A stretch of DNA of 64,000 nt from Lawsonibacter sp. (GTDB lineage: Bacteria; Bacillota; Clostridia; Oscillospirales; Oscillospiraceae), in assembly GCA_022796195.1 (NCBI GenBank), contig JAAWIE010000001.1, positions 62,001 through 126,000 on the forward strand. Direction: 5' to 3'. The translations under genes and the position numbers were made by a program. Below the pieces are notes generated by a model. It saw only the letters and a list, made by a program, of their open reading frames with translations. It had not been told where the DNA came from and searched no databases. Positions 1-64,000 of this stretch are shown here, piece after piece (within the stretch, counting starts at the first letter, position 1; each line of letters starts with the position of its first letter).

Positions 1-951
1 CTTGTGGATCATCATGCCGTTCTCAATGGGGCGAAGACCGGCAATGGCCTCACAAAGTTCCTTCTGTCCGCAACCAGCAATGCCGGCCACGCCAAGGATC
101 TCGCCGCCGCGAATATAGAAGTTCACATGGTCAATGGCGGCCGCACCCTCATCGTTTCGGATGGAGAGGTCCCGAATTTCCAAAAGGGGCCGGGTCTTTT
201 CCACAACCGGACGCTCAATGTCCAGATCAACTTTCCGGCCTACCATAAATTCGGTAAGTTGCTGCTCGCTGGTGCTGGCGGTGTCCACTGTGCAGATGTA
301 CTCCCCCTTGCGGAGGATGGCTACCCGGTCGGAAAGTTCCAGAACCTCATTGAGCTTGTGGGTGATGATAATGATGGCGTGGCCTGACTCCTTCATCCGG
401 CGCAGAACGTCGAAAAGTTTCTGCGTCTCCTGAACGGTCAACACAGCGGTGGGCTCATCCAGAATGATAATATGGGCGCCATAGTAAAGTACTTTTACGA
501 TCTCTAGGGTCTGTTTCTCGGATACCGCCATATTGTGGACTTTTTTTCTGGGATCGATGTCAAAACCAAACTTCTTTGCCATTTCCCCGATGACAGTGTA
601 CCGATCCTTTTTCAATACCGGCCCCGACTTGTCATCACCCAGCCAAATGTTGTCGGCGGCGGAGAAGACGTCCACCAGTTTAAAATGCTGATGAACCATG
701 CCAATGCCCAATTTCTTGGAGTCCTCGGGGGAGTTGATTGCCGCTTCCTGTCCGTCCACCAGAATGGAGCCGCTGTCCGGTTTGTAGATGCCTGACAGCA
801 TGTTCATAAGTGTGGTTTTTCCCGAACCGTTTTCCCCCAGCAGGGCCAGAATCTCTCCCGGTCTTACATTCAGATTGATGTTTTTGTTGGCTGCGACACT
901 TCCAAAATTTTTGCAGATGCCCCGCATTTCTATGGCGTATCGTTCTTCCAT
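1..951 (-). CDS. BMP-family nucleoside ABC transporter, ATP-binding protein (partial, C-terminus off window)
   Basis: The cytoplasmic ATPase of a purine-nucleoside importer of the YufO/NupO type. Reading in from the right, 317 codons are visible without a stop and the gene runs off the left edge. The first ABC domain has Walker A GENGSGKTT (residues 39-47), a degenerate signature VSEKQ, and Walker B IIILDEP. A second ABC domain has begun (after about residue 255) with the family's usual degenerate P-loop, GIAGCGQKEL, so this should be a two-domain protein of about 510 residues, with permease genes expected beyond the edge. It lies downstream of the BMP lipoprotein gene but is separated from it by a terminator and a hairpin-rich spacer, so it is probably expressed at a lower level than the binding protein. 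Confidence 0.9.
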   Translation of the reverse strand, partial: MEERYAIEMRGICKNFGSVAANKNINLNVRPGEILALLGENGSGKTTLMNMLSGIYKPDSGSILVDGQEAAINSPEDSKKLGIGMVHQHFKLVDVFSAADNIWLGDDKSGPVLKKDRYTVIGEMAKKFGFDIDPRKKVHNMAVSEKQTLEIVKVLYYGAHIIILDEPTAVLTVQETQKLFDVLRRMKESGHAIIIITHKLNEVLELSDRVAILRKGEYICTVDTASTSEQQLTEFMVGRKVDLDIERPVVEKTRPLLEIRDLSIRNDEGAAAIDHVNFYIRGGEILGVAGIAGCGQKELCEAIAGLRPIENGMMIHK

Positions 952-985
952 ACTCAACTCTCCTCTCCGCCCTCGCCGGGCAGGC

Positions 986-1143
986 ATTCCTTTTTCTTTC
1001 AAGAAAAAGGAATCAAAAAGAACTGCTGCGCAAAACTTCGTTTTGCTTCCAATTTAATCGAAGCCGGTATGCCAATGGTCAAGCTGGGAGCAAAACGCAG
1101 TTTTGCGGGGAAGTTCCTTCTCTTTGAAAAGAAAAGGAATAAA
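986..1143. repeat. Multi-hairpin inverted-repeat element
   Basis: Four hairpins in a row: a 13-bp stem with a 2-base loop at 986-1013 (ATTCCTTTTTCTT arm), GCAAAAC/GTTTTGC at 1030-1046, the same stem again at 1090-1106, and TTCCTT/AAGGAA at 1114-1139. The right half (1086-1143) is a degenerate inverted copy of the left half (986-1050), so the whole unit is palindromic, as in a MITE or REP-like intergenic element. No coding capacity was seen. Confidence 0.6.
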
Positions 1144-1150
1144 AACCTCT

Positions 1151-1193
1151 AAAAAAGTCCGGGCCAGCCGGTTCATTTATCCGGCCGGCCCGG
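1151..1193 (-). terminator. Rho-independent terminator of the BMP lipoprotein gene
   Basis: A 13-bp G+C stem with one mismatch (arms 1159-1171 and 1181-1193) is followed on the reverse strand by ACTTTTTTAG. It lies just after the stop of the binding protein gene and before the ABC ATPase, which would limit read-through into the ATPase. Confidence 0.8.
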
Positions 1194-1212
1194 TGCGGGT
1201 CTGCGTCTTGGT

Positions 1213-2523
1213 TTAGCCTTCGATTACGCCTGCTACATTATAGTTCATGGAGCCCTTGATCACGCCGTCGTCCACGGAAGGGCCACCGGCGGGGACAATC
1301 TCAAAGTCCCGATCCACCAGTGCGCCGTCTTTCAGCTCAACGCCGTCGCACTGCAAGGGGGCGTCGGTCTTGACGATCTCCACGGAGCCGTCTTCTCCGA
1401 TGTTGTAGGACAGTCTCACTCCAGAGAACACGTCCCACTCGCCGGAGATCATCAGATCCCGGACAGCGGTCATGACGGCCTGGGTGTTGGGAGCAGCGAT
1501 GGACTCATTCAGGGGGGAAGCGTCCACAAAGCCTTCCTTCAGACCGGCGTAGTAGGCATTGCCGCCCATGTTCTCCACGAACTTGGAGGCGTCGCCGTTA
1601 CAATCCATAGCGGCCTTGATGGCGGTCTCATAGTACACGTTCCAGTGCCAGATGGCGGAGGTCAGGTGGGCGTTGGGGGCCTGCTCGGTCATGTCGGAGT
1701 TGTAACCGCAGCCGAAGGCGTTATTTTCCTGAGCCACCAGCTGGGGCTGGGCGGAGTCACAGTGCTGGGAGATGACGCCGCAGCTGTAGGTGTCGATGAG
1801 GGCCTGCGCGGCCTGACGCTCCAGGGCCTCGTCGCCCCAAGTATTGATCTTGTTCACATAGACGACCGCATCGGGGTTGGCGGACTGAGCACCCAGAGCA
1901 AAGGCGTTGATGCCGGAACAGGTCTCAGCATACTCCCGGTTATAGGCGGCTACATAGCCAAGATTATTGTTGCCCAGTTCCAGGGACTTCATGCCAGCGG
2001 CGATACCGGCCAGGTAGCGGGCCTGATAGATCCGGCCAAAATAGTTATTAAAGTTGGTGTCGTTGCCCATATAGCCGGTGCCGTGGGAAAAGATCACGTC
2101 AGGGTACGCCTCAGACTTATCGTTCATGGCGTTAATATAGCCGAAGGAGATGCCAAAGACGACGTCGGCGCCCTGGTTGACCACAGTGTCGATGGCATTG
2201 GCCACGGCGGTATCGTCGGTATCAGGCACGTTGTCCACAACAATCAGGCTGGCAGGGTCCAGACCCAGGGCCTTCATGGCGGTGGTGATGCCGTTATGGT
2301 GCTGGAAGGTATAACCGGCGGTGTCGTTCTGGCTGGTGATATAGATTGCTCCCACCTTAAAATCGGATGTGTTTTCCACAGGGGTGGAGACGGAGCTGCC
2401 ATTACCGGTGGAGCTGGTTTCGGCAGAGCTGGGGGGGGTAGGAGAGGTGCTGCCGTTATTGCCGCAAGCGGCCAGGGACAGGCTCATGGCCGCAGCCAAG
2501 GCCAGTGCAAAGAGCTTCTTCAT
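1213..2523 (-). CDS. BMP family ABC transporter substrate-binding lipoprotein
   Basis: Extracellular binding protein of a purine-nucleoside (basic membrane protein, BMP/Med family) ABC importer. The start at 2523 (436 residues) was preferred over the upstream in-frame ATG because AGGAGGAAACAG directly precedes it and a perfect lipoprotein signal follows: positively charged MKK, a hydrophobic stretch, and lipobox LAAC with Cys20. After a Ser/Thr/Pro-rich linker (about 24-55) comes a type 1 periplasmic-binding fold. It lies 66 bases after xpt, fitting a purine uptake and salvage operon (xpt, binding protein, ATPase). Ligand specificity cannot be read from the sequence; guanosine, inosine or related nucleosides are inferred from the linkage to xpt. 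Confidence 0.9.
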   Translation of the reverse strand: MKKLFALALAAAMSLSLAACGNNGSTSPTPPSSAETSSTGNGSSVSTPVENTSDFKVGAIYITSQNDTAGYTFQHHNGITTAMKALGLDPASLIVVDNVPDTDDTAVANAIDTVVNQGADVVFGISFGYINAMNDKSEAYPDVIFSHGTGYMGNDTNFNNYFGRIYQARYLAGIAAGMKSLELGNNNLGYVAAYNREYAETCSGINAFALGAQSANPDAVVYVNKINTWGDEALERQAAQALIDTYSCGVISQHCDSAQPQLVAQENNAFGCGYNSDMTEQAPNAHLTSAIWHWNVYYETAIKAAMDCNGDASKFVENMGGNAYYAGLKEGFVDASPLNESIAAPNTQAVMTAVRDLMISGEWDVFSGVRLSYNIGEDGSVEIVKTDAPLQCDGVELKDGALVDRDFEIVPAGGPSVDDGVIKGSMNYNVAGVIEG

Positions 2524-2589
2524 TCTGTTTCCTCCTTTGTTTCTTGGGGTTCGTTTCATTCAAAATATATTAAAACCGAGAAACCGGCT

Positions 2590-3192
2590 TTAATCGAGTG
2601 TAACACAGCGGCGGCATTCGTCCACAAACTCCACGCCGGTCTGCTCATTCATTCCCTTGATCCGGGCCAGCGATTCCACCCGAATGCCCTTGGCTCGGAT
2701 GCGGTCACCGCCGGGCTGAAAGGCTTTCTCAATGACAATCCCCGCCCCGGCTAGTTTGGCCCCGGACTGGGCAGTTAACTCCATCAGGCCCTCCAGAGCC
2801 GCGCCATTGGCAAGGAAATCGTCAATAATGAGCACGGTATCCTGGGGACCCAAGAATTTTTTAGAGACAATGACGTCGTAAATCCGTCCGTGGGTAAAGG
2901 ATTCCACCCGGGTGGAGTAGACCTCCCCAGCAATATTTTTCGTTTGGCTCTTTTTGGCAAAAACCACCGGACAATGAAAAGACTGCGCCGTGACACAAGC
3001 GATCCCGATGCCGGAGGCTTCGATGGTCAAAATCTTGTTCACGCCGCAGCCGTCAAACCGGCGCAGAAATTCTTTTCCAATTTCTTCAAAAAGAGCAACA
3101 TCCATCTGGTGGTTCAGAAAACTGTCCACCTTCAGTACATCGTTTCCCTTTACGGTACCATCCCGCCGGATGCGCTCCTTCAGCAGTTCCAT
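2590..3192 (-). CDS. xpt: Xanthine phosphoribosyltransferase
   Basis: Converts xanthine and PRPP to XMP in the purine salvage pathway in the cytoplasm. The 200 residues match the usual Xpt length. The N-terminus (MELLKERI) and the PRPP-binding segment VLIIDDFLANGAAL (about residues 121-134) are characteristic of this family rather than of adenine or hypoxanthine transferases. The start at 3192 has a modest Shine-Dalgarno GAGAGGCGG about nine bases upstream. The gene heads the purine operon from its own promoter. Unlike many Firmicute xpt genes, the leader of roughly 75 bases shows no purine riboswitch core, so regulation is probably by another route. Confidence 0.95.
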   Translation of the reverse strand: MELLKERIRRDGTVKGNDVLKVDSFLNHQMDVALFEEIGKEFLRRFDGCGVNKILTIEASGIGIACVTAQSFHCPVVFAKKSQTKNIAGEVYSTRVESFTHGRIYDVIVSKKFLGPQDTVLIIDDFLANGAALEGLMELTAQSGAKLAGAGIVIEKAFQPGGDRIRAKGIRVESLARIKGMNEQTGVEFVDECRRCVTLD

Positions 3193-3273
3193 AGGTCAGT
3201 CCGCCTCTCTGACAAAAATGACGGCGGTCCGAGTTTGGGGACACACCGCGTATGCCGAAAAGAATACATGTTT

Positions 3274-3302
3274 ATTTTACAGGAAAACCTCGCCGGTTTC
3301 AA
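3274..3302 (-). promoter_or_regulatory. Sigma-A promoter of the xpt operon
   Basis: TTGAAA, a 17-base spacer and TAAAAT on the reverse strand, about 80 bases upstream of the xpt start. Confidence 0.6.
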
Positions 3303-3380
3303 TCCCTATTTTCGAATATCTTCCACAATTTTTGACGGAAATTCTTGGCTCATTCGGCAAATTTTTCACAGAAAAGACAT

Positions 3381-3411
3381 CTGGCGGACCGCCTGGAAAA
3401 CGGTCCGCCAG
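3381..3411 (-). terminator. Terminator-like hairpin after the symporter gene
   Basis: A perfect 11-bp stem (CTGGCGGACCG arm) with a 9-base loop lies 20 bases beyond the symporter stop. The following reverse-strand stretch ATGTCTTTTC is only moderately T-rich. Confidence 0.5.
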
Positions 3412-3430
3412 GTTATGCCGGACGGGCGCT

Positions 3431-4687
3431 TCAGCTTCTGGCGCGGCTGGTGCGCTTGGCTTTGCGGTCTTCCATTTTGGAGACGATTACTGCGCAGGCC
3501 GCGTCGCCAGTGATGTTCACGGTGGTACGGCCCATATCGAAGACGCGGTCAATACCGGCCACCAGGGCGATACCCTCAATGGGGACGTTGACGCTTTGGA
3601 GCACCATGGTCAGCATTACCATGCCTGCGCCGGGGACGCCGGCTGTGCCGATGGAGGCCAGAGTAGCGGTGAGTACAATGGTGAGCATTTGGCCCAAGGT
3701 CAGGTCGATGCCGTAAGCGGAGGCGATAAATACGGCGCAAACGCCCTGATAGATGGCGGTGCCGTCCATATTGATGGTTGCGCCTAGGGGCAGGACGAAG
3801 GAGGCCACCTCACGCCGGGCGCCCAGCCGCTCCGAGGCTTCCAGAGTGAACGGCAGGGTACCTACAGAAGAGGCGGAGGAGAAGGCCATCAGCATAGCGG
3901 GGGACATCTGGCGGAAGAACTCGATGGGGGAGACCCCGGCCAATGCGCCGATAGTAGAGGAGTAGACCAGTACCGCATGAAGGGCGTAACCCACGTAGGC
4001 CACGGCCAGTACCGCCATCAGGTTCCCCAGAATCTTGGGGCCGTTTTCCGCCACTACCGGGCAGATGAGGCAAGCCACGCCGATGGGAGACAGCTTGATA
4101 ATCAGGTCCATAATTTTCATGAACACTTCGTTAAAGCTGTCGACAATCTGGGTTGCAACAAGGCCCTTTTCTCCAGCCATCAGAATGCCGAAGCCCACCA
4201 GCAAAGCAATGACGATTACTTGGAGCATAGTGGCGTTGAGCAGGGGGGCGATGGGGTTGGAGGGGAAGATATCGACAATGACGGACATAATTCCCTTGCC
4301 CTCCGGGGGTTCATAGGACAGATCAGAGGTGCTCAGGGTGGAGAAGATGCCAGTTTCCTTGGCCACAGTGGCCAGAATCAGCGCCAGAACAACGGCAAAG
4401 GCGGTCGTACACATGTAATAGACCACGGTCTTGCCGCCGACAGCTCCTACCTTGCGGATATCCTGCATAGAGATCACACCGGAAGTAATGGAAAACAGAA
4501 CAATGGGGACAACAATGAATTTCAACAGGTTTAAGAAGATATCTCCCCAGGGTTTGATGTAGGCTTTTGCGAAATCTTTGCCTGCCATACCGGCGATGTT
4601 GGCCGGAATGAGTGCCATACCGACCAGGATGCCCACGGCCAATCCAATAAAAATCCAAAATGCCAGGGGCAGTTTTTTGCTGTTCAT
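3431..4687 (-). CDS. Dicarboxylate/amino acid:cation symporter (DAACS family)
   Basis: Inner-membrane secondary transporter of the GltP/DctA/GltT family (glutamate, aspartate or C4-dicarboxylates with Na+ or H+). The start at 4687 (418 residues) was chosen over the upstream in-frame ATG because AAAGGAGAG sits at correct spacing and the first helix follows directly. Family hallmarks are visible: the serine-rich re-entrant hairpin SSASSVGTLPF, the NMDGTAIYQ motif, and GRTTVNITGDA near the C-terminus, which carry the Na+ and substrate sites. It is monocistronic, transcribed from a good promoter at 4731-4758 and divergent from noc. Substrate preference cannot be assigned from these motifs alone. 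Confidence 0.92.
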   Translation of the reverse strand: MNSKKLPLAFWIFIGLAVGILVGMALIPANIAGMAGKDFAKAYIKPWGDIFLNLLKFIVVPIVLFSITSGVISMQDIRKVGAVGGKTVVYYMCTTAFAVVLALILATVAKETGIFSTLSTSDLSYEPPEGKGIMSVIVDIFPSNPIAPLLNATMLQVIVIALLVGFGILMAGEKGLVATQIVDSFNEVFMKIMDLIIKLSPIGVACLICPVVAENGPKILGNLMAVLAVAYVGYALHAVLVYSSTIGALAGVSPIEFFRQMSPAMLMAFSSASSVGTLPFTLEASERLGARREVASFVLPLGATINMDGTAIYQGVCAVFIASAYGIDLTLGQMLTIVLTATLASIGTAGVPGAGMVMLTMVLQSVNVPIEGIALVAGIDRVFDMGRTTVNITGDAACAVIVSKMEDRKAKRTSRARS

Positions 4688-4730
4688 AGAATACTCTCCT
4701 TTCAAGTGCCCTAAACTCTTTCCAACCTCC

Positions 4731-4758
4731 ATTATAGCCGGGTAAATATTTTTTACAA
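4731..4758 (-). promoter_or_regulatory. Sigma-A promoter of the symporter gene
   Basis: TTGTAA, a 16-base spacer and a consensus TATAAT on the reverse strand, ending 44 bases before the symporter start. Confidence 0.75.
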
Positions 4759-4861
4759 GTCTAAAGAATATAAAAGTAAATTTTTTAGTTAAAACATCCA
4801 AAACGGAACGGTTTTTTTGTGAGCTTTGCCCTTAGATGGGAAATTTTTCCTTTTGCCACGG

Positions 4862-4892
4862 TTCGACAAACAATTTACCAAATTATGGTAAA
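4862..4892 (+). promoter_or_regulatory. Probable noc promoter with an overlapping perfect palindrome
   Basis: TTCGAC and TATGGT are spaced 16 bases apart upstream of noc. The perfect inverted repeat TTTACCA-AATTA-TGGTAAA (4874-4892) covers the putative -10 element and looks like an operator. Confidence 0.4.
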
Positions 4893-4930
4893 CTATAGAC
4901 AGTACTTGACTTAGGAAAGGTGTGACCGCC

Positions 4931-5758
4931 ATGTGGCCGCAACGAAAAAAAGGACTGTTTGAGAGCGGGCGGGTGCTATTCCTCCCCTTGGACGCCATCC
5001 AGCCCAACCCGGACCAGCCCCGGCGGTCTTTCGACCAGCCGGCATTGGAGGAACTGGCCGAGTCAATACGAGCGCTGGGGGTTTTACAGCCCCTGACGGT
5101 GCGCCGCCGGGAGGGTGCCTGGGAGTTGGTGGCGGGGGAACGCCGCCTTCGAGCAGCCCGCCTGGCCGGACTGGAGACCATCCCCTGCCTGTCCATCCAG
5201 ACAGACGGACAGACTTCTTCTCTGCTGGCATTGGTGGAGAACCTTCAGCGCAGAGACCTGGATTTCTGGGAAGAGGCGCTGGCCCTGCGCCAGTTGGTAG
5301 ACACCTATCGGATCTCCCAAGAGGAGGTGGCACGGCGGGTGGGCAAGAGCCAATCGGCGGTGGCGAATAAACTGCGTCTGCTCAAGTTGGCCCCAGAGAC
5401 GCTGGCTCTGCTCCGGGACGGGGGGGCGGGGGAGCGGCACGCACGGGCGCTGCTGCGTCTGGAAGACCCAGCGCAGCAGCTGGAAGCGGCCCGGCAGGTG
5501 GTGGAACGAGGGCTGACCGTGGCCCAGACCGAGGGGCTGGTGGAGGCGCTGTTAACCGCCCAGCCCGCACCCGTCCCCCGGAGGAAACCGACCTATCTTT
5601 TCAAGGACGTTCGCCTGTTTTTGAACACGGTTACCCGAAGTATCGACATTATGCGTTCCGCCGGGGTGGACGCTCAGTGCCGCCGTCAGGACACCGAAGA
5701 CGAAATTCTGCTGACCATCCACATTCCCAGACGAGAAGGAAAAGGCGTCCGGACATAA
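4931..5758 (+). CDS. noc: ParB/Spo0J-family nucleoid occlusion protein Noc
   Basis: CTP-dependent DNA-binding protein that spreads from NBS sites, binds the membrane and keeps the division septum off the chromosome. The ATG at 4931 (275 residues) is preferred because AGGAAAGG abuts the alternative GTG at 4922. The ParB N-terminal nuclease-like/CTP domain spans about 15-105, with GERRLRAAR (box II) and ENLQRRDL; a helix-turn-helix follows (about 120-145). The C-terminal segment (about 228-268, RLFLNTVTRSIDIM) resembles Noc rather than Spo0J, and the short basic/hydrophobic N-terminus would fit the membrane-targeting helix. No parA or soj is adjacent, which also favours Noc. A chromosomal ParB remains possible. 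Confidence 0.8.
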   Translation: MWPQRKKGLFESGRVLFLPLDAIQPNPDQPRRSFDQPALEELAESIRALGVLQPLTVRRREGAWELVAGERRLRAARLAGLETIPCLSIQTDGQTSSLLALVENLQRRDLDFWEEALALRQLVDTYRISQEEVARRVGKSQSAVANKLRLLKLAPETLALLRDGGAGERHARALLRLEDPAQQLEAARQVVERGLTVAQTEGLVEALLTAQPAPVPRRKPTYLFKDVRLFLNTVTRSIDIMRSAGVDAQCRRQDTEDEILLTIHIPRREGKGVRT

Positions 5759-5771
5759 GCCGGACGCCTTT
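5744..5771 (+). terminator. Terminator after noc
   Basis: Perfect 9-bp stem GGCGTCCGG/CCGGACGCC followed by TTT. It contains the noc stop codon and lies between the convergent noc and divIVA genes, so it may work in both directions. Confidence 0.65.
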
Positions 5772-5778
5772 CGTATAT

Positions 5779-6534
5779 TCAAGTAATCTCGTAATCTCTG
5801 CCAAATTGCAGCGACCCGAAGTCGATGCGGCTAGCTCCGCCGGAAGGGGGCGCCTCCCGGATGTCGTCATCCTCGTCGTCGCCGTCCAATTCGTCCTCCG
5901 GTTCTGTGCCGGGGGTAAATTCAGCAGTATCGGCCAGATCCCGTTTTGCTTCCTCCGCCGCTCTGGTGCGCAGATTTTCTGCGGTAGCGGCCTCCATGGC
6001 CTGGGCCAGGAGACGCTGGACATTGTCATCAATCTCGGCAGCTTTTTCTTCCACCGGGTCCTGCGCTGCTCGGGCGGAGGGGGGGGCCAGATCCTCCAGC
6101 CGTGCCAGATACTCCGCCTCCTGGGCATGGAGAGCCCGCACCTTTTCCACATAGGCGGCGGTCTCCCGCTGAGCCTGCTTTAGGCGGTACTCCTCTGCCT
6201 CTAGGGCCTTGTTGATCTCGGCCCGGCGGGCGCGAAGCTCATCCTCGGTCTGGCTGAGGAGCTGGGACTTCTTCTGTTCCGCCTCCTTGACCAGATCGTC
6301 GGCCATCCGCTGGGCGGCCATCAGGGCCTTGCGCATGGCTTCCTCGGTAGAGCGGTATTCTTCCACCTTGTCTACCAGCACCTTCATTTTGTTTTTCAGC
6401 ACCGCATTTTCATTAAACAGCGCAGAGTAGTCCCCGGTGAGAATGTCCAGAAATTCGTCCACCTGGCCCATGTTGTAGCCGCCGAATGACGCCTTTTGAA
6501 AGGCGCGCTCGGAGACTTCCTGAGGTGTGAGCAT
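5779..6534 (-). CDS. divIVA: DivIVA domain-containing cell division/polarity protein
   Basis: Peripheral membrane coiled-coil protein that senses negative curvature at poles and septa. The ATG at 6534 (251 residues) is preferred: AGGAGG lies eight bases upstream, whereas the TTG at 6540 is too close. The N-terminal lipid-binding module has the family signature LTPQEVSERAF...GYNMGQVDEFLD (residues 3-31). A long charged coiled coil follows (about 35-165), then an acidic, low-complexity tail. It is last in the reverse-strand group yggS-sepF-divIVA, the standard Firmicute division cluster, here without ylmG and ylmH; a YlmH homologue lies 28 kb away at 34805. Confidence 0.9.
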   Translation of the reverse strand: MLTPQEVSERAFQKASFGGYNMGQVDEFLDILTGDYSALFNENAVLKNKMKVLVDKVEEYRSTEEAMRKALMAAQRMADDLVKEAEQKKSQLLSQTEDELRARRAEINKALEAEEYRLKQAQRETAAYVEKVRALHAQEAEYLARLEDLAPPSARAAQDPVEEKAAEIDDNVQRLLAQAMEAATAENLRTRAAEEAKRDLADTAEFTPGTEPEDELDGDDEDDDIREAPPSGGASRIDFGSLQFGRDYEIT

Positions 6535-6612
6535 AAGCAATTCCTCCTGCTCTGTGATCTAATCAGAATTTGATCCCAAATAACGAAAGCGTCTAATCTG
6601 CAATATGTTCCA

Positions 6613-7119
6613 TTAAAAATACAGTCCGTTATTCTCCAGTTCGTCGATGAGGTCGCCCAGAATATCCACATTATAGGGGGTAATGATGTAAGTGGAGATA
6701 GCAACCTTTTTAATCTTGCCCTCGTTGGCGTAGGACACTCCGGCCAGAAAGTCCAGCAGACGGCGGGCAATTTCACCATTAGTGGACTCCAGATTCAAAA
6801 CTACGGTGCGTTTTTCACGCAGGTGGTCGGCGATGGAGGAAGCATCTTCAAACCGCTCCGGCTTTACCAGTACCACCTGGAGCTGGGTGGCGGCACGAAT
6901 GTTAACCACCTTATTTCCCCGGCGTTCGTCCTCAGGGGCAGAGATATTGTAGCTGCTTTCGCTGCTGCGGGAGGGCCGTTCATAGCGGTCCCGGTCCCGT
7001 TCGCGCTCCCGGTCCCGGCGGTCTACAGGGCGGGGGGAGACGTCAAAATCATCATAGTCATCCTCTTCTTCATCCTCGTAGGGGTGGGCAAGACGCTTAA
7101 ACTCATCAAAAATTCCCAT
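6613..7119 (-). CDS. sepF: Cell division protein SepF
   Basis: Cytoplasmic partner of FtsZ that bundles protofilaments and tethers the Z-ring to the membrane. The start at 7119 (168 residues) has AGAGGA upstream and gives the conserved N-terminal amphipathic membrane-binding helix MGIFDEFKRLAHP. A disordered Asp/Arg-rich linker (about 12-70) is followed by the SepF core (about 75-165), with VNIRAATQLQVVLVKPERF and FLAGVSYANEGKIKKV. Between yggS and divIVA in the usual order; 78 bases separate it from divIVA. Confidence 0.93.
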   Translation of the reverse strand: MGIFDEFKRLAHPYEDEEEDDYDDFDVSPRPVDRRDRERERDRDRYERPSRSSESSYNISAPEDERRGNKVVNIRAATQLQVVLVKPERFEDASSIADHLREKRTVVLNLESTNGEIARRLLDFLAGVSYANEGKIKKVAISTYIITPYNVDILGDLIDELENNGLYF

Positions 7120-7267
7120 CAGTATATCCTCTTTTCTTCCAAGTAAAAATAATTCCACGAGCCTGTATTCAGAACCGGGGAATGATAATTTTCCCGGTCA
7201 GATGGTATTCACAGGTTGTGAATACAGGTTCAAAAGCAGTCCGCCCGCCGGTTAAAATGAAATCCGT

Positions 7268-7972
7268 TCATCCATGTATGGGAGGACGGGCCCCGAACAG
7301 GGCCGTACCCACCCGAACTAGGGTGGCGCCCTCAGCGATGGCGTCCTCATAGTCGGCGCTCATGCCCATAGACAGACAGTCTACAACACTGTGATTATCC
7401 GCTATTTTCCCAATTATGTCAACAAGAAAATGGCGAATTTGAGCAAAATATTTTCGGTTGGAGCCGGAAAGCGTTGATACAGGCGGAATTGCCATCAATC
7501 CGCGCAGCCGGACGTGGGGGCATTTCATCGCCTGTTCAGCCAGAGCGGGCAGGTTTTCCGGCATACATCCGCCCTTGCTCTCCTCTCGGGCTGTGTTGAC
7601 CTCCAGCAAAATGTCCTGAACAATTCCCAGCTTGTCCGCTTGGAGCTCTACCGCCTGAAGGAGCCGGGTGGAATCGACTGAGTGGATGAGGGACACGTTT
7701 CCCACCACCTGCTTTACCTTGTTGGTCTGAAGGTGGCCGATGAAGTGGACCTCAGCCCCAGCATAGGCGTCCGCCCCCAGGTGGGCAGTCAGTTCCTGTA
7801 CCCGGTTTTCTCCGCACAGCCGGATACCTGCGGCAATTGCGGCGCGGATGGTCTCGTCCGTTTGTACCTTGGTAGCGGCGCATAAAGCGATTTCCCCCGG
7901 TTCCCGCCCTGCCGCCCGGGCGGCGGCGGCAATCTTTTCCTGAACAGCTCTCACATTTTGGGTCAGGTCCAT
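7268..7972 (-). CDS. yggS: YggS-family pyridoxal phosphate homeostasis protein
   Basis: PLP-binding protein of the PROSC/YlmE family that buffers pyridoxal phosphate; no catalytic activity is known. The start at 7972 (234 residues) follows GAGAAGGAAACAG and begins MDLTQNVRAV, in line with family length; an upstream ATG in the same frame would add an unconserved stretch. The PLP-lysine is in CAATKVQ (about residue 35), and GENRVQEL, FIGHLQTNK and SMGMSADYEDAI are family motifs. It lies upstream of sepF and divIVA as in most Firmicutes, with 148 bases of apparently empty sequence before sepF. Confidence 0.92.
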   Translation of the reverse strand: MDLTQNVRAVQEKIAAAARAAGREPGEIALCAATKVQTDETIRAAIAAGIRLCGENRVQELTAHLGADAYAGAEVHFIGHLQTNKVKQVVGNVSLIHSVDSTRLLQAVELQADKLGIVQDILLEVNTAREESKGGCMPENLPALAEQAMKCPHVRLRGLMAIPPVSTLSGSNRKYFAQIRHFLVDIIGKIADNHSVVDCLSMGMSADYEDAIAEGATLVRVGTALFGARPPIHG

Positions 7973-8054
7973 CCTGTTTCCTTCTCTCTGTCTTAAAATT
8001 TGTCCTCCCCCGGAGGAAGAGGGTGTGAACGGGCCCAAACGCCTAGCACTTCGC

Positions 8055-9326
8055 TTATGTTTCCAGCGTCAGGCCGTCGATCAGGCCGGTCGCATGGGTG
8101 ATGATCACGTCTCCGTCCCGGAGGACTTTTTTTCCGGTCCCCAGGGGACGAACCACATAGTAATCCTCGTCCTCGTGGACAATCGATACCTCCCGCATCT
8201 CGGCGTGGCCGTTAACGCTGGCGTACACCACCAGCTTTTTCACCACTACAGGGGGGGCGCTGGAGTCAGGGTCCTCCTCGGTTACCTCCTCCAGATGGAG
8301 GGCTGCCTTGGGGATGCGCAGGCCGGACCAGCGGGAGAAAATCAGCTCCACCGTTTGGTGTCTCAGCAAGGTGGTGAGCGTCAGGTAGCGGTTGGAGGAG
8401 AAGACCACCAAAGTTTGTTCCTGTTCGGTGGGGCCAATCAATTCCACTGTCATTTCCACCTCACGGTTCAGCTCACCGGAGAAGCGCAGAGTGGCGGAAT
8501 ATCCCTCCTCCAGCCGGCTGGCGGCCGTTTTGGGCAGGTTGGCAGCGAAATACCAGGTGTTGGAGGTAAGGAGTTTGCCCATGGCTTCACTGTCCTCCCC
8601 GGCGGGGTGGTTGATCAGCTCCTGAAGGGCGGAGGGAGTGAGCTGAAGCACACTTTCCGGGGTGAGCAGGGCCTCGTAGCCGTCCACCAGATTGGAGAAC
8701 ACCCCCGGTTCTGGAGCGGTGACCCGGGTGGTGGCCCGGGCGGACTGGCTGGTGAGGACCTTCAGCTCTCCGCCCAGCTGCTGACGCCGGGCGGTCAGGT
8801 CAGCGGAGGTCAGATTCTCGCCATAGGTGTAGCCCCGTTTGAGCACACTGCTCTTTACCTCCATCACCTGATCCCGCAGCTGGGTATACTCCCCCATGGC
8901 GTAGGAGGCCCGCAGGTCCACCACAGCCTCCAACACATCCTCATCCAGCCGGGCGGCAGAATCCAGGTCGGTTCCTTGGGAGATGGCGTAATCCAGCAGT
9001 TGAATCTCCATTTCCAGCTCCTCAATCTGGACCTGGCTGGCCTGGGCCTGACTGTCCCGGTAGACCAGGGCGATTTCTTGGCCGGAACCAACCTTCTCAC
9101 CCTCAGCCCGGGTGATTTCCAAAATACCGGGCTGAGCGGGGAGGACGCGGGCCTCCCGGACCACCAGGCCCTCCACCGTGACGCTGTCGTAGGCGGTATA
9201 GGAGTAGACCTGGGTGGTCCGGTAGGGGTCGTCCATGGCGTTGAAAATGTAGGCCGCGAAGTAGAGGGCGACAACTGCCGCCATGGCCAGAATGACAAAG
9301 GTAATCAGAGGTTTGCCTTGTTTCAT
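8055..9326 (-). CDS. HlyD-like membrane-anchored adaptor protein
   Basis: 423 residues with one N-terminal transmembrane segment (about residues 8-28) and an extracellular body arranged like membrane-fusion/adaptor proteins: a beta (biotinyl-lipoyl-like) half with the turn AEGEKVGSGQEIALVY (about 89-104), a coiled-coil hairpin (about 105-200), a second half-domain with APEPGVFSN (about 220), and a C-terminal beta-barrel region. No ABC or RND transporter gene is next to it. It lies between hfq and the division genes, a position such genes often occupy in Clostridia, so a cell-envelope role is more likely than classical efflux. Function unknown. Confidence 0.75.
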   Translation of the reverse strand: MKQGKPLITFVILAMAAVVALYFAAYIFNAMDDPYRTTQVYSYTAYDSVTVEGLVVREARVLPAQPGILEITRAEGEKVGSGQEIALVYRDSQAQASQVQIEELEMEIQLLDYAISQGTDLDSAARLDEDVLEAVVDLRASYAMGEYTQLRDQVMEVKSSVLKRGYTYGENLTSADLTARRQQLGGELKVLTSQSARATTRVTAPEPGVFSNLVDGYEALLTPESVLQLTPSALQELINHPAGEDSEAMGKLLTSNTWYFAANLPKTAASRLEEGYSATLRFSGELNREVEMTVELIGPTEQEQTLVVFSSNRYLTLTTLLRHQTVELIFSRWSGLRIPKAALHLEEVTEEDPDSSAPPVVVKKLVVYASVNGHAEMREVSIVHEDEDYYVVRPLGTGKKVLRDGDVIITHATGLIDGLTLET

Positions 9327-9368
9327 GGGAATTCTCTCTTTCTTGGCATCCCCAGAGGGAGGAGCGGG

Positions 9369-9608
9369 TTACAGCTCGCCTTCCCGGGCATCAGCCAGCG
9401 GCACGGGCCGCTCAGGGACAATGGTGGAAATGGCGTGCTTATAGATAATCTGTTGTTTGCCGTCGCTGGTGAGTACGACGATGAAGGCATCGAAGCCGGT
9501 GATGTATCCCCGCATCTGGAAGCCGTTCATCAGGAACATCGTAACCGGCCGGCGTTCCCGGCGGGCCTGGGTGAGGAAAATCTCCTGAAGGTTGTTGGTC
9601 TTTGTCAT
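9369..9608 (-). CDS. hfq: RNA chaperone Hfq
   Basis: Sm-like hexameric protein that pairs small RNAs with mRNAs. The start at 9608 (79 residues) is about ten bases after AGGAGTG; the in-frame GTG at 9620 lies within the Shine-Dalgarno region and is unlikely. Sm1 (about 8-48) contains [15 protein letters not shown] and Sm2 carries the diagnostic YKHAIST (about 57-63). The C-terminal tail is short, as usual in Gram-positive Hfq. Directly downstream of miaA, the classic arrangement; 55 bases separate them. Confidence 0.96.
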
Positions 9609-9663
9609 AATATGTAACACTCCTTTTTTCTATAGACAGGGCGGGCCTGTCCGAGTGCTACCA

Positions 9664-10605
9664 CTATATACCATTTTCTTCCAGAAATGCTGTCGAACGC
9701 TGGAGGACCTCCCCAAAATCCGGGACAGGCCCCCAAAGCACAGTTTTGGCCGCTGTGTTACGCTTAAACCAGGTGCGCTGGCGTTTGGCATACTGCCGGG
9801 AACGCAGCTTGATTTGGCTGGCGGCCTCCGGAATGGAATACGCGCCGCGAAAGGCGGCGGCCAGCTCCTTATAGCCGATGGCCTGCATGGCAGTACACCG
9901 CTCCGGTACGCCGCTGGCCAGCAGCGCGCGTACCTCGGCCTCCAAACCATCCGCCATCATCTGGTCCACCCGGCGGTCAATCCGTTCCCACATATCCTCC
10001 CGCCGCTGAAAGTCCAGGGTGAGGGTGAGCGCGTCATAACGGGGCGGGAGCTGCTTGGTCGCTTGGTTGTGAGCGGTAATTGTGCTTCCTGTGGTGAGCC
10101 AGACCTCCAGAGCCCGGACGATTCGCTTGGCGTCGTTGGGGTGGAGCCGGGCGGCAGCTTCCGGGTCCGCCCCGGCCAGCTCGTCCAGAAGAGCCTGCCC
10201 GCCCTCTCGGGCGTACCGCTCCTCCAGTTTCCGGCGAAGGGGGCTTTCCCCGTCGAAGGGAGCAAAGGTCCGTCCGGACAGCAGCGAATCAATATACAGT
10301 CCCGTTCCCCCGGCCAGGATGGGCAGGTTTCCCCGGGAGAGTACCTCCTCGACACAGCGGCAGGCCATGTCCACATATCGGGAGACAGAGAAGTCTTCCG
10401 CTGGGCTGGCCACGTCCAGCATGTGGTGGGGGATGCCCTGCATTTCCGCCTGTGTGGGCTTGGCCGTGCCGATGTCCATGCGGCGGTAGATTTGCATGGA
10501 GTCTGCCGACACCACTTCGCCGCGGTACCGCTTTGCCAGCTCCACCGCAAGCCAGGTTTTGCCTGAGGCGGTCGGGCCGGTAATCACCAATATTTTTGCG
10601 GGCAC
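9664..10605 (-). CDS. miaA: tRNA dimethylallyltransferase MiaA
   Basis: Transfers a dimethylallyl group to N6 of adenosine 37 in tRNAs reading UNN codons, the step before MiaB. The GTG start at 10605 (313 residues) is supported by GAGGAGG seven bases upstream; the ATG at 10647 would add 14 unconserved residues. The P-loop GPTASGKT lies at 10-17, with the DSMQIYRRMDIGTAKPT motif after it and the RTRWFKRN-like segment QRTWFKRNT near the C-terminus. First gene of miaA-hfq, probably transcribed from the promoter at 10886-10915 through a long structured leader. Confidence 0.95.
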   Translation of the reverse strand: MPAKILVITGPTASGKTWLAVELAKRYRGEVVSADSMQIYRRMDIGTAKPTQAEMQGIPHHMLDVASPAEDFSVSRYVDMACRCVEEVLSRGNLPILAGGTGLYIDSLLSGRTFAPFDGESPLRRKLEERYAREGGQALLDELAGADPEAAARLHPNDAKRIVRALEVWLTTGSTITAHNQATKQLPPRYDALTLTLDFQRREDMWERIDRRVDQMMADGLEAEVRALLASGVPERCTAMQAIGYKELAAAFRGAYSIPEAASQIKLRSRQYAKRQRTWFKRNTAAKTVLWGPVPDFGEVLQRSTAFLEENGI

Positions 10606-10880
10606 GGACAGCACCTCCTCACGAATGTTGTCGTAATATGGTAACATAAAATGCCGTCTTCCATCCTGGTCCTGTTACGAAGGGGAAGAAGGTGAGTTCC
10701 CTTGAAGATTCCGATCAATCTGATTGCGCCCATCCGCTAATGCTATTGGTTCTTTGATTCCCAAATGGCTGAATGGGCGCACAGGGAAGCGGTAGGTATG
10801 AATAACCCCCGGAGAGACACCACCTCTCCGGGGGTTTGCCTTTTGTGAGTCCCCTTGGATATATTTCATGTTACTGACGG
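10606..10880 (-). promoter_or_regulatory. Long structured leader of miaA, or small RNA region
   Basis: This gene-free stretch has conserved-looking secondary structure. TGCGCCCAT (10724-10732) pairs with ATGGGCGCA (10773-10781), nested inside TTCCCT/AGGGAA; TTCCCTT can instead pair with AAGGGGAA just upstream, so alternative folds exist. A strong hairpin CCCCCGGAGAG/CTCTCCGGGGG (10806-10834) is followed on the forward strand by TTTGCCTTTT. The reverse-strand promoter at 10886-10915 would transcribe the region as a leader of about 270 bases for miaA-hfq. A forward-strand small RNA ending at the hairpin is the alternative; I could not match it to 6S RNA or a known riboswitch. Confidence 0.4.
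10806..10842 (+). terminator. Strong hairpin, terminator-like on the forward strand
   Basis: A perfect 11-bp G+C stem with a 7-base loop followed by TTTGCCTTTT. No forward-strand gene precedes it, so it either ends a small RNA or acts as a structural element in the miaA leader. Confidence 0.45.
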
Positions 10881-10885
10881 TGTTC

Positions 10886-10915
10886 ATTATAACACAGCCA
10901 TTACACAATATGCAA
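10886..10915 (-). promoter_or_regulatory. Sigma-A promoter upstream of miaA
   Basis: TTGCAT, an 18-base spacer and consensus TATAAT on the reverse strand, 281 bases before the miaA start. Confidence 0.6.
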
Positions 10916-11014
10916 GGGGGCCGGAGAGTTTTTTAAGTTTTCACGCCCTATTTATGGGTCTTTTTTGCCGCAGAAAGGGTTTTCACTTAAGGGGAAGACT
11001 CGTGCCAGAGGCTT

Positions 11015-11677
11015 TTACATCCGCCACTGTGTCACTGCGGAATAAGCGGCCTTGCAGAGTCCTAAAAACCGGTCCATGCGCGGAAAAAAGGATTCGGCAA
11101 TGCGCTGTGCCATCTGGGCGTCATTGCACGCACAGTCAATGCCGTCAAACTCGCCCAGATGCCAGTTCCCATCGCCGGAGAGGGAATCTACAGAGTGATC
11201 GGTGATCACGGTAATCAGGTGCCGGCCCTCATCCCCAGGGCCGGGGTGGAGCTCTACCCGGTCCTCTGGACAGGCGGCCAGTGCGCTGCGCAGGTCCAGA
11301 CTTCCCAAAGTCAGCTTGGTGAAGTTGTGGTCATTGGAGCGGATCAACCGCTTTTTTGTGATCTCGGGATAACCAAAATCGGCTGGAAGTGCGGCAGAGA
11401 CGGGCAGACCGGGCAACGCCCGTAAAAGCATGTTTACCCCGCCGGATGTCGCTTTTTCCGACCCAATGGTCAGCGTGTAGGGCCGAGCCAGGGTGACGGG
11501 GATACGAGCCCGAACAAAATTAACTGTAAAAGACTTCCCTGTATCGGCGTTGGATAAATCCACAATGAGAGGCTGATCCTTCCAGGTAAAAACCAGCAGT
11601 CCATCCCGGGCCTCCCCGGCCAGGAGCTGTCCGCCGTGCGTTTGGTGATATGCGTAAAGGCACTTGTTCCAGGACAT
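11015..11677 (-). CDS. Unknown protein between mutL and miaA
   Basis: 220 residues, start ATG 11677 with GGAAGGGAGGGGG upstream. No family recognised. No signal peptide or membrane segment is seen. The N-terminal half is rich in beta-like alternation (LLVFTWKDQPLIVDL, KSFTVNFVRARIPVT), and the C-terminus contains GIDCACNDAQMAQRIAESFF. Codon use matches the neighbours and the frame is clean, so it appears real. It is cotranscribed with mutL, 46 bases downstream, in a miaB-mutS-mutL-miaA-hfq series where such an intervening gene is not standard. A DNA-repair or tRNA-modification link is only suggested by position. Confidence 0.65.
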   Translation of the reverse strand: MSWNKCLYAYHQTHGGQLLAGEARDGLLVFTWKDQPLIVDLSNADTGKSFTVNFVRARIPVTLARPYTLTIGSEKATSGGVNMLLRALPGLPVSAALPADFGYPEITKKRLIRSNDHNFTKLTLGSLDLRSALAACPEDRVELHPGPGDEGRHLITVITDHSVDSLSGDGNWHLGEFDGIDCACNDAQMAQRIAESFFPRMDRFLGLCKAAYSAVTQWRM

Positions 11678-11697
11678 GAAGCCCCCTCCCTTCCGCT

Positions 11698-11722
11698 GCC
11701 CTCTTTGGGAAAGAGGGCGCTT
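11698..11722. other. Hairpin between mutL and the unknown gene
   Basis: Perfect 9-bp stem GCCCTCTTT/AAAGAGGGC. The T-run (GCTTTTT) is on the forward strand, where no gene precedes it; on the reverse strand there is no T-run, so it is not a convincing terminator for mutL. Confidence 0.4.
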
Positions 11723-11723
11723 T

Positions 11724-13712
11724 TTATGCCCGTTTAAACTGTTTTTCCAGCTCCTTTTTGGTCAGCTCAATGGCTACCGGCCTGCCGTGGGGACAGTACT
11801 TCACCTGTCCCGACATGACCGCCTGAGCTACCCGCTCCAGCTCCTGCGGGGCGCTGTGCCAGCCGCCCTTAATTGCCGCCTTGCAGGCCATCGTGTGAAG
11901 CAGTTCGTCCCGGGCTGCAGCGGGGTCAGCCCCGCCGCTGGTGAGCAGGGTGCGGGCCAGTTCCTCCAGGGCGGCAGGGATGTCTTCCACGTCCACATCA
12001 AAGGGGGCCTGACGGACGGCCAAATCGGCGCCCAGCTCATCCACCTCAAAGCCGAACTCCTCTAAAAGGGTCCGGTGGTCCAGCAGGATCTCCCGTTCCT
12101 GGGGGGACATCCGGCACACCGCCGGGGCGAGCAGGGTCTGAGCCATGGGGTCGTAACCCTCTGCCTTCATCCGGTCGAAATTCATCCGTTCGTGGGCGGC
12201 GTGCTTGTCGATCAAATAGACCATATTGCCCTGTTCCACAATGATATAGGTGTTGAGGACCTCTCCGGCAATCCGCCAGGGAAGTTCCTCCGCCTCAGCG
12301 GAAAAGGGCTGCTGCTGAACGGAGGGGCCGGCTGCGGGCGGACGGTGGATTGTCTCCCCCGCCCCGGCGGGTTCCGCTGGCTCATCCGGGGCAGGTAGGC
12401 CGCGGAGAATGTCTTCCGGTCCGGCGGGGAAAGGTTCCCTTTGAACGGCGGGAGGGGCCGCCTGCGGCCGCAGGATGGCGTCGCACTCCTCAGGGGGTTC
12501 CGGTTCCTCATCCGCTTTGCCAGCTGGTCGGGAAGCGGGTTTTGCGGGGGAAGGGGGGACATAACTGCTGTCGTGAACGCGAACCACGGTGGAGGAGGGA
12601 AGCGGTGGCCTGCCCGCCGCCGGGAGGGCGCTGCCCATAGAAATCCGCATCTGATTTTCGGTCTGCGTGTACTGCCGCCGTACCTCGGCAAGTTCAGTGT
12701 TTTTCAGCACGGCCCGGGGGTGGGAGGACCCTTCCAGGGTGGAGAGAACCGCGTGGTACACCGCCGAGTAAACCGCCCGCTCCGCTCCGAACTTTACCTC
12801 GGTCTTGGCGGGGTGGACGTTCACATCCACCGCATTGAGCTTGGTTCGCAAATGGAGGACACAGCCGGGGTACTTGCCCACCATTTTCTGGTTTTTATAG
12901 GCTTCCTCCAGGGCGGCGGTCATCAGGGGCGATTTCACCTGTCTCCCGTTGACAAAGAAGAACTGCCAACTGCGGCTGTTCCGGCAGCAGGCGGGCTGGG
13001 AGGCGAAGCCGGTGACGGACAGGCTCTCACCGGTGGACTTGATTTCCAAAAAGCCCAGAGCGATATCCCGGCCCAGCACAGCGTAGACGGCGGATTTCAG
13101 CTGGCCGTCCCCTGGGGTGAGCAGTTCCTGGCGGCCGTCCCGAATAAATTTTACACTCAGCTCCGGGTGGGACAGCGCGGCCCTTTGTACCACGGAGAAG
13201 ACAGCAGCGCCTTCGGCGGCGTCTTTTTTCATAAATTTCAGCCGGGCCGGAGTGTTGAAGAACAGATCCCGTACCACCAAAGTGGTGCCTCTGGGACAGC
13301 CCGCCTCCTCCACCGCCCCTGGGACGCCTCCTTCCAGAGCCAGCGAGGCCCCCAGTTCCGCGCCGTCTGTTCGGGTAAGAATCTCAATGCGGGACACCGC
13401 GGCGATCGCGGCCAGGGCCTCCCCCCGAAAGCCTAGGGTGCCGATGGCCTCCAGGTCGTATTCGGTGCGCAGCTTGCTGGTGGCGTGGCGGAGAAAGGCG
13501 GTTTTCAGTTCGTTGGCCGGGATGCCCTTGCCATCGTCGGTCACCCGGAGAAAGGTCAGCCCGCCGTGGGAAATCTCCACCGTCACTGTGGAGGCACCGG
13601 CATCAATGGCGTTTTCCATCAGCTCCTTGGCTACGCTGGCCGGACGTTCCACCACCTCGCCAGCCGCAATCAAGTCGGCTATGTGGGGTTCTAATACTTG
13701 GATGTTTGGCAT
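11724..13712 (-). CDS. mutL: DNA mismatch repair protein MutL
   Basis: GHKL ATPase that couples MutS mismatch recognition to strand incision. 662 residues. The N-terminal ATPase domain shows KELMENAIDAGA (about 28-39), DDGKGI and FRGEALAAI; a Pro-rich, poorly conserved linker spans about 340-460; the C-terminal domain carries the endonuclease motif in a variant form, DKHAAHERMNFD instead of DQHA(X)2E(X)4E, plus CPHGRP near the end (about 644). The intact zinc-site motif suggests it is an incising MutL, as expected in bacteria without MutH. Follows mutS by about 110 bases in one operon. Confidence 0.96.
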   Translation of the reverse strand: MPNIQVLEPHIADLIAAGEVVERPASVAKELMENAIDAGASTVTVEISHGGLTFLRVTDDGKGIPANELKTAFLRHATSKLRTEYDLEAIGTLGFRGEALAAIAAVSRIEILTRTDGAELGASLALEGGVPGAVEEAGCPRGTTLVVRDLFFNTPARLKFMKKDAAEGAAVFSVVQRAALSHPELSVKFIRDGRQELLTPGDGQLKSAVYAVLGRDIALGFLEIKSTGESLSVTGFASQPACCRNSRSWQFFFVNGRQVKSPLMTAALEEAYKNQKMVGKYPGCVLHLRTKLNAVDVNVHPAKTEVKFGAERAVYSAVYHAVLSTLEGSSHPRAVLKNTELAEVRRQYTQTENQMRISMGSALPAAGRPPLPSSTVVRVHDSSYVPPSPAKPASRPAGKADEEPEPPEECDAILRPQAAPPAVQREPFPAGPEDILRGLPAPDEPAEPAGAGETIHRPPAAGPSVQQQPFSAEAEELPWRIAGEVLNTYIIVEQGNMVYLIDKHAAHERMNFDRMKAEGYDPMAQTLLAPAVCRMSPQEREILLDHRTLLEEFGFEVDELGADLAVRQAPFDVDVEDIPAALEELARTLLTSGGADPAAARDELLHTMACKAAIKGGWHSAPQELERVAQAVMSGQVKYCPHGRPVAIELTKKELEKQFKRA

Positions 13713-13824
13713 AGATGCTCTCTCTTTCTGTTCGGGAATGGCGCACCCCGGGAAAAGATTTTCTGTGTGTAGGGCGGGACGGTCTCGGCCCGCCGCAGCC
13801 GAGTTTGTGACAGGCGGGCGTAAA

Positions 13825-16443
13825 CTATACTCCTCCGTTCAGGTCCTGTTTTAGTTCGGCCAGCAGGTTGAGCGCCTCAATGGGGGAAAGCGTGTTGACG
13901 TCGGTCATGCGCAACCTGTCCAGGACAGCTTTGCCGCCCAGGTCGTCCAGGGACACCTGCTCCGCAGAAGCGGCCTGGGGCTGTCCGCCGTTCACAGGGA
14001 CGTTCCCCGACTCCAGTTCCTCCAGAATCTCCCTGGCGCGCCGGACTACCCGGTCGGGAACCCCAGCCAGCTTGGCCACCTCCACGCCGTAGCTTTGGTC
14101 GGCCCCGCCCCGGACAATTTTGCGCAGGAAGATCAGGTCGCCGCCCCGCTTTTTGGCGGCGATGTTGTAGTTTTTCACGCCGGGGATTTCCCCTTCCAGG
14201 GCAGTGAGTTCGTGGTAGTGGGTGGCGAAGAGGGTTTTGGCGCCCAGCCGCTTTCGGTCGGCGCACTGCTCCAGCACCGCCCGGGCGATGGCCATGCCGT
14301 CATAGGTGGAGGTGCCCCGGCCAATCTCGTCCAGAATAAGCAGGGATTTGGCGGTGGCATTTTGAAGCAGAGCGGCTACCTCGGTCATCTCCACCATAAA
14401 GGTGGACTGCCCCGAAGCCAGATCGTCGCTGGCCCCGATACGGGTAAACACCCGGTCCACCACCCCCACCCGGGCGGAGCGGGCGGGGACAAAGGAACCC
14501 ATCTGAGCCATAAGTACGATGAGGGCTACCTGCCGCATGTAAGTGGATTTGCCCGCCATATTCGGACCGGTGATAATTGCGGCCAGATCGTCCCCGCCAT
14601 CCATGTGGGTGTCGTTGGGGACAAATGGGGTCTGCTTCAGCATCTTTTCCACCACCGGATGCCGCCCCTCGACAATGGTAAGGGTGTCGGAGCTGTCCAC
14701 CTGAGGCATGCAGTAGCCATTAGCGGCAGCGACGGAGGCAAAGGAGCACAGCACGTCCACCTGGGCCAGGGCGGCGGCGGTTTTCTGAATCTGGTCCACC
14801 TGTTCACACACCGCCTGCTTCAGCTCACAGAACAGCTGGTACTCCAGGGCGGTTACCTGGTCCTGGGCGGAGAGAATGGCGTGTTCCAGTTCCTTCAGCT
14901 CAGGAGAAATGTACCGCTCGGCGTTAACCGTGGTCTGCTTCCGGGTCCAGTGGGCGGGAACCAGCCCAGACTGGGACTTTGCCACCTCGATGTAGTAGCC
15001 GAACACCTTGTTGGAGGATATCTTCATGTTTTTGATGCCGGTCTGCTCCTTGGTTTTCACTTCCATGTCGATGATATGGCCGTTGGCGTTGGTGAGCAGA
15101 TCCCGCAGTTCATCCACCTTGGGGCTGTAGCCGGGGCGGATGAAGCCTCCTTCCCGGACGGAGAAGGGCAGAGGCTTTTCTTCTTCATCCCGCAGGCTGC
15201 GCTCCAGAAGGTCCCGCAGCTGGGGCAGGTCGTCCAGGCTCTCCCGCAGTTCCTGGAGCAGGGGGGAGGAGACGTGCTCCAGCAGTCCCCGAATACGGGG
15301 CAGCTTGCCCAGCCCGGCGGCCAGGGCGGCCAGGTCCCGGGCCCCAGCGGAGCCGTAGACCACCCGCCCGGCCAGCCGCTCCAGATCGGTGACCTCCCGC
15401 AGGGCAAGGGAGAGCTCCTCCCGGGTAATGGCGTCCTCCACCAGGTTGGACACCCCCTGCTGGCGGCGGGCAATCCGTGCCGGGGAGAGCAGAGGCCGCT
15501 CCATCCAGCCCCGCAGGAGCCGTCCGCCCATGGCGGTTTTGGTCTTGTCCAGCACCCACAGCAGGGAACCCTTTTTCTCCTTGCCCCGCATGGTTGAGGT
15601 CAGCTCCAGGGTCTGCCGGGCGGTGAGGTCCAGCTCCATAAACTGTCCCGCAGTGTAGTAGGTGAGGGTGGAGATGTGGCTCAAATCGGTTTTCTGGGTC
15701 TCATACAGGTAGGCCAGCAGTCCCCCTGCGGCCTGGACGGCCGTCTCGCTCTGCGCAGGAATGCCGCAGGTCTTAAACTGCTTTTCGACCAGAGGACGGG
15801 CGGCGTCCAGGCGGAAGCGGGCCTCACCCCCGTTTTCACACAGACAGCCCAACCGGTCTTTTAAAAAGGAGGCCAGCCCTGTGGTGTTCCAGGCCCCGGA
15901 AGAGAGCACTGCCTCGGCGGGGTGGAATCGGCCCAGCTCGTTTTTTAGGTGGCCCAAACCCTCTTCGCCGGTGGGGAAGGCGGCGGCGTACACCTCGCCG
16001 GTAGAGATGTCGCACAGGCACAAGCCGTAGGCGGCGGGGCCGGCACAGACGGAGCAGATGTAGTTGTTTTTGCTGTCCTCCAGCATGGAGGAGGCGATTA
16101 CCGTGCCAGGGGTGACCACCCGGATGATGTCCCGGTCCACCAGACCTTTGGCCTGAGCCGGGTCTTCAGTCTGCTCGCAGATAGCCACCTTGTAGCCCTT
16201 GGCGATGAGCCGGGCGATGTAGCTGTCGCAGGAGTGGTAGGGCACCCCGCACATGGGGGTGCGCTCCTCCGGCGGTTTGTTCCGGTCCCGGGTGGTGAGG
16301 GTCAGGTCCAGCTCTTTGGACACCAGCTTGGCGTCCTCGTTAAACATTTCATAAAAATCTCCCAGCCGGAAAAAGAGGATGGAATCCGGGTTCTGGGCTT
16401 TGATGTCCAGGTATTGCTGCATCATAGGGGTGACTTCCGGCAT
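13825..16443 (-). CDS. mutS: DNA mismatch repair protein MutS
   Basis: Recognises mismatches and small loops. 872 residues, normal for MutS1. The N-terminal mismatch-binding domain has the Phe-X-Glu wedge in FFRLGDFYEMF (Phe in GDFYE, about residues 28-32); core and clamp domains follow; the ATPase has Walker A GPNMAGKSTYMRQ (about 627-639), Walker B LLILDEIGRGTSTYDG and the ATHYHEL motif. The start at 16443 has AGAAGG upstream. Second gene of miaB-mutS-mutL, with a 130-base gap after miaB. Confidence 0.97.
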   Translation of the reverse strand: MPEVTPMMQQYLDIKAQNPDSILFFRLGDFYEMFNEDAKLVSKELDLTLTTRDRNKPPEERTPMCGVPYHSCDSYIARLIAKGYKVAICEQTEDPAQAKGLVDRDIIRVVTPGTVIASSMLEDSKNNYICSVCAGPAAYGLCLCDISTGEVYAAAFPTGEEGLGHLKNELGRFHPAEAVLSSGAWNTTGLASFLKDRLGCLCENGGEARFRLDAARPLVEKQFKTCGIPAQSETAVQAAGGLLAYLYETQKTDLSHISTLTYYTAGQFMELDLTARQTLELTSTMRGKEKKGSLLWVLDKTKTAMGGRLLRGWMERPLLSPARIARRQQGVSNLVEDAITREELSLALREVTDLERLAGRVVYGSAGARDLAALAAGLGKLPRIRGLLEHVSSPLLQELRESLDDLPQLRDLLERSLRDEEEKPLPFSVREGGFIRPGYSPKVDELRDLLTNANGHIIDMEVKTKEQTGIKNMKISSNKVFGYYIEVAKSQSGLVPAHWTRKQTTVNAERYISPELKELEHAILSAQDQVTALEYQLFCELKQAVCEQVDQIQKTAAALAQVDVLCSFASVAAANGYCMPQVDSSDTLTIVEGRHPVVEKMLKQTPFVPNDTHMDGGDDLAAIITGPNMAGKSTYMRQVALIVLMAQMGSFVPARSARVGVVDRVFTRIGASDDLASGQSTFMVEMTEVAALLQNATAKSLLILDEIGRGTSTYDGMAIARAVLEQCADRKRLGAKTLFATHYHELTALEGEIPGVKNYNIAAKKRGGDLIFLRKIVRGGADQSYGVEVAKLAGVPDRVVRRAREILEELESGNVPVNGGQPQAASAEQVSLDDLGGKAVLDRLRMTDVNTLSPIEALNLLAELKQDLNGGV

Positions 16444-16573
16444 GGAGATACCTTCTTTCTCTCAGTTATGTCCCGCCCGCGGACGGAAACGCCTCCTTCT
16501 GAAAGGAGAGAAGTGCAATGCAAACCTTGCGGATCGACACAGGAACAGCTGCTGCAGCCGCGTTCGGGCGGGG

Positions 16574-17986
16574 TTAAACCGGTTCCCCCAGCAGGGACCA
16601 CTTGGTCGCGCCGGTGACGCGCACATTCAGGAACTGCCCCAGGGCGGAGCTGTCTCCAGCCACCCGGATGAGGCGGTTGCCTGGGGTGCGGGCGAGGAGA
16701 TTGTACGGGCCGATGCCGGAAAGGCCGTCGATCAGGCAGCGCATGGTTTTCCCCACATAGGCGGAGTGCTTTTCCTCGGAGATGGAATCCTGAAGGGTAA
16801 TCAGGCGGTTAAAGTTGATCAGCTTCTGCTTGCGGGGCATTGGGTCGTCCATTTGGGCGGCGGGGGTGCCCTGACGGGGGGAGTAGATGAAGGTGAACAG
16901 AGCGTCGAAACGGACCTCCTCCAGCACCTTCAAGGTGTCCTCGAATTCTTCGGTGGTCTCGCCCGGAAAACCGACGATAATGTCGGAGGTGAGGACGATG
17001 TCAGGAATCAGCGCCCGGAGGGCTCTGATTTTTTCCAAATATTCCGCTTGGGTGTGGCGGCGGTTCATCACCTGAAGGACCCGGTCGTTTCCGGACTGGA
17101 AGGGCAGATGGAGCACCGGGGCCACCTTTTCGCACCGGGCCATGGTCTTGAAGAGCTTTTGGGTGGTGTCTTTGGGGTGGGATGTCATGAAGCGGATGAG
17201 AAAATCACCTGGGACGGCGTTGACCGCCTCCAGCAGGTCGGAGAAGTCCATGGGCTTTTCCAGGTCCTTGCCGTAGGAGTTGACGTTCTGACCCAGCAGG
17301 GTGATGTCCTTATAGCCCTCCTCCACCAGCTGGCGGACCTCGGCCAAAATGTCCTCTGGATTCCGGGAACGCTCACGGCCCCGGACGTAGGGGACAATGC
17401 AGTAGGAACAGAAGTTGTTGCAGCCGTACATAATGGACACCCAGGCTTTAATCTTGTCCTGACGCACTACCGGAATCCCCTCGGCGATGGAACCAGGCTC
17501 CTCCTCCACGGAGAAGACCCGGCCCCGCTGGGTGAGCAGGGTGTGGACCATCTCCGGGAATTTCCACAGCGCCTGGGGGCCGAAGACCAGATCCACGTGG
17601 CGGTAAGATTCCCGCAGCTTTTGGGCCGCGTGCGGCTGCTGGGCCATGCACCCGCACAGGCAGATAAGCTGCTCTGGGTGCCGCCGCTTTACGTGGACCA
17701 GGGCGCCCACATTGCCGAAAACCCGCTGTTCGGCGTGTTCCCGGATGGCACAGGTGTTGATAACGATGATTGCGGCCTCCTCCTCGCTGCCGGTGAAGCC
17801 GTAGCCCATTTGGGCCAGCCAGCCCCGGAGCCGTTCGGAGTCGGCCTCGTTCTGCTGGCACCCATAGGTGTCCACAAAGGCCAGGGGCGGCTGGGTCTGC
17901 CTGGCGTTGAGCTCGGCTACGGCCTGACAGTGGTCCAGCTGTGCCTGGATTTGGGCGGGGGGAATAAGTGTGGCGTCCCGTTTCAT
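16574..17986 (-). CDS. miaB: tRNA-2-methylthio-N6-dimethylallyladenosine synthase MiaB
   Basis: Radical-SAM methylthiotransferase acting on i6A37 of tRNA, the product of MiaA, which is encoded downstream. The start at 17986 (470 residues) follows GGAGG five bases upstream; the ATG at 18022 is poorer. Domains: UPF0004 (about 40-160, cysteines in TYGCQQNEADS and LCGCMAQ), radical SAM (about 175-400, CX3CX2C in YGCNNFCSYCIVP), and a TRAM domain at the C-terminus (about 410-468). First gene of the operon, with a clear promoter. Confidence 0.95.
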   Translation of the reverse strand: MKRDATLIPPAQIQAQLDHCQAVAELNARQTQPPLAFVDTYGCQQNEADSERLRGWLAQMGYGFTGSEEEAAIIVINTCAIREHAEQRVFGNVGALVHVKRRHPEQLICLCGCMAQQPHAAQKLRESYRHVDLVFGPQALWKFPEMVHTLLTQRGRVFSVEEEPGSIAEGIPVVRQDKIKAWVSIMYGCNNFCSYCIVPYVRGRERSRNPEDILAEVRQLVEEGYKDITLLGQNVNSYGKDLEKPMDFSDLLEAVNAVPGDFLIRFMTSHPKDTTQKLFKTMARCEKVAPVLHLPFQSGNDRVLQVMNRRHTQAEYLEKIRALRALIPDIVLTSDIIVGFPGETTEEFEDTLKVLEEVRFDALFTFIYSPRQGTPAAQMDDPMPRKQKLINFNRLITLQDSISEEKHSAYVGKTMRCLIDGLSGIGPYNLLARTPGNRLIRVAGDSSALGQFLNVRVTGATKWSLLGEPV

Positions 17987-18154
17987 AAATACCTCCAGAA
18001 TTGACTCGGTCACCGGATTCAAAATACCTGATTCCGGCTGTGCGGCGGCGGGGATTCCCCACCCGTTGGAGCGGCAATTTCGTATCGATTCTCTGGACGG
18101 AGGAGCTCCGTCTCTACAGTCTGCCGCAAATTGTGTGGATTGCTGTAAATAGAC

Positions 18155-18183
18155 ATTATACTATTTTTTTGATCCCAGCACAA
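18155..18183 (-). promoter_or_regulatory. Sigma-A promoter of the miaB-mutS-mutL operon
   Basis: TTGTGC, a 17-base spacer and consensus TATAAT on the reverse strand, about 170 bases before miaB and divergent from the chemoreceptor promoter. Confidence 0.65.
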
Positions 18184-18231
18184 GAGTCTGGCCGGTGATT
18201 GAAAAAAGTTTGAAAAATACAAAAAAGGGAT

Positions 18232-18259
18232 TTGAAGAATGGACATTCAATGATATAAT
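18232..18259 (+). promoter_or_regulatory. Promoter of the chemoreceptor gene
   Basis: TTGAAG, a 16-base spacer and consensus TATAAT, 70 bases upstream of the start. It fits sigma-A; no flagellar sigma factor motif was seen. Confidence 0.65.
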
Positions 18260-18328
18260 ACAAATGATGCTGGAGAACAAGGGCATCTCCGGCTGGCTGT
18301 GTATCACTTGAAACGGAGGGACCGAAAG

Positions 18329-20008
18329 ATGAAAAAAACTGAAAATTCAGGCGGAAACGCGGGAAAGACCAAGCGGATTGGAAAAAAAGTGGGCAATATG
18401 GTAGTTATTATGATTGCGGCGTCCATCTTCTGCGTGGTGGCGCTTTGCACATGGATGTTCCACTCGCTGGTTATGGAGACACTGGAGTCTGAGTGTGTGG
18501 CCGGAAACAACGTGTTGGCCTATGAGATGAACCGGGTCAGGGACGATGACGACCTGGAGGCCACCTTAGATAATCTGAAGCAGTACATGGGGATGGAATT
18601 TACCATCTGTGAGGGGACAACCCGGGCCTATACCACCGTATTGCAGGACAATGGCCAGCGGGCGGTGGGTACCTCTATGCCCAGCCATATTGCGGATATT
18701 GTGGTTCGGCAGGGCAAATCCTATGTGGGCCGGGCCGAAATTCTTGGGGTAGAACATGTCTGTTCCTACACGCCCCTGCGGGACAGTAACGGGAATGTGA
18801 CTGGTGCGATTTTCGCCGGTGTCTCTGCACAGCAGACAGATTTTCGCTTCATCATGGTAATGGCGCTGGCAGCTTTGGTCAGTGTGACGGCGATTACAGT
18901 TTGTGTGCTGATTTTGCTGGTATATCTCCGGAAAAACGTGAGCGATCCTCTGCGGGAAATCTCGCAGGTGGCCCAGCGCCTGGAACAGGGCGACCTGGGA
19001 TTGAAGAGCGGGGAAGAAATTAAGGTCGACTACCACTCCAACGATGAAATCGGACTGCTGGGCGGAATCTTTACCAATACCATCCACCGTCTGCGCAGCT
19101 ACATTGGGGAGATCTCCGGCGTGTTGTCATCGGTGGCCGAGGGCGATCTGACGAAAGGGGCCAATCAGCAGTACATAGGAGATTTCCAGTCCATCCGGAA
19201 GTCTCTGGACGACATCCGAGATAAGCTCAACAGCACCATGGGGCAGATTGTGGACAGCGCTGAGCAGGTAAACGGCGGGTCAGACCAGGTATCCAACAGC
19301 GCCCAGGCCCTGGCACAGGGCGCCACCGAGCAGGCCAGCTCGGTGGAAGAGCTGTCCGCCACCATCAGCGATATTTCGGAGAATGCCAAACGTACTACCT
19401 CCGCCGCCGAACAGGCGGGAGATTCCCTGCACCAGGCCGGCAATCAGCTGGGCATCAGCCTTGAGTATGTCAAGCAGCTGAACGTGGCCATGGATAACAT
19501 CTCCAACAGCTCCGAGGAGATTGGAAAGATTATCGACACCATTGAAAATATCGCCTTCCAGACCAATATTCTGGCCCTCAACGCCGCGGTAGAAGCCGCG
19601 CGGGCCGGCACCGCCGGAAAAGGCTTTGCCGTGGTAGCTGACGAGGTGCGCAATCTGGCGACCAAGTCGGACGAGGCCGCCAAGGCCACGAAGGACCTGA
19701 TTGACCACTCCCTGACTGCGGTGCAGGAGGGCGGCGAGGCTGTGAGTAAAGTCACAACCTCCCTGGGGGAAACCAATCAGCTGACCGAACAGGCTGTGAG
19801 TATGATGGAACATGTGGTTCAGGCGGTAGAGAGCCAGACCACCGCCATTACCCAGGTAACGGAAGGAATCGACCAGATATCCGCCGTAGTTCAGACCAAC
19901 TCCGCCACCAGCGAGGAGTGCGCCGCGGCCAGCGAAGAGCTGTCCTCCCAGGCAAGCATTCTCAAGAGCCTGATGCAGGCGTTCAAGCTGGAGCGGGGCC
20001 GCTGGTAA
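18329..20008 (+). CDS. Methyl-accepting chemotaxis protein
   Basis: Membrane chemoreceptor signalling to CheA/CheW. The start at 18329 (559 residues) follows GGAGGGACC. Layout: TM1 about 22-46, extracellular single-Cache-like sensor about 47-170, TM2 about 175-202, HAMP about 203-262, and a cytoplasmic signalling coiled coil about 290-540 whose tip has the conserved [18 protein letters not shown]. There is no C-terminal pentapeptide tether. The ligand is unknown. Monocistronic, ended by the terminator at 20023-20053. No che or flagellar genes lie nearby, as is common for orphan receptors. Confidence 0.94.
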
Positions 20009-20022
20009 CCCCCCGTTTTCCC

Positions 20023-20053
20023 AGACCCGGAGGCTTTGCCTCCGGGTCTTTTT
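20023..20053 (+). terminator. Terminator of the chemoreceptor gene
   Basis: Perfect 12-bp stem AGACCCGGAGGC/GCCTCCGGGTCT with a TTT loop, followed by a T-run. Confidence 0.9.
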
Positions 20054-20122
20054 GGGTTCTGCCGCCTCCCCTGCCCGCATAGGATGGAAGTATCCATTTG
20101 ACACAGGATAAGGAGTGATACC

Positions 20123-21313
20123 ATGCGGGACAACGGGACAGGCCGGGTGGGCCGCGCCGTGCGCCGGGGGGTGGCGCTGGGACTGGGAGCGGCGGCGATC
20201 TGGGGAATCAGCCTGACAGCAGAGTTCGGCAGCATCGGGGACCGGCTGGCCGCCCTGGGGGAGGAGCCTGCCCTGGCGGTCTGGCTGATGACCGCTCAGC
20301 TGGGAGAACTGCCCGGCAAGGAAAGTGGTTTGACAGGCTGGAGCCGGCTGCTGCTGGACAGTTCCCCCATGCTGAGGCTGGGAGAGGACGCGGTGTTGGA
20401 GCGCCAAAAGGTGGAGGGGGCGGCAGAAGGACCGAGTCCGGACTTTTCAGAGCTTCCAGACGGAGAGGATATGGAGGAGCCCGACCTGCGCCCCTCCGGA
20501 CATGGAGAGAAGATTGTGGAGATGACCGGTCAGGGGAAGGAGGGGAGCAATTATCTGTCGGACGGTGGACTCTATGTCTATAACCGCACCGACTGGGAGC
20601 TGGATGCTTCCTTGCTGCGGGAGGGGAATGTGGATGTGTCCCTGGGGGAAGGCCCTCAAATCCTGATTGTCCACACCCATGGCAGCGAGTCCTATTCCAT
20701 GACCGACGGCGATCTCTATGAGGAGAGCGACCCCTACCGCACCACCGACTGTGCCCATAACGTGGTCCGGGTGGGAGAGGAGATGGCTACGGTCTTTCGG
20801 GCCTACGGCTTTCAAGTGGTTCATGATACCACCTTGTTCGACTATCCCTCCTACAACGGGGCTTATGACCGGTCTAAGGCGGCGGTGGAGCGGTGGCTGG
20901 AGGAGTACCCCACCATACGGGTTATTCTGGACGTACACCGGGACGCCCTGGTGGGTAGTGAGGGGGAGATATACAAAATGGTCTCTCAAGAGGCGGGAAC
21001 TCAGGTGGCCCAGGTGATGATGGTGCTGGGCACCGACGCGGGCGGGGCCGCCCATCCGGGCTGGAAAGACAACCTGGCCTTTGCCCTGCGCCTGCAAAAA
21101 AATCTGGTGAAGGGTTACTCCAGTTTGGTGCGCCCCACAGTCCTGCGCAAGAGCCGGTATAACCAGCACCTCTCCCCGGGGTCGATTCTGGTGGAGGTGG
21201 GGGGACACGGAAACTCACTCACCGAGGCGCTCGCCGGCGGCCGTCTATGGGCGGACAATGCGGCCCGGACCCTGCTGGAACTGAAGGAGCCGGAACAGAC
21301 AGAGACAGCTTAA
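20123..21313 (+). CDS. spoIIP: Stage II sporulation protein P
   Basis: Membrane-anchored peptidoglycan amidase/endopeptidase of the SpoIIDMP engulfment machine. 396 residues, start ATG with AAGGAG upstream. One N-terminal membrane segment (about 15-35), a variable spacer to about 175, then the catalytic domain opened by ILIVHTHGSESYS (about 178-190), with further conserved segments VILDVHRDAL (about 272-281) and SILVEVGGHGNSL (about 354-366), which carry the zinc-binding histidines and catalytic glutamate. Strong evidence that the organism makes endospores. Monocistronic, without a recognisable housekeeping promoter, as expected for a sporulation sigma factor gene. Confidence 0.95.
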   Translation: MRDNGTGRVGRAVRRGVALGLGAAAIWGISLTAEFGSIGDRLAALGEEPALAVWLMTAQLGELPGKESGLTGWSRLLLDSSPMLRLGEDAVLERQKVEGAAEGPSPDFSELPDGEDMEEPDLRPSGHGEKIVEMTGQGKEGSNYLSDGGLYVYNRTDWELDASLLREGNVDVSLGEGPQILIVHTHGSESYSMTDGDLYEESDPYRTTDCAHNVVRVGEEMATVFRAYGFQVVHDTTLFDYPSYNGAYDRSKAAVERWLEEYPTIRVILDVHRDALVGSEGEIYKMVSQEAGTQVAQVMMVLGTDAGGAAHPGWKDNLAFALRLQKNLVKGYSSLVRPTVLRKSRYNQHLSPGSILVEVGGHGNSLTEALAGGRLWADNAARTLLELKEPEQTETA

Positions 21314-21326
21314 ACCAGAAAGAGAC

Positions 21327-21352
21327 AGCGGGGAGCAATCCCCGCTTCTATT
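21327..21352 (+). terminator. Weak terminator after spoIIP
   Basis: GCGGGGA-GCAA-TCCCCGC hairpin followed by TTCTATTG, 14 bases after the stop codon. Confidence 0.45.
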
Positions 21353-21380
21353 GTTCGGTGGGGCGGGGAGGATGTCGCCC

Positions 21381-21409
21381 TTGCCAACCGCTCTACCCTG
21401 TGCTAGAAT
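21381..21409 (+). promoter_or_regulatory. Promoter of the UbiA/SMR operon
   Basis: TTGCCA, a 17-base spacer and TAGAAT, 30 bases upstream of the start of the UbiA-family gene. Confidence 0.65.
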
Positions 21410-21438
21410 AGAGAAAATCTGGCGGAAGGGGGGATGGT

Positions 21439-22332
21439 ATGAACAAAAGAATCAGGCTTCGGGACCTTCTGCGGCTGATGCGGCCCCGGCATTATATCAA
21501 AAATTTCCTGATTTTTGTCTCTATCACCTTTGACCGGAACCTGTTTAACCCCTCTGTAATGCGCCAGGGACTGCTGGGCTTTGCCGCCTTCTGCCTGCTG
21601 GCCTCGGCGGTATATGTACTCAATGATATCCGAGATGTGGAGGCTGACCGGCTTCATGAGGTGAAGCGGAACCGTCCTGTGGCCTCCGGCGCGGTGCCTA
21701 TCCCGGCGGCTTGGGCGTTGAGCGGGACGTTGTTCGCAGCTGCTCTAGCGATTCAGCTGGCGGCTTTCGGACTGCGGGGGAGCGGACTGCTGCTGGCCTA
21801 CTTCGCTGTCAATTTAGGCTACAGCCTGGGGCTGAAGCATGTCCCGTTTCTGGACATAGTACTGCTGGTGAGCGGCTTCGTTCTCCGGGTGGTGTACGGC
21901 GCAGCGATTGTAGGGTCCAGCACCTCCGCCTGGGTGTATTTGACGGTATTTGCTCTGTCCTTTTATCTGGGGCTGGGCAAACGGCGCAATGAACTGGTTA
22001 AGCTCCCACCAGGGGGAGGAAGCACCCGCAAGGTGCTTCAATACTACTCCTACGAATTTTTGGACAAGTTCATGTACCTGTGTCTCACGCTGGCGGTCAC
22101 ATTTTACGCCCTGTGGAGCGCAGATAGCGAGGTGGCCAGCAAGTACGGCACTGATAAGCTGGTTTGGACGGTACCGCTGCTCATCATCATTCTGATGAAG
22201 TACAGTGCGGATATTGAATCCAGTTCTTACGGCGACCCGGTGGACGTGATTCTTCAGGACAAGGTCCTGTTGCTGCTGGGGGTGCTCTTCGGTTTGATGA
22301 TTGTAGGGCTGATCTATGTGCCCGGACTGTGA
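21439..22332 (+). CDS. UbiA-family polyprenyl-phosphate phosphoribosyltransferase-like protein
   Basis: Integral membrane prenyltransferase-fold protein, 297 residues with about eight or nine helices. It resembles decaprenyl-phosphate phosphoribosyltransferase (Rv3806c/DPPR synthase type): N-terminus LRLMRPRHYIKNFLIF and the metal/diphosphate motif NDIRDVEADRLHEVKRNRP at 62-80. Such enzymes join PRPP to a polyprenyl phosphate and start the pathway to lipid-linked pentoses. It heads a tight operon with two SMR/EamA half-transporters (22 bases, then a 4-base overlap). The phosphatase and epimerase needed for decaprenyl-phospho-arabinose are not in the window. A quinone-type prenyltransferase is less likely given the start and motifs. 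Confidence 0.75.
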   Translation: MNKRIRLRDLLRLMRPRHYIKNFLIFVSITFDRNLFNPSVMRQGLLGFAAFCLLASAVYVLNDIRDVEADRLHEVKRNRPVASGAVPIPAAWALSGTLFAAALAIQLAAFGLRGSGLLLAYFAVNLGYSLGLKHVPFLDIVLLVSGFVLRVVYGAAIVGSSTSAWVYLTVFALSFYLGLGKRRNELVKLPPGGGSTRKVLQYYSYEFLDKFMYLCLTLAVTFYALWSADSEVASKYGTDKLVWTVPLLIIILMKYSADIESSSYGDPVDVILQDKVLLLLGVLFGLMIVGLIYVPGL

Positions 22333-22353
22333 TTGCTAGGAAATGAGGCTGCT

Positions 22354-22704
22354 ATGAGAGAGAAGAAAAAACGGCTGTCCAAGGGGATTGCGCGGATGCT
22401 GGCTTCCGCCCTGCTCACCTGCTGCGGCCAGCTGTGCTGGAAGCTGTCTGCCGGAGGTCCAGTCCTGTATCTGCTGGCCGGGTTTGGCCTATACGGCTTG
22501 GGTGCGCTGCTGATGATGGACGCGATGCGGTTTGGGGAGCTGTCTATACTCCACCCCATGCTGGGCGCGGGCTATGCCCTGTCCGTTGTTCTGGGTGCGC
22601 TGGTGCTGGACGAGAAAATGAGCGGCACTAAGCTGGCCGGCATTGCGGTGATAACCGCAGGACTGGTGTGTCTGGGGTCTTCAAAGGGGGCGGATGGGCA
22701 ATGA
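22354..22704 (+). CDS. Small multidrug-resistance/EamA-type membrane protein, subunit 1
   Basis: 116 residues with four predicted helices, half of a DMT transporter. Start ATG 22354 preceded by AGGAAATGAGG; the earlier in-frame TTG has no ribosome site. The C-terminal half shows the pattern LSILHPMLGAGYALSVVLGA...DEKMSGTKLAGIAVITAG, typical of EamA/SMR. Its stop overlaps the next gene's ATG (ATGA), so the two are translationally coupled and probably form a heterodimer as in ArnE/ArnF. Beside a polyprenyl-phosphate sugar transferase, a lipid-linked sugar flippase is the natural inference. Confidence 0.75.
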   Translation: MREKKKRLSKGIARMLASALLTCCGQLCWKLSAGGPVLYLLAGFGLYGLGALLMMDAMRFGELSILHPMLGAGYALSVVLGALVLDEKMSGTKLAGIAVITAGLVCLGSSKGADGQ

Positions 22705-23027
22705 TCTGGCTGGGTGTGCTGGCGATGACGCTCATCGGTGCGCTGGGAGCCTTTTTGCTCAAATCAGGGATGGACCGGGTGAACGGCCTGGAAGATCTCG
22801 TTAAAAATCCCAGGCTGTATTTGGGCGGATGCTGTTATCTGGCGGGAGCGGGACTCAATATCCTATTGCTGCATAAACTGGACTACTCGGTACTCTACCC
22901 CATGACCGCACTGACCTATGTGTGGTCGATGGGGCTGTCCGCCGTCTTTCTGGGGGAGCGGGTCACCAGGCGGAAACTGGTTGGAGTGGCCGCCATCCTG
23001 GCAGGGACGCTGATTTTGTTTCAATAG
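22701..23027 (+). CDS. Small multidrug-resistance/EamA-type membrane protein, subunit 2
   Basis: 108 residues, four predicted helices; paralogue of the preceding gene, whose stop codon its ATG overlaps by four bases. The region LDYSVLYPMTALTYVWSMG and GERVTRRKLVGVAAILAGTL correspond to helices 3 and 4 of the EamA/SMR fold. Probable partner in a heterodimeric transporter of the ArnE/ArnF type acting on a polyprenyl-linked sugar. Drug efflux cannot be excluded from sequence alone. The operon ends here; no hairpin is visible before the tRNA promoter 50 bases on. Confidence 0.75.
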   Translation: MIWLGVLAMTLIGALGAFLLKSGMDRVNGLEDLVKNPRLYLGGCCYLAGAGLNILLLHKLDYSVLYPMTALTYVWSMGLSAVFLGERVTRRKLVGVAAILAGTLILFQ

Positions 23028-23079
23028 GGCCAATTTAAATTGCCCCATAGGCTCCAGCGGGAAAATTTGCGAAAACCCA

Positions 23080-23108
23080 TTGACAGACGGAAAAAAATGT
23101 GGTAATAT
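23080..23108 (+). promoter_or_regulatory. Promoter of the five-tRNA operon
   Basis: Consensus TTGACA, a 17-base spacer and TAATAT, 32 bases upstream of tRNA-Gly(TCC). Confidence 0.85.
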
Positions 23109-23140
23109 CTCTAAGCTGATGTGAGAGAAAACTTGTCCAT

Positions 23141-23214
23141 GCGGGTGTAGTTCAATGGTAGAATCCCAGCCTTCCAAGCTGGTCGCGTGGGTTCGATTCC
23201 CATCACCCGCTCCA
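23141..23214 (+). tRNA. tRNA-Gly (anticodon TCC)
   Basis: Full cloverleaf with acceptor GCGGGTG/CACCCGC, anticodon loop CTTCCAA, T-loop GTTCGATTC and an encoded CCA end. First gene of the operon. Confidence 0.97.
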
Positions 23215-23347
23215 ACGTCGCCGCAAGCTCCTGATTCCCCGCTTCCGCCTGGCGGCGAAAGCTCGCTCGCTCGTTCTCCTGCGGCACCCCTTTCAAATAC
23301 GGTCCGCAGGGATTGGGCTATGGGTCGGGAACAGGAGTGCGTAATAC

Positions 23348-23424
<77 letters not shown>

Positions 23425-23538
23425 CATCGGAGCAAGGTCCGGAACACCAGCGTTCCTCACACTGGGTTCCTGTGCATCCGCTGCAAATTGAGTCCGCTTT
23501 GCTGAGGTTCAGTTTGCCAGAAGAAAGAATCGTAATAT

Positions 23539-23615
23539 GGTGGGTATAGCTCAGTTGGTTAGAGCACCGGATTGTGGTTCCGGGTGTCGAGGGTTCGAAT
23601 CCCTTTACCCACCCC
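23539..23615 (+). tRNA. tRNA-His (anticodon GTG)
   Basis: Acceptor GTGGGTA/TACCCAC with the extra G at 23538 opposite the discriminator C, the histidine identity element; anticodon stem CCGGA/TCCGG, loop TTGTGGT, encoded CCA. Confidence 0.97.
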
Positions 23616-23672
23616 ACATGAAGGCGGAAGGGCCGGGGCTTCTGTTCCGGCCCAAAGTCTTTCCCCAGAGAC

Positions 23673-23747
23673 AGGGGTGTAGCCAAGTGGTAAGGCAAGG
23701 GACTTTGACTCCCTCACTCGCTGGTTCGAGTCCAGCCATCCCTGCCA
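23673..23747 (+). tRNA. tRNA-Gln (anticodon TTG)
   Basis: Acceptor AGGGGTG/CATCCCT with one G-U pair, anticodon stem AGGGA/TCCCT with loop CTTTGAC, encoded CCA. Confidence 0.96.
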
Positions 23748-23788
23748 AACCGCCTTGCGCGGTATCATTTATCTGCGCCGTATTGTTT

Positions 23789-23864
23789 GACCCGTTAGCT
23801 CAGCCGGTAGAGCAACTGCCTTTTAAGCCGTGGGTCCGGGGTTCGAATCCCCGACGGGTCACCA
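23789..23864 (+). tRNA. tRNA-Lys (anticodon TTT)
   Basis: Acceptor GACCCGT/ACGGGTC, anticodon loop CTTTTAA, encoded CCA. The anticodon stem ACTGC/GCCGT contains a T-C mismatch in its middle pair; the rest of the cloverleaf is normal. Confidence 0.95.
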
Positions 23865-23865
23865 C

Positions 23866-23898
23866 GCCGGAGCAAAGTCCGCTTTGCTCCGGCGATTT
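23866..23898 (+). terminator. Terminator of the five-tRNA operon
   Basis: Perfect 12-bp stem GCCGGAGCAAAG/CTTTGCTCCGGC starting just after the CCA of tRNA-Lys, followed by GATTTTA. Confidence 0.8.
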
Positions 23899-23948
23899 TA
23901 TCCCATAAATCTGTATCTCGGTTCATAGCCGGCTTCTTAAAATTCTTC

Positions 23949-23977
23949 TTGCAAAGTGCTCCGGAATGTGATACAAT
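23949..23977 (+). promoter_or_regulatory. Promoter of tRNA-Gly(CCC)
   Basis: TTGCAA, a 17-base spacer and TACAAT, 18 bases before the tRNA, giving it its own transcription unit. Confidence 0.8.
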
Positions 23978-23995
23978 AGTCAAAGATAGACGTGT

Positions 23996-24069
23996 GCAGG
24001 TGTAGTTCAATGGCAGAATGTCAGCTTCCCAAGCTGAACACGAGGGTTCGATTCCCTTCACCTGCTCCA
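23996..24069 (+). tRNA. tRNA-Gly (anticodon CCC)
   Basis: Acceptor GCAGGTG/CACCTGC, anticodon stem TCAGC/GCTGA with loop TTCCCAA, encoded CCA. It has its own promoter and terminator. Confidence 0.97.
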
Positions 24070-24075
24070 ATTTAT

Positions 24076-24111
24076 AGACAGACCGCCAAGAGGGTGGTCT
24101 GTCTAGTTTTT
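24076..24111 (+). terminator. Terminator of tRNA-Gly(CCC)
   Basis: Stem AGACAGACC/GGTCTGTCT followed by AGTTTTTC. Confidence 0.85.
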
Positions 24112-24242
24112 CATTTTTCAGCTGGATGAACACAATTGTACAACTTTATCTGGTTTGATTCCAGGCAAAAGGTGAATATTGAAAGTGGGCCATTACTCCA
24201 CGTCGGAGTAAAGTTAACCTTTGCGGCCGATCTTTTTGCAGG

Positions 24243-24277
24243 TAAAACCGCCTTCCCTGTTGGGGAAGGCGGTTTCT
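24243..24277 (-). terminator. Terminator of the dehydratase/activase operon
   Basis: Stem AAACCGCCTTCCC/GGGAAGGCGGTTT (arms 24245-24257 and 24263-24275) placed immediately after the stop at 24280 on the reverse strand and followed by TTTTACC. The forward strand also reads into Ts, so it may be bidirectional. Confidence 0.75.
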
Positions 24278-24279
24278 TG

Positions 24280-25614
24280 TTATATATTGGCGTGAGCCAG
24301 CTGGGGCTGGCGTTCCACATGGGGCTCCTCCCGGGGGCGAACAGGTTCTTGGTGGATCAGGCCCCGAGCGTTGGCCAGCATCAGTTTGATACGGTTTTCC
24401 TGATTGATGCGGGTCGCGCCGGGGTCGTAGTCGATTGCTACGATATTGCTGTAGGGGTAATCGTCTTTCAACTTGCGGATCATGCCTTTGCCCACAATAT
24501 GGTTGGGCAGGCAGCCGAAGGGTTGGGCACAAACGATGTTGTTGGTGCCTGTGTGAATCAGTTCCAGCATCTCGGCGGTAAGTAGCCAGCCCTCTCCCAT
24601 TTTGTTGCCATCCCCTAGGTAGCCTTGGACCATGCTGTGCAGGTCCTGGAAGGTGCCCGGGGCGCGGAAACGGCCCGACTGCTCCAAGGCGGCGATCATA
24701 TCCCTCTGACAGGCTTCCACGTACTTCATAAACAAGGAACACCCGGCTTTTTTGATCCATTTACCGCCATAAAGCTCTACATCGGCCACCCGGTTGTAGA
24801 TTTTGAAGATGATAAAGTCGGTGAGACCGGGAACCACCGGTTCAACCCCTTCGGACAAGAGAAATTGCTCTAAATTGTTGTTGCCCAAGGGGGCGAACTT
24901 GACATAGATCTCCCCCACCACGCCCACACGGATCTTGGGATCTCCCGCCACAGGGATAGCGGCGAAGCTGGAACAAATCTCATCAAAATTGGCCCGCATC
25001 TGCCTGCGGTTCATACCTTTCCCAGCCTGGAAACCGTCCACCAGCTTTTGGGACCAGCGGTCGGTCATGGCGTCGGCGGAGCCGGGCTGTACTTCATAGG
25101 GCCGGACTTGGTTGGCCACGTTGACGATGATATCGCCATACATCATGGCGTACACCGCCTTGCGGACAAAGGGCAGGGAGAGAGAAAAACCGGGGTTTTT
25201 CTCCAGTCCGGACAGGTTCACCGACACCACGGGAATGTAGGCCATGTCCGCTTTCTCCAGTGCCTTGCGCAGAAGGTGGATGTAGTTGGAGGCCCGGCAC
25301 CCGCCCCCGGTTTGGGTGATGAGCAGGCCAACCTTGTGAGGGTCATAGCCCCCGTGCTTCACGGCATCGATGAGCTGGCCGATAACCAGCAGGGCGGGGT
25401 AACAGGTGTCGTTGTGGACATATTTCAGCCCCTCGTCCACGATGCCCCGGTGATTTGTGGTGAGCATATCCACCTTGTATCCCTCGCACTCCAGCAGTTT
25501 TTTCATCATGCCGAAGTGGACAGGGAGCATCTGGGGCATGAGAAGGGTATACTCCTCCTTCATTTCCTTTGTGAACAGCAGGCGTCCGGTATTGTCATAG
25601 ACCAGTTTTGCCAT
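24280..25614 (-). CDS. 2-hydroxyacyl-CoA dehydratase-like protein (HgdB-type domain, separate subunit)
   Basis: 444 residues related to the C-terminal dehydratase part of the large BcrAD/BadFG-DUF2229-HGD-D proteins of anaerobes. Visible family segments: MLPVHFGMMKKLLECEGYKV (about 31-50), HNDTCYPALLVIGQL (about 67-81) and a C-terminal FGCLPNHIVGKGM (about 373-385). Cys71 in NDTCYP and Cys375 in FGCLP are candidate cluster ligands. In many Clostridia this module is fused to the activase, making a protein of about 1,400 residues; here it is a separate gene at the end of a three-gene operon. Physiological substrate unknown: the family includes hydroxyglutaryl- and benzoyl-CoA systems but also many uncharacterised proteins. 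Confidence 0.8.
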   Translation of the reverse strand: MAKLVYDNTGRLLFTKEMKEEYTLLMPQMLPVHFGMMKKLLECEGYKVDMLTTNHRGIVDEGLKYVHNDTCYPALLVIGQLIDAVKHGGYDPHKVGLLITQTGGGCRASNYIHLLRKALEKADMAYIPVVSVNLSGLEKNPGFSLSLPFVRKAVYAMMYGDIIVNVANQVRPYEVQPGSADAMTDRWSQKLVDGFQAGKGMNRRQMRANFDEICSSFAAIPVAGDPKIRVGVVGEIYVKFAPLGNNNLEQFLLSEGVEPVVPGLTDFIIFKIYNRVADVELYGGKWIKKAGCSLFMKYVEACQRDMIAALEQSGRFRAPGTFQDLHSMVQGYLGDGNKMGEGWLLTAEMLELIHTGTNNIVCAQPFGCLPNHIVGKGMIRKLKDDYPYSNIVAIDYDPGATRINQENRIKLMLANARGLIHQEPVRPREEPHVERQPQLAHANI

Positions 25615-25630
25615 AATGGAACAGCTCCTT

Positions 25631-26527
25631 TCAGTCCCCGTCCGGGGTCAGGCGCAGGACCCGCCGGCGCCAGCGTTTTGCCATCTCCCGCTCCAAGTCC
25701 CTGCCAGTGGTCCAGGAAAAGCGGGGCAGGCCGTACCGGAAATAGGGGGAGTAGGGAAACGCCGCCCGGTCTCCCTCGCCGCCGCAGAGGGCGCAGCCAC
25801 CGTCGTCCCCTTTCAGCAGCCAGGGATCACTGGACACCCGCTCCGCCCGGCAGGCGTGGCCGATGACCAGGCCGAAAGCGTTTTTTGCGTCTTTGTCAAT
25901 TGTCTCGTTACAGACCAGCTCCAGTTCCAGGGTGTCCCCCCAGGGGAACAGGGTGTGGACCCCGCCGGAGCAGAGATACTCCCACTCATCCTCGGTGGGC
26001 AGGCCGAAGGGCGGCTCAACCTCCTCCGGCGTATTCCAGGACCACCGTTCGGCCAGCATAGGCGGGATGTCCACGGTACGCAGCGGAGAGGTGGAGGCAT
26101 CCAGCTCAGCCAGCAGCTCCCGCAAATAGTCCTCCCAGGACCGGGAGAGCTGGTTTTGAAGCTCTTCCTCCGTCTCCTTCAGACAGCTTTCATATTCCTG
26201 GCGGAGCTCCTCCTCCGGACCGGCGGCCAGCTGTTCCTGGTAGTATTCAAGCTCCTCCTCACAACGTTCCCGGTGGTAGTCCAGGCCGTCCAGGTAGTAC
26301 TGGCGGAACGCCTGCTGTACCTTGGGGGGCAGGAGACACTGGGCGGTATCCCACCCCAGAGTCATGCCCCTTTTGCCGGGGACGTAAATGAAATCCCGGA
26401 GGGGCAGCTCCCGGCAGGAGAATACAAGGATGTCCTCTCCCCGGCCGTTCTGTTCAGCGTAAGCAAATTCATAGGTGAGGGGAAACTGCTTCAGCTTCTC
26501 CAGAATGTTCGAAACCATATCATTCAT
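25631..26527 (-). CDS. Formylglycine-generating-enzyme-like protein of unknown function
   Basis: 298 residues. Its ATG overlaps the stop of the activase gene (ATGA), and its stop lies 16 bases before the dehydratase-like gene, so all three are one operon. A Glu-rich coiled coil (about 75-130) is followed by a segment matching FGE-sulfatase/SUMF1-type domains: LPTEDEWEYLCSGG and FPWGD (about 176-198), then NAFGLVIGHACRAER and PYSPYFRYGLPRFS. The active-site cysteine pair of genuine FGE is not recognisable; the only close cysteines are in CALCGG (about 244-249). It may therefore be a degenerate, non-catalytic C-lectin-like fold. Function unknown. Confidence 0.6.
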   Translation of the reverse strand: MNDMVSNILEKLKQFPLTYEFAYAEQNGRGEDILVFSCRELPLRDFIYVPGKRGMTLGWDTAQCLLPPKVQQAFRQYYLDGLDYHRERCEEELEYYQEQLAAGPEEELRQEYESCLKETEEELQNQLSRSWEDYLRELLAELDASTSPLRTVDIPPMLAERWSWNTPEEVEPPFGLPTEDEWEYLCSGGVHTLFPWGDTLELELVCNETIDKDAKNAFGLVIGHACRAERVSSDPWLLKGDDGGCALCGGEGDRAAFPYSPYFRYGLPRFSWTTGRDLEREMAKRWRRRVLRLTPDGD

Positions 26528-29457
26528 TGTGTTTTCCTCGCCTCAATGGCGGCCATCAGGGAGCGGATGCGGATTTTCACCGCCCCAAGGTTGTTGATAT
26601 CGTCAATTTTTAGCTGGGTGTACAGCTTGCCGCCCTCCTCCAAAATGGAGCGCATCTCGTCGCCGGTGATGGCGTCGATGCCGCAGCCGAAGGAGACCAG
26701 CTGGATGACCTCCATGTCCGGTTGCGTGCAGGCGTACCGGGCGGCGTTGTACATCCGGGCGTGGTAGGTCCACTGGTTGAGGACGCGGCGGGGCGCCTTG
26801 TCCTCCAGATGAGCCACTGCGTCCTCCGTGACCAGAACGAAGCCGTAGGAGGTAATCAGGTCATTGATACCGTGGTTAATCTCCGGGTCCATGTGGTAGG
26901 GCCGGCCAGCCACCATCAGGATGGGCCGGCCTTCCGCCCGGGCGCGGTCGATGTAGCTCCGGCCTGTGTTTCGCAGGTCGTTTTTGTAGGCGTTGTAGGC
27001 GATGTAAGCGGACTTGACGGCTGCTGCGGTCTCACGTTTGGAAATCTGAAACTCGTTGAAGAACCACTCCCCCGCCTTGCGCTCCATATCCTTGGGGCGG
27101 TGAAGGCCAAAGTAAGGAGTGAGGTAACGGGTCTGTTTCAGCTCCGGCACATTGGCCGCCAGCAGCTCGGGGTAGTAAGCCACCACAGGACAGTTATAGT
27201 GGTTGTCCCCCGCCCCCTCGTCGAAGTTGTAGGGCATACAGGGGTAGAAAATGGCATCCACGCCCGCCTCTGCCAGGGCGGCTGCATGGCCGTGGAGGAG
27301 TTTGGCAGGGTAGCATACCGTGTCCGAGGGGATGGTGCGCTGTCCCTTCAGATACAGCTTCCGGGAGGACTCGGGAGAGAGGAGCACCTCAAAGTTGAGT
27401 TTTGTAAACAGTTCAAACCAGAAGGGCAGATTTTCGTACATATTCAGCCCAAAGGGAAGGCCGATTTTCCCCCGAGAGCCGTCGCCGCTTCCCCTGCCCT
27501 GGAGGGTGCGAAGTTTGTCGTACTTGTAGCGCATCAGATCAGGCAGACGGCTGGGCTCCTCCCCCAGGGGACGGGAACAGCGGTTGCCTGAGACAAACCG
27601 CCGCCCGCCGTCGAAGGAGTTCACCGTCAGAGAGCAGTGGTTGGTACACAGCCCGCAGGTAGCGGGGCGGGCCGTGTGGACGAAGCTGTCCAGCGCCTGG
27701 GGGGAGAGCAGAGCGGACTGCTCCAGTCCCAAGTCCCGAGCGGCCAAAGCGGCACCGAAAGCCCCCATCAGGCCGGAAATTACTGGACGGGTGACCTCCC
27801 GGCCCAACTCCTGTTCAAAAGCCCGAAGGACCGCGTCGTTGAGGAAAGTTCCCCCCTGGACCACGATATGCTGGCCCAGGTCGTCGGCGGAGGCGGCGCG
27901 AATCACCTTATAGATGGCGTTTTTTACAATGGAGGTGGACAGTCCCGCAGAGATGTCCTCCACGCTGGCCCCATCCTTCTGGGCCTGTTTTACGCTGGAA
28001 TTCATGAACACTGTACACCGGGAACCCAGGTTTACCGGCTTCTGGGTGAACAGACCCAGTTTGGAAAAGCTGGCAATCTCATAGCCCAGCGCCTTGGCAA
28101 AAGTCTCAATAAAGGAGCCGCACCCGGAAGAACAGGCTTCGTTCAGCATGATGGAGTCCACCGCACCATTGCGGATCTTGAAACATTTCATATCCTGCCC
28201 CCCGATATCAATGATGAAGTCTACATCGGGGGCAAAGTGAGCGGCGGCTTTGTAGTGGGCCATGGTCTCCACCAGACCTAAGTCGCAGGAAAAGGCGTTT
28301 TTAATCAGGTCCTCCCCGTAGCCGGTGACCGCCGCCCCTCTAATTTGGATGCGGTCCCCGCAAAGCCGGTAAATTTCCTTCAACTGTTCCAGCACGATAG
28401 ACACCGGATTGCCCAGATTGGAGTGGTAGTAAGTGTACAAAAGCCCGCCGTCCGGGGCAATGAGAGCCAGCTTGGTGGTGGTGGACCCGGCGTCCATGCC
28501 CAGGTAAGCAGGGCCGGAGTATGTATCTATGTCCGCTTCGGGGGGGCGGCTGGCGTTGTGCCGGGCGGAGAAAATCTGATACTCCTCCTGGCTGGTGAAC
28601 AGCGGCGGCATAGTGTCTACCAGGGTGGCAGTTCCGGCGCTGTCCTCCAGTTTTTTCATGACCGTCTCAAAGGGGGCGGGGGCATAGTCGGTGGCGCACA
28701 AAGCGGCCCCCATAGCGGCAAAGCAGTCCCCGTCCTCGGGAAAGACCGCGTGGCTGGCGTCCAGTTTCAGGGTATCCACAAAACGTTCCCTAAGGCCCAT
28801 CAGAAAGTGGAGCGGGCCGCCCAGGAAGACAAGTTTCCCTTTCAGTTCCCGGCCCTGGGTCAGGCCGGCTACCGTCTGGTCCACCACCGCCTGGAAAATG
28901 GAGGCGGCTACATCCTCCTTCCGGCCCCCCTGGTTTAGGATGGGCTGAATGTCGCTTTTGGCAAACACCCCGCAGCGGGAGGCAATGGGGTAAATTTTCT
29001 CGTGCCGGAGACTCAGCGCATCCAGTTCCCCGACGGTTACGTTCATCAGCGTCGCCATCTGGTCGATAAACGCTCCAGTACCTCCAGCGCAGGACCCGTT
29101 CATCCGTTCCTCTAAAGCCCCGCCGAAAAAGATAATTTTGGCGTCCTCTCCCCCCAGCTCAATTACCGCATCGGCGTCGGAGATGTAGGTGTTGACGGCA
29201 GCGGCGGTGGCGTAGACCTCCTGCACAAAGTCGATCCCGGCGGCAGAGGCCACGCCCAGTCCGGCAGACCCCGTGATGGCCGTTTTGATCTCTTGGCCCG
29301 CCAGCATATCCCGAATGGCATTCAGGGTCTCCAGCGCCCGCTCCCGGGTCTTGGAGTAGTGCCGCTCGTAGGAGCGGAACAGCAGCTTGTCCTGTTCATT
29401 TAGAACCACCACCTTTACTGTGGTGGAACCGATATCGATGCCGACGCGCAAACTCAT
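26524..29457 (-). CDS. Acyl-CoA dehydratase activase (double BcrAD/BadFG ATPase with DUF2229)
   Basis: 977 residues from the ATG at 29457; the ORF extends further upstream, but this start gives the conserved MSLRVGIDIGSTTVKVV. Two ASKHA ATPase domains follow one another: domain 1 (about 1-260) with GIDIGSTT and the cluster-binding NGSCAGGTGAF, and domain 2 (about 320-580) with LGMDAGSTTTKLALI and NEACSSGCGSF. A DUF2229 region follows (about 660-960), with TVCYPAKLLHGHA and FYPCMPYNF. Such proteins drive an electron from an Fe-S cluster to a dehydratase using ATP. The dehydratase-like C-terminus usually fused here is encoded separately downstream (24280-25614). Confidence 0.85.
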   Translation of the reverse strand: MSLRVGIDIGSTTVKVVVLNEQDKLLFRSYERHYSKTRERALETLNAIRDMLAGQEIKTAITGSAGLGVASAAGIDFVQEVYATAAAVNTYISDADAVIELGGEDAKIIFFGGALEERMNGSCAGGTGAFIDQMATLMNVTVGELDALSLRHEKIYPIASRCGVFAKSDIQPILNQGGRKEDVAASIFQAVVDQTVAGLTQGRELKGKLVFLGGPLHFLMGLRERFVDTLKLDASHAVFPEDGDCFAAMGAALCATDYAPAPFETVMKKLEDSAGTATLVDTMPPLFTSQEEYQIFSARHNASRPPEADIDTYSGPAYLGMDAGSTTTKLALIAPDGGLLYTYYHSNLGNPVSIVLEQLKEIYRLCGDRIQIRGAAVTGYGEDLIKNAFSCDLGLVETMAHYKAAAHFAPDVDFIIDIGGQDMKCFKIRNGAVDSIMLNEACSSGCGSFIETFAKALGYEIASFSKLGLFTQKPVNLGSRCTVFMNSSVKQAQKDGASVEDISAGLSTSIVKNAIYKVIRAASADDLGQHIVVQGGTFLNDAVLRAFEQELGREVTRPVISGLMGAFGAALAARDLGLEQSALLSPQALDSFVHTARPATCGLCTNHCSLTVNSFDGGRRFVSGNRCSRPLGEEPSRLPDLMRYKYDKLRTLQGRGSGDGSRGKIGLPFGLNMYENLPFWFELFTKLNFEVLLSPESSRKLYLKGQRTIPSDTVCYPAKLLHGHAAALAEAGVDAIFYPCMPYNFDEGAGDNHYNCPVVAYYPELLAANVPELKQTRYLTPYFGLHRPKDMERKAGEWFFNEFQISKRETAAAVKSAYIAYNAYKNDLRNTGRSYIDRARAEGRPILMVAGRPYHMDPEINHGINDLITSYGFVLVTEDAVAHLEDKAPRRVLNQWTYHARMYNAARYACTQPDMEVIQLVSFGCGIDAITGDEMRSILEEGGKLYTQLKIDDINNLGAVKIRIRSLMAAIEARKTQ

Positions 29458-29542
29458 AGGGGTACCTTGCCTTTCCAGTGCAAAATGAAAGAGTGGGCCG
29501 GCAATTTGGTCAAAAACTGCCCATGCCCCTTGTAATGATAAT

Positions 29543-29571
29543 ATGATACTTACTTTTTGTCGGAAAAACAA
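29543..29571 (-). promoter_or_regulatory. Promoter of the activase operon
   Basis: TTGTTT, a 17-base spacer and TATCAT on the reverse strand, about 85 bases before the activase start. The 200 bases between this and the dnd promoter hold no gene; the only structure noticed is the GTGCGC inverted pair near 29699-29722. Confidence 0.5.
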
Positions 29572-29775
29572 CGGAATTAACAGCTTTTTAACGGGTCAAA
29601 ACAGAAGAAAAGCGGGAAATTAACGGCAGAAAGCTGAGCAGAAATCACAAAACGCAGACAAAAACCTGGATTAGCGGCGGGGGACGGCGTTCCCATCTGC
29701 GCACCGTTTTCCCGGCGCACGGTTCGAGCGGGTTTGCTTTAGATGTTGCAGCTTTCTCTATTTTTCGCGGCTGTA

Positions 29776-29804
29776 TTGACTTTTCCGGGAGCAGCTGATA
29801 TACT
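29776..29804 (+). promoter_or_regulatory. Sigma-A promoter of the dnd operon with operator-like palindrome
   Basis: TTGACT, a 17-base spacer and TATACT, 35 bases upstream of dndB. The inverted repeat ACTTA-CGTATATA-TAAGT (29802-29819) overlaps the -10 and the start-site region and could bind a repressor, possibly DndB itself, which is known to repress dnd transcription in other bacteria. Confidence 0.8.
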
Positions 29805-29838
29805 TACGTATATATAAGTTCCGATGGGAGGGGAGAGT

Positions 29839-30894
29839 ATGTTTTATCGTTTTCCTGCCATGAAAGGTGTGCAGGCAAACAGAGAGTATTTTGTCTGCAT
29901 GATCCCTCTGGGTGTGCTTTCCAAAATTTTCGTGGATGAACCTTCGGACACACTGCCAGAATTTCGCGCCCAAAGAAAGCTGAATGAAAAAAGAATCCCG
30001 GAAATCGAACGCTACATCTTAGACAATCGAAACTCCTATGTCTTTTCAGCCCTTACCGCATCTGTAGATGGACAGATTTTCTTTTCCCCTATGGGCAAGT
30101 CGGGGGACATTGGAGAGCTGGAAATTGACATCAGCGCGACGTTTTTAATCAACGACGGCCAGCACCGAAAAGCCGCCATTCTCGAAGCGATTGAGTCAGA
30201 CGAGAGTTTGAAGGAGGAGACAATTTCCGTTGTACTGTACCGGGACCAGGGGCTGGCGAATAGCCAGCAGATGTTTACGGACCTGAACAAACACGCAATC
30301 AACGCCTCAAAATCGCTGAACACCCTGTATGACTCCAAAGACCCAATGGCCGTCATGACTAAGCACGTTGTCTCCCAAGTACCTTTTTTACGGAAGTATA
30401 CCGACAAAGAAAAGGATAACCTTGCCCAATACGCGGCTAAGCTCTTTACGCTGAATGTGCTTTACGATGTGAACAAGCGTATTATCAAAAGCCCAGTGGA
30501 CATCAAGGGGGAAACCGAGTATCTGGTTTTCTTTTGGACGCTGGTTACGGCCAATATGCGGGAATGGAACGACATGGACCGGGGGGAACTGAGCAAAAAA
30601 GAGCTGCGAGAGGCGTACATTTCTCTGCGCGGCATCACGCTGCACGCCTTTGGAAAGCTGGGGAACTATCTCTTCCGGCACCCGGAACTGGAGCTCGGAA
30701 AATGTCTGGCCGGACTGGCGGATATTGATTGGTCCCGGAGCAATCTGGAGTGCTGGCAGAACCGCGCGATCACGGACAAGGGCCGGATTAACCGCAACGA
30801 GAAAGGAATTTTTTTGACCTATGTTCAAATCAAGCGGCTGCTTCAGCTAACAATTGAACCGGAAGAAGCTGCAAGGGAGAAGCAATTACTATGA
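29839..30894 (+). CDS. dndB: DNA phosphorothioation protein DndB
   Basis: DGQHR-domain protein of the DNA sulfur-modification system. 351 residues from the ATG at 29839, which follows GGAGGGGAG; five extra upstream codons are open but lack a ribosome site. The hallmark NDGQHRKAAI lies at about 112-121, with the partner segment FTDLNKHAINASKSLN at about 153-168. In characterised systems DndB controls modification frequency and represses the operon. First gene of dndBCDE; its stop overlaps the dndC start (ATGA). The operon is more A+T rich than flanking genes, suggesting horizontal acquisition. Confidence 0.93.
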   Translation: MFYRFPAMKGVQANREYFVCMIPLGVLSKIFVDEPSDTLPEFRAQRKLNEKRIPEIERYILDNRNSYVFSALTASVDGQIFFSPMGKSGDIGELEIDISATFLINDGQHRKAAILEAIESDESLKEETISVVLYRDQGLANSQQMFTDLNKHAINASKSLNTLYDSKDPMAVMTKHVVSQVPFLRKYTDKEKDNLAQYAAKLFTLNVLYDVNKRIIKSPVDIKGETEYLVFFWTLVTANMREWNDMDRGELSKKELREAYISLRGITLHAFGKLGNYLFRHPELELGKCLAGLADIDWSRSNLECWQNRAITDKGRINRNEKGIFLTYVQIKRLLQLTIEPEEAAREKQLL

Positions 30895-32258
30895 ACGAAA
30901 TAGAGCGCCAGATCTTTGAAAATATCATCCAGGAAATTATGATGGTTTACCGCCACGACAGCCGGCCGTGGCTGATTGGCTACAGCGGGGGAAAAGATTC
31001 CACCCTTCTGGTATCGCTGGTCTTTCAGGCGGTTGCCAGGATTCCCGCGGAACAGCGGAGCAAAAAGGTGTATGTTATTACCTCGGACACCATGGTGGAA
31101 AATCCCATCGTAAAAAAGTATATGCACGAATCCTCAGAAAAAATCTCGGAAGCTTCAGAGCGGCAGAAACTAAACATTCAGGCGAAAATTATATACCCCG
31201 ACATTCAGCAGACGTTTTGGGCCAGAGTGATCGGACTGGGCTACCCTACGCCTGAGGCGCCAGGGTTCCGGTGGTGTACCGAGCGGCTGAAAATAAATCC
31301 GATGAACAAGTTTGTGGACGAATGTATCAAAACAAACGGCGAAATTATCATCCTGCTTGGCGTGCGAAAGGCGGAGAGCGCCGCTCGTTCGCGCAGTATC
31401 TCGGAAAAAGAAATCGCGGGTTATCTCTTAAACCCCCACAACAATATCAGCAACGCCTATGTATACAATCCTTTAACTGAAATCGAAAACAGCTTGGTCT
31501 GGGAGTATCTCCTTGAGGATGATGGAATCAGTCCCTGGGGAACCAACATGCGGCAGCTCTTTTCCCTGTATCAAGGTGAGAATTTAAGCGAAGAACAGAG
31601 CGTACTGGGGGAAATTGATGAAAAGAAGATTCCCATTACCGGAAATTCACGCTTTGGCTGCTGGTGCTGTACGCTGGTGAAAAAGGACAAGTCGCTGCAA
31701 AGTTTCATCGATAAAGGGGCGAAAGAACTGCGCCCCCTCCAAGAGTTCCGGGATTGGCTGGTCAGTATCCGCCAGGACCCGGAATTCCGGGATGTAAAGC
31801 GGCGAAACGGGACCGTATATACTAAGGCCAATGGGGAGACCGGCTTCGGCCCGTTCACACTGGAGGCCCGCCGGACCATTTTGAGAAATCTGCTGGAGCT
31901 GCAAAAAAAGACCAAGATGACCCTCATTACCATCGATGAGCTGAAGGTAATTGACGAGATGTGGGACAACGACGGCGATTTGGAACGGCGGCACCTGGTT
32001 GACCTGTATTATGAGGTGACCGGAGAGCGGCTGCCTTGGGATGCGTATAAGGTTCCCATGTATCATTCGGAAATTGTTGGGGAAATTGATCAGATCGCGG
32101 GCAAATACAATTTAGAGCCGGAATTGATGAAAAAGTTGATCGTATCTGTGGATAAAAACAAGCATTTTACCCGCAGCAACACGATCAAAAAAGAGGTCGC
32201 ACGGATTATCAATCAGGAGTGGCTCCATCAAGACCATCTGCCAGAGGGAATAAAATGA
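30891..32258 (+). CDS. dndC: DNA phosphorothioation sulfurtransferase DndC
   Basis: ATP-pyrophosphatase of the PAPS-reductase family that passes sulfur to the DNA backbone. 455 residues. PP-loop SGGKDST at 32-38; cysteines for the 4Fe-4S cluster at 129 (FRWCTERLK) and 257/259/260 (FGCWCCTLV). The sulfur donor cysteine desulfurase DndA is absent from the operon, so a chromosomal IscS/NifS enzyme is presumed to serve. Start and stop each overlap the neighbouring gene by four bases, so dndB, dndC and dndD are translationally coupled. Confidence 0.95.
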   Translation: MNEIERQIFENIIQEIMMVYRHDSRPWLIGYSGGKDSTLLVSLVFQAVARIPAEQRSKKVYVITSDTMVENPIVKKYMHESSEKISEASERQKLNIQAKIIYPDIQQTFWARVIGLGYPTPEAPGFRWCTERLKINPMNKFVDECIKTNGEIIILLGVRKAESAARSRSISEKEIAGYLLNPHNNISNAYVYNPLTEIENSLVWEYLLEDDGISPWGTNMRQLFSLYQGENLSEEQSVLGEIDEKKIPITGNSRFGCWCCTLVKKDKSLQSFIDKGAKELRPLQEFRDWLVSIRQDPEFRDVKRRNGTVYTKANGETGFGPFTLEARRTILRNLLELQKKTKMTLITIDELKVIDEMWDNDGDLERRHLVDLYYEVTGERLPWDAYKVPMYHSEIVGEIDQIAGKYNLEPELMKKLIVSVDKNKHFTRSNTIKKEVARIINQEWLHQDHLPEGIK

Positions 32259-34360
32259 GAATCAAACAACTAAAGCTGCACAATATCGGTCCCTTTGCCG
32301 GTGAGCACAGTTTTTCGTTTCATACGGAAGATCCTCAGAAACAGATTGTGATTATCGGCGGGCGCAACGGGGCGGGGAAAACCACACTGTTTGAGGCCAT
32401 TCGCTTATGTCTGTATGGGTATAAGCTCTATGGCTACCGCCAGAACAGCCAGACCTACACCAGTAAAATCAAGCGGCTGATCAATGATCGAGCCAAGCAG
32501 ACTCTCCCCGCCGCTGCCGGGGTCTCCATGGAAATCTTAATCGAAGACGGCTACGCGAACAGCGTCTTTGACATCCGCCGGCAGTGGGGGCTGGAGGGAA
32601 AGGCCCTTCAGGAGGGATGGTTTATCCATAAGGACGGAATTCCTCTCACAGCAGATGAGGTTCAGGACTTTGACAGCTATCTGATGCAGACCTTCCCCCC
32701 TGCCCTGTTTAACTTTCACTTTCTGGATGGGGAGAAAATCTCCGAGTTTATCTTTGACCGCACAAACGCAGAACCGTTTCGCAAAGCGTTTTTACAGATC
32801 TGCGGTCTGGATACCTTTGACTTGATTGAAGAGCAGCTCAGTTCCCGTACCACCAGGAAAAGCGCAAAAGGCAGTGCCCAGGAGGATTACGAGGCGGCGC
32901 GGGCGCAGATGGCGCAGGCGGAAGAGCGGCACAACCGCGCCGCCGCTCAGGTGCAGACCATTCAAACGGACATTGACTCCCTCCGCGATCAAATCGCCGT
33001 ATTGGACGATGCGATGCAGCAGTACGGGGGGATTGCGCACGATGAGTGGACCGCCTTTGAAGAAAGCATGCTGGAGGAGGAACGCAGACGGAACGAGATG
33101 CGCTATGCCTTGAAAACAGCGGCGAACGATGTTGTGCCGTTTATCATTTTGGACCGTCAGCTGGAGGGACTGAAACAGCAGCTCATCCACGAGGAACAGC
33201 TGAAGCGAAACCGGCTGTTTCACGAAAAGCTCTTCGACTCCACCGCCAGAGAAAAATTGGAACGGGAATTGGCGCCCCTGCTCCTGCTGCCGGAAACCGG
33301 CATCTCCGACGCATTGGTGAACGCCCTCTATCAGGCGCTGAGTGAAGAAGTTCCCTGCGGCGGGGCAGAAATCCTAAAACTGTCTGAACATGAAACGGTG
33401 GATTTGCTCGCCAAAATCCGTTATTACCAGGGCTATCCGATACAAAACCTGATTGATGCAGAACGTTCCGTTGAGGACTCTCTCAACCGCACTAAAGAGC
33501 TTCGCGTCAAGATGGAGGCAAAGGAAAGAATTGGTTCCGACCACTATTTGGGGAAGAAAAATGAGCTTCTGATGCAGTTGGATACTCTTCAGCAGCAGCT
33601 AATCGAGGCGCGGGAGCGGCTGTTACACTGCATCGAGGAGCTGAAAACCGCGCAAAAGAACTTCCAGACGGCGTTTGAGGGCTACAAAGCCCTTTTGAAA
33701 GAAAAATCCGTTCTGGATATGTCGGCCAGGGCTCTGCTGGCATTTGGCGAGCTGAAACAGAATTTGTTTGCGAAATATGTCTCCATGGTGGAACAATCCT
33801 TTTCTCACAACTTTCATCAGCTTATCAGCAAGACCGGCTTAATCGATGGAATATACATCAGCTCTTCCTTTGAAATTATTGCCTATAAACAGTCGGAGGT
33901 CAATATATCAGATTTGTTCCGGCAGATTCAGGAGTACGGCGAAGACTATGTTTCAGCCGCAGTCGGCGAGCGGGCATATCAGGCGGTGAAAAACAGCGGA
34001 CGCACCAGTGGGATCCTCTCCCTGCCAGTCAAAGTGGAGCAGCATTTCTCCGCCGGGGAACAGCAAATTTTTGTCATGGCGCTCTATCAATCTCTGGCCG
34101 GGCTCCGGACCTTTGAGCTTCCCTTTGTGATGGACACCCCCCTTGCGCGGATCGACAGTGAGCATCGAAAAAATATTCTTACCGCTTTCTTCTCCCAGCT
34201 CTCGGGTCAGGTTATTATTTTGTCGACAGACGAAGAGATTAACACAGACGGACTGGCCCTTCTGGACGGTAAAATCTCTGATGTATATTTGCTGGAGCAT
34301 AAAGAAAACGGAGTCAGTTCTGTCCGCAAAGATTTTTATTTCGAGGGGGTGGTCCTTTGA
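32255..34360 (+). CDS. dndD: DNA phosphorothioation ATPase DndD
   Basis: SMC/RecN-like ATPase thought to act on DNA during phosphorothioation. 701 residues from the ATG overlapping the dndC stop. Walker A GGRNGAGKTT at 35-44, a conserved FHFLDGEKISEFIF segment (about 149-162), a central coiled-coil pair (about 205-290 and 410-500) and a C-terminal ABC half with the signature-like LSAGEQQ equivalent HFSAGEQQIF (about 599-608) and Walker B LPFVMDTPLARID (about 625-637). Full length and undamaged. Confidence 0.95.
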   Translation: MRIKQLKLHNIGPFAGEHSFSFHTEDPQKQIVIIGGRNGAGKTTLFEAIRLCLYGYKLYGYRQNSQTYTSKIKRLINDRAKQTLPAAAGVSMEILIEDGYANSVFDIRRQWGLEGKALQEGWFIHKDGIPLTADEVQDFDSYLMQTFPPALFNFHFLDGEKISEFIFDRTNAEPFRKAFLQICGLDTFDLIEEQLSSRTTRKSAKGSAQEDYEAARAQMAQAEERHNRAAAQVQTIQTDIDSLRDQIAVLDDAMQQYGGIAHDEWTAFEESMLEEERRRNEMRYALKTAANDVVPFIILDRQLEGLKQQLIHEEQLKRNRLFHEKLFDSTAREKLERELAPLLLLPETGISDALVNALYQALSEEVPCGGAEILKLSEHETVDLLAKIRYYQGYPIQNLIDAERSVEDSLNRTKELRVKMEAKERIGSDHYLGKKNELLMQLDTLQQQLIEARERLLHCIEELKTAQKNFQTAFEGYKALLKEKSVLDMSARALLAFGELKQNLFAKYVSMVEQSFSHNFHQLISKTGLIDGIYISSSFEIIAYKQSEVNISDLFRQIQEYGEDYVSAAVGERAYQAVKNSGRTSGILSLPVKVEQHFSAGEQQIFVMALYQSLAGLRTFELPFVMDTPLARIDSEHRKNILTAFFSQLSGQVIILSTDEEINTDGLALLDGKISDVYLLEHKENGVSSVRKDFYFEGVVL

Positions 34361-34731
34361 TTTTCAGACTGAGAACCTCAAAAGAAACGATGAAAATCTT
34401 TGATACCATTCGGGTTTCCCAAGGATTGCAGCCGTTTTCCTTGTCGAAAATCGCAATCGCCCTGTCCATCCGGACCGGCGGACTCACGGATGAGGATTTC
34501 CGGACGGATACCGAAGGGCTGGAGCTGAACCGGCAGACGATATTTGGAGAATATGAGACCTTGTTCAAAGCTCTGCTTACGATGGAAAAAGGGACTACGC
34601 TGTCGAATGAGGAGTTTTTTCCAGCTTTGGTAAAGGCTCATTTAGATCGGGGCGCAAAGTTATTGCAGAATGAGTGCCGGTACGGAATGCGCTTTTATTC
34701 CAACCTTCTTAGTTTGGACAAAAACTTATAG
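34357..34731 (+). CDS. dndE: DNA phosphorothioation protein DndE
   Basis: Small helical protein required for phosphorothioation; its exact role is debated (nicked-DNA binding). 124 residues. The start is TTG at 34357, overlapping the dndD stop (TTGA), with GAGGGGG upstream; the first ATG in frame (34390) would remove the conserved FRLRTSKET start. Core segment FSLSKIAIALSIRTGG matches the family. Last gene of dndBCDE. No restriction genes (dndFGH) follow, and the next gene is the unrelated ylmH. Confidence 0.88.
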   Translation: MIFRLRTSKETMKIFDTIRVSQGLQPFSLSKIAIALSIRTGGLTDEDFRTDTEGLELNRQTIFGEYETLFKALLTMEKGTTLSNEEFFPALVKAHLDRGAKLLQNECRYGMRFYSNLLSLDKNL

Positions 34732-34804
34732 CTCAGAATCATAGGTATAGCGGCTGTCCCAACAAATGGAGGGCGGCACAGGACAAGAGAGGGAGGGCGC
34801 ATCT

Positions 34805-35605
34805 GTGAACAAAAAGGATCTGTTGGACCGCTGTGCCAGAGACGGAGAAGAGCGGATCCTTCTGGCCCGGGTACTGGACAAGCTGGAGCTCACCCAACAG
34901 CGGGATATTCCGGCCCACACGGTTTTTCTCTCTCCGGGAGAGCAGGGGGCGGTACGCGATCTGCTCTCCGCCTGGGGGCGGCCCCGGCATTTATTCTGGG
35001 GCGGCTATCCGGACAGTGAGCGGAATATTTGCTTTTTTCCCGCCGGCTGGCAGGAGGAGGACGCCCTGTGTTCCGACCCAGAGGGACCTCTGACCGCGTT
35101 GGAGGCCCAATTTTCCCCAAATGCTTCGCTTACCCACCGGGATATTCTGGGGTCCCTAATGGGCCTGGGCATCACCCGGGAGGTGCTGGGAGATATCCTT
35201 CTGCCCCGGCCGGACCTGTGCCAGGTGGTGGTCCTGCGGGACGCGGCCCCCATCCTCCTCTCCCAATGGGAGAGCGCCGGACGCTGGAAGGCCGGCTTGC
35301 AGGAGGTTTCCCTCACCCGCCTTACCCCCCGGCCCGCCCAGGTGAAGACCATTCGGGACACGGTGGCGACCCTCCGGCTGGACGCAGTAACCGCCTGCGG
35401 GTTTTCCCTGTCCCGGAGTAAGGCCGCGGCGCTGATCGCCTCGGGCAAGGTGGCGCTTAACCACCGGGAGTGCCTGAAAGCAGACCGCCCAGTAGCAGAG
35501 GGCGATGTGCTCACCTGCCGGGGGCTGGGGAAATGCGTGGTGAAGGAGGTGCCGGGACAGTCGAAAAAAGGGCGGACTATGCTGGTCATGGAGCGGTATC
35601 AATAG
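34805..35605 (+). CDS. ylmH: YlmH-family S4-domain RNA-binding protein
   Basis: 266 residues from a GTG at 34805, preceded by GAGGGAGGG; an ATG at 34766 would add unconserved residues. An N-terminal YlmH domain (about 1-170) is followed by an S4 RNA-binding domain (about 185-245) with ACGFSLSRSKAAALIASGKVALNH. YlmH proteins have been linked to ribosome-associated quality control and to cell division, and usually lie next to sepF and divIVA; here the gene is 28 kb from that group, just downstream of the dnd operon. Probably transcribed independently, although no clear promoter was seen in the 73-base gap. Confidence 0.88.
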   Translation: MNKKDLLDRCARDGEERILLARVLDKLELTQQRDIPAHTVFLSPGEQGAVRDLLSAWGRPRHLFWGGYPDSERNICFFPAGWQEEDALCSDPEGPLTALEAQFSPNASLTHRDILGSLMGLGITREVLGDILLPRPDLCQVVVLRDAAPILLSQWESAGRWKAGLQEVSLTRLTPRPAQVKTIRDTVATLRLDAVTACGFSLSRSKAAALIASGKVALNHRECLKADRPVAEGDVLTCRGLGKCVVKEVPGQSKKGRTMLVMERYQ

Positions 35606-35685
35606 GGTGAGCTCAGGCGGCCATATTGGCTGCGCCAAACGGCGGCGCTCCTGTGTATTTTTACGCTTCCTGAGCGCAATTTTAA

Positions 35686-35714
35686 TTGACAGCGGGGCTG
35701 TCATCCGTCATAAT
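35686..35714 (+). promoter_or_regulatory. Promoter of degV
   Basis: Consensus TTGACA, a 17-base spacer and CATAAT, 37 bases before the start codon. Confidence 0.85.
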
Positions 35715-35751
35715 CAGGGGTGTCACCCGAGACAATAAAGGAGGCCACACT

Positions 35752-36633
35752 ATGGCGCGCATTAAATTTACCACCGACTCCGCCGCCGATATCCCTGCCG
35801 CGCTGCGGGAGGAGCTGAACATCCAGGTACTGCCCTTCCCCATTGCTATGGAAGACAAGGAGTATGAGGACGGCTTTGACTTCACTCCCGAGGAATTTTA
35901 CGATATGCTTCTGGCCGCGCCCAAAATCCCGACCCATGCTCAGCTCAACCCCTATGTGTTTACCGAGGTCTTTGAAGCGGCCTGGAAGGAAGGGTATACC
36001 GACCTCATCCACACCTCAATCAACTCCAAGGGGTCTGCCACCTGCGCCAATGCGGTGCAGGCTAGGGAGGAATTCTATCAGGACCACCCCGAGGCGCGGG
36101 ACGTCTTTCAAATTTATGTCATCGACACCCTGAACTACACGATGGGTTACGGCTGGGCCGTTGTCCAGGCCGCCCGAATGGCCGCCGAAGGCGCCGGTGC
36201 GCAGACCCTGGTGGACCGTATTCAGGACTGGGTAGACCATGTCCATGTGGTTTTCGCACCGCTGGACCTGCGTTTTGCCAAAAAGTCCGGGCGTATTTCC
36301 GCCGCCGCCGCCTTTGTAGGGGAGGCGCTGGGCCTCAAGCCCGTTATGACCTTCCTCCACGGAGAGTCCAAAATTCTTTCCAAGGTCCGGGGGGAGAAAG
36401 CTGTCATCGCCAAGCTGGTGGAGCTGTGCAAAACCGGGCGCAAGGCCGGCACCCCCTATCTTCTGATTCAGGGGAACAACGTGGAACAGTCGAGCAAGCT
36501 GGCCGAACTCTGCCGCCAGGAGTTGGGCGAAGAACCCGCTCTCAGCTACCACATCGGCGGCGTCATCTCCATCAATGCCGGCCCCAACCTGATTGGTTTA
36601 ATTTATTGGGACGAGGGCTTATGTGATCAATAG
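35752..36633 (+). CDS. DegV family fatty-acid-binding protein
   Basis: Cytoplasmic protein of the DegV/FakB fold that binds a fatty acid, in many cases as the partner of fatty-acid kinase FakA. 293 residues from the ATG at 35752 with AAAGGAGG upstream. The N-terminus KFTTDSAADIP carries the conserved Ser that contacts the carboxylate, followed by LNIQVLPFPI and the THAQLNPYVF (TSQP-like) segment (about 63-72). The C-terminal HIGGVISINAGPNLIGLIYW is typical. No fakA gene is adjacent. Single-gene unit with its own promoter and terminator. Confidence 0.92.
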   Translation: MARIKFTTDSAADIPAALREELNIQVLPFPIAMEDKEYEDGFDFTPEEFYDMLLAAPKIPTHAQLNPYVFTEVFEAAWKEGYTDLIHTSINSKGSATCANAVQAREEFYQDHPEARDVFQIYVIDTLNYTMGYGWAVVQAARMAAEGAGAQTLVDRIQDWVDHVHVVFAPLDLRFAKKSGRISAAAAFVGEALGLKPVMTFLHGESKILSKVRGEKAVIAKLVELCKTGRKAGTPYLLIQGNNVEQSSKLAELCRQELGEEPALSYHIGGVISINAGPNLIGLIYWDEGLCDQ

Positions 36634-36664
36634 TGGAATGCCCGCAGGCACCTCACCCTTCCAC

Positions 36665-36697
36665 TCCAGCCGTCTTTACGGCTGGACTTTTTATTTT
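36665..36697 (+). terminator. Terminator of degV
   Basis: TCCAGCCGT/ACGGCTGGA stem with a CTTT loop followed by CTTTTTATTTT. Confidence 0.9.
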
Positions 36698-36770
36698 ACA
36701 GATTATTCACATGGTTTGTGGTAAGATAATGGCAGTTCGCTTCCCAAACTTGACAAAGGAGGTCTGTGCC

Positions 36771-37925
36771 ATGACCAACAAACAGCTCACCTGGAAACAG
36801 CGGGGAGAACTGTGGCTTCGGTTGAGCATCCGGCTGGTTCTTTCGATTTTGGCGGTCTGGCTGACGGCAAAATTCGGCCGGCCGCTTGCCGCGCTGTTTG
36901 CCCCCTTTCTCTTTGCCTTGGCCGCAGCCGCCGTGCTGAACCCTCTGGTCAAACGGCTGCAAAAGTTTCTGGGCTGGAACCGGCAGGTTTTATCTGCGCT
37001 TTTGCTCCTGCTGGTTTTCGGCCTGCTCGGCGGCGGGCTGGCCCTGCTGGCTTATGCCGCAGCAGGGCAGCTGCTCTCCCTGGTTCAGAACTGGAGCGGC
37101 CTGCTGGACAGTCTCCAGGCTGTTTTGGACCAACTAGAGCTGTTTTTCGCCCACATCCTCACCCTGGCTCCACCTCCGGTAACGGAGATCGTGGAGAGCG
37201 CCGGGGACAGTTTGTTTCAGTGGCTCAGCGAAGCGGTGCCCTCTGCCCTGGGCAGTCTGGGACTGGAGGCCGGGGAGAAGGCCATGGCTCTGCCCTCTTT
37301 TCTGGTTGCGCTGGTCATCTTTGTTATGGCCACCTTTCTGCTCACAGCGGACTACCCCTATCTGCGCAGCCGGTATGTCCAGCACCTGGACGAGGGCGTG
37401 CTCCGGTTTTTGAGCCAGCTTCGCGCCACGGCTCTGGGGGCCTTCGGCGGCTATGTAAAGGCGGAATTTCTGCTGTCGGTGGGGGTGTTTTTTATTCTGC
37501 TGGGGGGCTTTCTCCTAATCCGTCAGCCATACGGCCTCCTGCTGGCCCTGGGCCTGGCGGTAATGGACTTTATTCCCATCATCGGGGCAGGAACCGTGAT
37601 GGTTCCTTGGGCGTTTGCGGCCCTGTTTACCGGCGATCTGCCCTCGGCCGTGGAACTGATGGCTATTTGGGGGGTCATTGCTCTGTTCCGGCGGGTGATG
37701 GAACCTAAATTTGTGGGCGACCAGACTGGGCTGTCCCCCATCCTGTCCCTGGTGTCCATCTATGTGGGGATGAAGCTGGCCGGAGTGCTGGGCATGGTCT
37801 TTGGCCCGGTGATTCTGCTGGTTATGCTCAATCTGGCCGGGATGGGTATGTTCCGGGGCGTGCGGCTGGACCTGGAAGCTGCCGCCAGAGATACCGCAGC
37901 TATTCTCAGCCGGCGGCCGGAGTAG
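36771..37925 (+). CDS. AI-2E family transporter (YtvI-like membrane protein)
   Basis: 384-residue polytopic membrane protein of the AI-2E transporter/PerM family. The ATG at 36771 follows AAAGGAGG; the longer ORF runs through the preceding terminator. Two or three N-terminal helices (about 18-85), an amphipathic region (about 90-165), then a conserved C-terminal bundle with VMDFIPIIGAGTVMVPWA (about 264-281) and VMEPKFVGDQTGLSPILSL (about 307-325). Members include proton/sodium antiporters and the sporulation protein YtvI; in a spore former the YtvI role is plausible but unproven. Confidence 0.85.
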   Translation: MTNKQLTWKQRGELWLRLSIRLVLSILAVWLTAKFGRPLAALFAPFLFALAAAAVLNPLVKRLQKFLGWNRQVLSALLLLLVFGLLGGGLALLAYAAAGQLLSLVQNWSGLLDSLQAVLDQLELFFAHILTLAPPPVTEIVESAGDSLFQWLSEAVPSALGSLGLEAGEKAMALPSFLVALVIFVMATFLLTADYPYLRSRYVQHLDEGVLRFLSQLRATALGAFGGYVKAEFLLSVGVFFILLGGFLLIRQPYGLLLALGLAVMDFIPIIGAGTVMVPWAFAALFTGDLPSAVELMAIWGVIALFRRVMEPKFVGDQTGLSPILSLVSIYVGMKLAGVLGMVFGPVILLVMLNLAGMGMFRGVRLDLEAAARDTAAILSRRPE

Positions 37926-38113
37926 AAAACTGCCGCCGTCCTGACCGGCGGCGGGGCGGGATCATATAGACTGCCGTGTTCACAATTTCCCCAAATTCTC
38001 TCCGGTAAAATTCAAAAAGATATTCTTTTTTCTTCATGCTTTTTTCATATTTTGGAGTTATGATAGCCTCAGTTCAAGGGAAAACTTGACCCGTTTCGAA
38101 AGGAGCGTTTATC

Positions 38114-39481
38114 ATGGAAGAATTCAACTTTTACAACAACGAAAACGACGGCTACCGAGGCGGCTTCGGCGGCTATGTGGACCCGGCCCCGGTTGTGCCC
38201 GGCACCCCCTTCGGCGCCGGTGGTCCCCCCAAAAAGAAAAAGGGCGGCGCGGCCAAAATTGTAGCTCTGGTATTGGCCTGCACCATTGCCGGGGGCGGAG
38301 CTGGTGTAGGCGGGGCCTACCTCTATAACCGCATGGCAGAACCCAAGCACGCCACCACCATCTATGAGGAGGAGCGGCCCAAGGTACAGACTGTGGTCAA
38401 CACCAACAACGGCCAGCCTATGACGCCGGAACAGCTCTACGCCGCGAACCTTCCCTCCTGTGTGGGCATTACAGTCAACACAACGGTCAATATTTTCGGT
38501 CAGACCACCACCTCCGCCGCCTCCGGTTCCGGCTTTGTCCTCACGCAGGACGGCTATATTGCCACCAACTACCATGTGATTGAGAGCGCCGACAATGACC
38601 CCTCCGTCACCATTCAGGTGGCCTTCGCCAATGGCGACAAGTACGATGCCAAGCTCATCGGCGGAGAGAAGGATAACGATGTGGCCGTGCTGAAAATCGA
38701 GGCCGACGGCCTCACTCCGGTCACCCTGGGCGACAGCTCCAAGCTGGTGGTGGGCGAGGCGGTGTACGCCATCGGCAACCCCCTGGGTGAGCTGACCTAC
38801 TCCCTGACCGACGGCCTCGTCTCTGCCCTGGACCGGCTCATCTCCACCGGAAACGGCAATGACAGCACAACCCTCAATGTGCTTCAGACCAACTGTGCGA
38901 TTAACCCGGGCAACTCCGGCGGACCCCTCTTTGACAGTTACGGCAATGTCATCGGCATCACCACCGCCAAGTATACCCAGTCTTCCTCCGGCGTCAATGC
39001 CGAAGGTCTGGGCTTCGCTCTCCCCATCAACGATGTGAAGGACATTTTGGCTGACCTCATCGCCCATGGCTACGTCACTGGCAAGCCTTACATGGGGGTT
39101 CAGGTGATGGACGTTTCCTCCGAGGCCCAGCGGTACGGTATCACAGCCGGCGCGGCGGTGTCCTATGTGGCGGAGAACTCCTGCGCACAGAAAGCGGGGC
39201 TCCAAATCAACGACATCATCACCGCGATTGACGAAACTGCAATCGACTCTTCCACCGCGCTGACCGCCGCGCTGTCCACCGGCTATAAGGCGGGGGACAC
39301 CGCTACCCTCACCGTCATCCGCAACCAACAGGAGCTGAAGCTCACCATTACGTTTGACGAGAAGAACGCCGAGACCACAGCCAACAACCAGATTCAGCAG
39401 AACAACCAGCAGCAGCCCTCCCAGGGCGGCAGCTACTACGGCGGCTACCAGTGGCCCTTTGGCAATATGTTCCCCTGGTAA
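38114..39481 (+). CDS. HtrA/DegP-like membrane-anchored serine protease with PDZ domain
   Basis: 455 residues. A cytoplasmic Gly/Pro-rich N-terminus (1-45) ends in a basic patch, followed by one transmembrane segment (about 47-70), a linker, a trypsin-like domain (about 108-300) with the triad His154 (TNYHVIES), Asp189 (DNDVAVLK) and Ser268 (NPGNSGGPL), and a single PDZ domain (about 345-445). The C-terminus is Gln/Gly/Tyr-rich. Type II membrane topology places the protease outside, for extracellular protein quality control. Start ATG preceded by AAAGGAG; ended by a strong terminator. Confidence 0.95.
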   Translation: MEEFNFYNNENDGYRGGFGGYVDPAPVVPGTPFGAGGPPKKKKGGAAKIVALVLACTIAGGGAGVGGAYLYNRMAEPKHATTIYEEERPKVQTVVNTNNGQPMTPEQLYAANLPSCVGITVNTTVNIFGQTTTSAASGSGFVLTQDGYIATNYHVIESADNDPSVTIQVAFANGDKYDAKLIGGEKDNDVAVLKIEADGLTPVTLGDSSKLVVGEAVYAIGNPLGELTYSLTDGLVSALDRLISTGNGNDSTTLNVLQTNCAINPGNSGGPLFDSYGNVIGITTAKYTQSSSGVNAEGLGFALPINDVKDILADLIAHGYVTGKPYMGVQVMDVSSEAQRYGITAGAAVSYVAENSCAQKAGLQINDIITAIDETAIDSSTALTAALSTGYKAGDTATLTVIRNQQELKLTITFDEKNAETTANNQIQQNNQQQPSQGGSYYGGYQWPFGNMFPW

Positions 39482-39506
39482 CCCCCCTCCTGGAAACACA
39501 GTTCAT

Positions 39507-39540
39507 GCCCAAAGAGCGTCCGCTCTTTGGGCACTTTTTT
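39507..39540 (+). terminator. Terminator of the HtrA-like protease gene
   Basis: 12-bp stem GCCCAAAGAGCG/CGCTCTTTGGGC followed by ACTTTTTT. Confidence 0.92.
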
Positions 39541-39549
39541 ACAAAACCA

Positions 39550-39577
39550 TGGACAATCCCGAAAAAACAGGTATAAT
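39550..39577 (+). promoter_or_regulatory. Promoter of the DEAD-box helicase gene
   Basis: TGGACA, a 16-base spacer and consensus TATAAT, 37 bases before the start codon. Confidence 0.7.
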
Positions 39578-39613
39578 ATAAAATGACAGATCATACAGAA
39601 GAGGGATATTACT

Positions 39614-40792
39614 ATGGAAATCAACGGACAAACCGTCAGCGGAACCACCCGCTACGATCAAATGGGGCTCTCCCCGGAACTGATACGGGCTGTGGAAAAG
39701 AAGGGCTACGTGGAGGCCACCCCCATTCAGACCGGGGCCGTCCCCCACTTTATGGAGTGGAAGGACGTCATTGCCAAGGCCCCGACCGGAACAGGAAAAA
39801 CCTTTGCGTTCGGCATTCCGATGGTGGAACACACCGACCCCGCCGGAAGTGACATTACCGGCCTGGTGCTGGCCCCCACCCGAGAACTGGCCATTCAAAT
39901 CCGGGACGAGCTGCGGGACCTGTGCGCGTTCAAGGAGGGAGTGCGGGTGGTCTGTCTCTACGGTGGACAGCCCATCAACAGCCAGATTACCCAGCTGAAG
40001 AAACGGCCACAGATTGTGGTTGCCACCCCGGGCCGGCTGATGGATCACATGAAGCGGCGCACCATCCGGCTGGACCAGGTGGAGACAGTGGTGCTGGACG
40101 AGGCGGACCGGATGCTGGACATGGGGTTCGTCCGGGATGTGACCCATATTCTGGATACTATGCCCCAGCGGAAAAATTTGGGCATGTTTTCCGCCACTAT
40201 CTCCCGGGAGGTGCTGGACATCTCCTGGGTCTATCAGCGGGAACCGGTGGAAATCACGGTACAGGCTGATCAAGAGAACCGGCCCGACATTGCCCAGTAC
40301 CGGCTGGATGTGGACCGGGGGGACAAGGCGGACACGATGGCTTGTCTGTTGGAGATGGGGGACTACGAGCGGGTCATTGCCTTCTGCAACACCAAAAATA
40401 TGGCAGACCGGCTGGCTGGTCTGCTGGTTATGCGGGGAATGAACTGCGAGGCAATCCATGGAGATATCAGCCAATCCCTCCGAGAGCGCACCCTGCAAAA
40501 ATTCCGGGACGGCAAGCTGCGTGTGCTGGCTGCCACCGACGTGGCCGCCCGGGGGCTGGATATTGATGACGTGGATGCGGTGTTCAACTACGACATTCCG
40601 GATGAAAACGAATATTACATCCACCGTATTGGCCGGACAGGCAGAGCCAAGCGGCACGGAGTAGCGTTTTCCCTGGTGTCCACTGTCACTGAGGGCCTGC
40701 GGCTGGACGAGATTGCAAAGTCCACTGGAAGTCAGATTAGGGCAGTCCATTTTAATGAGAAGGGCGACCTTGTGGCCGCTGTGCCCCAGTGA
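39614..40792 (+). CDS. DEAD-box ATP-dependent RNA helicase
   Basis: 392 residues: a bare helicase core without the C-terminal RNA-binding extension of CshA or DbpA. Motifs in order: Q motif (ATPIQ, about 35-39), motif I APTGTGKT (about 55-62), APTRELA, TPGR, DEAD in VVLDEADRML (about 160-169), SAT, and HRIGRTGR (about 337-344). Likely acts in RNA turnover or ribosome assembly, often in the cold. Its stop codon touches the next gene's start (TGATG). Confidence 0.92.
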   Translation: MEINGQTVSGTTRYDQMGLSPELIRAVEKKGYVEATPIQTGAVPHFMEWKDVIAKAPTGTGKTFAFGIPMVEHTDPAGSDITGLVLAPTRELAIQIRDELRDLCAFKEGVRVVCLYGGQPINSQITQLKKRPQIVVATPGRLMDHMKRRTIRLDQVETVVLDEADRMLDMGFVRDVTHILDTMPQRKNLGMFSATISREVLDISWVYQREPVEITVQADQENRPDIAQYRLDVDRGDKADTMACLLEMGDYERVIAFCNTKNMADRLAGLLVMRGMNCEAIHGDISQSLRERTLQKFRDGKLRVLAATDVAARGLDIDDVDAVFNYDIPDENEYYIHRIGRTGRAKRHGVAFSLVSTVTEGLRLDEIAKSTGSQIRAVHFNEKGDLVAAVPQ

Positions 40793-41367
40793 TGAAGGGA
40801 AAAAGAGGCCATTTCTGGCTGGATTTCGTCGCCTGCTTTCTGATTCCGGCCTACACCCTGCTCTTTGCAGGGAGCGTGCAGTGGTTTGGCACCAACTTTT
40901 CGGTCATCGCCGTCACCGGGCCGGACCACTACCGGGGCTTCGTCTACTGGGGGCTTTTGGCCGGAGGATACTTCTTTGTTGTGTTGAACAAGCTGGCTTT
41001 CGTCCTGTCTGGTCTCTGGGCGCGGGTGTGTGTGCGCCTGCTGGCCGCCGGGGCCGCGCTGTCCCTGGCCTACGCGCTGGCGATTCCCTACCTGCCCCAG
41101 TATTTCCCTAAATATGCCGCCCTCCATGTGGTTCTGGCCGCTGGGGCTAGCGTTCTGCTGATGCTGGCCCTCCTGCTTATCATCCTGCTGCTGCGCCGCC
41201 GGGACCCCGCCCGCTGGACGATGCCTATGCGGAGCTGGTGGTTGATTGCGGCCGGCTGCGCCGTCCTCTTCCTCATTCCCAGAATGGTGTCCACCGCTTT
41301 GGAGGTCTTTTTTACCATCTCCGCCGCCCTGCTGGCCCGGAGACTCTGGCTGCTGGCCGAGGGTTAA
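40792..41367 (+). CDS. Membrane protein of unknown function
   Basis: 191 residues with five or six hydrophobic segments (about 10-28, 46-64, 74-95, 107-127, 146-160, 165-182). The ATG at 40792 overlaps the helicase stop by one base, so the two are cotranscribed and probably translationally coupled. No family recognised and no catalytic motif seen; conserved-looking polar residues are few. The arginine cluster LLRRRDPAR (about 131-139) marks a cytoplasmic loop. Confidence 0.7.
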   Translation: MKGKRGHFWLDFVACFLIPAYTLLFAGSVQWFGTNFSVIAVTGPDHYRGFVYWGLLAGGYFFVVLNKLAFVLSGLWARVCVRLLAAGAALSLAYALAIPYLPQYFPKYAALHVVLAAGASVLLMLALLLIILLLRRRDPARWTMPMRSWWLIAAGCAVLFLIPRMVSTALEVFFTISAALLARRLWLLAEG

Positions 41368-41384
41368 AATCTTTGGCCTGCCTC

Positions 41385-41414
41385 TTGCAAACACGATTCT
41401 GAATGTGGTACAAT
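41385..41414 (+). promoter_or_regulatory. Promoter of prfC
   Basis: TTGCAA, an 18-base spacer and TACAAT, 41 bases before the start codon. Confidence 0.7.
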
Positions 41415-41455
41415 AATCTGCCAAACAGGAAATAAAGGATAGGGAGTGGACCCTT

Positions 41456-43063
41456 TTGTCAACTTACGAAGCTGAGATTAAGCGCCGCCGCACCTTTGCC
41501 ATCATCTCTCACCCGGACGCGGGCAAGACCACCCTGACGGAAAAATTTCTGCTCTATGGTGGGGCCATTGCCCAAGCGGGACAGGTGAAAGGAAAGAAAA
41601 ATACCCGGGCGGCCACCTCCGACTGGATGGAGATTGAAAAACAGAGGGGGATCTCGGTGACCTCCTCGGTGATGCAGTTTCAATACGAAGGTTTCTGCAT
41701 CAACATTTTGGATACCCCCGGCCACCAGGACTTCTCTGAGGACACCTATCGTACGCTCATGGCGGCGGACAGCGCGGTTATGGTTATCGATGGGGCCAAG
41801 GGTGTGGAGGCCCAGACTCGAAAGCTGTTCAAGGTGTGCGCCATGCGGGATATCCCCATCTTTACGTTTATCAACAAGATGGACCGAGAGGCGCGGGACC
41901 CCTTTGAGCTGTGTGAGGAACTGGAGCATGAGCTTGGCATTGACACCTATGCCATAAATTGGCCCATCGGCTGCGGCAAGGAGTTCAAGGGAGTCTACGA
42001 CCGGCAGAACCGGAAGGTGATCCACTTTACCTCCAACACCAACGCCCGGGCGGCTACCGCCACCCAGATTGAGCCCGACGACCCCGCGCTGGCGGAGCTC
42101 ATCGGGGAAGGGAGGCGGGACCAGCTGGTGGACGAGATTGAACTGCTGGATGGGGCCTCCTGCGACTTCGACCTGGACCGGGTGCGCCATGGCAAACTGT
42201 CGCCGGTATTCTTCGGTTCCGCCCTCACCAATTTTGGTGTGGAGCCTTTTTTGGAAGAATTTCTCCGTATGACCACCGCTCCCCTGCCCCGGAAGGCCGG
42301 GGAGGAAGTGATTGACTCCTTTGACAAGGATTTTTCTGCCTTCGTTTTTAAGATTCAGGCTAATATGAATAAGGCCCACCGGGACCGCATTGCTTTTATG
42401 CGGGTGGTGTCCGGCAAGTTTGAGGCGGACAAGGAGGTCTACCACCTCCAGGGGAATAAAAAAATCCGCCTGTCCCGGCCCCAGCAGCTCATGGCGGCGG
42501 AACGCGAGATGATTGAGGAAGCCTACGCCGGAGACATCATTGGTGTGTTTGACCCCGGTATTTTCTCCATCGGCGATACGCTGTGTGCCCCTGGGAAGAA
42601 ATTCCGGTTTGACCCGATTCCAACCTTTGCCCCGGAACACTTTGAACGCATCCGCTCGGTGGATACCATGAAGCGCAAACAGTTTTTGAAAGGCGTGGAA
42701 CAGATTGCCCAAGAGGGCGCCATCCAAATTTTTAAGACCCCATACTCCGGCATGGAAGAAGTGATTGTGGGGGTGGTGGGCACCCTGCAATTTGATGTAC
42801 TAGAGTATCGTCTGCGGGCGGAGTACAATGTGGAGCTGTACAAGGAGGGACTTCCCTTTGAATATCTGCGGTGGATTGTCAAGGAAGATGAGGACGCCCC
42901 GCCGCGGAAGGAAGAGGACCTGCTGCTCCCCAACGACGCCAAGCTGGTGGAGGATTACAAGGGAAATCAGCTTCTTCTGTTTGCCTCCCAGTGGTCCATT
43001 CAATGGGTCACCGACCGGAACAAGGGCCTGAAGCTGGCTGAGTTCGGCGGAGCGAAGTTTTAG
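41456..43063 (+). CDS. prfC: Peptide chain release factor 3
   Basis: Translational GTPase that recycles RF1/RF2 after termination. 535 residues, matching RF3. The start is a TTG at 41456, preceded by AGGGAGTGG; no in-frame ATG occurs before the G domain. G1 SHPDAGKTTLTEK (about 18-30), G3 DTPGHQDFSEDTYRTL (about 81-96), G4 NKMD, then RF3-specific domains II and III (PTFAPEHFERIRS, VGTLQFDVLEYRL). The RF3 signature EDTYRTL separates it from EF-G. Single gene with its own promoter. Confidence 0.96.
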   Translation: MSTYEAEIKRRRTFAIISHPDAGKTTLTEKFLLYGGAIAQAGQVKGKKNTRAATSDWMEIEKQRGISVTSSVMQFQYEGFCINILDTPGHQDFSEDTYRTLMAADSAVMVIDGAKGVEAQTRKLFKVCAMRDIPIFTFINKMDREARDPFELCEELEHELGIDTYAINWPIGCGKEFKGVYDRQNRKVIHFTSNTNARAATATQIEPDDPALAELIGEGRRDQLVDEIELLDGASCDFDLDRVRHGKLSPVFFGSALTNFGVEPFLEEFLRMTTAPLPRKAGEEVIDSFDKDFSAFVFKIQANMNKAHRDRIAFMRVVSGKFEADKEVYHLQGNKKIRLSRPQQLMAAEREMIEEAYAGDIIGVFDPGIFSIGDTLCAPGKKFRFDPIPTFAPEHFERIRSVDTMKRKQFLKGVEQIAQEGAIQIFKTPYSGMEEVIVGVVGTLQFDVLEYRLRAEYNVELYKEGLPFEYLRWIVKEDEDAPPRKEEDLLLPNDAKLVEDYKGNQLLLFASQWSIQWVTDRNKGLKLAEFGGAKF

Positions 43064-43191
43064 AAGGTGCGGCCATAGATGTGGCGTCGACGATGAATCA
43101 ATGGGATACTCTCCTGCGTCCTGGCGGATGAGGAGCTGTTCGAAGTACTCAAAAGAAAGAATTATCTTCTGTAATATAATTTCCAGCTTAT

Positions 43192-43222
43192 AGGGGGATT
43201 TCACATCAGGTGAAATCCCCCT
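43192..43222. terminator. Bidirectional terminator between prfC and the HAD gene
   Basis: Perfect 13-bp inverted repeat AGGGGGATTTCAC/GTGAAATCCCCCT with a 5-base loop, between convergent genes. The 128 bases between prfC and this hairpin contain no gene. Confidence 0.75.
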
Positions 43223-43245
43223 TAACAAATGTTCGCGATATGTAT

Positions 43246-44016
43246 TCATAGCCGCTCAAATGCTCCGGCTGCATCCAAGACCGTCTCCAGTACAAAGTCT
43301 GGAAAGCGGCCTGCGCCCCTGTGGACCCGCAGGATTCCAGCGGCGGCACTCAGCAGAGCTCCGTCGGGCAGGAGCCCAAGGCCGGCCATAGGAAACATGG
43401 GGAGATCTATGACGCTGTCCCCGGCACAGATCACTTCATCCGGTCGGAATTTTTCCCGCAGACGGCGGACCGCAGTCCCCTTATTCAGGGGCGGCGGGAA
43501 GAAATAGACCTTCCGCCCGGATACCGCAATTTCCAGGCTGGTTTGTCCCGCAAAAAACGCGCCGCCTGCCTGGGCGCTCTCCCCGTCGTCGCAGGCCGCA
43601 AAAAGATAGAGCCCATCAACTATCCGGCTCCGCCGGAGCATGGGGGCCTCCGGCAGGCGGCGGGCCAGGTTGGACAATTCCTCGCGCCAAGGGGCGGTCA
43701 GTTCCAGCGTCTGGCTGTGCCAGGCCGGGTCCTCTGCCCCGTTGTCCAGTAAGATCCCGCCATTGGTGGTCACTGCGTACTGGGGCACACAGTCCGGCGG
43801 CCAGTGGATGCGCCGGTATTGGCTGACCGACCGGGTAGTCACCGGGACAAAGCGAGTTTTCCGGTTCACCTGGGCCAGCAGTTCCAGGGAACGCACCGTA
43901 CAAAAACTCTGTTCTTTGCCCTCCAAAAGCTCCACACACTGGTCCGTCTCCTGCCGGTGCCGGTAGGAGAACAACAGGGTGTTGTCCAAATCGCTGGCGA
44001 ACAGGATAGATCCCAT
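43246..44016 (-). CDS. HAD-superfamily phosphatase of the Ter-associated module
   Basis: 256 residues. Motif I is SDLDNTLL with nucleophile Asp9 and acid Asp11; motif II lies in VTTRS (about 59-63); the C-terminal motif ICAGDSVIDLPMF (about 195-207) is of the Cof/sucrose-phosphatase type. It begins three bases after the StiP gene and ends the long reverse-strand Ter operon. HAD enzymes next to the PRTase and StiP genes are part of the biosynthetic module described for Ter loci and are thought to dephosphorylate a nucleotide-like product; the substrate is unknown. Confidence 0.82.
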   Translation of the reverse strand: MGSILFASDLDNTLLFSYRHRQETDQCVELLEGKEQSFCTVRSLELLAQVNRKTRFVPVTTRSVSQYRRIHWPPDCVPQYAVTTNGGILLDNGAEDPAWHSQTLELTAPWREELSNLARRLPEAPMLRRSRIVDGLYLFAACDDGESAQAGGAFFAGQTSLEIAVSGRKVYFFPPPLNKGTAVRRLREKFRPDEVICAGDSVIDLPMFPMAGLGLLPDGALLSAAAGILRVHRGAGRFPDFVLETVLDAAGAFERL

Positions 44017-44019
44017 GGC

Positions 44020-45072
44020 TCAATTATCTGCCAGAGCCTGGATAAGACCGCAGGCCCGGTAATGCTCCAGCGGGTATTCCACCAGACGGGCGCCCTTCTC
44101 CTTCGCCAGCTGGTAGAGATGCCCTAAATGTTCCGCGTCGTGCAGACTGCGCACCAGAATCATCCAAGGCATCCGCCGCAGCAGTACCCGGGTCGCCTCG
44201 CCAATGCCCGGCTTAACCAGGTTCCGATCCTGAAGCCCGAAGTGTGCGCAGATACTGGATACCTCCTCCGCCGCGCTTTGGGAGAAGGTCCGCTCCTCCT
44301 CCTGCCGGGGGCGGGTATCCGGGAAACGGTCCGCCACCGTATTCAGAAAGGCGTATGTCTGGTCCTGCTCCCTCCACTGGCTGTAAAAAGCTGCTCCATG
44401 GAACTCACCAGGGGCAATGATGTCTGAGCGGTAGAAGGTGCGGCTCAACAGTCCGGACACTGTCGCGTTCAGACAGGAGCTGGCGATCAAAAAATCGTCG
44501 CGTGTGCCCCATTTTCCGGCCAGACAGCCCGGGTCGGATAGTACGGCCAGCCCTCCGTCTACGCCGGGGTACTGCGCCGCCGCCTGTCTCAGCTCCTGCT
44601 GAATGGCGCCTTTGCCCGTCCAGCCGTCCACGAACTGGAGTTGTTCCGGACGGTGCCGCCCCAGGATATAGGACATGGCGGCATGGTCGATCCCTCTGCC
44701 TCGGATGATGGAAATGGTATAATGTTCCACGGCTGTGCCGTATCGGAACTTGAGATACCACTGAATCAGGATCCCGATGGGTGTACCTGCCCGGGCCAGC
44801 GAGACAAGGACTACATCCCGGCCCTTATCTCGCCAAATTTTCTCCGCCACGCAGGCCACCGCCTCCGCCGTCATGCCGGCGTACCGGTCCAAGGCGTCCT
44901 GGTATGCGGCCAGATAGGCGGAGGAAGGCTCATACTCTACTGGCAGCATTTCGGAGTAGTGGGTACCGCTCTGGATTTTTGCTTCCCGCTCTCGAGTTCC
45001 CATAGGCTCCACCAGACCGGTAATGTCCTTCAATAGGATGGTCACGTCACAGCTCTGATAGGTACCAAACAT
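44020..45072 (-). CDS. StiP-type protein with PELOTA-like RNA-binding C-terminus (Ter module)
   Basis: 350 residues, start ATG 45072 with GGGAGGACG upstream; the gene overlaps the preceding PRTase by 26 bases. The N-terminal two-thirds (StiP domain, about 25-260) includes VVLVSLARAGTPIGILI and RGRGIDHAAM; the last 85 residues resemble the PELOTA RNA-binding fold seen in this family. StiP proteins have been annotated as cysteine proteases, but here they accompany PRTase-TRSP and HAD genes in a putative nucleoside-like metabolite pathway. Biochemical role unproven. Confidence 0.82.
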   Translation of the reverse strand: MFGTYQSCDVTILLKDITGLVEPMGTREREAKIQSGTHYSEMLPVEYEPSSAYLAAYQDALDRYAGMTAEAVACVAEKIWRDKGRDVVLVSLARAGTPIGILIQWYLKFRYGTAVEHYTISIIRGRGIDHAAMSYILGRHRPEQLQFVDGWTGKGAIQQELRQAAAQYPGVDGGLAVLSDPGCLAGKWGTRDDFLIASSCLNATVSGLLSRTFYRSDIIAPGEFHGAAFYSQWREQDQTYAFLNTVADRFPDTRPRQEEERTFSQSAAEEVSSICAHFGLQDRNLVKPGIGEATRVLLRRMPWMILVRSLHDAEHLGHLYQLAKEKGARLVEYPLEHYRACGLIQALADN

Positions 45073-46213
45073 TGCGTCCTCCCTGTAACAAGTAAATCTG
45101 CCCGCACCCCCAAGGGGCCCAAGCGGCGGTCAATTCATTCAGCGCCTCTTGCCGGTAGGTTGGGGCGTCCGACACCACAATCAGCGCATCGCATGGGGCA
45201 AAGTTGTAGAGATAGGTGTCCCGCTCCGCTTCATAAAAGCTGCTAAGCTTTTTCCCCGAAGTGATGGGATAGCCAGGGGCAGCGCAGAGCCCGATGGGAC
45301 TCCGGGTAGTGGCGTGGCATTGGACGGAATATCCCCGGTGCTCCAGCTCCCTGCCCAGCACGAGGGCGGGATACATACACTCCTCGGTCCCCAGCACCAC
45401 AATGCGCTCCAGGCCGCGGAGAGCAGAAGCGGCGAACGTCCAAAAAGCGCCGGCCATCTTCTGGCAGTGTTCCTGATAGCGGTGGATGGGGGTCCCTCTT
45501 CGGGGGTCGGGCAGGGGCGGACTGTCCAGCTCACCGTGGGAGAACGTATTCTCTGCCCCCTTCGCCGGTTCCGCCTCCTCTACCTGGAATGCTGCTGCAG
45601 TTCCGGCGGGGTCCTCCCCGGTCACTTTGACCAGCCATTCGCTGTGCAGGCCCGCCTCCAGCATTCTCTGTTCATCCTCCGGCGAAACCCGGTTGAGCAG
45701 AGAGGCCGCAACCAGCCGCTTTTCCCCGAAACCGGGGTACTGCTCCCGGAGCTTGCGGACCATGTTTCGCAAGGTTTTGCCGGTGGAGATCTCATCATCC
45801 ACCAGAATTACCCACTCGGTCTCCTTGAGCCGTGCCTCCAGGCGGTCGCCGCAGAGCTTCTGCTCTACGGCATGGCTGTGCTCTTCGGAAAACAGCGCCC
45901 AGGTTTCCACTTCGGGCACCGGCTCCCGGGTTGTATGCAGATACAGGCATTCCGGCCCCAGCCGGCTGGCAGCCGCTGCGCCGATGGCCGTTGCTGTTTC
46001 GGCAAAACCGATGACCAATTTGGTCCCAGGGTACTTTTGAGCCAGCTGGCCGCCCAGCGTTTCCATCATCTCCAGCGCCTGGGTGGGAGATACTGGGATA
46101 TGCTTGGCCTGAAGGGGGTTTACCAGCAGATAGGACCGCTTGGTGTTGTTGACCCGCTTAGCGACGCGCAGGATGTCAGTTTGAACATAGCGCAAGCGAT
46201 TCCCTCCATTCAT
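45047..46213 (-). CDS. Phosphoribosyltransferase with TRSP domain (Ter module)
   Basis: 388 residues. PRTase domain (about 1-215) with the PRPP loop VILVDDEISTGKT at 135-147, followed by a TRSP domain (about 240-388). The Ter-associated PRTase_2-TRSP architecture is diagnostic. ATG 46213 overlaps the rhomboid stop by four bases; its 3' end overlaps the StiP gene by 26 bases, so the products are made together. In Ter loci this enzyme is predicted to attach a base or amine to ribose phosphate in an unidentified small-molecule pathway. Confidence 0.85.
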   Translation of the reverse strand: MNGGNRLRYVQTDILRVAKRVNNTKRSYLLVNPLQAKHIPVSPTQALEMMETLGGQLAQKYPGTKLVIGFAETATAIGAAAASRLGPECLYLHTTREPVPEVETWALFSEEHSHAVEQKLCGDRLEARLKETEWVILVDDEISTGKTLRNMVRKLREQYPGFGEKRLVAASLLNRVSPEDEQRMLEAGLHSEWLVKVTGEDPAGTAAAFQVEEAEPAKGAENTFSHGELDSPPLPDPRRGTPIHRYQEHCQKMAGAFWTFAASALRGLERIVVLGTEECMYPALVLGRELEHRGYSVQCHATTRSPIGLCAAPGYPITSGKKLSSFYEAERDTYLYNFAPCDALIVVSDAPTYRQEALNELTAAWAPWGCGQIYLLQGGRNVWYLSEL

Positions 46214-46773
46214 TTACGGCGTTTGGCCGATAAAAATCCAAAGGATGTACCGCAGGCCCCGCCTACGATGTGCATGAAATTGGCCACATTGTCCTGTACA
46301 AAGACGATGGCGTAGACCTCCTGCCCCAGATAGAGCAGGGCCGCAAGGACCATAGTCAAGGGAATTTTCCCGTCCTGCATGCCGGACAGAGAGGCCAGCA
46401 TAATCAACATAAATACGATTCCGCTGGCCCCCAGCAGGGCGGAACCGGGGAAGCACACGAACTGCAAAAGTCCAGAAATCAGGGCCGTAAGCGCGATGCC
46501 TGCCAGCAAAGCTGGACTGCCGTACTTTTCCTCCATGGGCGGGCCGACCACCAGCAGAAGAAGCATATTCCCTAAAAAGTGGCTGGCGCCGGCGTGGCCC
46601 AGCACGTGGCCGAACAGGCGCACATAAGTAAGGGGCTCTGACAGGGGCGACCGGTAGACGGAAAACAGGTGCCAGGTGGTCCAGTTTTTCGTCAGGTAAC
46701 CCAGGGCCAGAGCCAGCAGAGACAGAAGAAAAAAGCTGAGGATGACAGGAGAATTATACTGCAATTTTTTCAT
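46210..46773 (-). CDS. Rhomboid-family intramembrane serine protease
   Basis: 187 residues, six predicted helices, the minimal rhomboid core. Catalytic Ser117 lies in GASG (115-118), His168 in NFMHIVGG, and the HXXXN oxyanion motif is His65/Asn69 (HFLGN); the dyad is intact. Start ATG 46773 with GGTGG upstream. It is embedded in the Ter operon between the calcium ATPase and the PRTase, with which it overlaps by four bases, so its expression is tied to the module. Substrate unknown; a regulated membrane-protein cleavage step in the Ter response is an inference. Confidence 0.9.
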   Translation of the reverse strand: MKKLQYNSPVILSFFLLSLLALALGYLTKNWTTWHLFSVYRSPLSEPLTYVRLFGHVLGHAGASHFLGNMLLLLVVGPPMEEKYGSPALLAGIALTALISGLLQFVCFPGSALLGASGIVFMLIMLASLSGMQDGKIPLTMVLAALLYLGQEVYAIVFVQDNVANFMHIVGGACGTSFGFLSAKRRK

Positions 46774-46804
46774 ATCGTTCCACCATCTAAGACTGTTTTA
46801 ACAA

Positions 46805-46831
46805 GGGGCTTCCCAGAACTTGGGAAGCCCC
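46805..46831 (-). terminator. Hairpin between calcium ATPase and rhomboid genes
   Basis: 11-bp stem GGGGCTTCCCA/TGGGAAGCCCC. The following reverse-strand bases TTGTTAAAAC are only weakly T-rich, so it may attenuate rather than stop transcription into the downstream four genes. Confidence 0.5.
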
Positions 46832-46837
46832 CGGTCC

Positions 46838-49483
46838 TTATGCGCTGCGGGATAAAACCTTCCGAAGCAGGTCCACCGGGATCATGGTAACCGCTAGAAC
46901 GGCCACCACGCACCAGCCTGCTGGGCCGAAGGGTACGCAGCTGAACATACTGCCCACCCAACTTGTGGCGGGAATCAGCCCCGCATTGACAATCGCCGCC
47001 TGAACCAGGATGATGGTAGCAAACACCTTTAAGAATCCGGTATTTTCATTCAAACCCTTAAAAATTGCAAAGCCCTCATCCCGGACGTTGAAGCCGTTAA
47101 ACAGTGCGCACCAGATGAACAGAACGAAGTAGGCGGAGAGCTTCTGCTCCGTGGTGGCGAAGAACTGGTTGAAGAAGGGGAGCTTTAGGAAGGCGAAGCT
47201 CAAGGCCGTCAGCCATATGCCCATGGTGACGATCTGCACCATCATAGCCTTGCTGACAATACTCTCGTCTCTTCTCCGGGGTGTTTCCGCCATATAATGT
47301 TCCCGGGCGGGCTCATTGCCCAGCATGATGGCCCCCAGGCCGTCCATGACCAAGTTGACGAACAGCAGATGGGTCACCTTCAGCGGCTCTTCCACCCCGA
47401 AGAAGGGGGCAACCGCACTGACCACAACGGCGGCCACGTTAATCACCAGCTGGAATTTACAGAATTTCAGAATGTTGTGGTAAATAGTCCGGCCATACCA
47501 GATGGCGTCTTTGATGGACTTAAAGTTGTCGTCCAGAATGACAATCTTACCCGCCTCTTTGGCCGCCTCGGTGCCGCTGCCCATGGCAAACCCTACGTCT
47601 GCCCGTTTCAAGGCCGGAGAGTCGTTGACCCCGTCGCCAGTCATGCCCACCACCAGATTCATCTCCTGGCAGAGCCGGACCATGCGGGATTTGTCTGTGG
47701 GCAGAGCCCGGGCAATGACCCGGATGCGGGGGATGATTTTCTTTACTTCATCGTCAGACAGCTTGCTCAGCTGGCTGGAAGTCAGCGCCACATCATCCTG
47801 GTTTTTCAACAGTCCGGCATCCTTGGCGATGGCCACGGCAGTCTCCAGCCGGTCGCCGGTAATCATGACCACCTGAATGCCGGCGCTCTGCACTTCGGCG
47901 ATGGCCTCTCGGGCCTCGGGGCGGACGTCGTCCCGAATGCCGAAAAAGCCGATGACGGTGGTGTCCGAATTGATCTGGTCCTGGGTCATCTCTTTGTCGG
48001 AGTAGCCGAAGGCCAGCACACGCATAGACCGGCCCGCCAGCTCGTCAATTTTGGCGCTGAGCTGTTTGGCGTCGATCACATGAATATCACCGTTGAGGCT
48101 GAGATACTTGCCGGACACCGCCAGAAACTTTTCTGGTGCGCCTTTGTAGAAGGTTTTATCCAGTTCTCTCAGCTGGGCTTGACTAAACTTGTTGGCGGAG
48201 TTGAAACTCTGGGACTGGGTGACGGTGTAGGTTGCATCCAGCTTCTTCAAGATGTCCGCGCCCAGATACTTTACCAGAGCCTGGTCGGTGGCGTTGCCGC
48301 CGATCACCCGGCCCTCCGCGTCAAACATGGACTGGGTGTTTTTGCCGATAGCCAGGTCCAGCAGGCCCTTGATTTTCCCGTGGCTGGGCAGTTCTGACAG
48401 GGGGATGGAAATGCCGTCGGCGGTGAAGAACTCCACCACCTCCAAGTGGCCCTTGGTGATGGTACCTGTCTTATCACTGAACAGGATATTCAGAGAACCG
48501 GCGGTCTCAATGCCCTCCGCCTTGCGCACCAATACATTATGGTCCAGCATCTTGCTGGTGTTCTGCATCAGTACCAGGGAGATCATCAGCGGCAGGCCCT
48601 CGGGTACCGCGCAGACGATGATGACGATAGCAAGGGACACCGCCTCAATCACGTCCTTGATGACTTCTGTGGTTCCGGCCGCCAGGTAGGGTCCAACCCC
48701 ACCGGCGGACACCACAAAGTAGCCCATATACATCACCGCAATCACAACTGCGCCGATGTAGCCGAATGTGGAGATCATCCCTGCCAGCTTGGACAGCTTG
48801 ACCTTTAACGGGGAGTCGGGCTCCTCATCCTGCATCTCCTCGGCCATTCTGCCCATCATGGTGGATACGCCTACCTTCTGCACATCCATAACGCCCTCGC
48901 CGTCGAACAGGACTGCTCCACGAAACAGGGAGTGCTGGTCCACAAAGGTGTCCCCTGTGATCTCCCCGGCCAGCTGGAAGCCGTCTTCCGCTGCGGTCTT
49001 CCGGCACTCCTCCGCCTCTCCGTTGAGGGCGGAGTTGTCCACCTTCAGTGTGCCGAACACCAGCACGCCGTCCGCCGGAATCTTGTCGCCGGACTGGAGC
49101 AGCACCTTGTCCCCTACCACCACGTCGTCCACGTCGATGACAGAGATCACACCGTTCCGGTAGACCTTGCACTGATCCTTTTTGGTGCTGTCTTTCAGTT
49201 CGCGGTACTTGCTGTCGCTGGCTACTCCGGTTTTGGCAGAGACAAAGGCGACAATCAAAATGGCAGCGATGGTGCCCACCGGCTCATAGATATCCGCATA
49301 GCCAAGGGCCCACATAACAATCATCAGTACCGCGATTGCCAGCAGAATCCGGATCATAGGGTCGCCAAAGGTTTCTTTAAACTCCGCCCAAAAGGTAGTG
49401 GGCTCCGAGTCAGGGATCAGGTTACTGCCGTGTTGTTCCCGCGAGGCGGCAGCCTCTCGGTCAGATAATCCATTGAAGTGCAT
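46838..49483 (-). CDS. Calcium-translocating P-type ATPase
   Basis: 881 residues from the ATG at 49483 (GGAGAATTTCTC upstream). P2-type pump: N-terminal cation-ATPase domain (about 1-70), A domain with the TGE-type motif as NGEAE (about 147-151), phosphorylation site DKTGTITKG (Asp about 317), hinge MTGDGVNDSPALKRAD, ten transmembrane segments. The helix 4 motif PEGLP (about 274-278) and helix 6 NLVMDGLGA fit PMCA-type Ca2+ exporters. It lies directly after the terD genes in the Ter operon. TerD domains bind Ca2+, so coordinated control of calcium is a reasonable inference. Confidence 0.93.
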   Translation of the reverse strand: MHFNGLSDREAAASREQHGSNLIPDSEPTTFWAEFKETFGDPMIRILLAIAVLMIVMWALGYADIYEPVGTIAAILIVAFVSAKTGVASDSKYRELKDSTKKDQCKVYRNGVISVIDVDDVVVGDKVLLQSGDKIPADGVLVFGTLKVDNSALNGEAEECRKTAAEDGFQLAGEITGDTFVDQHSLFRGAVLFDGEGVMDVQKVGVSTMMGRMAEEMQDEEPDSPLKVKLSKLAGMISTFGYIGAVVIAVMYMGYFVVSAGGVGPYLAAGTTEVIKDVIEAVSLAIVIIVCAVPEGLPLMISLVLMQNTSKMLDHNVLVRKAEGIETAGSLNILFSDKTGTITKGHLEVVEFFTADGISIPLSELPSHGKIKGLLDLAIGKNTQSMFDAEGRVIGGNATDQALVKYLGADILKKLDATYTVTQSQSFNSANKFSQAQLRELDKTFYKGAPEKFLAVSGKYLSLNGDIHVIDAKQLSAKIDELAGRSMRVLAFGYSDKEMTQDQINSDTTVIGFFGIRDDVRPEAREAIAEVQSAGIQVVMITGDRLETAVAIAKDAGLLKNQDDVALTSSQLSKLSDDEVKKIIPRIRVIARALPTDKSRMVRLCQEMNLVVGMTGDGVNDSPALKRADVGFAMGSGTEAAKEAGKIVILDDNFKSIKDAIWYGRTIYHNILKFCKFQLVINVAAVVVSAVAPFFGVEEPLKVTHLLFVNLVMDGLGAIMLGNEPAREHYMAETPRRRDESIVSKAMMVQIVTMGIWLTALSFAFLKLPFFNQFFATTEQKLSAYFVLFIWCALFNGFNVRDEGFAIFKGLNENTGFLKVFATIILVQAAIVNAGLIPATSWVGSMFSCVPFGPAGWCVVAVLAVTMIPVDLLRKVLSRSA

Positions 49484-49503
49484 GAGAAATTCTCCTTCGT
49501 ACA

Positions 49504-49535
49504 TAGGAGAGAGGGGGGCGCAGAGGCCCTCCTCT
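49504..49535. other. Hairpin upstream of the calcium ATPase
   Basis: The reverse strand folds AGAGAGG(A)GGGC against GCCC(C)CCTCTCT within the 143-base spacer between terD and the ATPase. No T-run follows. Possible RNA processing or attenuation element. Confidence 0.4.
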
Positions 49536-49626
49536 CTTTCCGGTAATTTCGACCTCTTCTTCCTGCAGCGGAATGCAGGTTCTCAGACGCCGGCCTTTCT
49601 ATACATGGTAGCCATAAACGCGGCGC

Positions 49627-50223
49627 TTATACATACCGGCCAACCAGTTCTCCTAATCCGGGGTCGGTGGTGGCCTGTCCGATGGCGTTGAACTTCCACT
49701 CCCCATTGTAGCGGTATACCTCGCCAAAAATCATCGCCGTCATATTGGTGTAATTTTCGTTCAGGTTATACTTGCACAGTTCCTGGTTGGTGCGCGCGTC
49801 CACAATGCGGATAAAGGCGTTTTGAATCATGCCAAAATGTTGGCGGCGCTGAACTGCCTGATAAATATTGACCACCAGGACAATCCGGTCATATTCGGCG
49901 GGAACATGGGCCAGATCAATTACAATCTGCTCATCGTCTCCCTCCCCTGCGCCGGTAAGGTTGTCGCCCATATGGCGGACTGTACCCGACGGATGAGTCA
50001 GGTTTCCAAAGAAAACGATGTCCATTTTGTCGGTGATCTTGCCCCCGCGCAGCAGCAGTGCGGAGGCGTCGCAGTCAATCGCCTGCTGTCCGCCGCCCAA
50101 CAGGCCGCCCAGCAGCCCTTTTTTCTGGGCCTCGTCCCAGCCCAGGCCCACCACCACGGTGTCCAAGCCGGCGTTGTCTTTGGTCAAGCTGACCTTTTGC
50201 CCCTTCTGCAAACTGACAGACAT
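49627..50223 (-). CDS. TerD family stress protein (paralogue 4, with loop insertion)
   Basis: 198 residues, start preceded by AGGAGGAAC. TerD fold: [19 protein letters not shown], the first acidic Ca2+ site altered to AIDCDASALLL (about 48-58), and EGDDEQIVIDL. Between GLGWD and the acidic site there is an insertion rich in Gly and Leu (about 31-46, KKGLLGGLLGGG), also present in the TerA-like neighbour but not in the other two TerD copies. Cytoplasmic; TerD proteins bind calcium and gather at membranes with TelA-type partners. Last terD gene of the run. Confidence 0.92.
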   Translation of the reverse strand: MSVSLQKGQKVSLTKDNAGLDTVVVGLGWDEAQKKGLLGGLLGGGQQAIDCDASALLLRGGKITDKMDIVFFGNLTHPSGTVRHMGDNLTGAGEGDDEQIVIDLAHVPAEYDRIVLVVNIYQAVQRRQHFGMIQNAFIRIVDARTNQELCKYNLNENYTNMTAMIFGEVYRYNGEWKFNAIGQATTDPGLGELVGRYV

Positions 50224-50247
50224 AGTATGTTCCTCCTCAAATCGTGA

Positions 50248-50850
50248 TTACTTTCTTCCAGCCTGCCAGCGCAGCCCCCAGTGGAACGCGGCGTCCAGCG
50301 CCGGGTGGCCGGGGTAAAACTGGACAATTTTTTCCACGCTGAAAGTCTCGTCGTTAAGGTTCTCCAGCAGAACCAACCCGCACATAACGTCGTTGGAGTT
50401 GTAGGAATCCATTTTAACAATCAGGTCTTCGGCGCCCGGATACTTGATGGTGACCGTGGCGTCCGCCTGCTGCCAGTTGGCGACCCCCTCGTAGATAAAG
50501 GTATAGACTAAAATCCGCTTGAAGAGGGCGATTTGGTTTCCGTCGATGCGCAGGTTTTCCCCCGTGGTTACCGCGCCGGTGCGGTCGTCGCCGTCCAGCG
50601 CAATGTACGGCGGCTGACGCAGGGAGCCGAAGGCGTTGCCCAGCGCCTGGACTACCCCTTTCTGTCCGTTTTTGAACTCAAAGAGGCATCCAAGGTCCAG
50701 GTCAATCCCCTGTCCGCCGCTGAACATGCCAAACAGGCCCTTTTTGGCGGGCTTGGTATTCCAATTCAGATTGATGAGGATTTCTCCCAATCCTGCCGGA
50801 GTTCCTTTTTTCAGGCTGACTTTTTTTCCTTTTTCCAGACTGATTGCCAC
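50248..50850 (-). CDS. TerA-like TerD-superfamily protein
   Basis: 200 residues from a GTG at 50850 with AAGGAGG upstream. Begins AISLEKGKKVSLKK like TerD, but the core is of TerA type: GIDLDLGCLFEFKNGQKG, VQALGNAFGS and YIALDGDDRTG (about 49-95), and it lacks the EGDGDDEQI calcium segment. It shares the KKGLFGMFSGG loop insertion with the adjacent paralogue 4. The C-terminus (about 170-200, VQFYPGHPALDAAFHWGLRW) is distinctive. Probably a structural or ligand-binding partner of the calcium-binding TerD proteins. Confidence 0.88.
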   Translation of the reverse strand: MAISLEKGKKVSLKKGTPAGLGEILINLNWNTKPAKKGLFGMFSGGQGIDLDLGCLFEFKNGQKGVVQALGNAFGSLRQPPYIALDGDDRTGAVTTGENLRIDGNQIALFKRILVYTFIYEGVANWQQADATVTIKYPGAEDLIVKMDSYNSNDVMCGLVLLENLNDETFSVEKIVQFYPGHPALDAAFHWGLRWQAGRK

Positions 50851-50865
50851 AACAAATCCTCCTTG

Positions 50866-51447
50866 TTACTCAACATCGACGCCATAGTTGGCGCACAGGG
50901 CGGCAAGCCCGCCCTGATAGCCGCTTCCGATGGCGTTAAACTTCCACTCGCCGTTGTGCTTGTACAGCTCGCCGAACACCACGGCGGTCTCAATGGAGAA
51001 GTCCTCCCCCAGATCGTAGCGCAGCAGTTCTTCGCCGCTGGCCTCGTTGACAATTCGGATAAAGGCGTTGTTCACCATCCCGAAGTTCTGCCGGCGGGTC
51101 TCCGCCTCGTAAATAGTAGCAGTAAAGGCGATATGGGTGATTGTGTCGGGCAGCTTGGTCAGATCAACTTTAATCTGCTCGTCGTCTCCGTCGCCCTCGC
51201 CGGTGAGGTTGTCGCCTATGTGCTCCACCCCGCCGGAGCTGTGTTTCAGATTGCCATAGAAGACAAAGTCTCCAGACCCCGTGGTTTTCCCGCTGTCTCC
51301 CAGAAGAAACGCCGCGGCGTCCAAGTCGAAATCGCCGCCGGTGTCAAAACGGTTGACGTCCCAGCCCAGGCCCACCACGACCCTGGTCAAGCCCGGCGCG
51401 TCCTTGGTCAAGCTGACTTTCTGCCCCTTTTTCAAACTGATTGGCAT
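50866..51447 (-). CDS. TerD family calcium-binding stress protein (paralogue 2)
   Basis: 193 residues, ribosome site AGGAGG. Canonical Ter[21 protein letters not shown], acidic site [13 protein letters not shown] (about 36-48), [14 protein letters not shown] (about 89-102) and the C-terminal [19 protein letters not shown]. Very similar to paralogue 3 upstream, indicating a recent tandem duplication. Expected to be a cytoplasmic Ca2+-binding protein of the TerD/YceD-E type, induced by envelope stress or tellurite. Confidence 0.95.
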
Positions 51448-51459
51448 GCTGCATCCTCC

Positions 51460-52041
51460 TTACGCTACTTCAATTCCATAATGTCCGCACAGGGCCGCTA
51501 AGCCGCCCTGGAAGCCGCTCCCGATGGCGTTGAACTTCCACTCGCCGTTGTGGCGGTACAGCTCGCCTACCACGATGGCCGTCTCAATGGAAAAGTCCTC
51601 TCCCAGGTCATAGCGGATCAGGTCCGCGCCGGTGACGCTGTCCTGAATGTGGATATAGGCGTTGGACACCTGTCCGAAATTTTGCCGGCGGGTCTCCGCA
51701 TCATAAATGGTTACAGTGAAGGCCACCCGCTCTACAGAGGCGGGGACCTTAGCCAGGTCCACCACAATCTGCTCGTCGTCCCCGTCGCCCTCGCCGGTGA
51801 GATTGTCACCCATGTGCTTTACCGCGCCGCTGGGGTGCTCCAGATTTCCATAAAATACAAATTCTTTCTCGGTGGGGCATTTGCCGTTTCCGCCCACCAT
51901 GAAGGCGGCGGCGTCCAGGTCAAAGGCCGCGCCGGAGTCAAAGATGTTGACGTCCCAGCCCAGACCCACTACGATTTGAGACAGCCCCGGGTTCCCCTTG
52001 GTCAAATCTACCTTTTGTCCCTTGCTCAGATTGATCGCCAT
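51460..52041 (-). CDS. TerD family calcium-binding stress protein (paralogue 3)
   Basis: 193 residues, GGAGGAATC upstream. Motifs [21 protein letters not shown], acidic site [11 protein letters not shown] (about 38-48), [14 protein letters not shown] (about 89-102). Nearly colinear with paralogue 2, 12 bases downstream. First of the four TerD-superfamily genes after telA. Both calcium sites look intact. Confidence 0.95.
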
Positions 52042-52066
52042 AGTTGATTCCTCCGTTTTTCACATT

Positions 52067-53212
52067 TTATTGTTGATTGGGCACATGGTATCGATGGTTA
52101 AAGTCGGCTTTGATGGCCTCCAGCCGCTTCTGGTCCTCCACCCGCTGCTTGCGGGCGTTTTCCTGAATCTGCCGGGTTTCGTCAATACCGGACACGATGG
52201 TATGCCAGGTCTTTTCCAGCGTTTCAATTTTTATGGAACTGCCTGAAGCCAGACGGGCGGTCATCTTGGACTGCTCCGCGGTGTTTTGGGCGTTCCGGAT
52301 GAGCATCTCGTTGGTCTTGGCGTCCAGGGCGGACATGGCCTCGGCTTGAATCCGCTGGCGCTTGAGCATAATGGCCTGGGTCAGCGCCTGCTTGAAGACG
52401 GGCAGGGTGATGATAAAGGCGGAGTTGATTTTTCGGACCAGATTCATGTTGCTGAACTGCATGGTCTTGATCATGGGGATGGACTGCATCGCCACGTTCT
52501 CGGCAGTGCGCAGGTCTTGGGTACGCTGTTCCAGCATCATCAGCGCCTGTTCCAGTGTCGTCAGGTCAAATTGGATGGAGGCGTCTCCCGTGGCCTCCAT
52601 CTCTCCACGGCGCTGGGCAATGTAGTCCTCCAGCTCCCGGCACCCCTGTTCGCCGGCCAAAATATATTTTACCAGCTGGTGATAGTAGTCCACATTGGCC
52701 TGGAACATCTCTTCCAGCTTGCGGTTGGACTGCTTGATCTCCGATTCATACTGCTTTAGCTGCACATAGATCTTGTCCACCTCTTCGCCCATGGTGTGGT
52801 ATTTAGCCAAAATTTTGTCCAGCTGTTTGCGCAGATTGCCAAAGAGTTTTCCAAACAGGCCCGGATTGTCTTTGATCTCCTCAATGTCAAACTTATCCAT
52901 AATTTTGGCCAGAGTGGTAAGCATGGCGCTGGAGTTGTCCAGCTGGGACAGGTTCATGCTGTTGAGAATCACGTCCGAGCATTTGGAAATCTCCTCTGCC
53001 GCGCCGCTGCCAAAGGACACAATGCTCTCCAGATTGTACACCTCAATCTGGCTTGCCAGAGCGTCTACCTCCGGCGAGTTGACCAGGGCCAGAGTCATCT
53101 GGTCCCGGTCCGCCTGCACGTCGTACTGCTGGACCACCTCCGGTTCCTGGACCGGGGCAATTTCCAGAGACGGGGCCTGCCCGGGGGCCGGCCGGCCGAA
53201 ATCTAATCCCAT
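52067..53212 (-). CDS. telA: Toxic anion resistance protein TelA (YceH type)
   Basis: 381 residues, mostly alpha-helical with long coiled coils (about 115-185 and 300-360). TelA family segments: NSPEVDALASQIEVYN (about 45-60), FGSGAAEEISKCSD, IEEIKDNPGLFGKLFG and MNLVRKINSAFIITLPVFKQ (about 255-274). Start six bases after the yceG stop with GGAGTTAATG upstream. TelA/YceH accompanies TerD proteins at the membrane and is associated with resistance to tellurite and envelope-active agents. No signal peptide is seen. Confidence 0.94.
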   Translation of the reverse strand: MGLDFGRPAPGQAPSLEIAPVQEPEVVQQYDVQADRDQMTLALVNSPEVDALASQIEVYNLESIVSFGSGAAEEISKCSDVILNSMNLSQLDNSSAMLTTLAKIMDKFDIEEIKDNPGLFGKLFGNLRKQLDKILAKYHTMGEEVDKIYVQLKQYESEIKQSNRKLEEMFQANVDYYHQLVKYILAGEQGCRELEDYIAQRRGEMEATGDASIQFDLTTLEQALMMLEQRTQDLRTAENVAMQSIPMIKTMQFSNMNLVRKINSAFIITLPVFKQALTQAIMLKRQRIQAEAMSALDAKTNEMLIRNAQNTAEQSKMTARLASGSSIKIETLEKTWHTIVSGIDETRQIQENARKQRVEDQKRLEAIKADFNHRYHVPNQQ

Positions 53213-53218
53213 ACTTCA

Positions 53219-55483
53219 TTAACTCCTTCCAAACCATTTTCTGATAGAACCCCGCCCCCGCTCTGAAATCCGGGTGAAATCCGGGGGCGGCAGGTCATAA
53301 AGGTACTCGCCAATCTGCTGTTCATTGGCGAAGGGGGCGGTAAAGTACCGCTCGATGCACTGGTAGCCTGTGGGGACGAAGAACAAAATGTCAAACCCCA
53401 ACAGGTTTAGGAAGGCAAACAAGATGCCGTCTTCCAGGGATAGTATTTCCTCTGAGGTGTGAATCACAATCAGTTTCGGATTCTTTTTGGTAAAATCAAA
53501 CTTCTGGAGCAGGCGCAGCAGCTCCTTTTTCAAGTTCAGGGCCGCGGCAATGACGGTATACTCCGTGCCGTTTTGGTAGGTGCCTGCGATGGTCCGCCGG
53601 TCCAGCAGGAGCTGGAGCTTGTCCAGCAGATAATCCTGCATCTCCCCCCGCAAAATGCCATAGGGGTACGCCTTGTGGGCCTTAATCTTATCCTTGAGCA
53701 GTCTGCCGTTTCGCAAAAATTGGGTTGCGCCGGCTCGCATGGGATTTTCGTCCAGGGGACTGGTCCAGGGCAATTTGGGCACTACCAGGGTTTCCGGCGT
53801 CATCAGCTTCTTGATTTCCAGCCAGTACCGCCCGACATCCCCGTCCTTCACACCGCATATTTTTTCCAGCAGTACAGGCAGGGTTACCATACCGTTGTTC
53901 ACCTGAAAGGAGGGCCGGTATTTCAGTTCCTGGTCCCACAGAATGGCAATTTCTTCATACATCGTCCGCAGGGTGATGGCCTCTGCCTTGGCGTACTGCT
54001 GGTTTCGATAGAGTCCCGTGTCCTGATACATCATGCCGTCCAAGTCCCGTTCCGCCTGGTAGGCCGCCGTGCTCACCCGCAGCTGACCGCTCTCCGCCGG
54101 GAACGCCTCCATAGAGAGGGAATCTTCATAGCGCAGCTCCAGCAGGGCGGGGTCCCGCAGACAGCTCCCCTTGTCCAGGCTGGGCTGGAGCAGCGCCACG
54201 TCCACCGGGAGCTTTGCCAGCAGCCGCAGGAAACGGGCCTCATGTTCCGTCGTGCCTCCACCAAAGAGGAGGAAAACCGGCACCTCCGGCGGTTTCCAGC
54301 CCTCAAACAGTTCCTTTTGCCAACGTTTCAGCCAGCACAGGAGGTAAACCGCCTGGTTTGCCGCCCTGGACACATTCCGGTCCGGTCCCCCCTCTTCCAA
54401 TACAAGGTCGAGGAATCCTTTTACCATCAGACTTTGCAGTTCCGCGCTGGCGGGACAGCGGATGTTTTGGGCCAGATCGCCCGCCATCTGCTCAAGGTTC
54501 CGATAGTTTTTTCGCGGCACCGCGGCGACCTCCTCCGGGGTGGGAACTGGGATGCTGCCGTTGACCACACAGACCCGCCTCCCTTCGCTTTTCAGCCGCT
54601 GGTAAAACCCAAAGAGATCGGCGGAGAAGGTCAGCCGGTCAGGAACGCCGTACTGCGCCAGGAAGCTGTTATAAAAGAACCGCCCTTCGCCGCCTCGGAG
54701 GCTGGGACTGGTCAGCAATTGGTTCAGTTCCGGCCGTTCCATCCAGGCGTTTGTGCAGGGCTCCAGCTTGGGCGGCGCTCCATACAGCCTGCGCCGGTTG
54801 ACGTCCCGGGCAAGCTCCTCCCGGAGCCGCTGCAAGCTGAAATGCGGGGGGAAGGGGGACAGCCCTTCGGCCTGATAGAGCCGGGAGAGCTGGGAAGACG
54901 GGTCCAGCCTGCGATAGCCCTCGTCGCCCTCCCGCTCCAGCAGCGCCAGATCGGCCCCCGCTCTGGACAGCACAAGGAAAAGCTGAAGCTCATAGACGCT
55001 GATTGCCCCGTCATACAGAATTTTGGGGGGAACTTCCGTCCCCAGCCGGTTTACAATTCGTTCAAACCGGTAATAGAGCCAGCACATATACTTGATATAG
55101 GCATTTCGAAGCATATTTTCATTTTTCCCCTGGCGAAGCATGTCCTCCAGGGTAGAAGCCATGGCCGAAGCCACCGCTTCTCTCTGTCCGGGGGACATGC
55201 GGGGCAGCCATTTGGCAAGCCGCTGGGACAGAAAACCGCAGTCGCGCTGGAAGTCCGTTCCCATCATTTCGCCGAAATAGGCCAGCTGGCCGGGGTCTGG
55301 ATTGGGGAGCCGGCCGTCAATGATGACGCCGCCCTGCCTTGCCGCCTCGTAGTACCGGCGCAAAAAGGCGGTCACCTCCGGCGAATTTCCGGCAAAGCGG
55401 TAAAAATAGACAGACTTTTCCGGCCGCTCTGGGAGCGGGACAAAATAATCATCCAATTTTTTCAATGGAGCCTGTTGAAACAT
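53219..55483 (-). CDS. yceG: YceG-type Ter-associated protein with triplicated module
   Basis: 754 residues from the ATG at 55483 (MFQQAPLKK); the ORF extends 30 codons upstream without a ribosome site. YceG belongs to the Bacillus yceCDEFGHI stress operon and is predicted to act with TelA and TerD. Reading the protein shows three related units: helix, short hydrophobic strand, Gly/Asp turn, amphipathic helix, hydrophobic strand, at about 124-185, 370-435 and 648-706 (for example LLCWLKRWQKELF..VPVFLLFGGG). Upstream of the first two copies, VTAFLRRYY..GGVIIDGRLP and LFGFYQRLK..RVCVVNGSIP also correspond. First gene of the eleven-gene run. Confidence 0.88.
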   Translation of the reverse strand: MFQQAPLKKLDDYFVPLPERPEKSVYFYRFAGNSPEVTAFLRRYYEAARQGGVIIDGRLPNPDPGQLAYFGEMMGTDFQRDCGFLSQRLAKWLPRMSPGQREAVASAMASTLEDMLRQGKNENMLRNAYIKYMCWLYYRFERIVNRLGTEVPPKILYDGAISVYELQLFLVLSRAGADLALLEREGDEGYRRLDPSSQLSRLYQAEGLSPFPPHFSLQRLREELARDVNRRRLYGAPPKLEPCTNAWMERPELNQLLTSPSLRGGEGRFFYNSFLAQYGVPDRLTFSADLFGFYQRLKSEGRRVCVVNGSIPVPTPEEVAAVPRKNYRNLEQMAGDLAQNIRCPASAELQSLMVKGFLDLVLEEGGPDRNVSRAANQAVYLLCWLKRWQKELFEGWKPPEVPVFLLFGGGTTEHEARFLRLLAKLPVDVALLQPSLDKGSCLRDPALLELRYEDSLSMEAFPAESGQLRVSTAAYQAERDLDGMMYQDTGLYRNQQYAKAEAITLRTMYEEIAILWDQELKYRPSFQVNNGMVTLPVLLEKICGVKDGDVGRYWLEIKKLMTPETLVVPKLPWTSPLDENPMRAGATQFLRNGRLLKDKIKAHKAYPYGILRGEMQDYLLDKLQLLLDRRTIAGTYQNGTEYTVIAAALNLKKELLRLLQKFDFTKKNPKLIVIHTSEEILSLEDGILFAFLNLLGFDILFFVPTGYQCIERYFTAPFANEQQIGEYLYDLPPPDFTRISERGRGSIRKWFGRS

Positions 55484-55531
55484 AATCTTCAAAGTCCCTC
55501 TTTGCGATTGTGTCTGTAAGCCTTGCATAAG

Positions 55532-55560
55532 ATTGTACCACAAAACTCCCGCATTTTCAA
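55532..55560 (-). promoter_or_regulatory. Sigma-A promoter of the yceG-ter operon
   Basis: TTGAAA, a 17-base spacer and TACAAT on the reverse strand, 49 bases before yceG. Confidence 0.8.
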
Positions 55561-55618
55561 CAAAATAATACACAACCCCTCTTTATGCACCTTTTTCCTC
55601 AAAACAGGAGATTGCCTG

Positions 55619-55647
55619 TTTCAAACTCTGGCTTTTTGTGCTATAAT
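55619..55647 (+). promoter_or_regulatory. Promoter of the divergent lyase/protease pair
   Basis: TTTCAA, a 17-base spacer and consensus TATAAT, 48 bases before the lyase start. About 60 bases separate it from the opposing yceG promoter, so one regulator could control both. Confidence 0.65.
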
Positions 55648-55694
55648 CGCTTCAGTCCGAACCATCTGGATTCGGAGAAAATGAGGTGAGAAAG

Positions 55695-56723
55695 ATGGAC
55701 CAAAGCCCAACCGGCTATGACGTGGGTGCGCTGATGTACTCTCCCGCTAACGCCCACGGCACCATTGTGGACGCGCTGAAAAACGAGCGGATTCCCCATC
55801 CCTTTTCCCTGGCCTTCTGTCTGGAGGACACGGTACGGGAGGAGGCGGTGGCCGAGGCGGAACAGATGCTGCACCGCACCTTGGCGCAAATTGCAGCCGC
55901 CCGGAGGGAGACCCCATTTTACCTTCCGCTGATCTTCGTTCGGGTCCGCTCCCCGCAGCAGATGCGGAAGCTGGCCTCTGCGTTCAGCGGCTTTGCGGAA
56001 CTGCTCACCGGCTTTATCCTGCCGAAATTTTCCATCGAGAACTGCGGCGCCTATGTCGGGGCCATCCAGGACATCCGCCGCCATACCGGTCTGGACTACC
56101 GTTATATGCCCATTCTGGAGTCCCCCTCCATGCTTCCCCTCCACCAGAGGTACGCCCATTTGGCCCAGGTGAAGGACTGCTTGGAGGCGGTTTCACCGCA
56201 GATCCTGAATATCCGAGTGGGGGGAAACGACCTCTGCCACGCCTTTGGTCTGCGGCGGGATGCGGCGCATACCATTTATGATATCCGGCCTGTGGCCGGA
56301 CTGCTGACCGATCTGGTGACCACCTTTGCCCCTCAATATATCCTTTCCGGCCCGGTCTGGGAATATTACAGAGGGGAGGGCTGGGAGACCGGCCTGCGGC
56401 GGGAGCTGGAGCTGGACCGGTTATGCGGCTTGATTGGCAAGACGGTAATCCACCCCAACCAGATTCCCGTGGTCAACGACGGGCTGAAAGTCTCGGCCGC
56501 CGACTATCAAGATGCGCGCCAGATTTTGGCTTGGGACCCGACCAATCCCCGGCTGGTGTGTTCCAGCGCGGAGTCCACGCGCATGAACGAGTACAATACC
56601 CATTTCCGTTGGGCAGACCGCGTCCTGCGGCTGGCCCGGACTTATGGCGTGAAGGACAGCCTCAAAGACCCCAAAAGTCCATCGCTCCAGGATTTTCCGC
56701 ATGAACCACAAGGATCTGTTTGA
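55695..56723 (+). CDS. HpcH/HpaI-like C-C bond lyase of the Ter module
   Basis: 342 residues from the ATG at 55695 (GAGGTGAGAAAG upstream). TIM-barrel lyase of the citrate-lyase-beta/HpcH type in its Ter-associated form: GALMYSPANAHGT (about 9-21), AFCLEDTVRE with the metal-binding glutamate (about 40-49), PILESPSML (about 133-141), RVGGNDLCHAFGLRR (about 169-183) and KTVIHPNQIPVVND (about 247-260). Divergently transcribed from the Ter operon. In related loci this enzyme, the PRTase and an ATP-grasp ligase form the predicted biosynthetic module; no ATP-grasp gene is in the window. Confidence 0.87.
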   Translation: MDQSPTGYDVGALMYSPANAHGTIVDALKNERIPHPFSLAFCLEDTVREEAVAEAEQMLHRTLAQIAAARRETPFYLPLIFVRVRSPQQMRKLASAFSGFAELLTGFILPKFSIENCGAYVGAIQDIRRHTGLDYRYMPILESPSMLPLHQRYAHLAQVKDCLEAVSPQILNIRVGGNDLCHAFGLRRDAAHTIYDIRPVAGLLTDLVTTFAPQYILSGPVWEYYRGEGWETGLRRELELDRLCGLIGKTVIHPNQIPVVNDGLKVSAADYQDARQILAWDPTNPRLVCSSAESTRMNEYNTHFRWADRVLRLARTYGVKDSLKDPKSPSLQDFPHEPQGSV

Positions 56724-56740
56724 TGGAGGGGGCGTCATAT

Positions 56741-58108
56741 ATGAACCATTGGACCTTTCAGACTGCGCTGCGTACCCCGACCGGCGATGCGCTGGAAGAA
56801 TTTATGCTTCTGAACGGGCGGTACGCCAACTTTGTCAAAGAGACATTCTTTCTCCGATGGGCCAGCGGACAGAACTGGGAGCGGGATACGCAGCGGCTCC
56901 GCGCCTGGACGGAGCGGGGCGGAGCCCAGGGATATATCTTCATCCCCGCCCTGAGTCCCCAGCCTCCCGTGGCCCAGTCTAGCCAGTATGCCGCCCTGTA
57001 CCGGGAGGGTAGGATCGCATTCCCCTTCCGGTTTGAAAATCCCATCTGGCAGGCGGGGATGGAAACCGGCTTCGGACGGGTAGTGGAGCTGTTCAAGCAG
57101 ATACGGGGCCGCAGTGAGGACTCCATCGTCAAAAATTTTGCGGTCAAACTTCTGTACTGGATGGACACCTACTTTCCGCGGCTCTTTCTGGAGACTGGCA
57201 AGATGAACCATTTTCCCAAGTTCGCCTGTGGCGGAGGCATAAAGCTGGCAGAATACCTGTTTATGTATCTGCTGTTTCTCCTCGGCTGCGACGTACTCTA
57301 CATCAGTCCCGCCGGAGACCTGCCGGTAGACAGTCCTCAGCTGTTGGCGCTGTCCCTTCCCGTGCGGGAAGCGCCCCCCGCCGCCTCCGATGCCCCCCAG
57401 GCGCAGCGGCGTCCGGAACCTGCAGGACGGGTGGTCATCTCCAGAAACCAAATTCAGCGGCCCGAGCGGCACAGGCCCTCCCTTGCAAGCGCCCCGCCGC
57501 CCAATCCAGCCGCCCCTGTCCAGGGGGCGGTTCGGATGCCCCTGGAGTTTGAGGAGCTGGCAAAGTTTGCCTCCTCTGTCGTCATGCTGAAGGTGTTTGA
57601 CCAGAAGGATCAGTGCTTTAAAACTGGTTCCGGCGTTATCATCAGCGACAAGGGCTATGTACTCACCAACCTGCATGTGGTCAACGGCGGACGCTACTAC
57701 GGAATCCTTTTGGAGGAGGAGACGGATGTCTTTTACACCGATGAGCTGATCAAGTACCACCAGGATTATGATCTGGCTGTCCTCCGGATGCAGAAGCGGA
57801 GAGCACCCATCCCCATATCCGGCAGCGGGAGGGGGCTGGTGCGGGGACAGAAGGTTGTCGCTATTGGAAGTCCTTTGGGCCTGTTCAACTCGGTCTCAGA
57901 CGGCATCATCTCCGGATTCCGCCAGCTGGAGCGGGTCTCGATGATTCAGTTTACCGCCCCCGTGTCCCACGGCAGCAGCGGCGGAGCTCTTCTGGATCTG
58001 TATGGGGAACTGATCGGCCTGATTACCGCCGGGTACGACGACGGACAGAACCTGAATCTGGCCGTGGATTATCAGACAATCTCACAGTTCGTCCGCGGAC
58101 TGCTTTAA
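56741..58108 (+). CDS. YceG-like module fused to a trypsin-like serine protease
   Basis: 455 residues from the ATG at 56741 (GGAGGGGG upstream). N-terminal domain (about 1-208): its second half, AVKLLYWMDTYFPRLF..FPKFACGGG..LGCDVLYISPAGD (about 134-193), repeats the unit found three times in YceG. A Pro/Ala/Arg linker (about 209-262) leads to a trypsin-like domain (about 270-455) with an intact triad: His312 (LTNLHVVNGG), Asp344 (QDYDLAVL) and Ser413 (HGSSGGAL). No signal peptide, membrane helix or PDZ domain, so it should be cytoplasmic. It lies 17 bases after the lyase gene. Likely a proteolytic effector or processing enzyme of the Ter system. Confidence 0.88.
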   Translation: MNHWTFQTALRTPTGDALEEFMLLNGRYANFVKETFFLRWASGQNWERDTQRLRAWTERGGAQGYIFIPALSPQPPVAQSSQYAALYREGRIAFPFRFENPIWQAGMETGFGRVVELFKQIRGRSEDSIVKNFAVKLLYWMDTYFPRLFLETGKMNHFPKFACGGGIKLAEYLFMYLLFLLGCDVLYISPAGDLPVDSPQLLALSLPVREAPPAASDAPQAQRRPEPAGRVVISRNQIQRPERHRPSLASAPPPNPAAPVQGAVRMPLEFEELAKFASSVVMLKVFDQKDQCFKTGSGVIISDKGYVLTNLHVVNGGRYYGILLEEETDVFYTDELIKYHQDYDLAVLRMQKRRAPIPISGSGRGLVRGQKVVAIGSPLGLFNSVSDGIISGFRQLERVSMIQFTAPVSHGSSGGALLDLYGELIGLITAGYDDGQNLNLAVDYQTISQFVRGLL

Positions 58109-58113
58109 AGGAA

Positions 58114-58150
58114 CCGGACAGAAAGGAAAACCTTTCTGTCCGGCATTTTA
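58114..58150. terminator. Bidirectional terminator between the protease fusion and gtrA
   Basis: Perfect 13-bp stem CCGGACAGAAAGG/CCTTTCTGTCCGG with an AAAA loop, CATTTT on the forward side and TTCCTTTAAA on the reverse side. Confidence 0.85.
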
Positions 58151-58157
58151 CGTGAAG

Positions 58158-58706
58158 TTATTTGGCCTCTCCCTCGGGAAAGATGATTTTGTTGACAAAG
58201 AAGAAGATAATCATGGAGATCCCGCCGTTCAGAACGGTGGAGCCGATGTTATAAACGGCAGGAGGGACAAACTGGCCGGCCACCGCCACCCAAATGCAGT
58301 TGATGGAGTTGACGATACAGGTGATAACCAGAAACGCCGCCAGATACCAGCCGATCTGCCGGCCCAGATTGCCGTGGCTGCGGAACACAACGTTGCGCTG
58401 AATGGGGAAGTTGATAACCTCGCCAATGACCATGGCCACCATATAGGCGCAGAAGTAGGCCAAGCCGCCGTGGTCCTGGTCGTAGCCCAGGATGTTCCAC
58501 TGGAAGGTCTCCCCAAACAGCGTTACCGGAATGCCCGGCCAGCCAAAGGAGCGGTTTCCCAGTCCCGCAAAGGCGGCGGGCAGAAAGGTGAGCAGCAGAT
58601 ATTTGAACACCGTAATCACATTGCTGACGATGACGAACAGCCCGCCCTCCCGGATCCATTTGGCCGCTCCGGGGTGGTTTCGGGCGAAATCATTCCAAAA
58701 TTTCAT
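58158..58706 (-). CDS. GtrA family membrane protein
   Basis: 182 residues, four predicted helices (about 22-45, 80-100, 117-138, 147-170). Typical GtrA features include FVIVSNVITVFKYLLL and VIGEVINFPIQRNVVFRS (about 92-109). GtrA proteins are thought to move polyprenyl-linked sugars across the membrane or assist glycosyltransferases. Strong ribosome site AAGGAGG. It lies 26 bases after the broken GH3 gene and was probably its operon partner. Confidence 0.85.
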   Translation of the reverse strand: MKFWNDFARNHPGAAKWIREGGLFVIVSNVITVFKYLLLTFLPAAFAGLGNRSFGWPGIPVTLFGETFQWNILGYDQDHGGLAYFCAYMVAMVIGEVINFPIQRNVVFRSHGNLGRQIGWYLAAFLVITCIVNSINCIWVAVAGQFVPPAVYNIGSTVLNGGISMIIFFFVNKIIFPEGEAK

Positions 58707-58732
58707 GGTTTATTCCTCCTTACCCGGCCCGT

Positions 58733-61700
58733 CTACCGGATGGCGTCGGCGGCTTTGTGTTTCTTGCCCGCATGGACAAAGCCGCTGATGATCTGGCCCA
58801 AGCCCTTGAAGAAATGACCGTTGACCATGGTGAGGATGCCCCCGGCCGACTCTGCGGTGCAGATCCCGCCGGTCATCTTGGCGATTCCCCGGAAGGGCAT
58901 ATTGTAGTTGAACATCAGGTTCAGGTTTGGAGTGCCCTTCTCCAGGCTCTTGTTCAGCATCCCGGTCAGCCGCCGGTAGACGAAGCGGGCCAGCCCGCTT
59001 TTGGCGTAGTACATCTGGCAGATGGCGTCGTTCATGGTGAGGGTGCCGCTCCAGCTCCCGTCGGGGATGGGGCGGCCCAGCAGAAGTTCAAACTGCCGGT
59101 CGGAAACCGCTTTGATTGTGCCGCTGTAGTAGTCCGCCAGTTCTCTGGCGTTGTAGGGGTTCTCTGCCCCGGTTCCCGCCACGGATACCGTTCCGGTGAG
59201 GCGGATGTCCGCTGCCGAAGCCCCGACCATAATTTGATATTCGCCGCCTCGGCTCCGTCTGCCGTGCCGGTGTTGGTCAGGGTGAAGACCACCTCGCTCT
59301 CCGACACCGTTAAGCCGCTGTAGACGAAGGTTGTGTAGCTCAAGCCAAATCCGAAGGGGAATAACACGGGGATTTTCGCCGTTTCGTAATAACGGTAGCC
59401 CACGAACGGGCCCTCTCGGTACTCGGCATTGCGCTGTTTGGCAGGAAAGTAAGGGGCTGAGGGGACGTCCTCATATTGGATGGGATAGCTCTCCGCCGGT
59501 TTGCCCGAGGGGTTGATCTCTCCCAAAATGGCCTGGAGCATGGCCCCGGCCCCCGCCTGCCCGCAGAGGTAGCCGTGGATGACAGCCCTGCACTGGTCTA
59601 GCCAAGGCATTTCCACCGCCGATCCGGCGGACATTACCGCTACGATGTTGGGGTTGACGGCGCTGACCGCCTGGAGCAGGCTGGTCTGGCTCTGGGGGAG
59701 ACGCATATGGGGACGGTCCAGGCCCTCGCTCTCGCTGATCTCATCCAATCCGATGTAGAGCAGGACCACGTCCGCCTGTTTTGCCAGCTCCACAGCCCTG
59801 GCCTGCATGGCCGGGTCGCCTTTGCCGGAACGGGGATAGCCGGGCGCAAATCCCACTACATTTAGTGGATAGTCCCCAATAATATCCATGGTGTTATCAA
59901 CTTTAGTGGCGTTGACCACCGAAGAGCCCGCCCCCTGATACCGGGCGCTCTGGGCAAACTCGCCGATCACCGCCACACGGGTCCCCTTCTCCAGGGGCAG
60001 AAGGCTCCCTTCGTTTTTCAACAGGACAATGGATGCCCCGGCGGCTTTCCGGGCCAGCGCATGGTGGGCGTCTGCGTCGAAGGGCCGGTCCTTCTGCGGT
60101 GCGATGGACTTGGTGACGGACAGTACTACGTCCAGCAGTTCGTCCACCCGGCGGTCAATCACATCCTCGCCGATGGTTCCGTCCTTCACCGCCTGGACCA
60201 GTTCCAGGTCGGAGTCCCCTCGGGTGGTGGGCATTTCCAGGTGGGAACCGGCCCGGACGCCCTCAATATGCTCGTTGGAGCCCCCCAGTCGGACACGACA
60301 AAGCCGTCGAAGCCCCACTCGTCCCGAAGGACGTTGTTCAGCAGCTGGGCGCAGCCGCCGGCCCAGCGGTTGCCGATGTGGTTGAAGGAGGACATAGCGG
60401 CCTCGCAGCCGGCATCCTTCACGCACATCTCGAAGGGCTTGAGGTAAATCTCGCGGATGGCCTGTTCGTTGGACCAGGTACACAGCATGGAGTTGCGGTT
60501 GCCCTCCTGGTCGTTCAGGGCGAAGTGCTTCATATAGGAGTATACGCCGTGGTTCTTGGCTCCGGCGACGGCGTTGGCAGCAATCGCGCCGGAAAGCAGG
60601 CCGTCCTCGGCAAAATGCTCGAAGTTCCGTCCGGCAAAGGCGGTGCGGTGGATGTTCATGGCGGGGGCGTACCAGCCGGAGGTGTTCATCTCGTCGGCCA
60701 TCTTGCCGATGCTCTCACCAAAGGACAGGGCCAGGTCCTTGCTCCAAGTGGCGGCGATCAGCACGCCTGCCGGGAAGCCCACCGAGCCCACGCCGGTGAA
60801 GTTGTTGTTGATGGAGGCGGGGCCGTCGTTGTCGTTGGTGCGCACCTTGCCGATGCTGCTGACGGAGTTGGTCTGGTAGCCGCCCAGAGAGATCAGGGCG
60901 TTCATGTCGTCCAGAGTCATCTGGTCCAGCAGCTGGTCCCACTTGGGGGCGTCGTAGGCCAGACTCCGCAGGTCCTTGAGCTGGAGGCCGTTCTTGGCCC
61001 CGGTGGTGACGGGCTGGGCGTTGGGGTCCTCGTCTGCTGCGGTGGCCTCGGCGGTGAGGTAGTTGTTCTTGTTGTAGAAGCCCGCCTTGTCCTCGGCGCT
61101 CATCTCATAGCTGGCGGGGGCGGCGGTGGCGGCGGCGTAGTTGGCGAAGCCACCGGCACGGGACAGATAGGTCACGTCGCCCTCGGCAAAGTCAAACTGG
61201 TTCACCGCAGCGGTCTGGTCGGAGGACCGGCCGGAGCTGTAATCCACGGCGGAGGAGACGGTGTAGGTCTCCGAATCCAGAACAGTGTGGGAATCGCGGT
61301 TGACGGAGATGACATAGTCCCCAGCCTCCAGCAGATAGCGGCCCTTTCCGCTCATGTCGTAGGAGGCCAGATCTTCCAGCTGGAAGGAGATGGCCACGCT
61401 GCCGGTGTTGGTGACAGTGACTTCGAAAGCAATGGTGCCATTGCTTTCGGAGATGGGTCCCATCTCCTGTTTGAAGCTGGTGTAGCTCAGGCTGTAACCG
61501 AAGGGGTACTGGACCACGTCGTCGTAGTTAATCAGGCCCTCCTCGGCGGCGGTTTCATAGAACTTATAGCCTACATAGATGCCTTCCACATAGTTGACAA
61601 AGGAGGCGGAGGAACCGGCAGGGTCAAAGCTGCTGGCGTCGCTGTCCATATCGCTCATGTTGGTGTATTTGAAGTCGCCGAAGTTGTTCCACTTCCGCCA

Positions 61701-61998
61701 TCTGGGTCACCAGTTCGGTGGCCTCAGCAGTCGTGGCCTCGGTGAGGTAAGAGGTCTCGCTGACCAGGTCCAGCATACTGGACATGGGGCCGGTGCAGAT
61801 CAGGTTGGCAATGATGACCACGGCCAGGAACAGGGCCAGGCCGGCCTGGGTGCGGACCAGGAATTTTTTGTCTTTCGGCAGCTTTCCACAAGCCACGATA
61901 GCGGCGATGGCAAGCACCGCAAACACTCCAAGGACAATCAGGTGGGTTTTGATCATGCCAAGTACGTTCATGACATCATCCATGTTGATAGCAAGCAT
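58733..61998 (-). pseudogene. Broken glycoside hydrolase family 3 gene (beta-glucosidase type)
   Basis: Starts at 61998 (AAGGAGGAAATC upstream) with two membrane helices (MLAINMDDVMNVL, then to about residue 70), as in large gut-clostridial GH3 enzymes whose domain order is GH3-C, Fn3-like, GH3-N, GH3-C. Three frame breaks: near 61690, ELVTQMAEV joins WNNFGDFKYTNMSD out of frame with most of the first GH3-C domain missing; at 60281-60286 a G run is one base short inside VVSDWGG; near 59245, TGTADGAE joins GEYQIMVGAS out of frame with part of the Fn3-like domain missing. Readable parts: 61624-61998, 60290-61680, 59250-60280, 58733-59240. The nucleophile region VVSDWG is present. Not translatable as one protein. 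Confidence 0.85.
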
Positions 61999-62147
61999 AC
62001 AGATTTCCTCCTTCTCTTTATCGCCAGGGCCGGCCGCGCCCCGGTCTTTTCAGAACGCATGATAGCATATTTTATTGTTCCCAGCACGACGAGCGCGTAA
62101 ACTGCTTGTTTTTCCGCACAAACTGCTTCTATTCATGTGCATTTTTA

Positions 62148-62191
62148 CAAAAGAGACCCCGGTTGTTTGACAGTTCAAACAACCGGGGTCT
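62148..62191 (-). terminator. Terminator of the receiver/GHKL gene
   Basis: Perfect 17-bp stem (arms 62154-62170 and 62175-62191, CAGT loop) covering the last codons and stop, followed on the reverse strand by CTTTTGT. Confidence 0.88.
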
Positions 62192-63020
62192 TGACGGGAA
62201 TGACAATATTCATCTCAAACCAGCTGTTCTGGTTGTGGATGGTCACCGTGCCGCCGTACTTGCCCGCCGTGTAGCGGATGGATTTGACGCCGAAGCCATG
62301 GTAGGCCCCATCCCCCTTGGTGGATATGGGGATACCATCTTGAAACTCCAGAATTTGTTCACAGTAGTTGCCGCATTGGATGATTAAGAAGTCCTTTTTG
62401 GCGTATACCGCCAGATGGATCAGCTGCTTTTTCTTGTCCTGGATGTTCAGCTCGCACTCAATGGCGTTGTCCAGCAGGTTGCCAAAGATGGAGCAGATAT
62501 CCACAATGTCCATAAAGTCCAGCCGTGCCCCGTCGGCCACACAGGTCAGCTCAACGCCGTGGCGGGCGCAGTACAGGCTTTTGCCGGTAAGGACCGTATC
62601 CAACACCGAGTTTCCTGATTCATCCGCTGATCCCTCCCACATAGTCGGCCAGGGCGTCCAGAAAGGGGCCCCGCCGTCCGCGGCTAAGGAGAAATAGTTC
62701 AGCGGCTTCAAGATGTAGTCCAGCGCGTTAACCGAGTAGCCCTGGATGGCGTATTGGGCCAGATTGGTCACAAAGACGATGACCACTTCCGGGTCCACCC
62801 TGCGGATGTGTCCCGCCGCGGTCATGCCGTCCAAAAAGGGCATATCCACATCCAGCAGCAATAGGTCATACTCCGGCCGGTACTGCTCCACCAGGTCCTC
62901 CCCGTTGTCATAGCGGGTGATGTGGAAGGTCCTTCCGGTCTCACGGCTGTAGTCGCTCAAAAACTGCTCCAGCTGCCCGAAGCACTGGGGATCGTCCTCT
63001 GCAATTAAAACATGAATCAT
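62175..63020 (-). CDS. Receiver-GHKL ATPase chimera (remnant of a LytTR regulator/AgrC-type kinase pair)
   Basis: 281 residues from the ATG at 63020. Residues 1-118 form a receiver domain (IAEDD, phospho-Asp in LLLDVDMPFLDG, Lys in DYILKPLNYFSL) of the AgrA/LytR type. Residues about 150-281 are the ATPase half of a GHKL kinase (GNSVLDTVL, FGNLLDNAIE, GFGVKSIRYTAGKYGGT). The LytTR DNA-binding domain and the kinase membrane and dimerisation parts are missing. In another frame, 62620-62685 reads as a LytTR-type C-terminus (GRRGPFLDALADYVGGISG, stop) overlapping an ATG (ATGA), which suggests that two genes were collapsed by internal deletions. Probably non-functional, or a mis-assembly. Confidence 0.7.
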   Translation of the reverse strand: MIHVLIAEDDPQCFGQLEQFLSDYSRETGRTFHITRYDNGEDLVEQYRPEYDLLLLDVDMPFLDGMTAAGHIRRVDPEVVIVFVTNLAQYAIQGYSVNALDYILKPLNYFSLAADGGAPFWTPWPTMWEGSADESGNSVLDTVLTGKSLYCARHGVELTCVADGARLDFMDIVDICSIFGNLLDNAIECELNIQDKKKQLIHLAVYAKKDFLIIQCGNYCEQILEFQDGIPISTKGDGAYHGFGVKSIRYTAGKYGGTVTIHNQNSWFEMNIVIPVKTPVV

Positions 63021-63065
63021 CCTTCTGCCCCCTCTCCGTAAAAGCGCCGCCCGCATCCGGCAGAC

Positions 63066-63875
63066 TTACCGCCAGCCGCGCCGGAGCACTTCCATGTCTT
63101 CGTTCTTTTTCAGCAGAACCCCAAGATAGGGCACTTCCTTTCCAATGCGGCTGGCATCCACGCCCCCGTGCTGGAGGGCCTGTATCCAGTCGATGATTTC
63201 GCTGGTGGAGGGCTTCTTTTTGATTTGAGGCAGATTCCTGATTTTATAAAAGGCTTCCAACACCTGATCCAGCAATTTTTTGCTGATATCCGGGTAGTGA
63301 ACCCGGACAATCTCCCCCATCAGTTCCCGGTCCGGAAATTCGATGTAGTGGAAGACGCACCGGCGCAGAAAGGCGTCAGGCAGTTCCTTTTCTGCGTTGG
63401 AGGTGATGATAACCACCGGACGGTGGAGGGCCTTAACGGTCCGCCCCGTCTCCGGGATGTGGAATTCCATCCGGTCCAGTTCCCACAGCAGGTCGTTGGG
63501 GAACTCCAGGTCGGCTTTGTCAATCTCGTCAATGAGCAGGATGACCGGTTCCTCGCTGGTGAAGGCGTCCCCCAGCTTGCCCAGTTTGACATATTTCGCA
63601 ATGTCGTCTACCCCCTGACCGCCGAATTGGCTGTCATACAGGCGCTGGACCACATCGTAGACATAGAGGCCGTCCTGTGCCTTGGTGGTGGACTTGATGT
63701 TCCAGATGATGAGCTTTTTGCCCAAAGCCCGGGAAATGGCCTCCGCCAACATGGTTTTGCCGGTGCCCGGTTCGCCCTTGATGAGCAGGGGCTTCTGGAG
63801 CACCATGGCGATGTTGGCCGCCCGGAGCAGCTCCTCCGAGGCCACATAATTTTTACTTCCTCTGAATTCACCCAT
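63066..63875 (-). CDS. MoxR-family AAA+ ATPase
   Basis: 269 residues from the ATG at 63875 (GGGAGGAAG upstream); the longer ORF has no ribosome site. Walker A GEPGTGKT at 34-41, Walker B LLIDEIDKAD (about 112-121), sensor 1 ITSNAEKEL (about 154-162) and arginine finger region LRRCVFHYIEF. MoxR ATPases act as chaperones that activate partner complexes and usually precede a von Willebrand factor A gene; none follows here, where the receiver/GHKL chimera begins 45 bases downstream. Cytoplasmic. Confidence 0.9.
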   Translation of the reverse strand: MGEFRGSKNYVASEELLRAANIAMVLQKPLLIKGEPGTGKTMLAEAISRALGKKLIIWNIKSTTKAQDGLYVYDVVQRLYDSQFGGQGVDDIAKYVKLGKLGDAFTSEEPVILLIDEIDKADLEFPNDLLWELDRMEFHIPETGRTVKALHRPVVIITSNAEKELPDAFLRRCVFHYIEFPDRELMGEIVRVHYPDISKKLLDQVLEAFYKIRNLPQIKKKPSTSEIIDWIQALQHGGVDASRIGKEVPYLGVLLKKNEDMEVLRRGWR

Positions 63876-63921
63876 TTTTCTTCCTCCCAGTGGTACCAAG
63901 GTGTTTTTCAACTTCCGGCCC

Positions 63922-63950
63922 ATTATAGCATGAAAAACCCGCGCAGAAAA
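63922..63950 (-). promoter_or_regulatory. Possible promoter of the MoxR gene
   Basis: Consensus TATAAT on the reverse strand (63922-63927) with a poor -35 (TTTTCT) 17 bases upstream, 47 bases before the start codon. Beyond it, 63951-64000 shows nothing recognisable. Confidence 0.45.
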
Positions 63951-64000
63951 GGGGTAGAAGAAATTCAATTTAAGGTGAACCGGCCCGGCGCAGGCCAGCT

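Follow-up and report, generated by a model that had tools for sequence, protein, structure and literature searches.

The dndBCDE operon and its control region

The window (the whole 64-kb stretch of DNA that was analysed, lying within contig C162 of the host draft genome) carries four complete reading frames, dndBCDE, arranged head-to-tail and overlapping, all on the plus strand. The genes, their control region and the ends of the block that holds them are as follows.

29628..29775, no strand assigned: left end of the foreign block; in blastn, the match of the activase 5' region to same-genus relatives breaks off at 29627-29669
29776..29804, plus strand: dndB promoter, TTGACT-17-TATACT (10/12 matches)
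29802..29819, plus strand: putative DndB operator, overlapping the -10 element and extending downstream of it: an intact box ACTTACGT, then a second, degenerate one, ATATAAGT
29839-30894, plus strand: dndB, DGQHR-type regulator (TIGR03233 DndB, 396.5 bits, cut-off 328)
30891-32258, plus strand: dndC, PAPS-reductase-like Fe-S sulfurtransferase (TIGR03183, 395.8 bits, cut-off 290.4)
32252-34360, plus strand: dndD, SMC-like ATPase (TIGR03185, 311.5 bits, cut-off 245.85)
34357-34731, plus strand: dndE, TTG start (PF08870, 67.4 bits, cut-off 25)
34732..34804, plus strand: right end of the block; from 34783-34805 onwards the sequence again matches ylmH loci of same-genus genomes

A second possible start of dndB is the in-frame ATG at 29824, and a GTG at 32219 offers a longer form of dndD. 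The PADLOC call agrees with the Dnd family assignment of the four genes. DndE is the weakest family match among them and falls below the stricter TIGR03184 cut-off (51.1 vs. 71.85 bits); it can be aligned over its full length with the DndE of relatives. Residues invariant in relatives are kept: DGQHR in DndB, SGGKDST and the cysteines of RWCT and FGCWCC in DndC, and the ATPase motifs GxNGAGKTT and DTPxARID in DndD. An earlier note on this DNA had described four coupled dnd genes with intact key motifs, which the reading frames, family scores and invariant residues confirm. Searches of PDB sequences with DndC, DndD and DndE gave no matches.

The TTGACT...TATACTTA arrangement is also present upstream of dndB in several members of the clade. 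Upstream of dndB, 10/10 compared loci (the window included) have one or more ACTTAAGT-like boxes with no more than one mismatch, and 8/10 have two. Throughout the clade, the dndB promoter and a tandem ACTTA(A/C)GT operator overlap; in the window its first box is intact and the second degraded. The boxes, read as ACTTACGT, are 12 bp apart, matching the spacing of the published Salmonella DndB site, TACG-N10-CGTA (PMC4507180). Capture of the host ylmH promoter by dnd was considered and rejected, because TTGACT-17-TATACTTA and the operator recur before dndB at other dnd loci.

No cysteine desulfurase gene lies within the dnd cluster. The lack of dndA is to be expected, since E. coli IscS can replace DndA and serve a dndB-E cluster devoid of it (PMC3519819). 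Four strong Aminotran_5 proteins are encoded elsewhere in the host genome; the one on contig C36 is closest to TIGR03402 NifS, i.e., of the NifS/IscS type. As judged by sequence, the components of a Dnd modification module are all present: DndC and DndD above their family cut-offs and with their motifs, DndE, DndB with an upstream operator box, and a desulfurase in the genome.

Flanks and origin of the block

G+C is 0.47-0.55 over the dnd operon vs. 0.57-0.61 in the surroundings (5-10 points lower), and GC3 is 0.57-0.62 in the dnd genes vs. ca. 0.70-0.75 around them, so that the block is indeed A+T-richer than its neighbours, as had been remarked before. To place the left junction, the window was compared by blastn with 19 same-genus activase loci. 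Both flanks resemble the genus closely, with identities of up to 93% for the activase and 81% for ylmH. The proposal of the earlier note that dnd was inserted between an activase operon and ylmH holds in part: both junctions can be placed, but an empty site is absent among the relatives examined. Activase and ylmH are adjacent in 0/18 extended ylmH loci of relatives, the gene upstream of the activase differs between relatives, and what surrounds each of the two genes differs greatly within the genus, so that rearrangement is ordinary there. The comparison of the ylmH upstream region in related strains, suggested earlier as a check for the empty site, was run and found none, as neither of the two flanks has a conserved neighbour in the genus. 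An activase-ylmH pair as the ancestral empty site is therefore unsupported.

Many relatives have a TTGACA-17-TATACT promoter in front of ylmH; the window ylmH lacks it and may therefore depend on read-through from dnd. Six consecutive tRNA genes (Gly, Arg, His, Gln, Lys, Gly) are located at 23141-24069 of the window, ca. 6 kb to the left of dnd.

The distribution of DndC is sporadic: 6/301 genomes of the family, 10/394 of the order and 4/391 of the class carry it (the window's genome is counted in each), and it occurs in 0/5 other same-genus genomes listed in the 301-genome family sample. The nearest DndC, with 83% identity, is that of Anaerotignum lactatifermentans An390 (locus L002), and the two are joined at full support in the DndC tree. 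Against Anaerotignum, dN is ca. 0.14 for dndB and ca. 0.07 for the N-terminal part of dndC, with synonymous sites saturated; this indicates strong purifying selection, which spans the whole divergence from Anaerotignum and is not datable to the solitary state or to the time since partner loss. The An390 dndC (L002:10001-11367) is frameshifted beside an A run, either in reality or by sequencing error.

A mobile-element origin was also considered and found no support. A plasmid DNA search with the window dnd gave no match, DndC proteins on plasmids are less than 40% identical among the matches listed, phage matches reach at most 48%, and viral-contig scans returned relatives at 35-44% only.

Partner genes in the host genome and in relatives

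The host genome is a draft of 2.68 Mb in 197 contigs (90.9% complete, 7.9% contamination), in which DndC is present as a single copy. Within the 64-kb window there is no vestige of DndFGH, PbeA, GmrSD, Mrr or AIPR, the sole significant cross-match being that of PbeC to DndD itself. Near the dnd operon no dndA, dndFGH, pbe, GmrSD or Mrr gene was found, in agreement with the earlier statement that no desulfurase, DndFGH or other restriction partner is encoded nearby. DndF and DndG were searched in the window only; the genome-wide partner searches covered DndH, PbeA, GmrSD_N and Mrr_cat.

TIGR03237 was negative in the host genome but silent in the controls too, and was replaced by a protein query, the DndH of genome G070. 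This protein has a DptH score of 619.7 bits, just below the TIGR03237 cut-off of 620.65, and the genes adjoining it are DptF (TIGR03238) and DptG (TIGR03236). The query had no match in the host draft genome, with both controls (G070 and G600) positive. GmrSD_N (DUF262, PF03235) likewise had no match in the draft while eight control genomes were positive; the test for an IscS-DndBCDE-DndI or SspE-type system used this domain as its query. There was no true match for PbeA in the draft, again with positive controls. The genome search for dndFGH/pbeABCD that had been recommended has thus yielded neither DndH nor a true PbeA. A weak helicase-domain match to PbeA (E 8.7e-6) fell on the same Mrr/helicase protein of contig C17 that gave the genome's only Mrr_cat match.

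The C17 region (L111, G000:C17, 2346-8403) is a defence-like island encoding a cytosine methyltransferase, a 798-aa ORF, the Mrr_cat/helicase protein, a 193-aa ORF and Vsr. Its Mrr_cat protein is unlikely to be the missing dnd partner, being part of a separate island.

For comparison, ten clostridial loci with a DndC at least 57% identical were assembled; one of these (L093) ends just upstream of dndB, leaving nine readable. A candidate partner adjoins dnd in 9/9 relatives with readable flanks, and the window is the exception. The partners beside dnd are as follows.

DndFGH: L039 (G070) and L095 (G600; dndB not called)
AIPR: L038 and L091
PbeA/PbeC-type genes: L090, L092, L094 and L125
HARE-HTH/Mrr_cat gene, before dndB or after dndE: L002, L090, L094 and L125

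The contig of L002 ends within dndD, so that this locus was read upstream of dnd only. AIPR-family proteins or their relatives were seen beside dnd in three genomes (L038:11815-12993, L091:6274-7473 and L040:14743-16107), with a putative link to phosphorothioation, and L090 encodes a 366-aa protein matching no Pfam or PADLOC family between dndB and dndC (7832-8932).

The HARE-HTH/Mrr_cat gene lies beside dnd, in varying positions, in 4/10 closest relatives (L002:7976-8800, L090:3664-4479, L094:6083-6910 and L125:1341-2153), and its products are 51-69% identical to the L002 copy. We regard this protein as a candidate phosphorothioate-linked nuclease; that it and the AIPR proteins act as effectors in the relatives is a guess from linkage. 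The Mrr protein was not found on viral contigs, and on plasmids it gave mostly partial matches of less than 50%, which did not extend the linkage. A search of titles and abstracts of open-access papers found no report of Mrr as a dnd partner.

Interpretation and alternatives

Solitary dndBCDE clusters are documented, e.g., in Pseudomonas fluorescens pf0-1 (PMC8569181), and the earlier note was right to call solitary Dnd modification already known. As in that strain, the modification genes of the window are complete and the cognate dndFGH is absent; the lineage differs, and here the draft genome was also tested for partner types beyond dndFGH. The DndBCDE-DndFGH systems of Salmonella enterica Cerro 87 and of two clade members (G070/L039 and G600/L095) share the same modification genes and a comparable operator geometry (PMC4507180), but the window lacks DndFGH and the host draft lacks DndH. 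DndCDEA-PbeABCD (PMC6459918) has homologous DndCDE; unlike the window, that archaeal system is devoid of DndB, whereas the window has no Pbe genes (PbeA being unmatched genome-wide as well). IscS-DndBCDE-DndI (PMC11662687) relies on a host desulfurase, as the window operon probably does, but no GmrSD_N-type protein was found in the host draft by the domain search. What is new here is the presence of a candidate partner beside dnd in every one of the closest relatives with readable flanks, a recurrent Mrr-type nuclease among them.

Most probably, the locus is an intact, DndB-regulated phosphorothioation operon standing alone, without a dedicated restriction module. A host desulfurase of the NifS/IscS type would supply sulfur to DndC, and DndC, DndD and DndE would place it in DNA at a short motif, with DndB repressing the operon through the ACTTA(A/C)GT box. 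The operon may have been acquired by horizontal transfer from a lineage of clostridia whose dnd genes normally come with a defence partner, this partner having been left behind or lost. In the present host the mark would then not lead to cutting, and could serve as a partial mark with an epigenetic or redox role.

The earlier note had allowed either for modification without cognate restriction or for restriction encoded elsewhere. The genome-wide negatives for DndH, GmrSD_N and PbeA favour the former, and weaken the latter without removing it in a 91%-complete draft. On that second account dndBCDE provides the modification for a defence system that is split, with an unlinked effector located in the missing ca. 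9% of the genome or of an unsearched type. An unlinked partner could be missed since the genome is incomplete, fragmented into 197 contigs and slightly contaminated; AIPR and SspFGH were outside the genome-wide searches, and all nine readable relatives have a candidate partner. These partners, however, are adjacent to dnd and not distant from it, and the four genome-wide searches produced nothing that fits, so that we consider a split system unlikely.

The absent partner and the degenerate second operator box would also be compatible with a decaying remnant that has lost DNA modification. Four intact frames with their invariant residues, a good dndB promoter and low dN, in contrast to the frameshifted dndC of Anaerotignum, make such decay very unlikely. 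A contig misjoin or binning artefact we hold to be highly improbable: there is 7.9% contamination and in no relative do the activase and ylmH lie side by side, but because both flanks match the genus so closely, two false joins would be required to bring in a single foreign piece, and rearrangement around the two genes is ordinary in the genus.

A bolder idea, which we regard as a long shot, is that the HARE-HTH/Mrr_cat protein is an undescribed recurrent effector of clostridial dnd, that the window lineage dropped it while retaining the mark for a different purpose, and that ylmH, its usual promoter lost, may now be transcribed from the dnd promoter under DndB control. If true, this would tie an RNA-binding S4-domain gene, ylmH, to phosphorothioation via the dnd promoter. 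The recurrent Mrr gene is in any case a concrete candidate effector and the most promising side result of this work. The locus itself bears on why bacteria retain phosphorothioation without restriction, and provides, inside a single DndC clade, a natural comparison between the window operon standing alone and similar modification genes beside DndFGH, Pbe, AIPR or Mrr.
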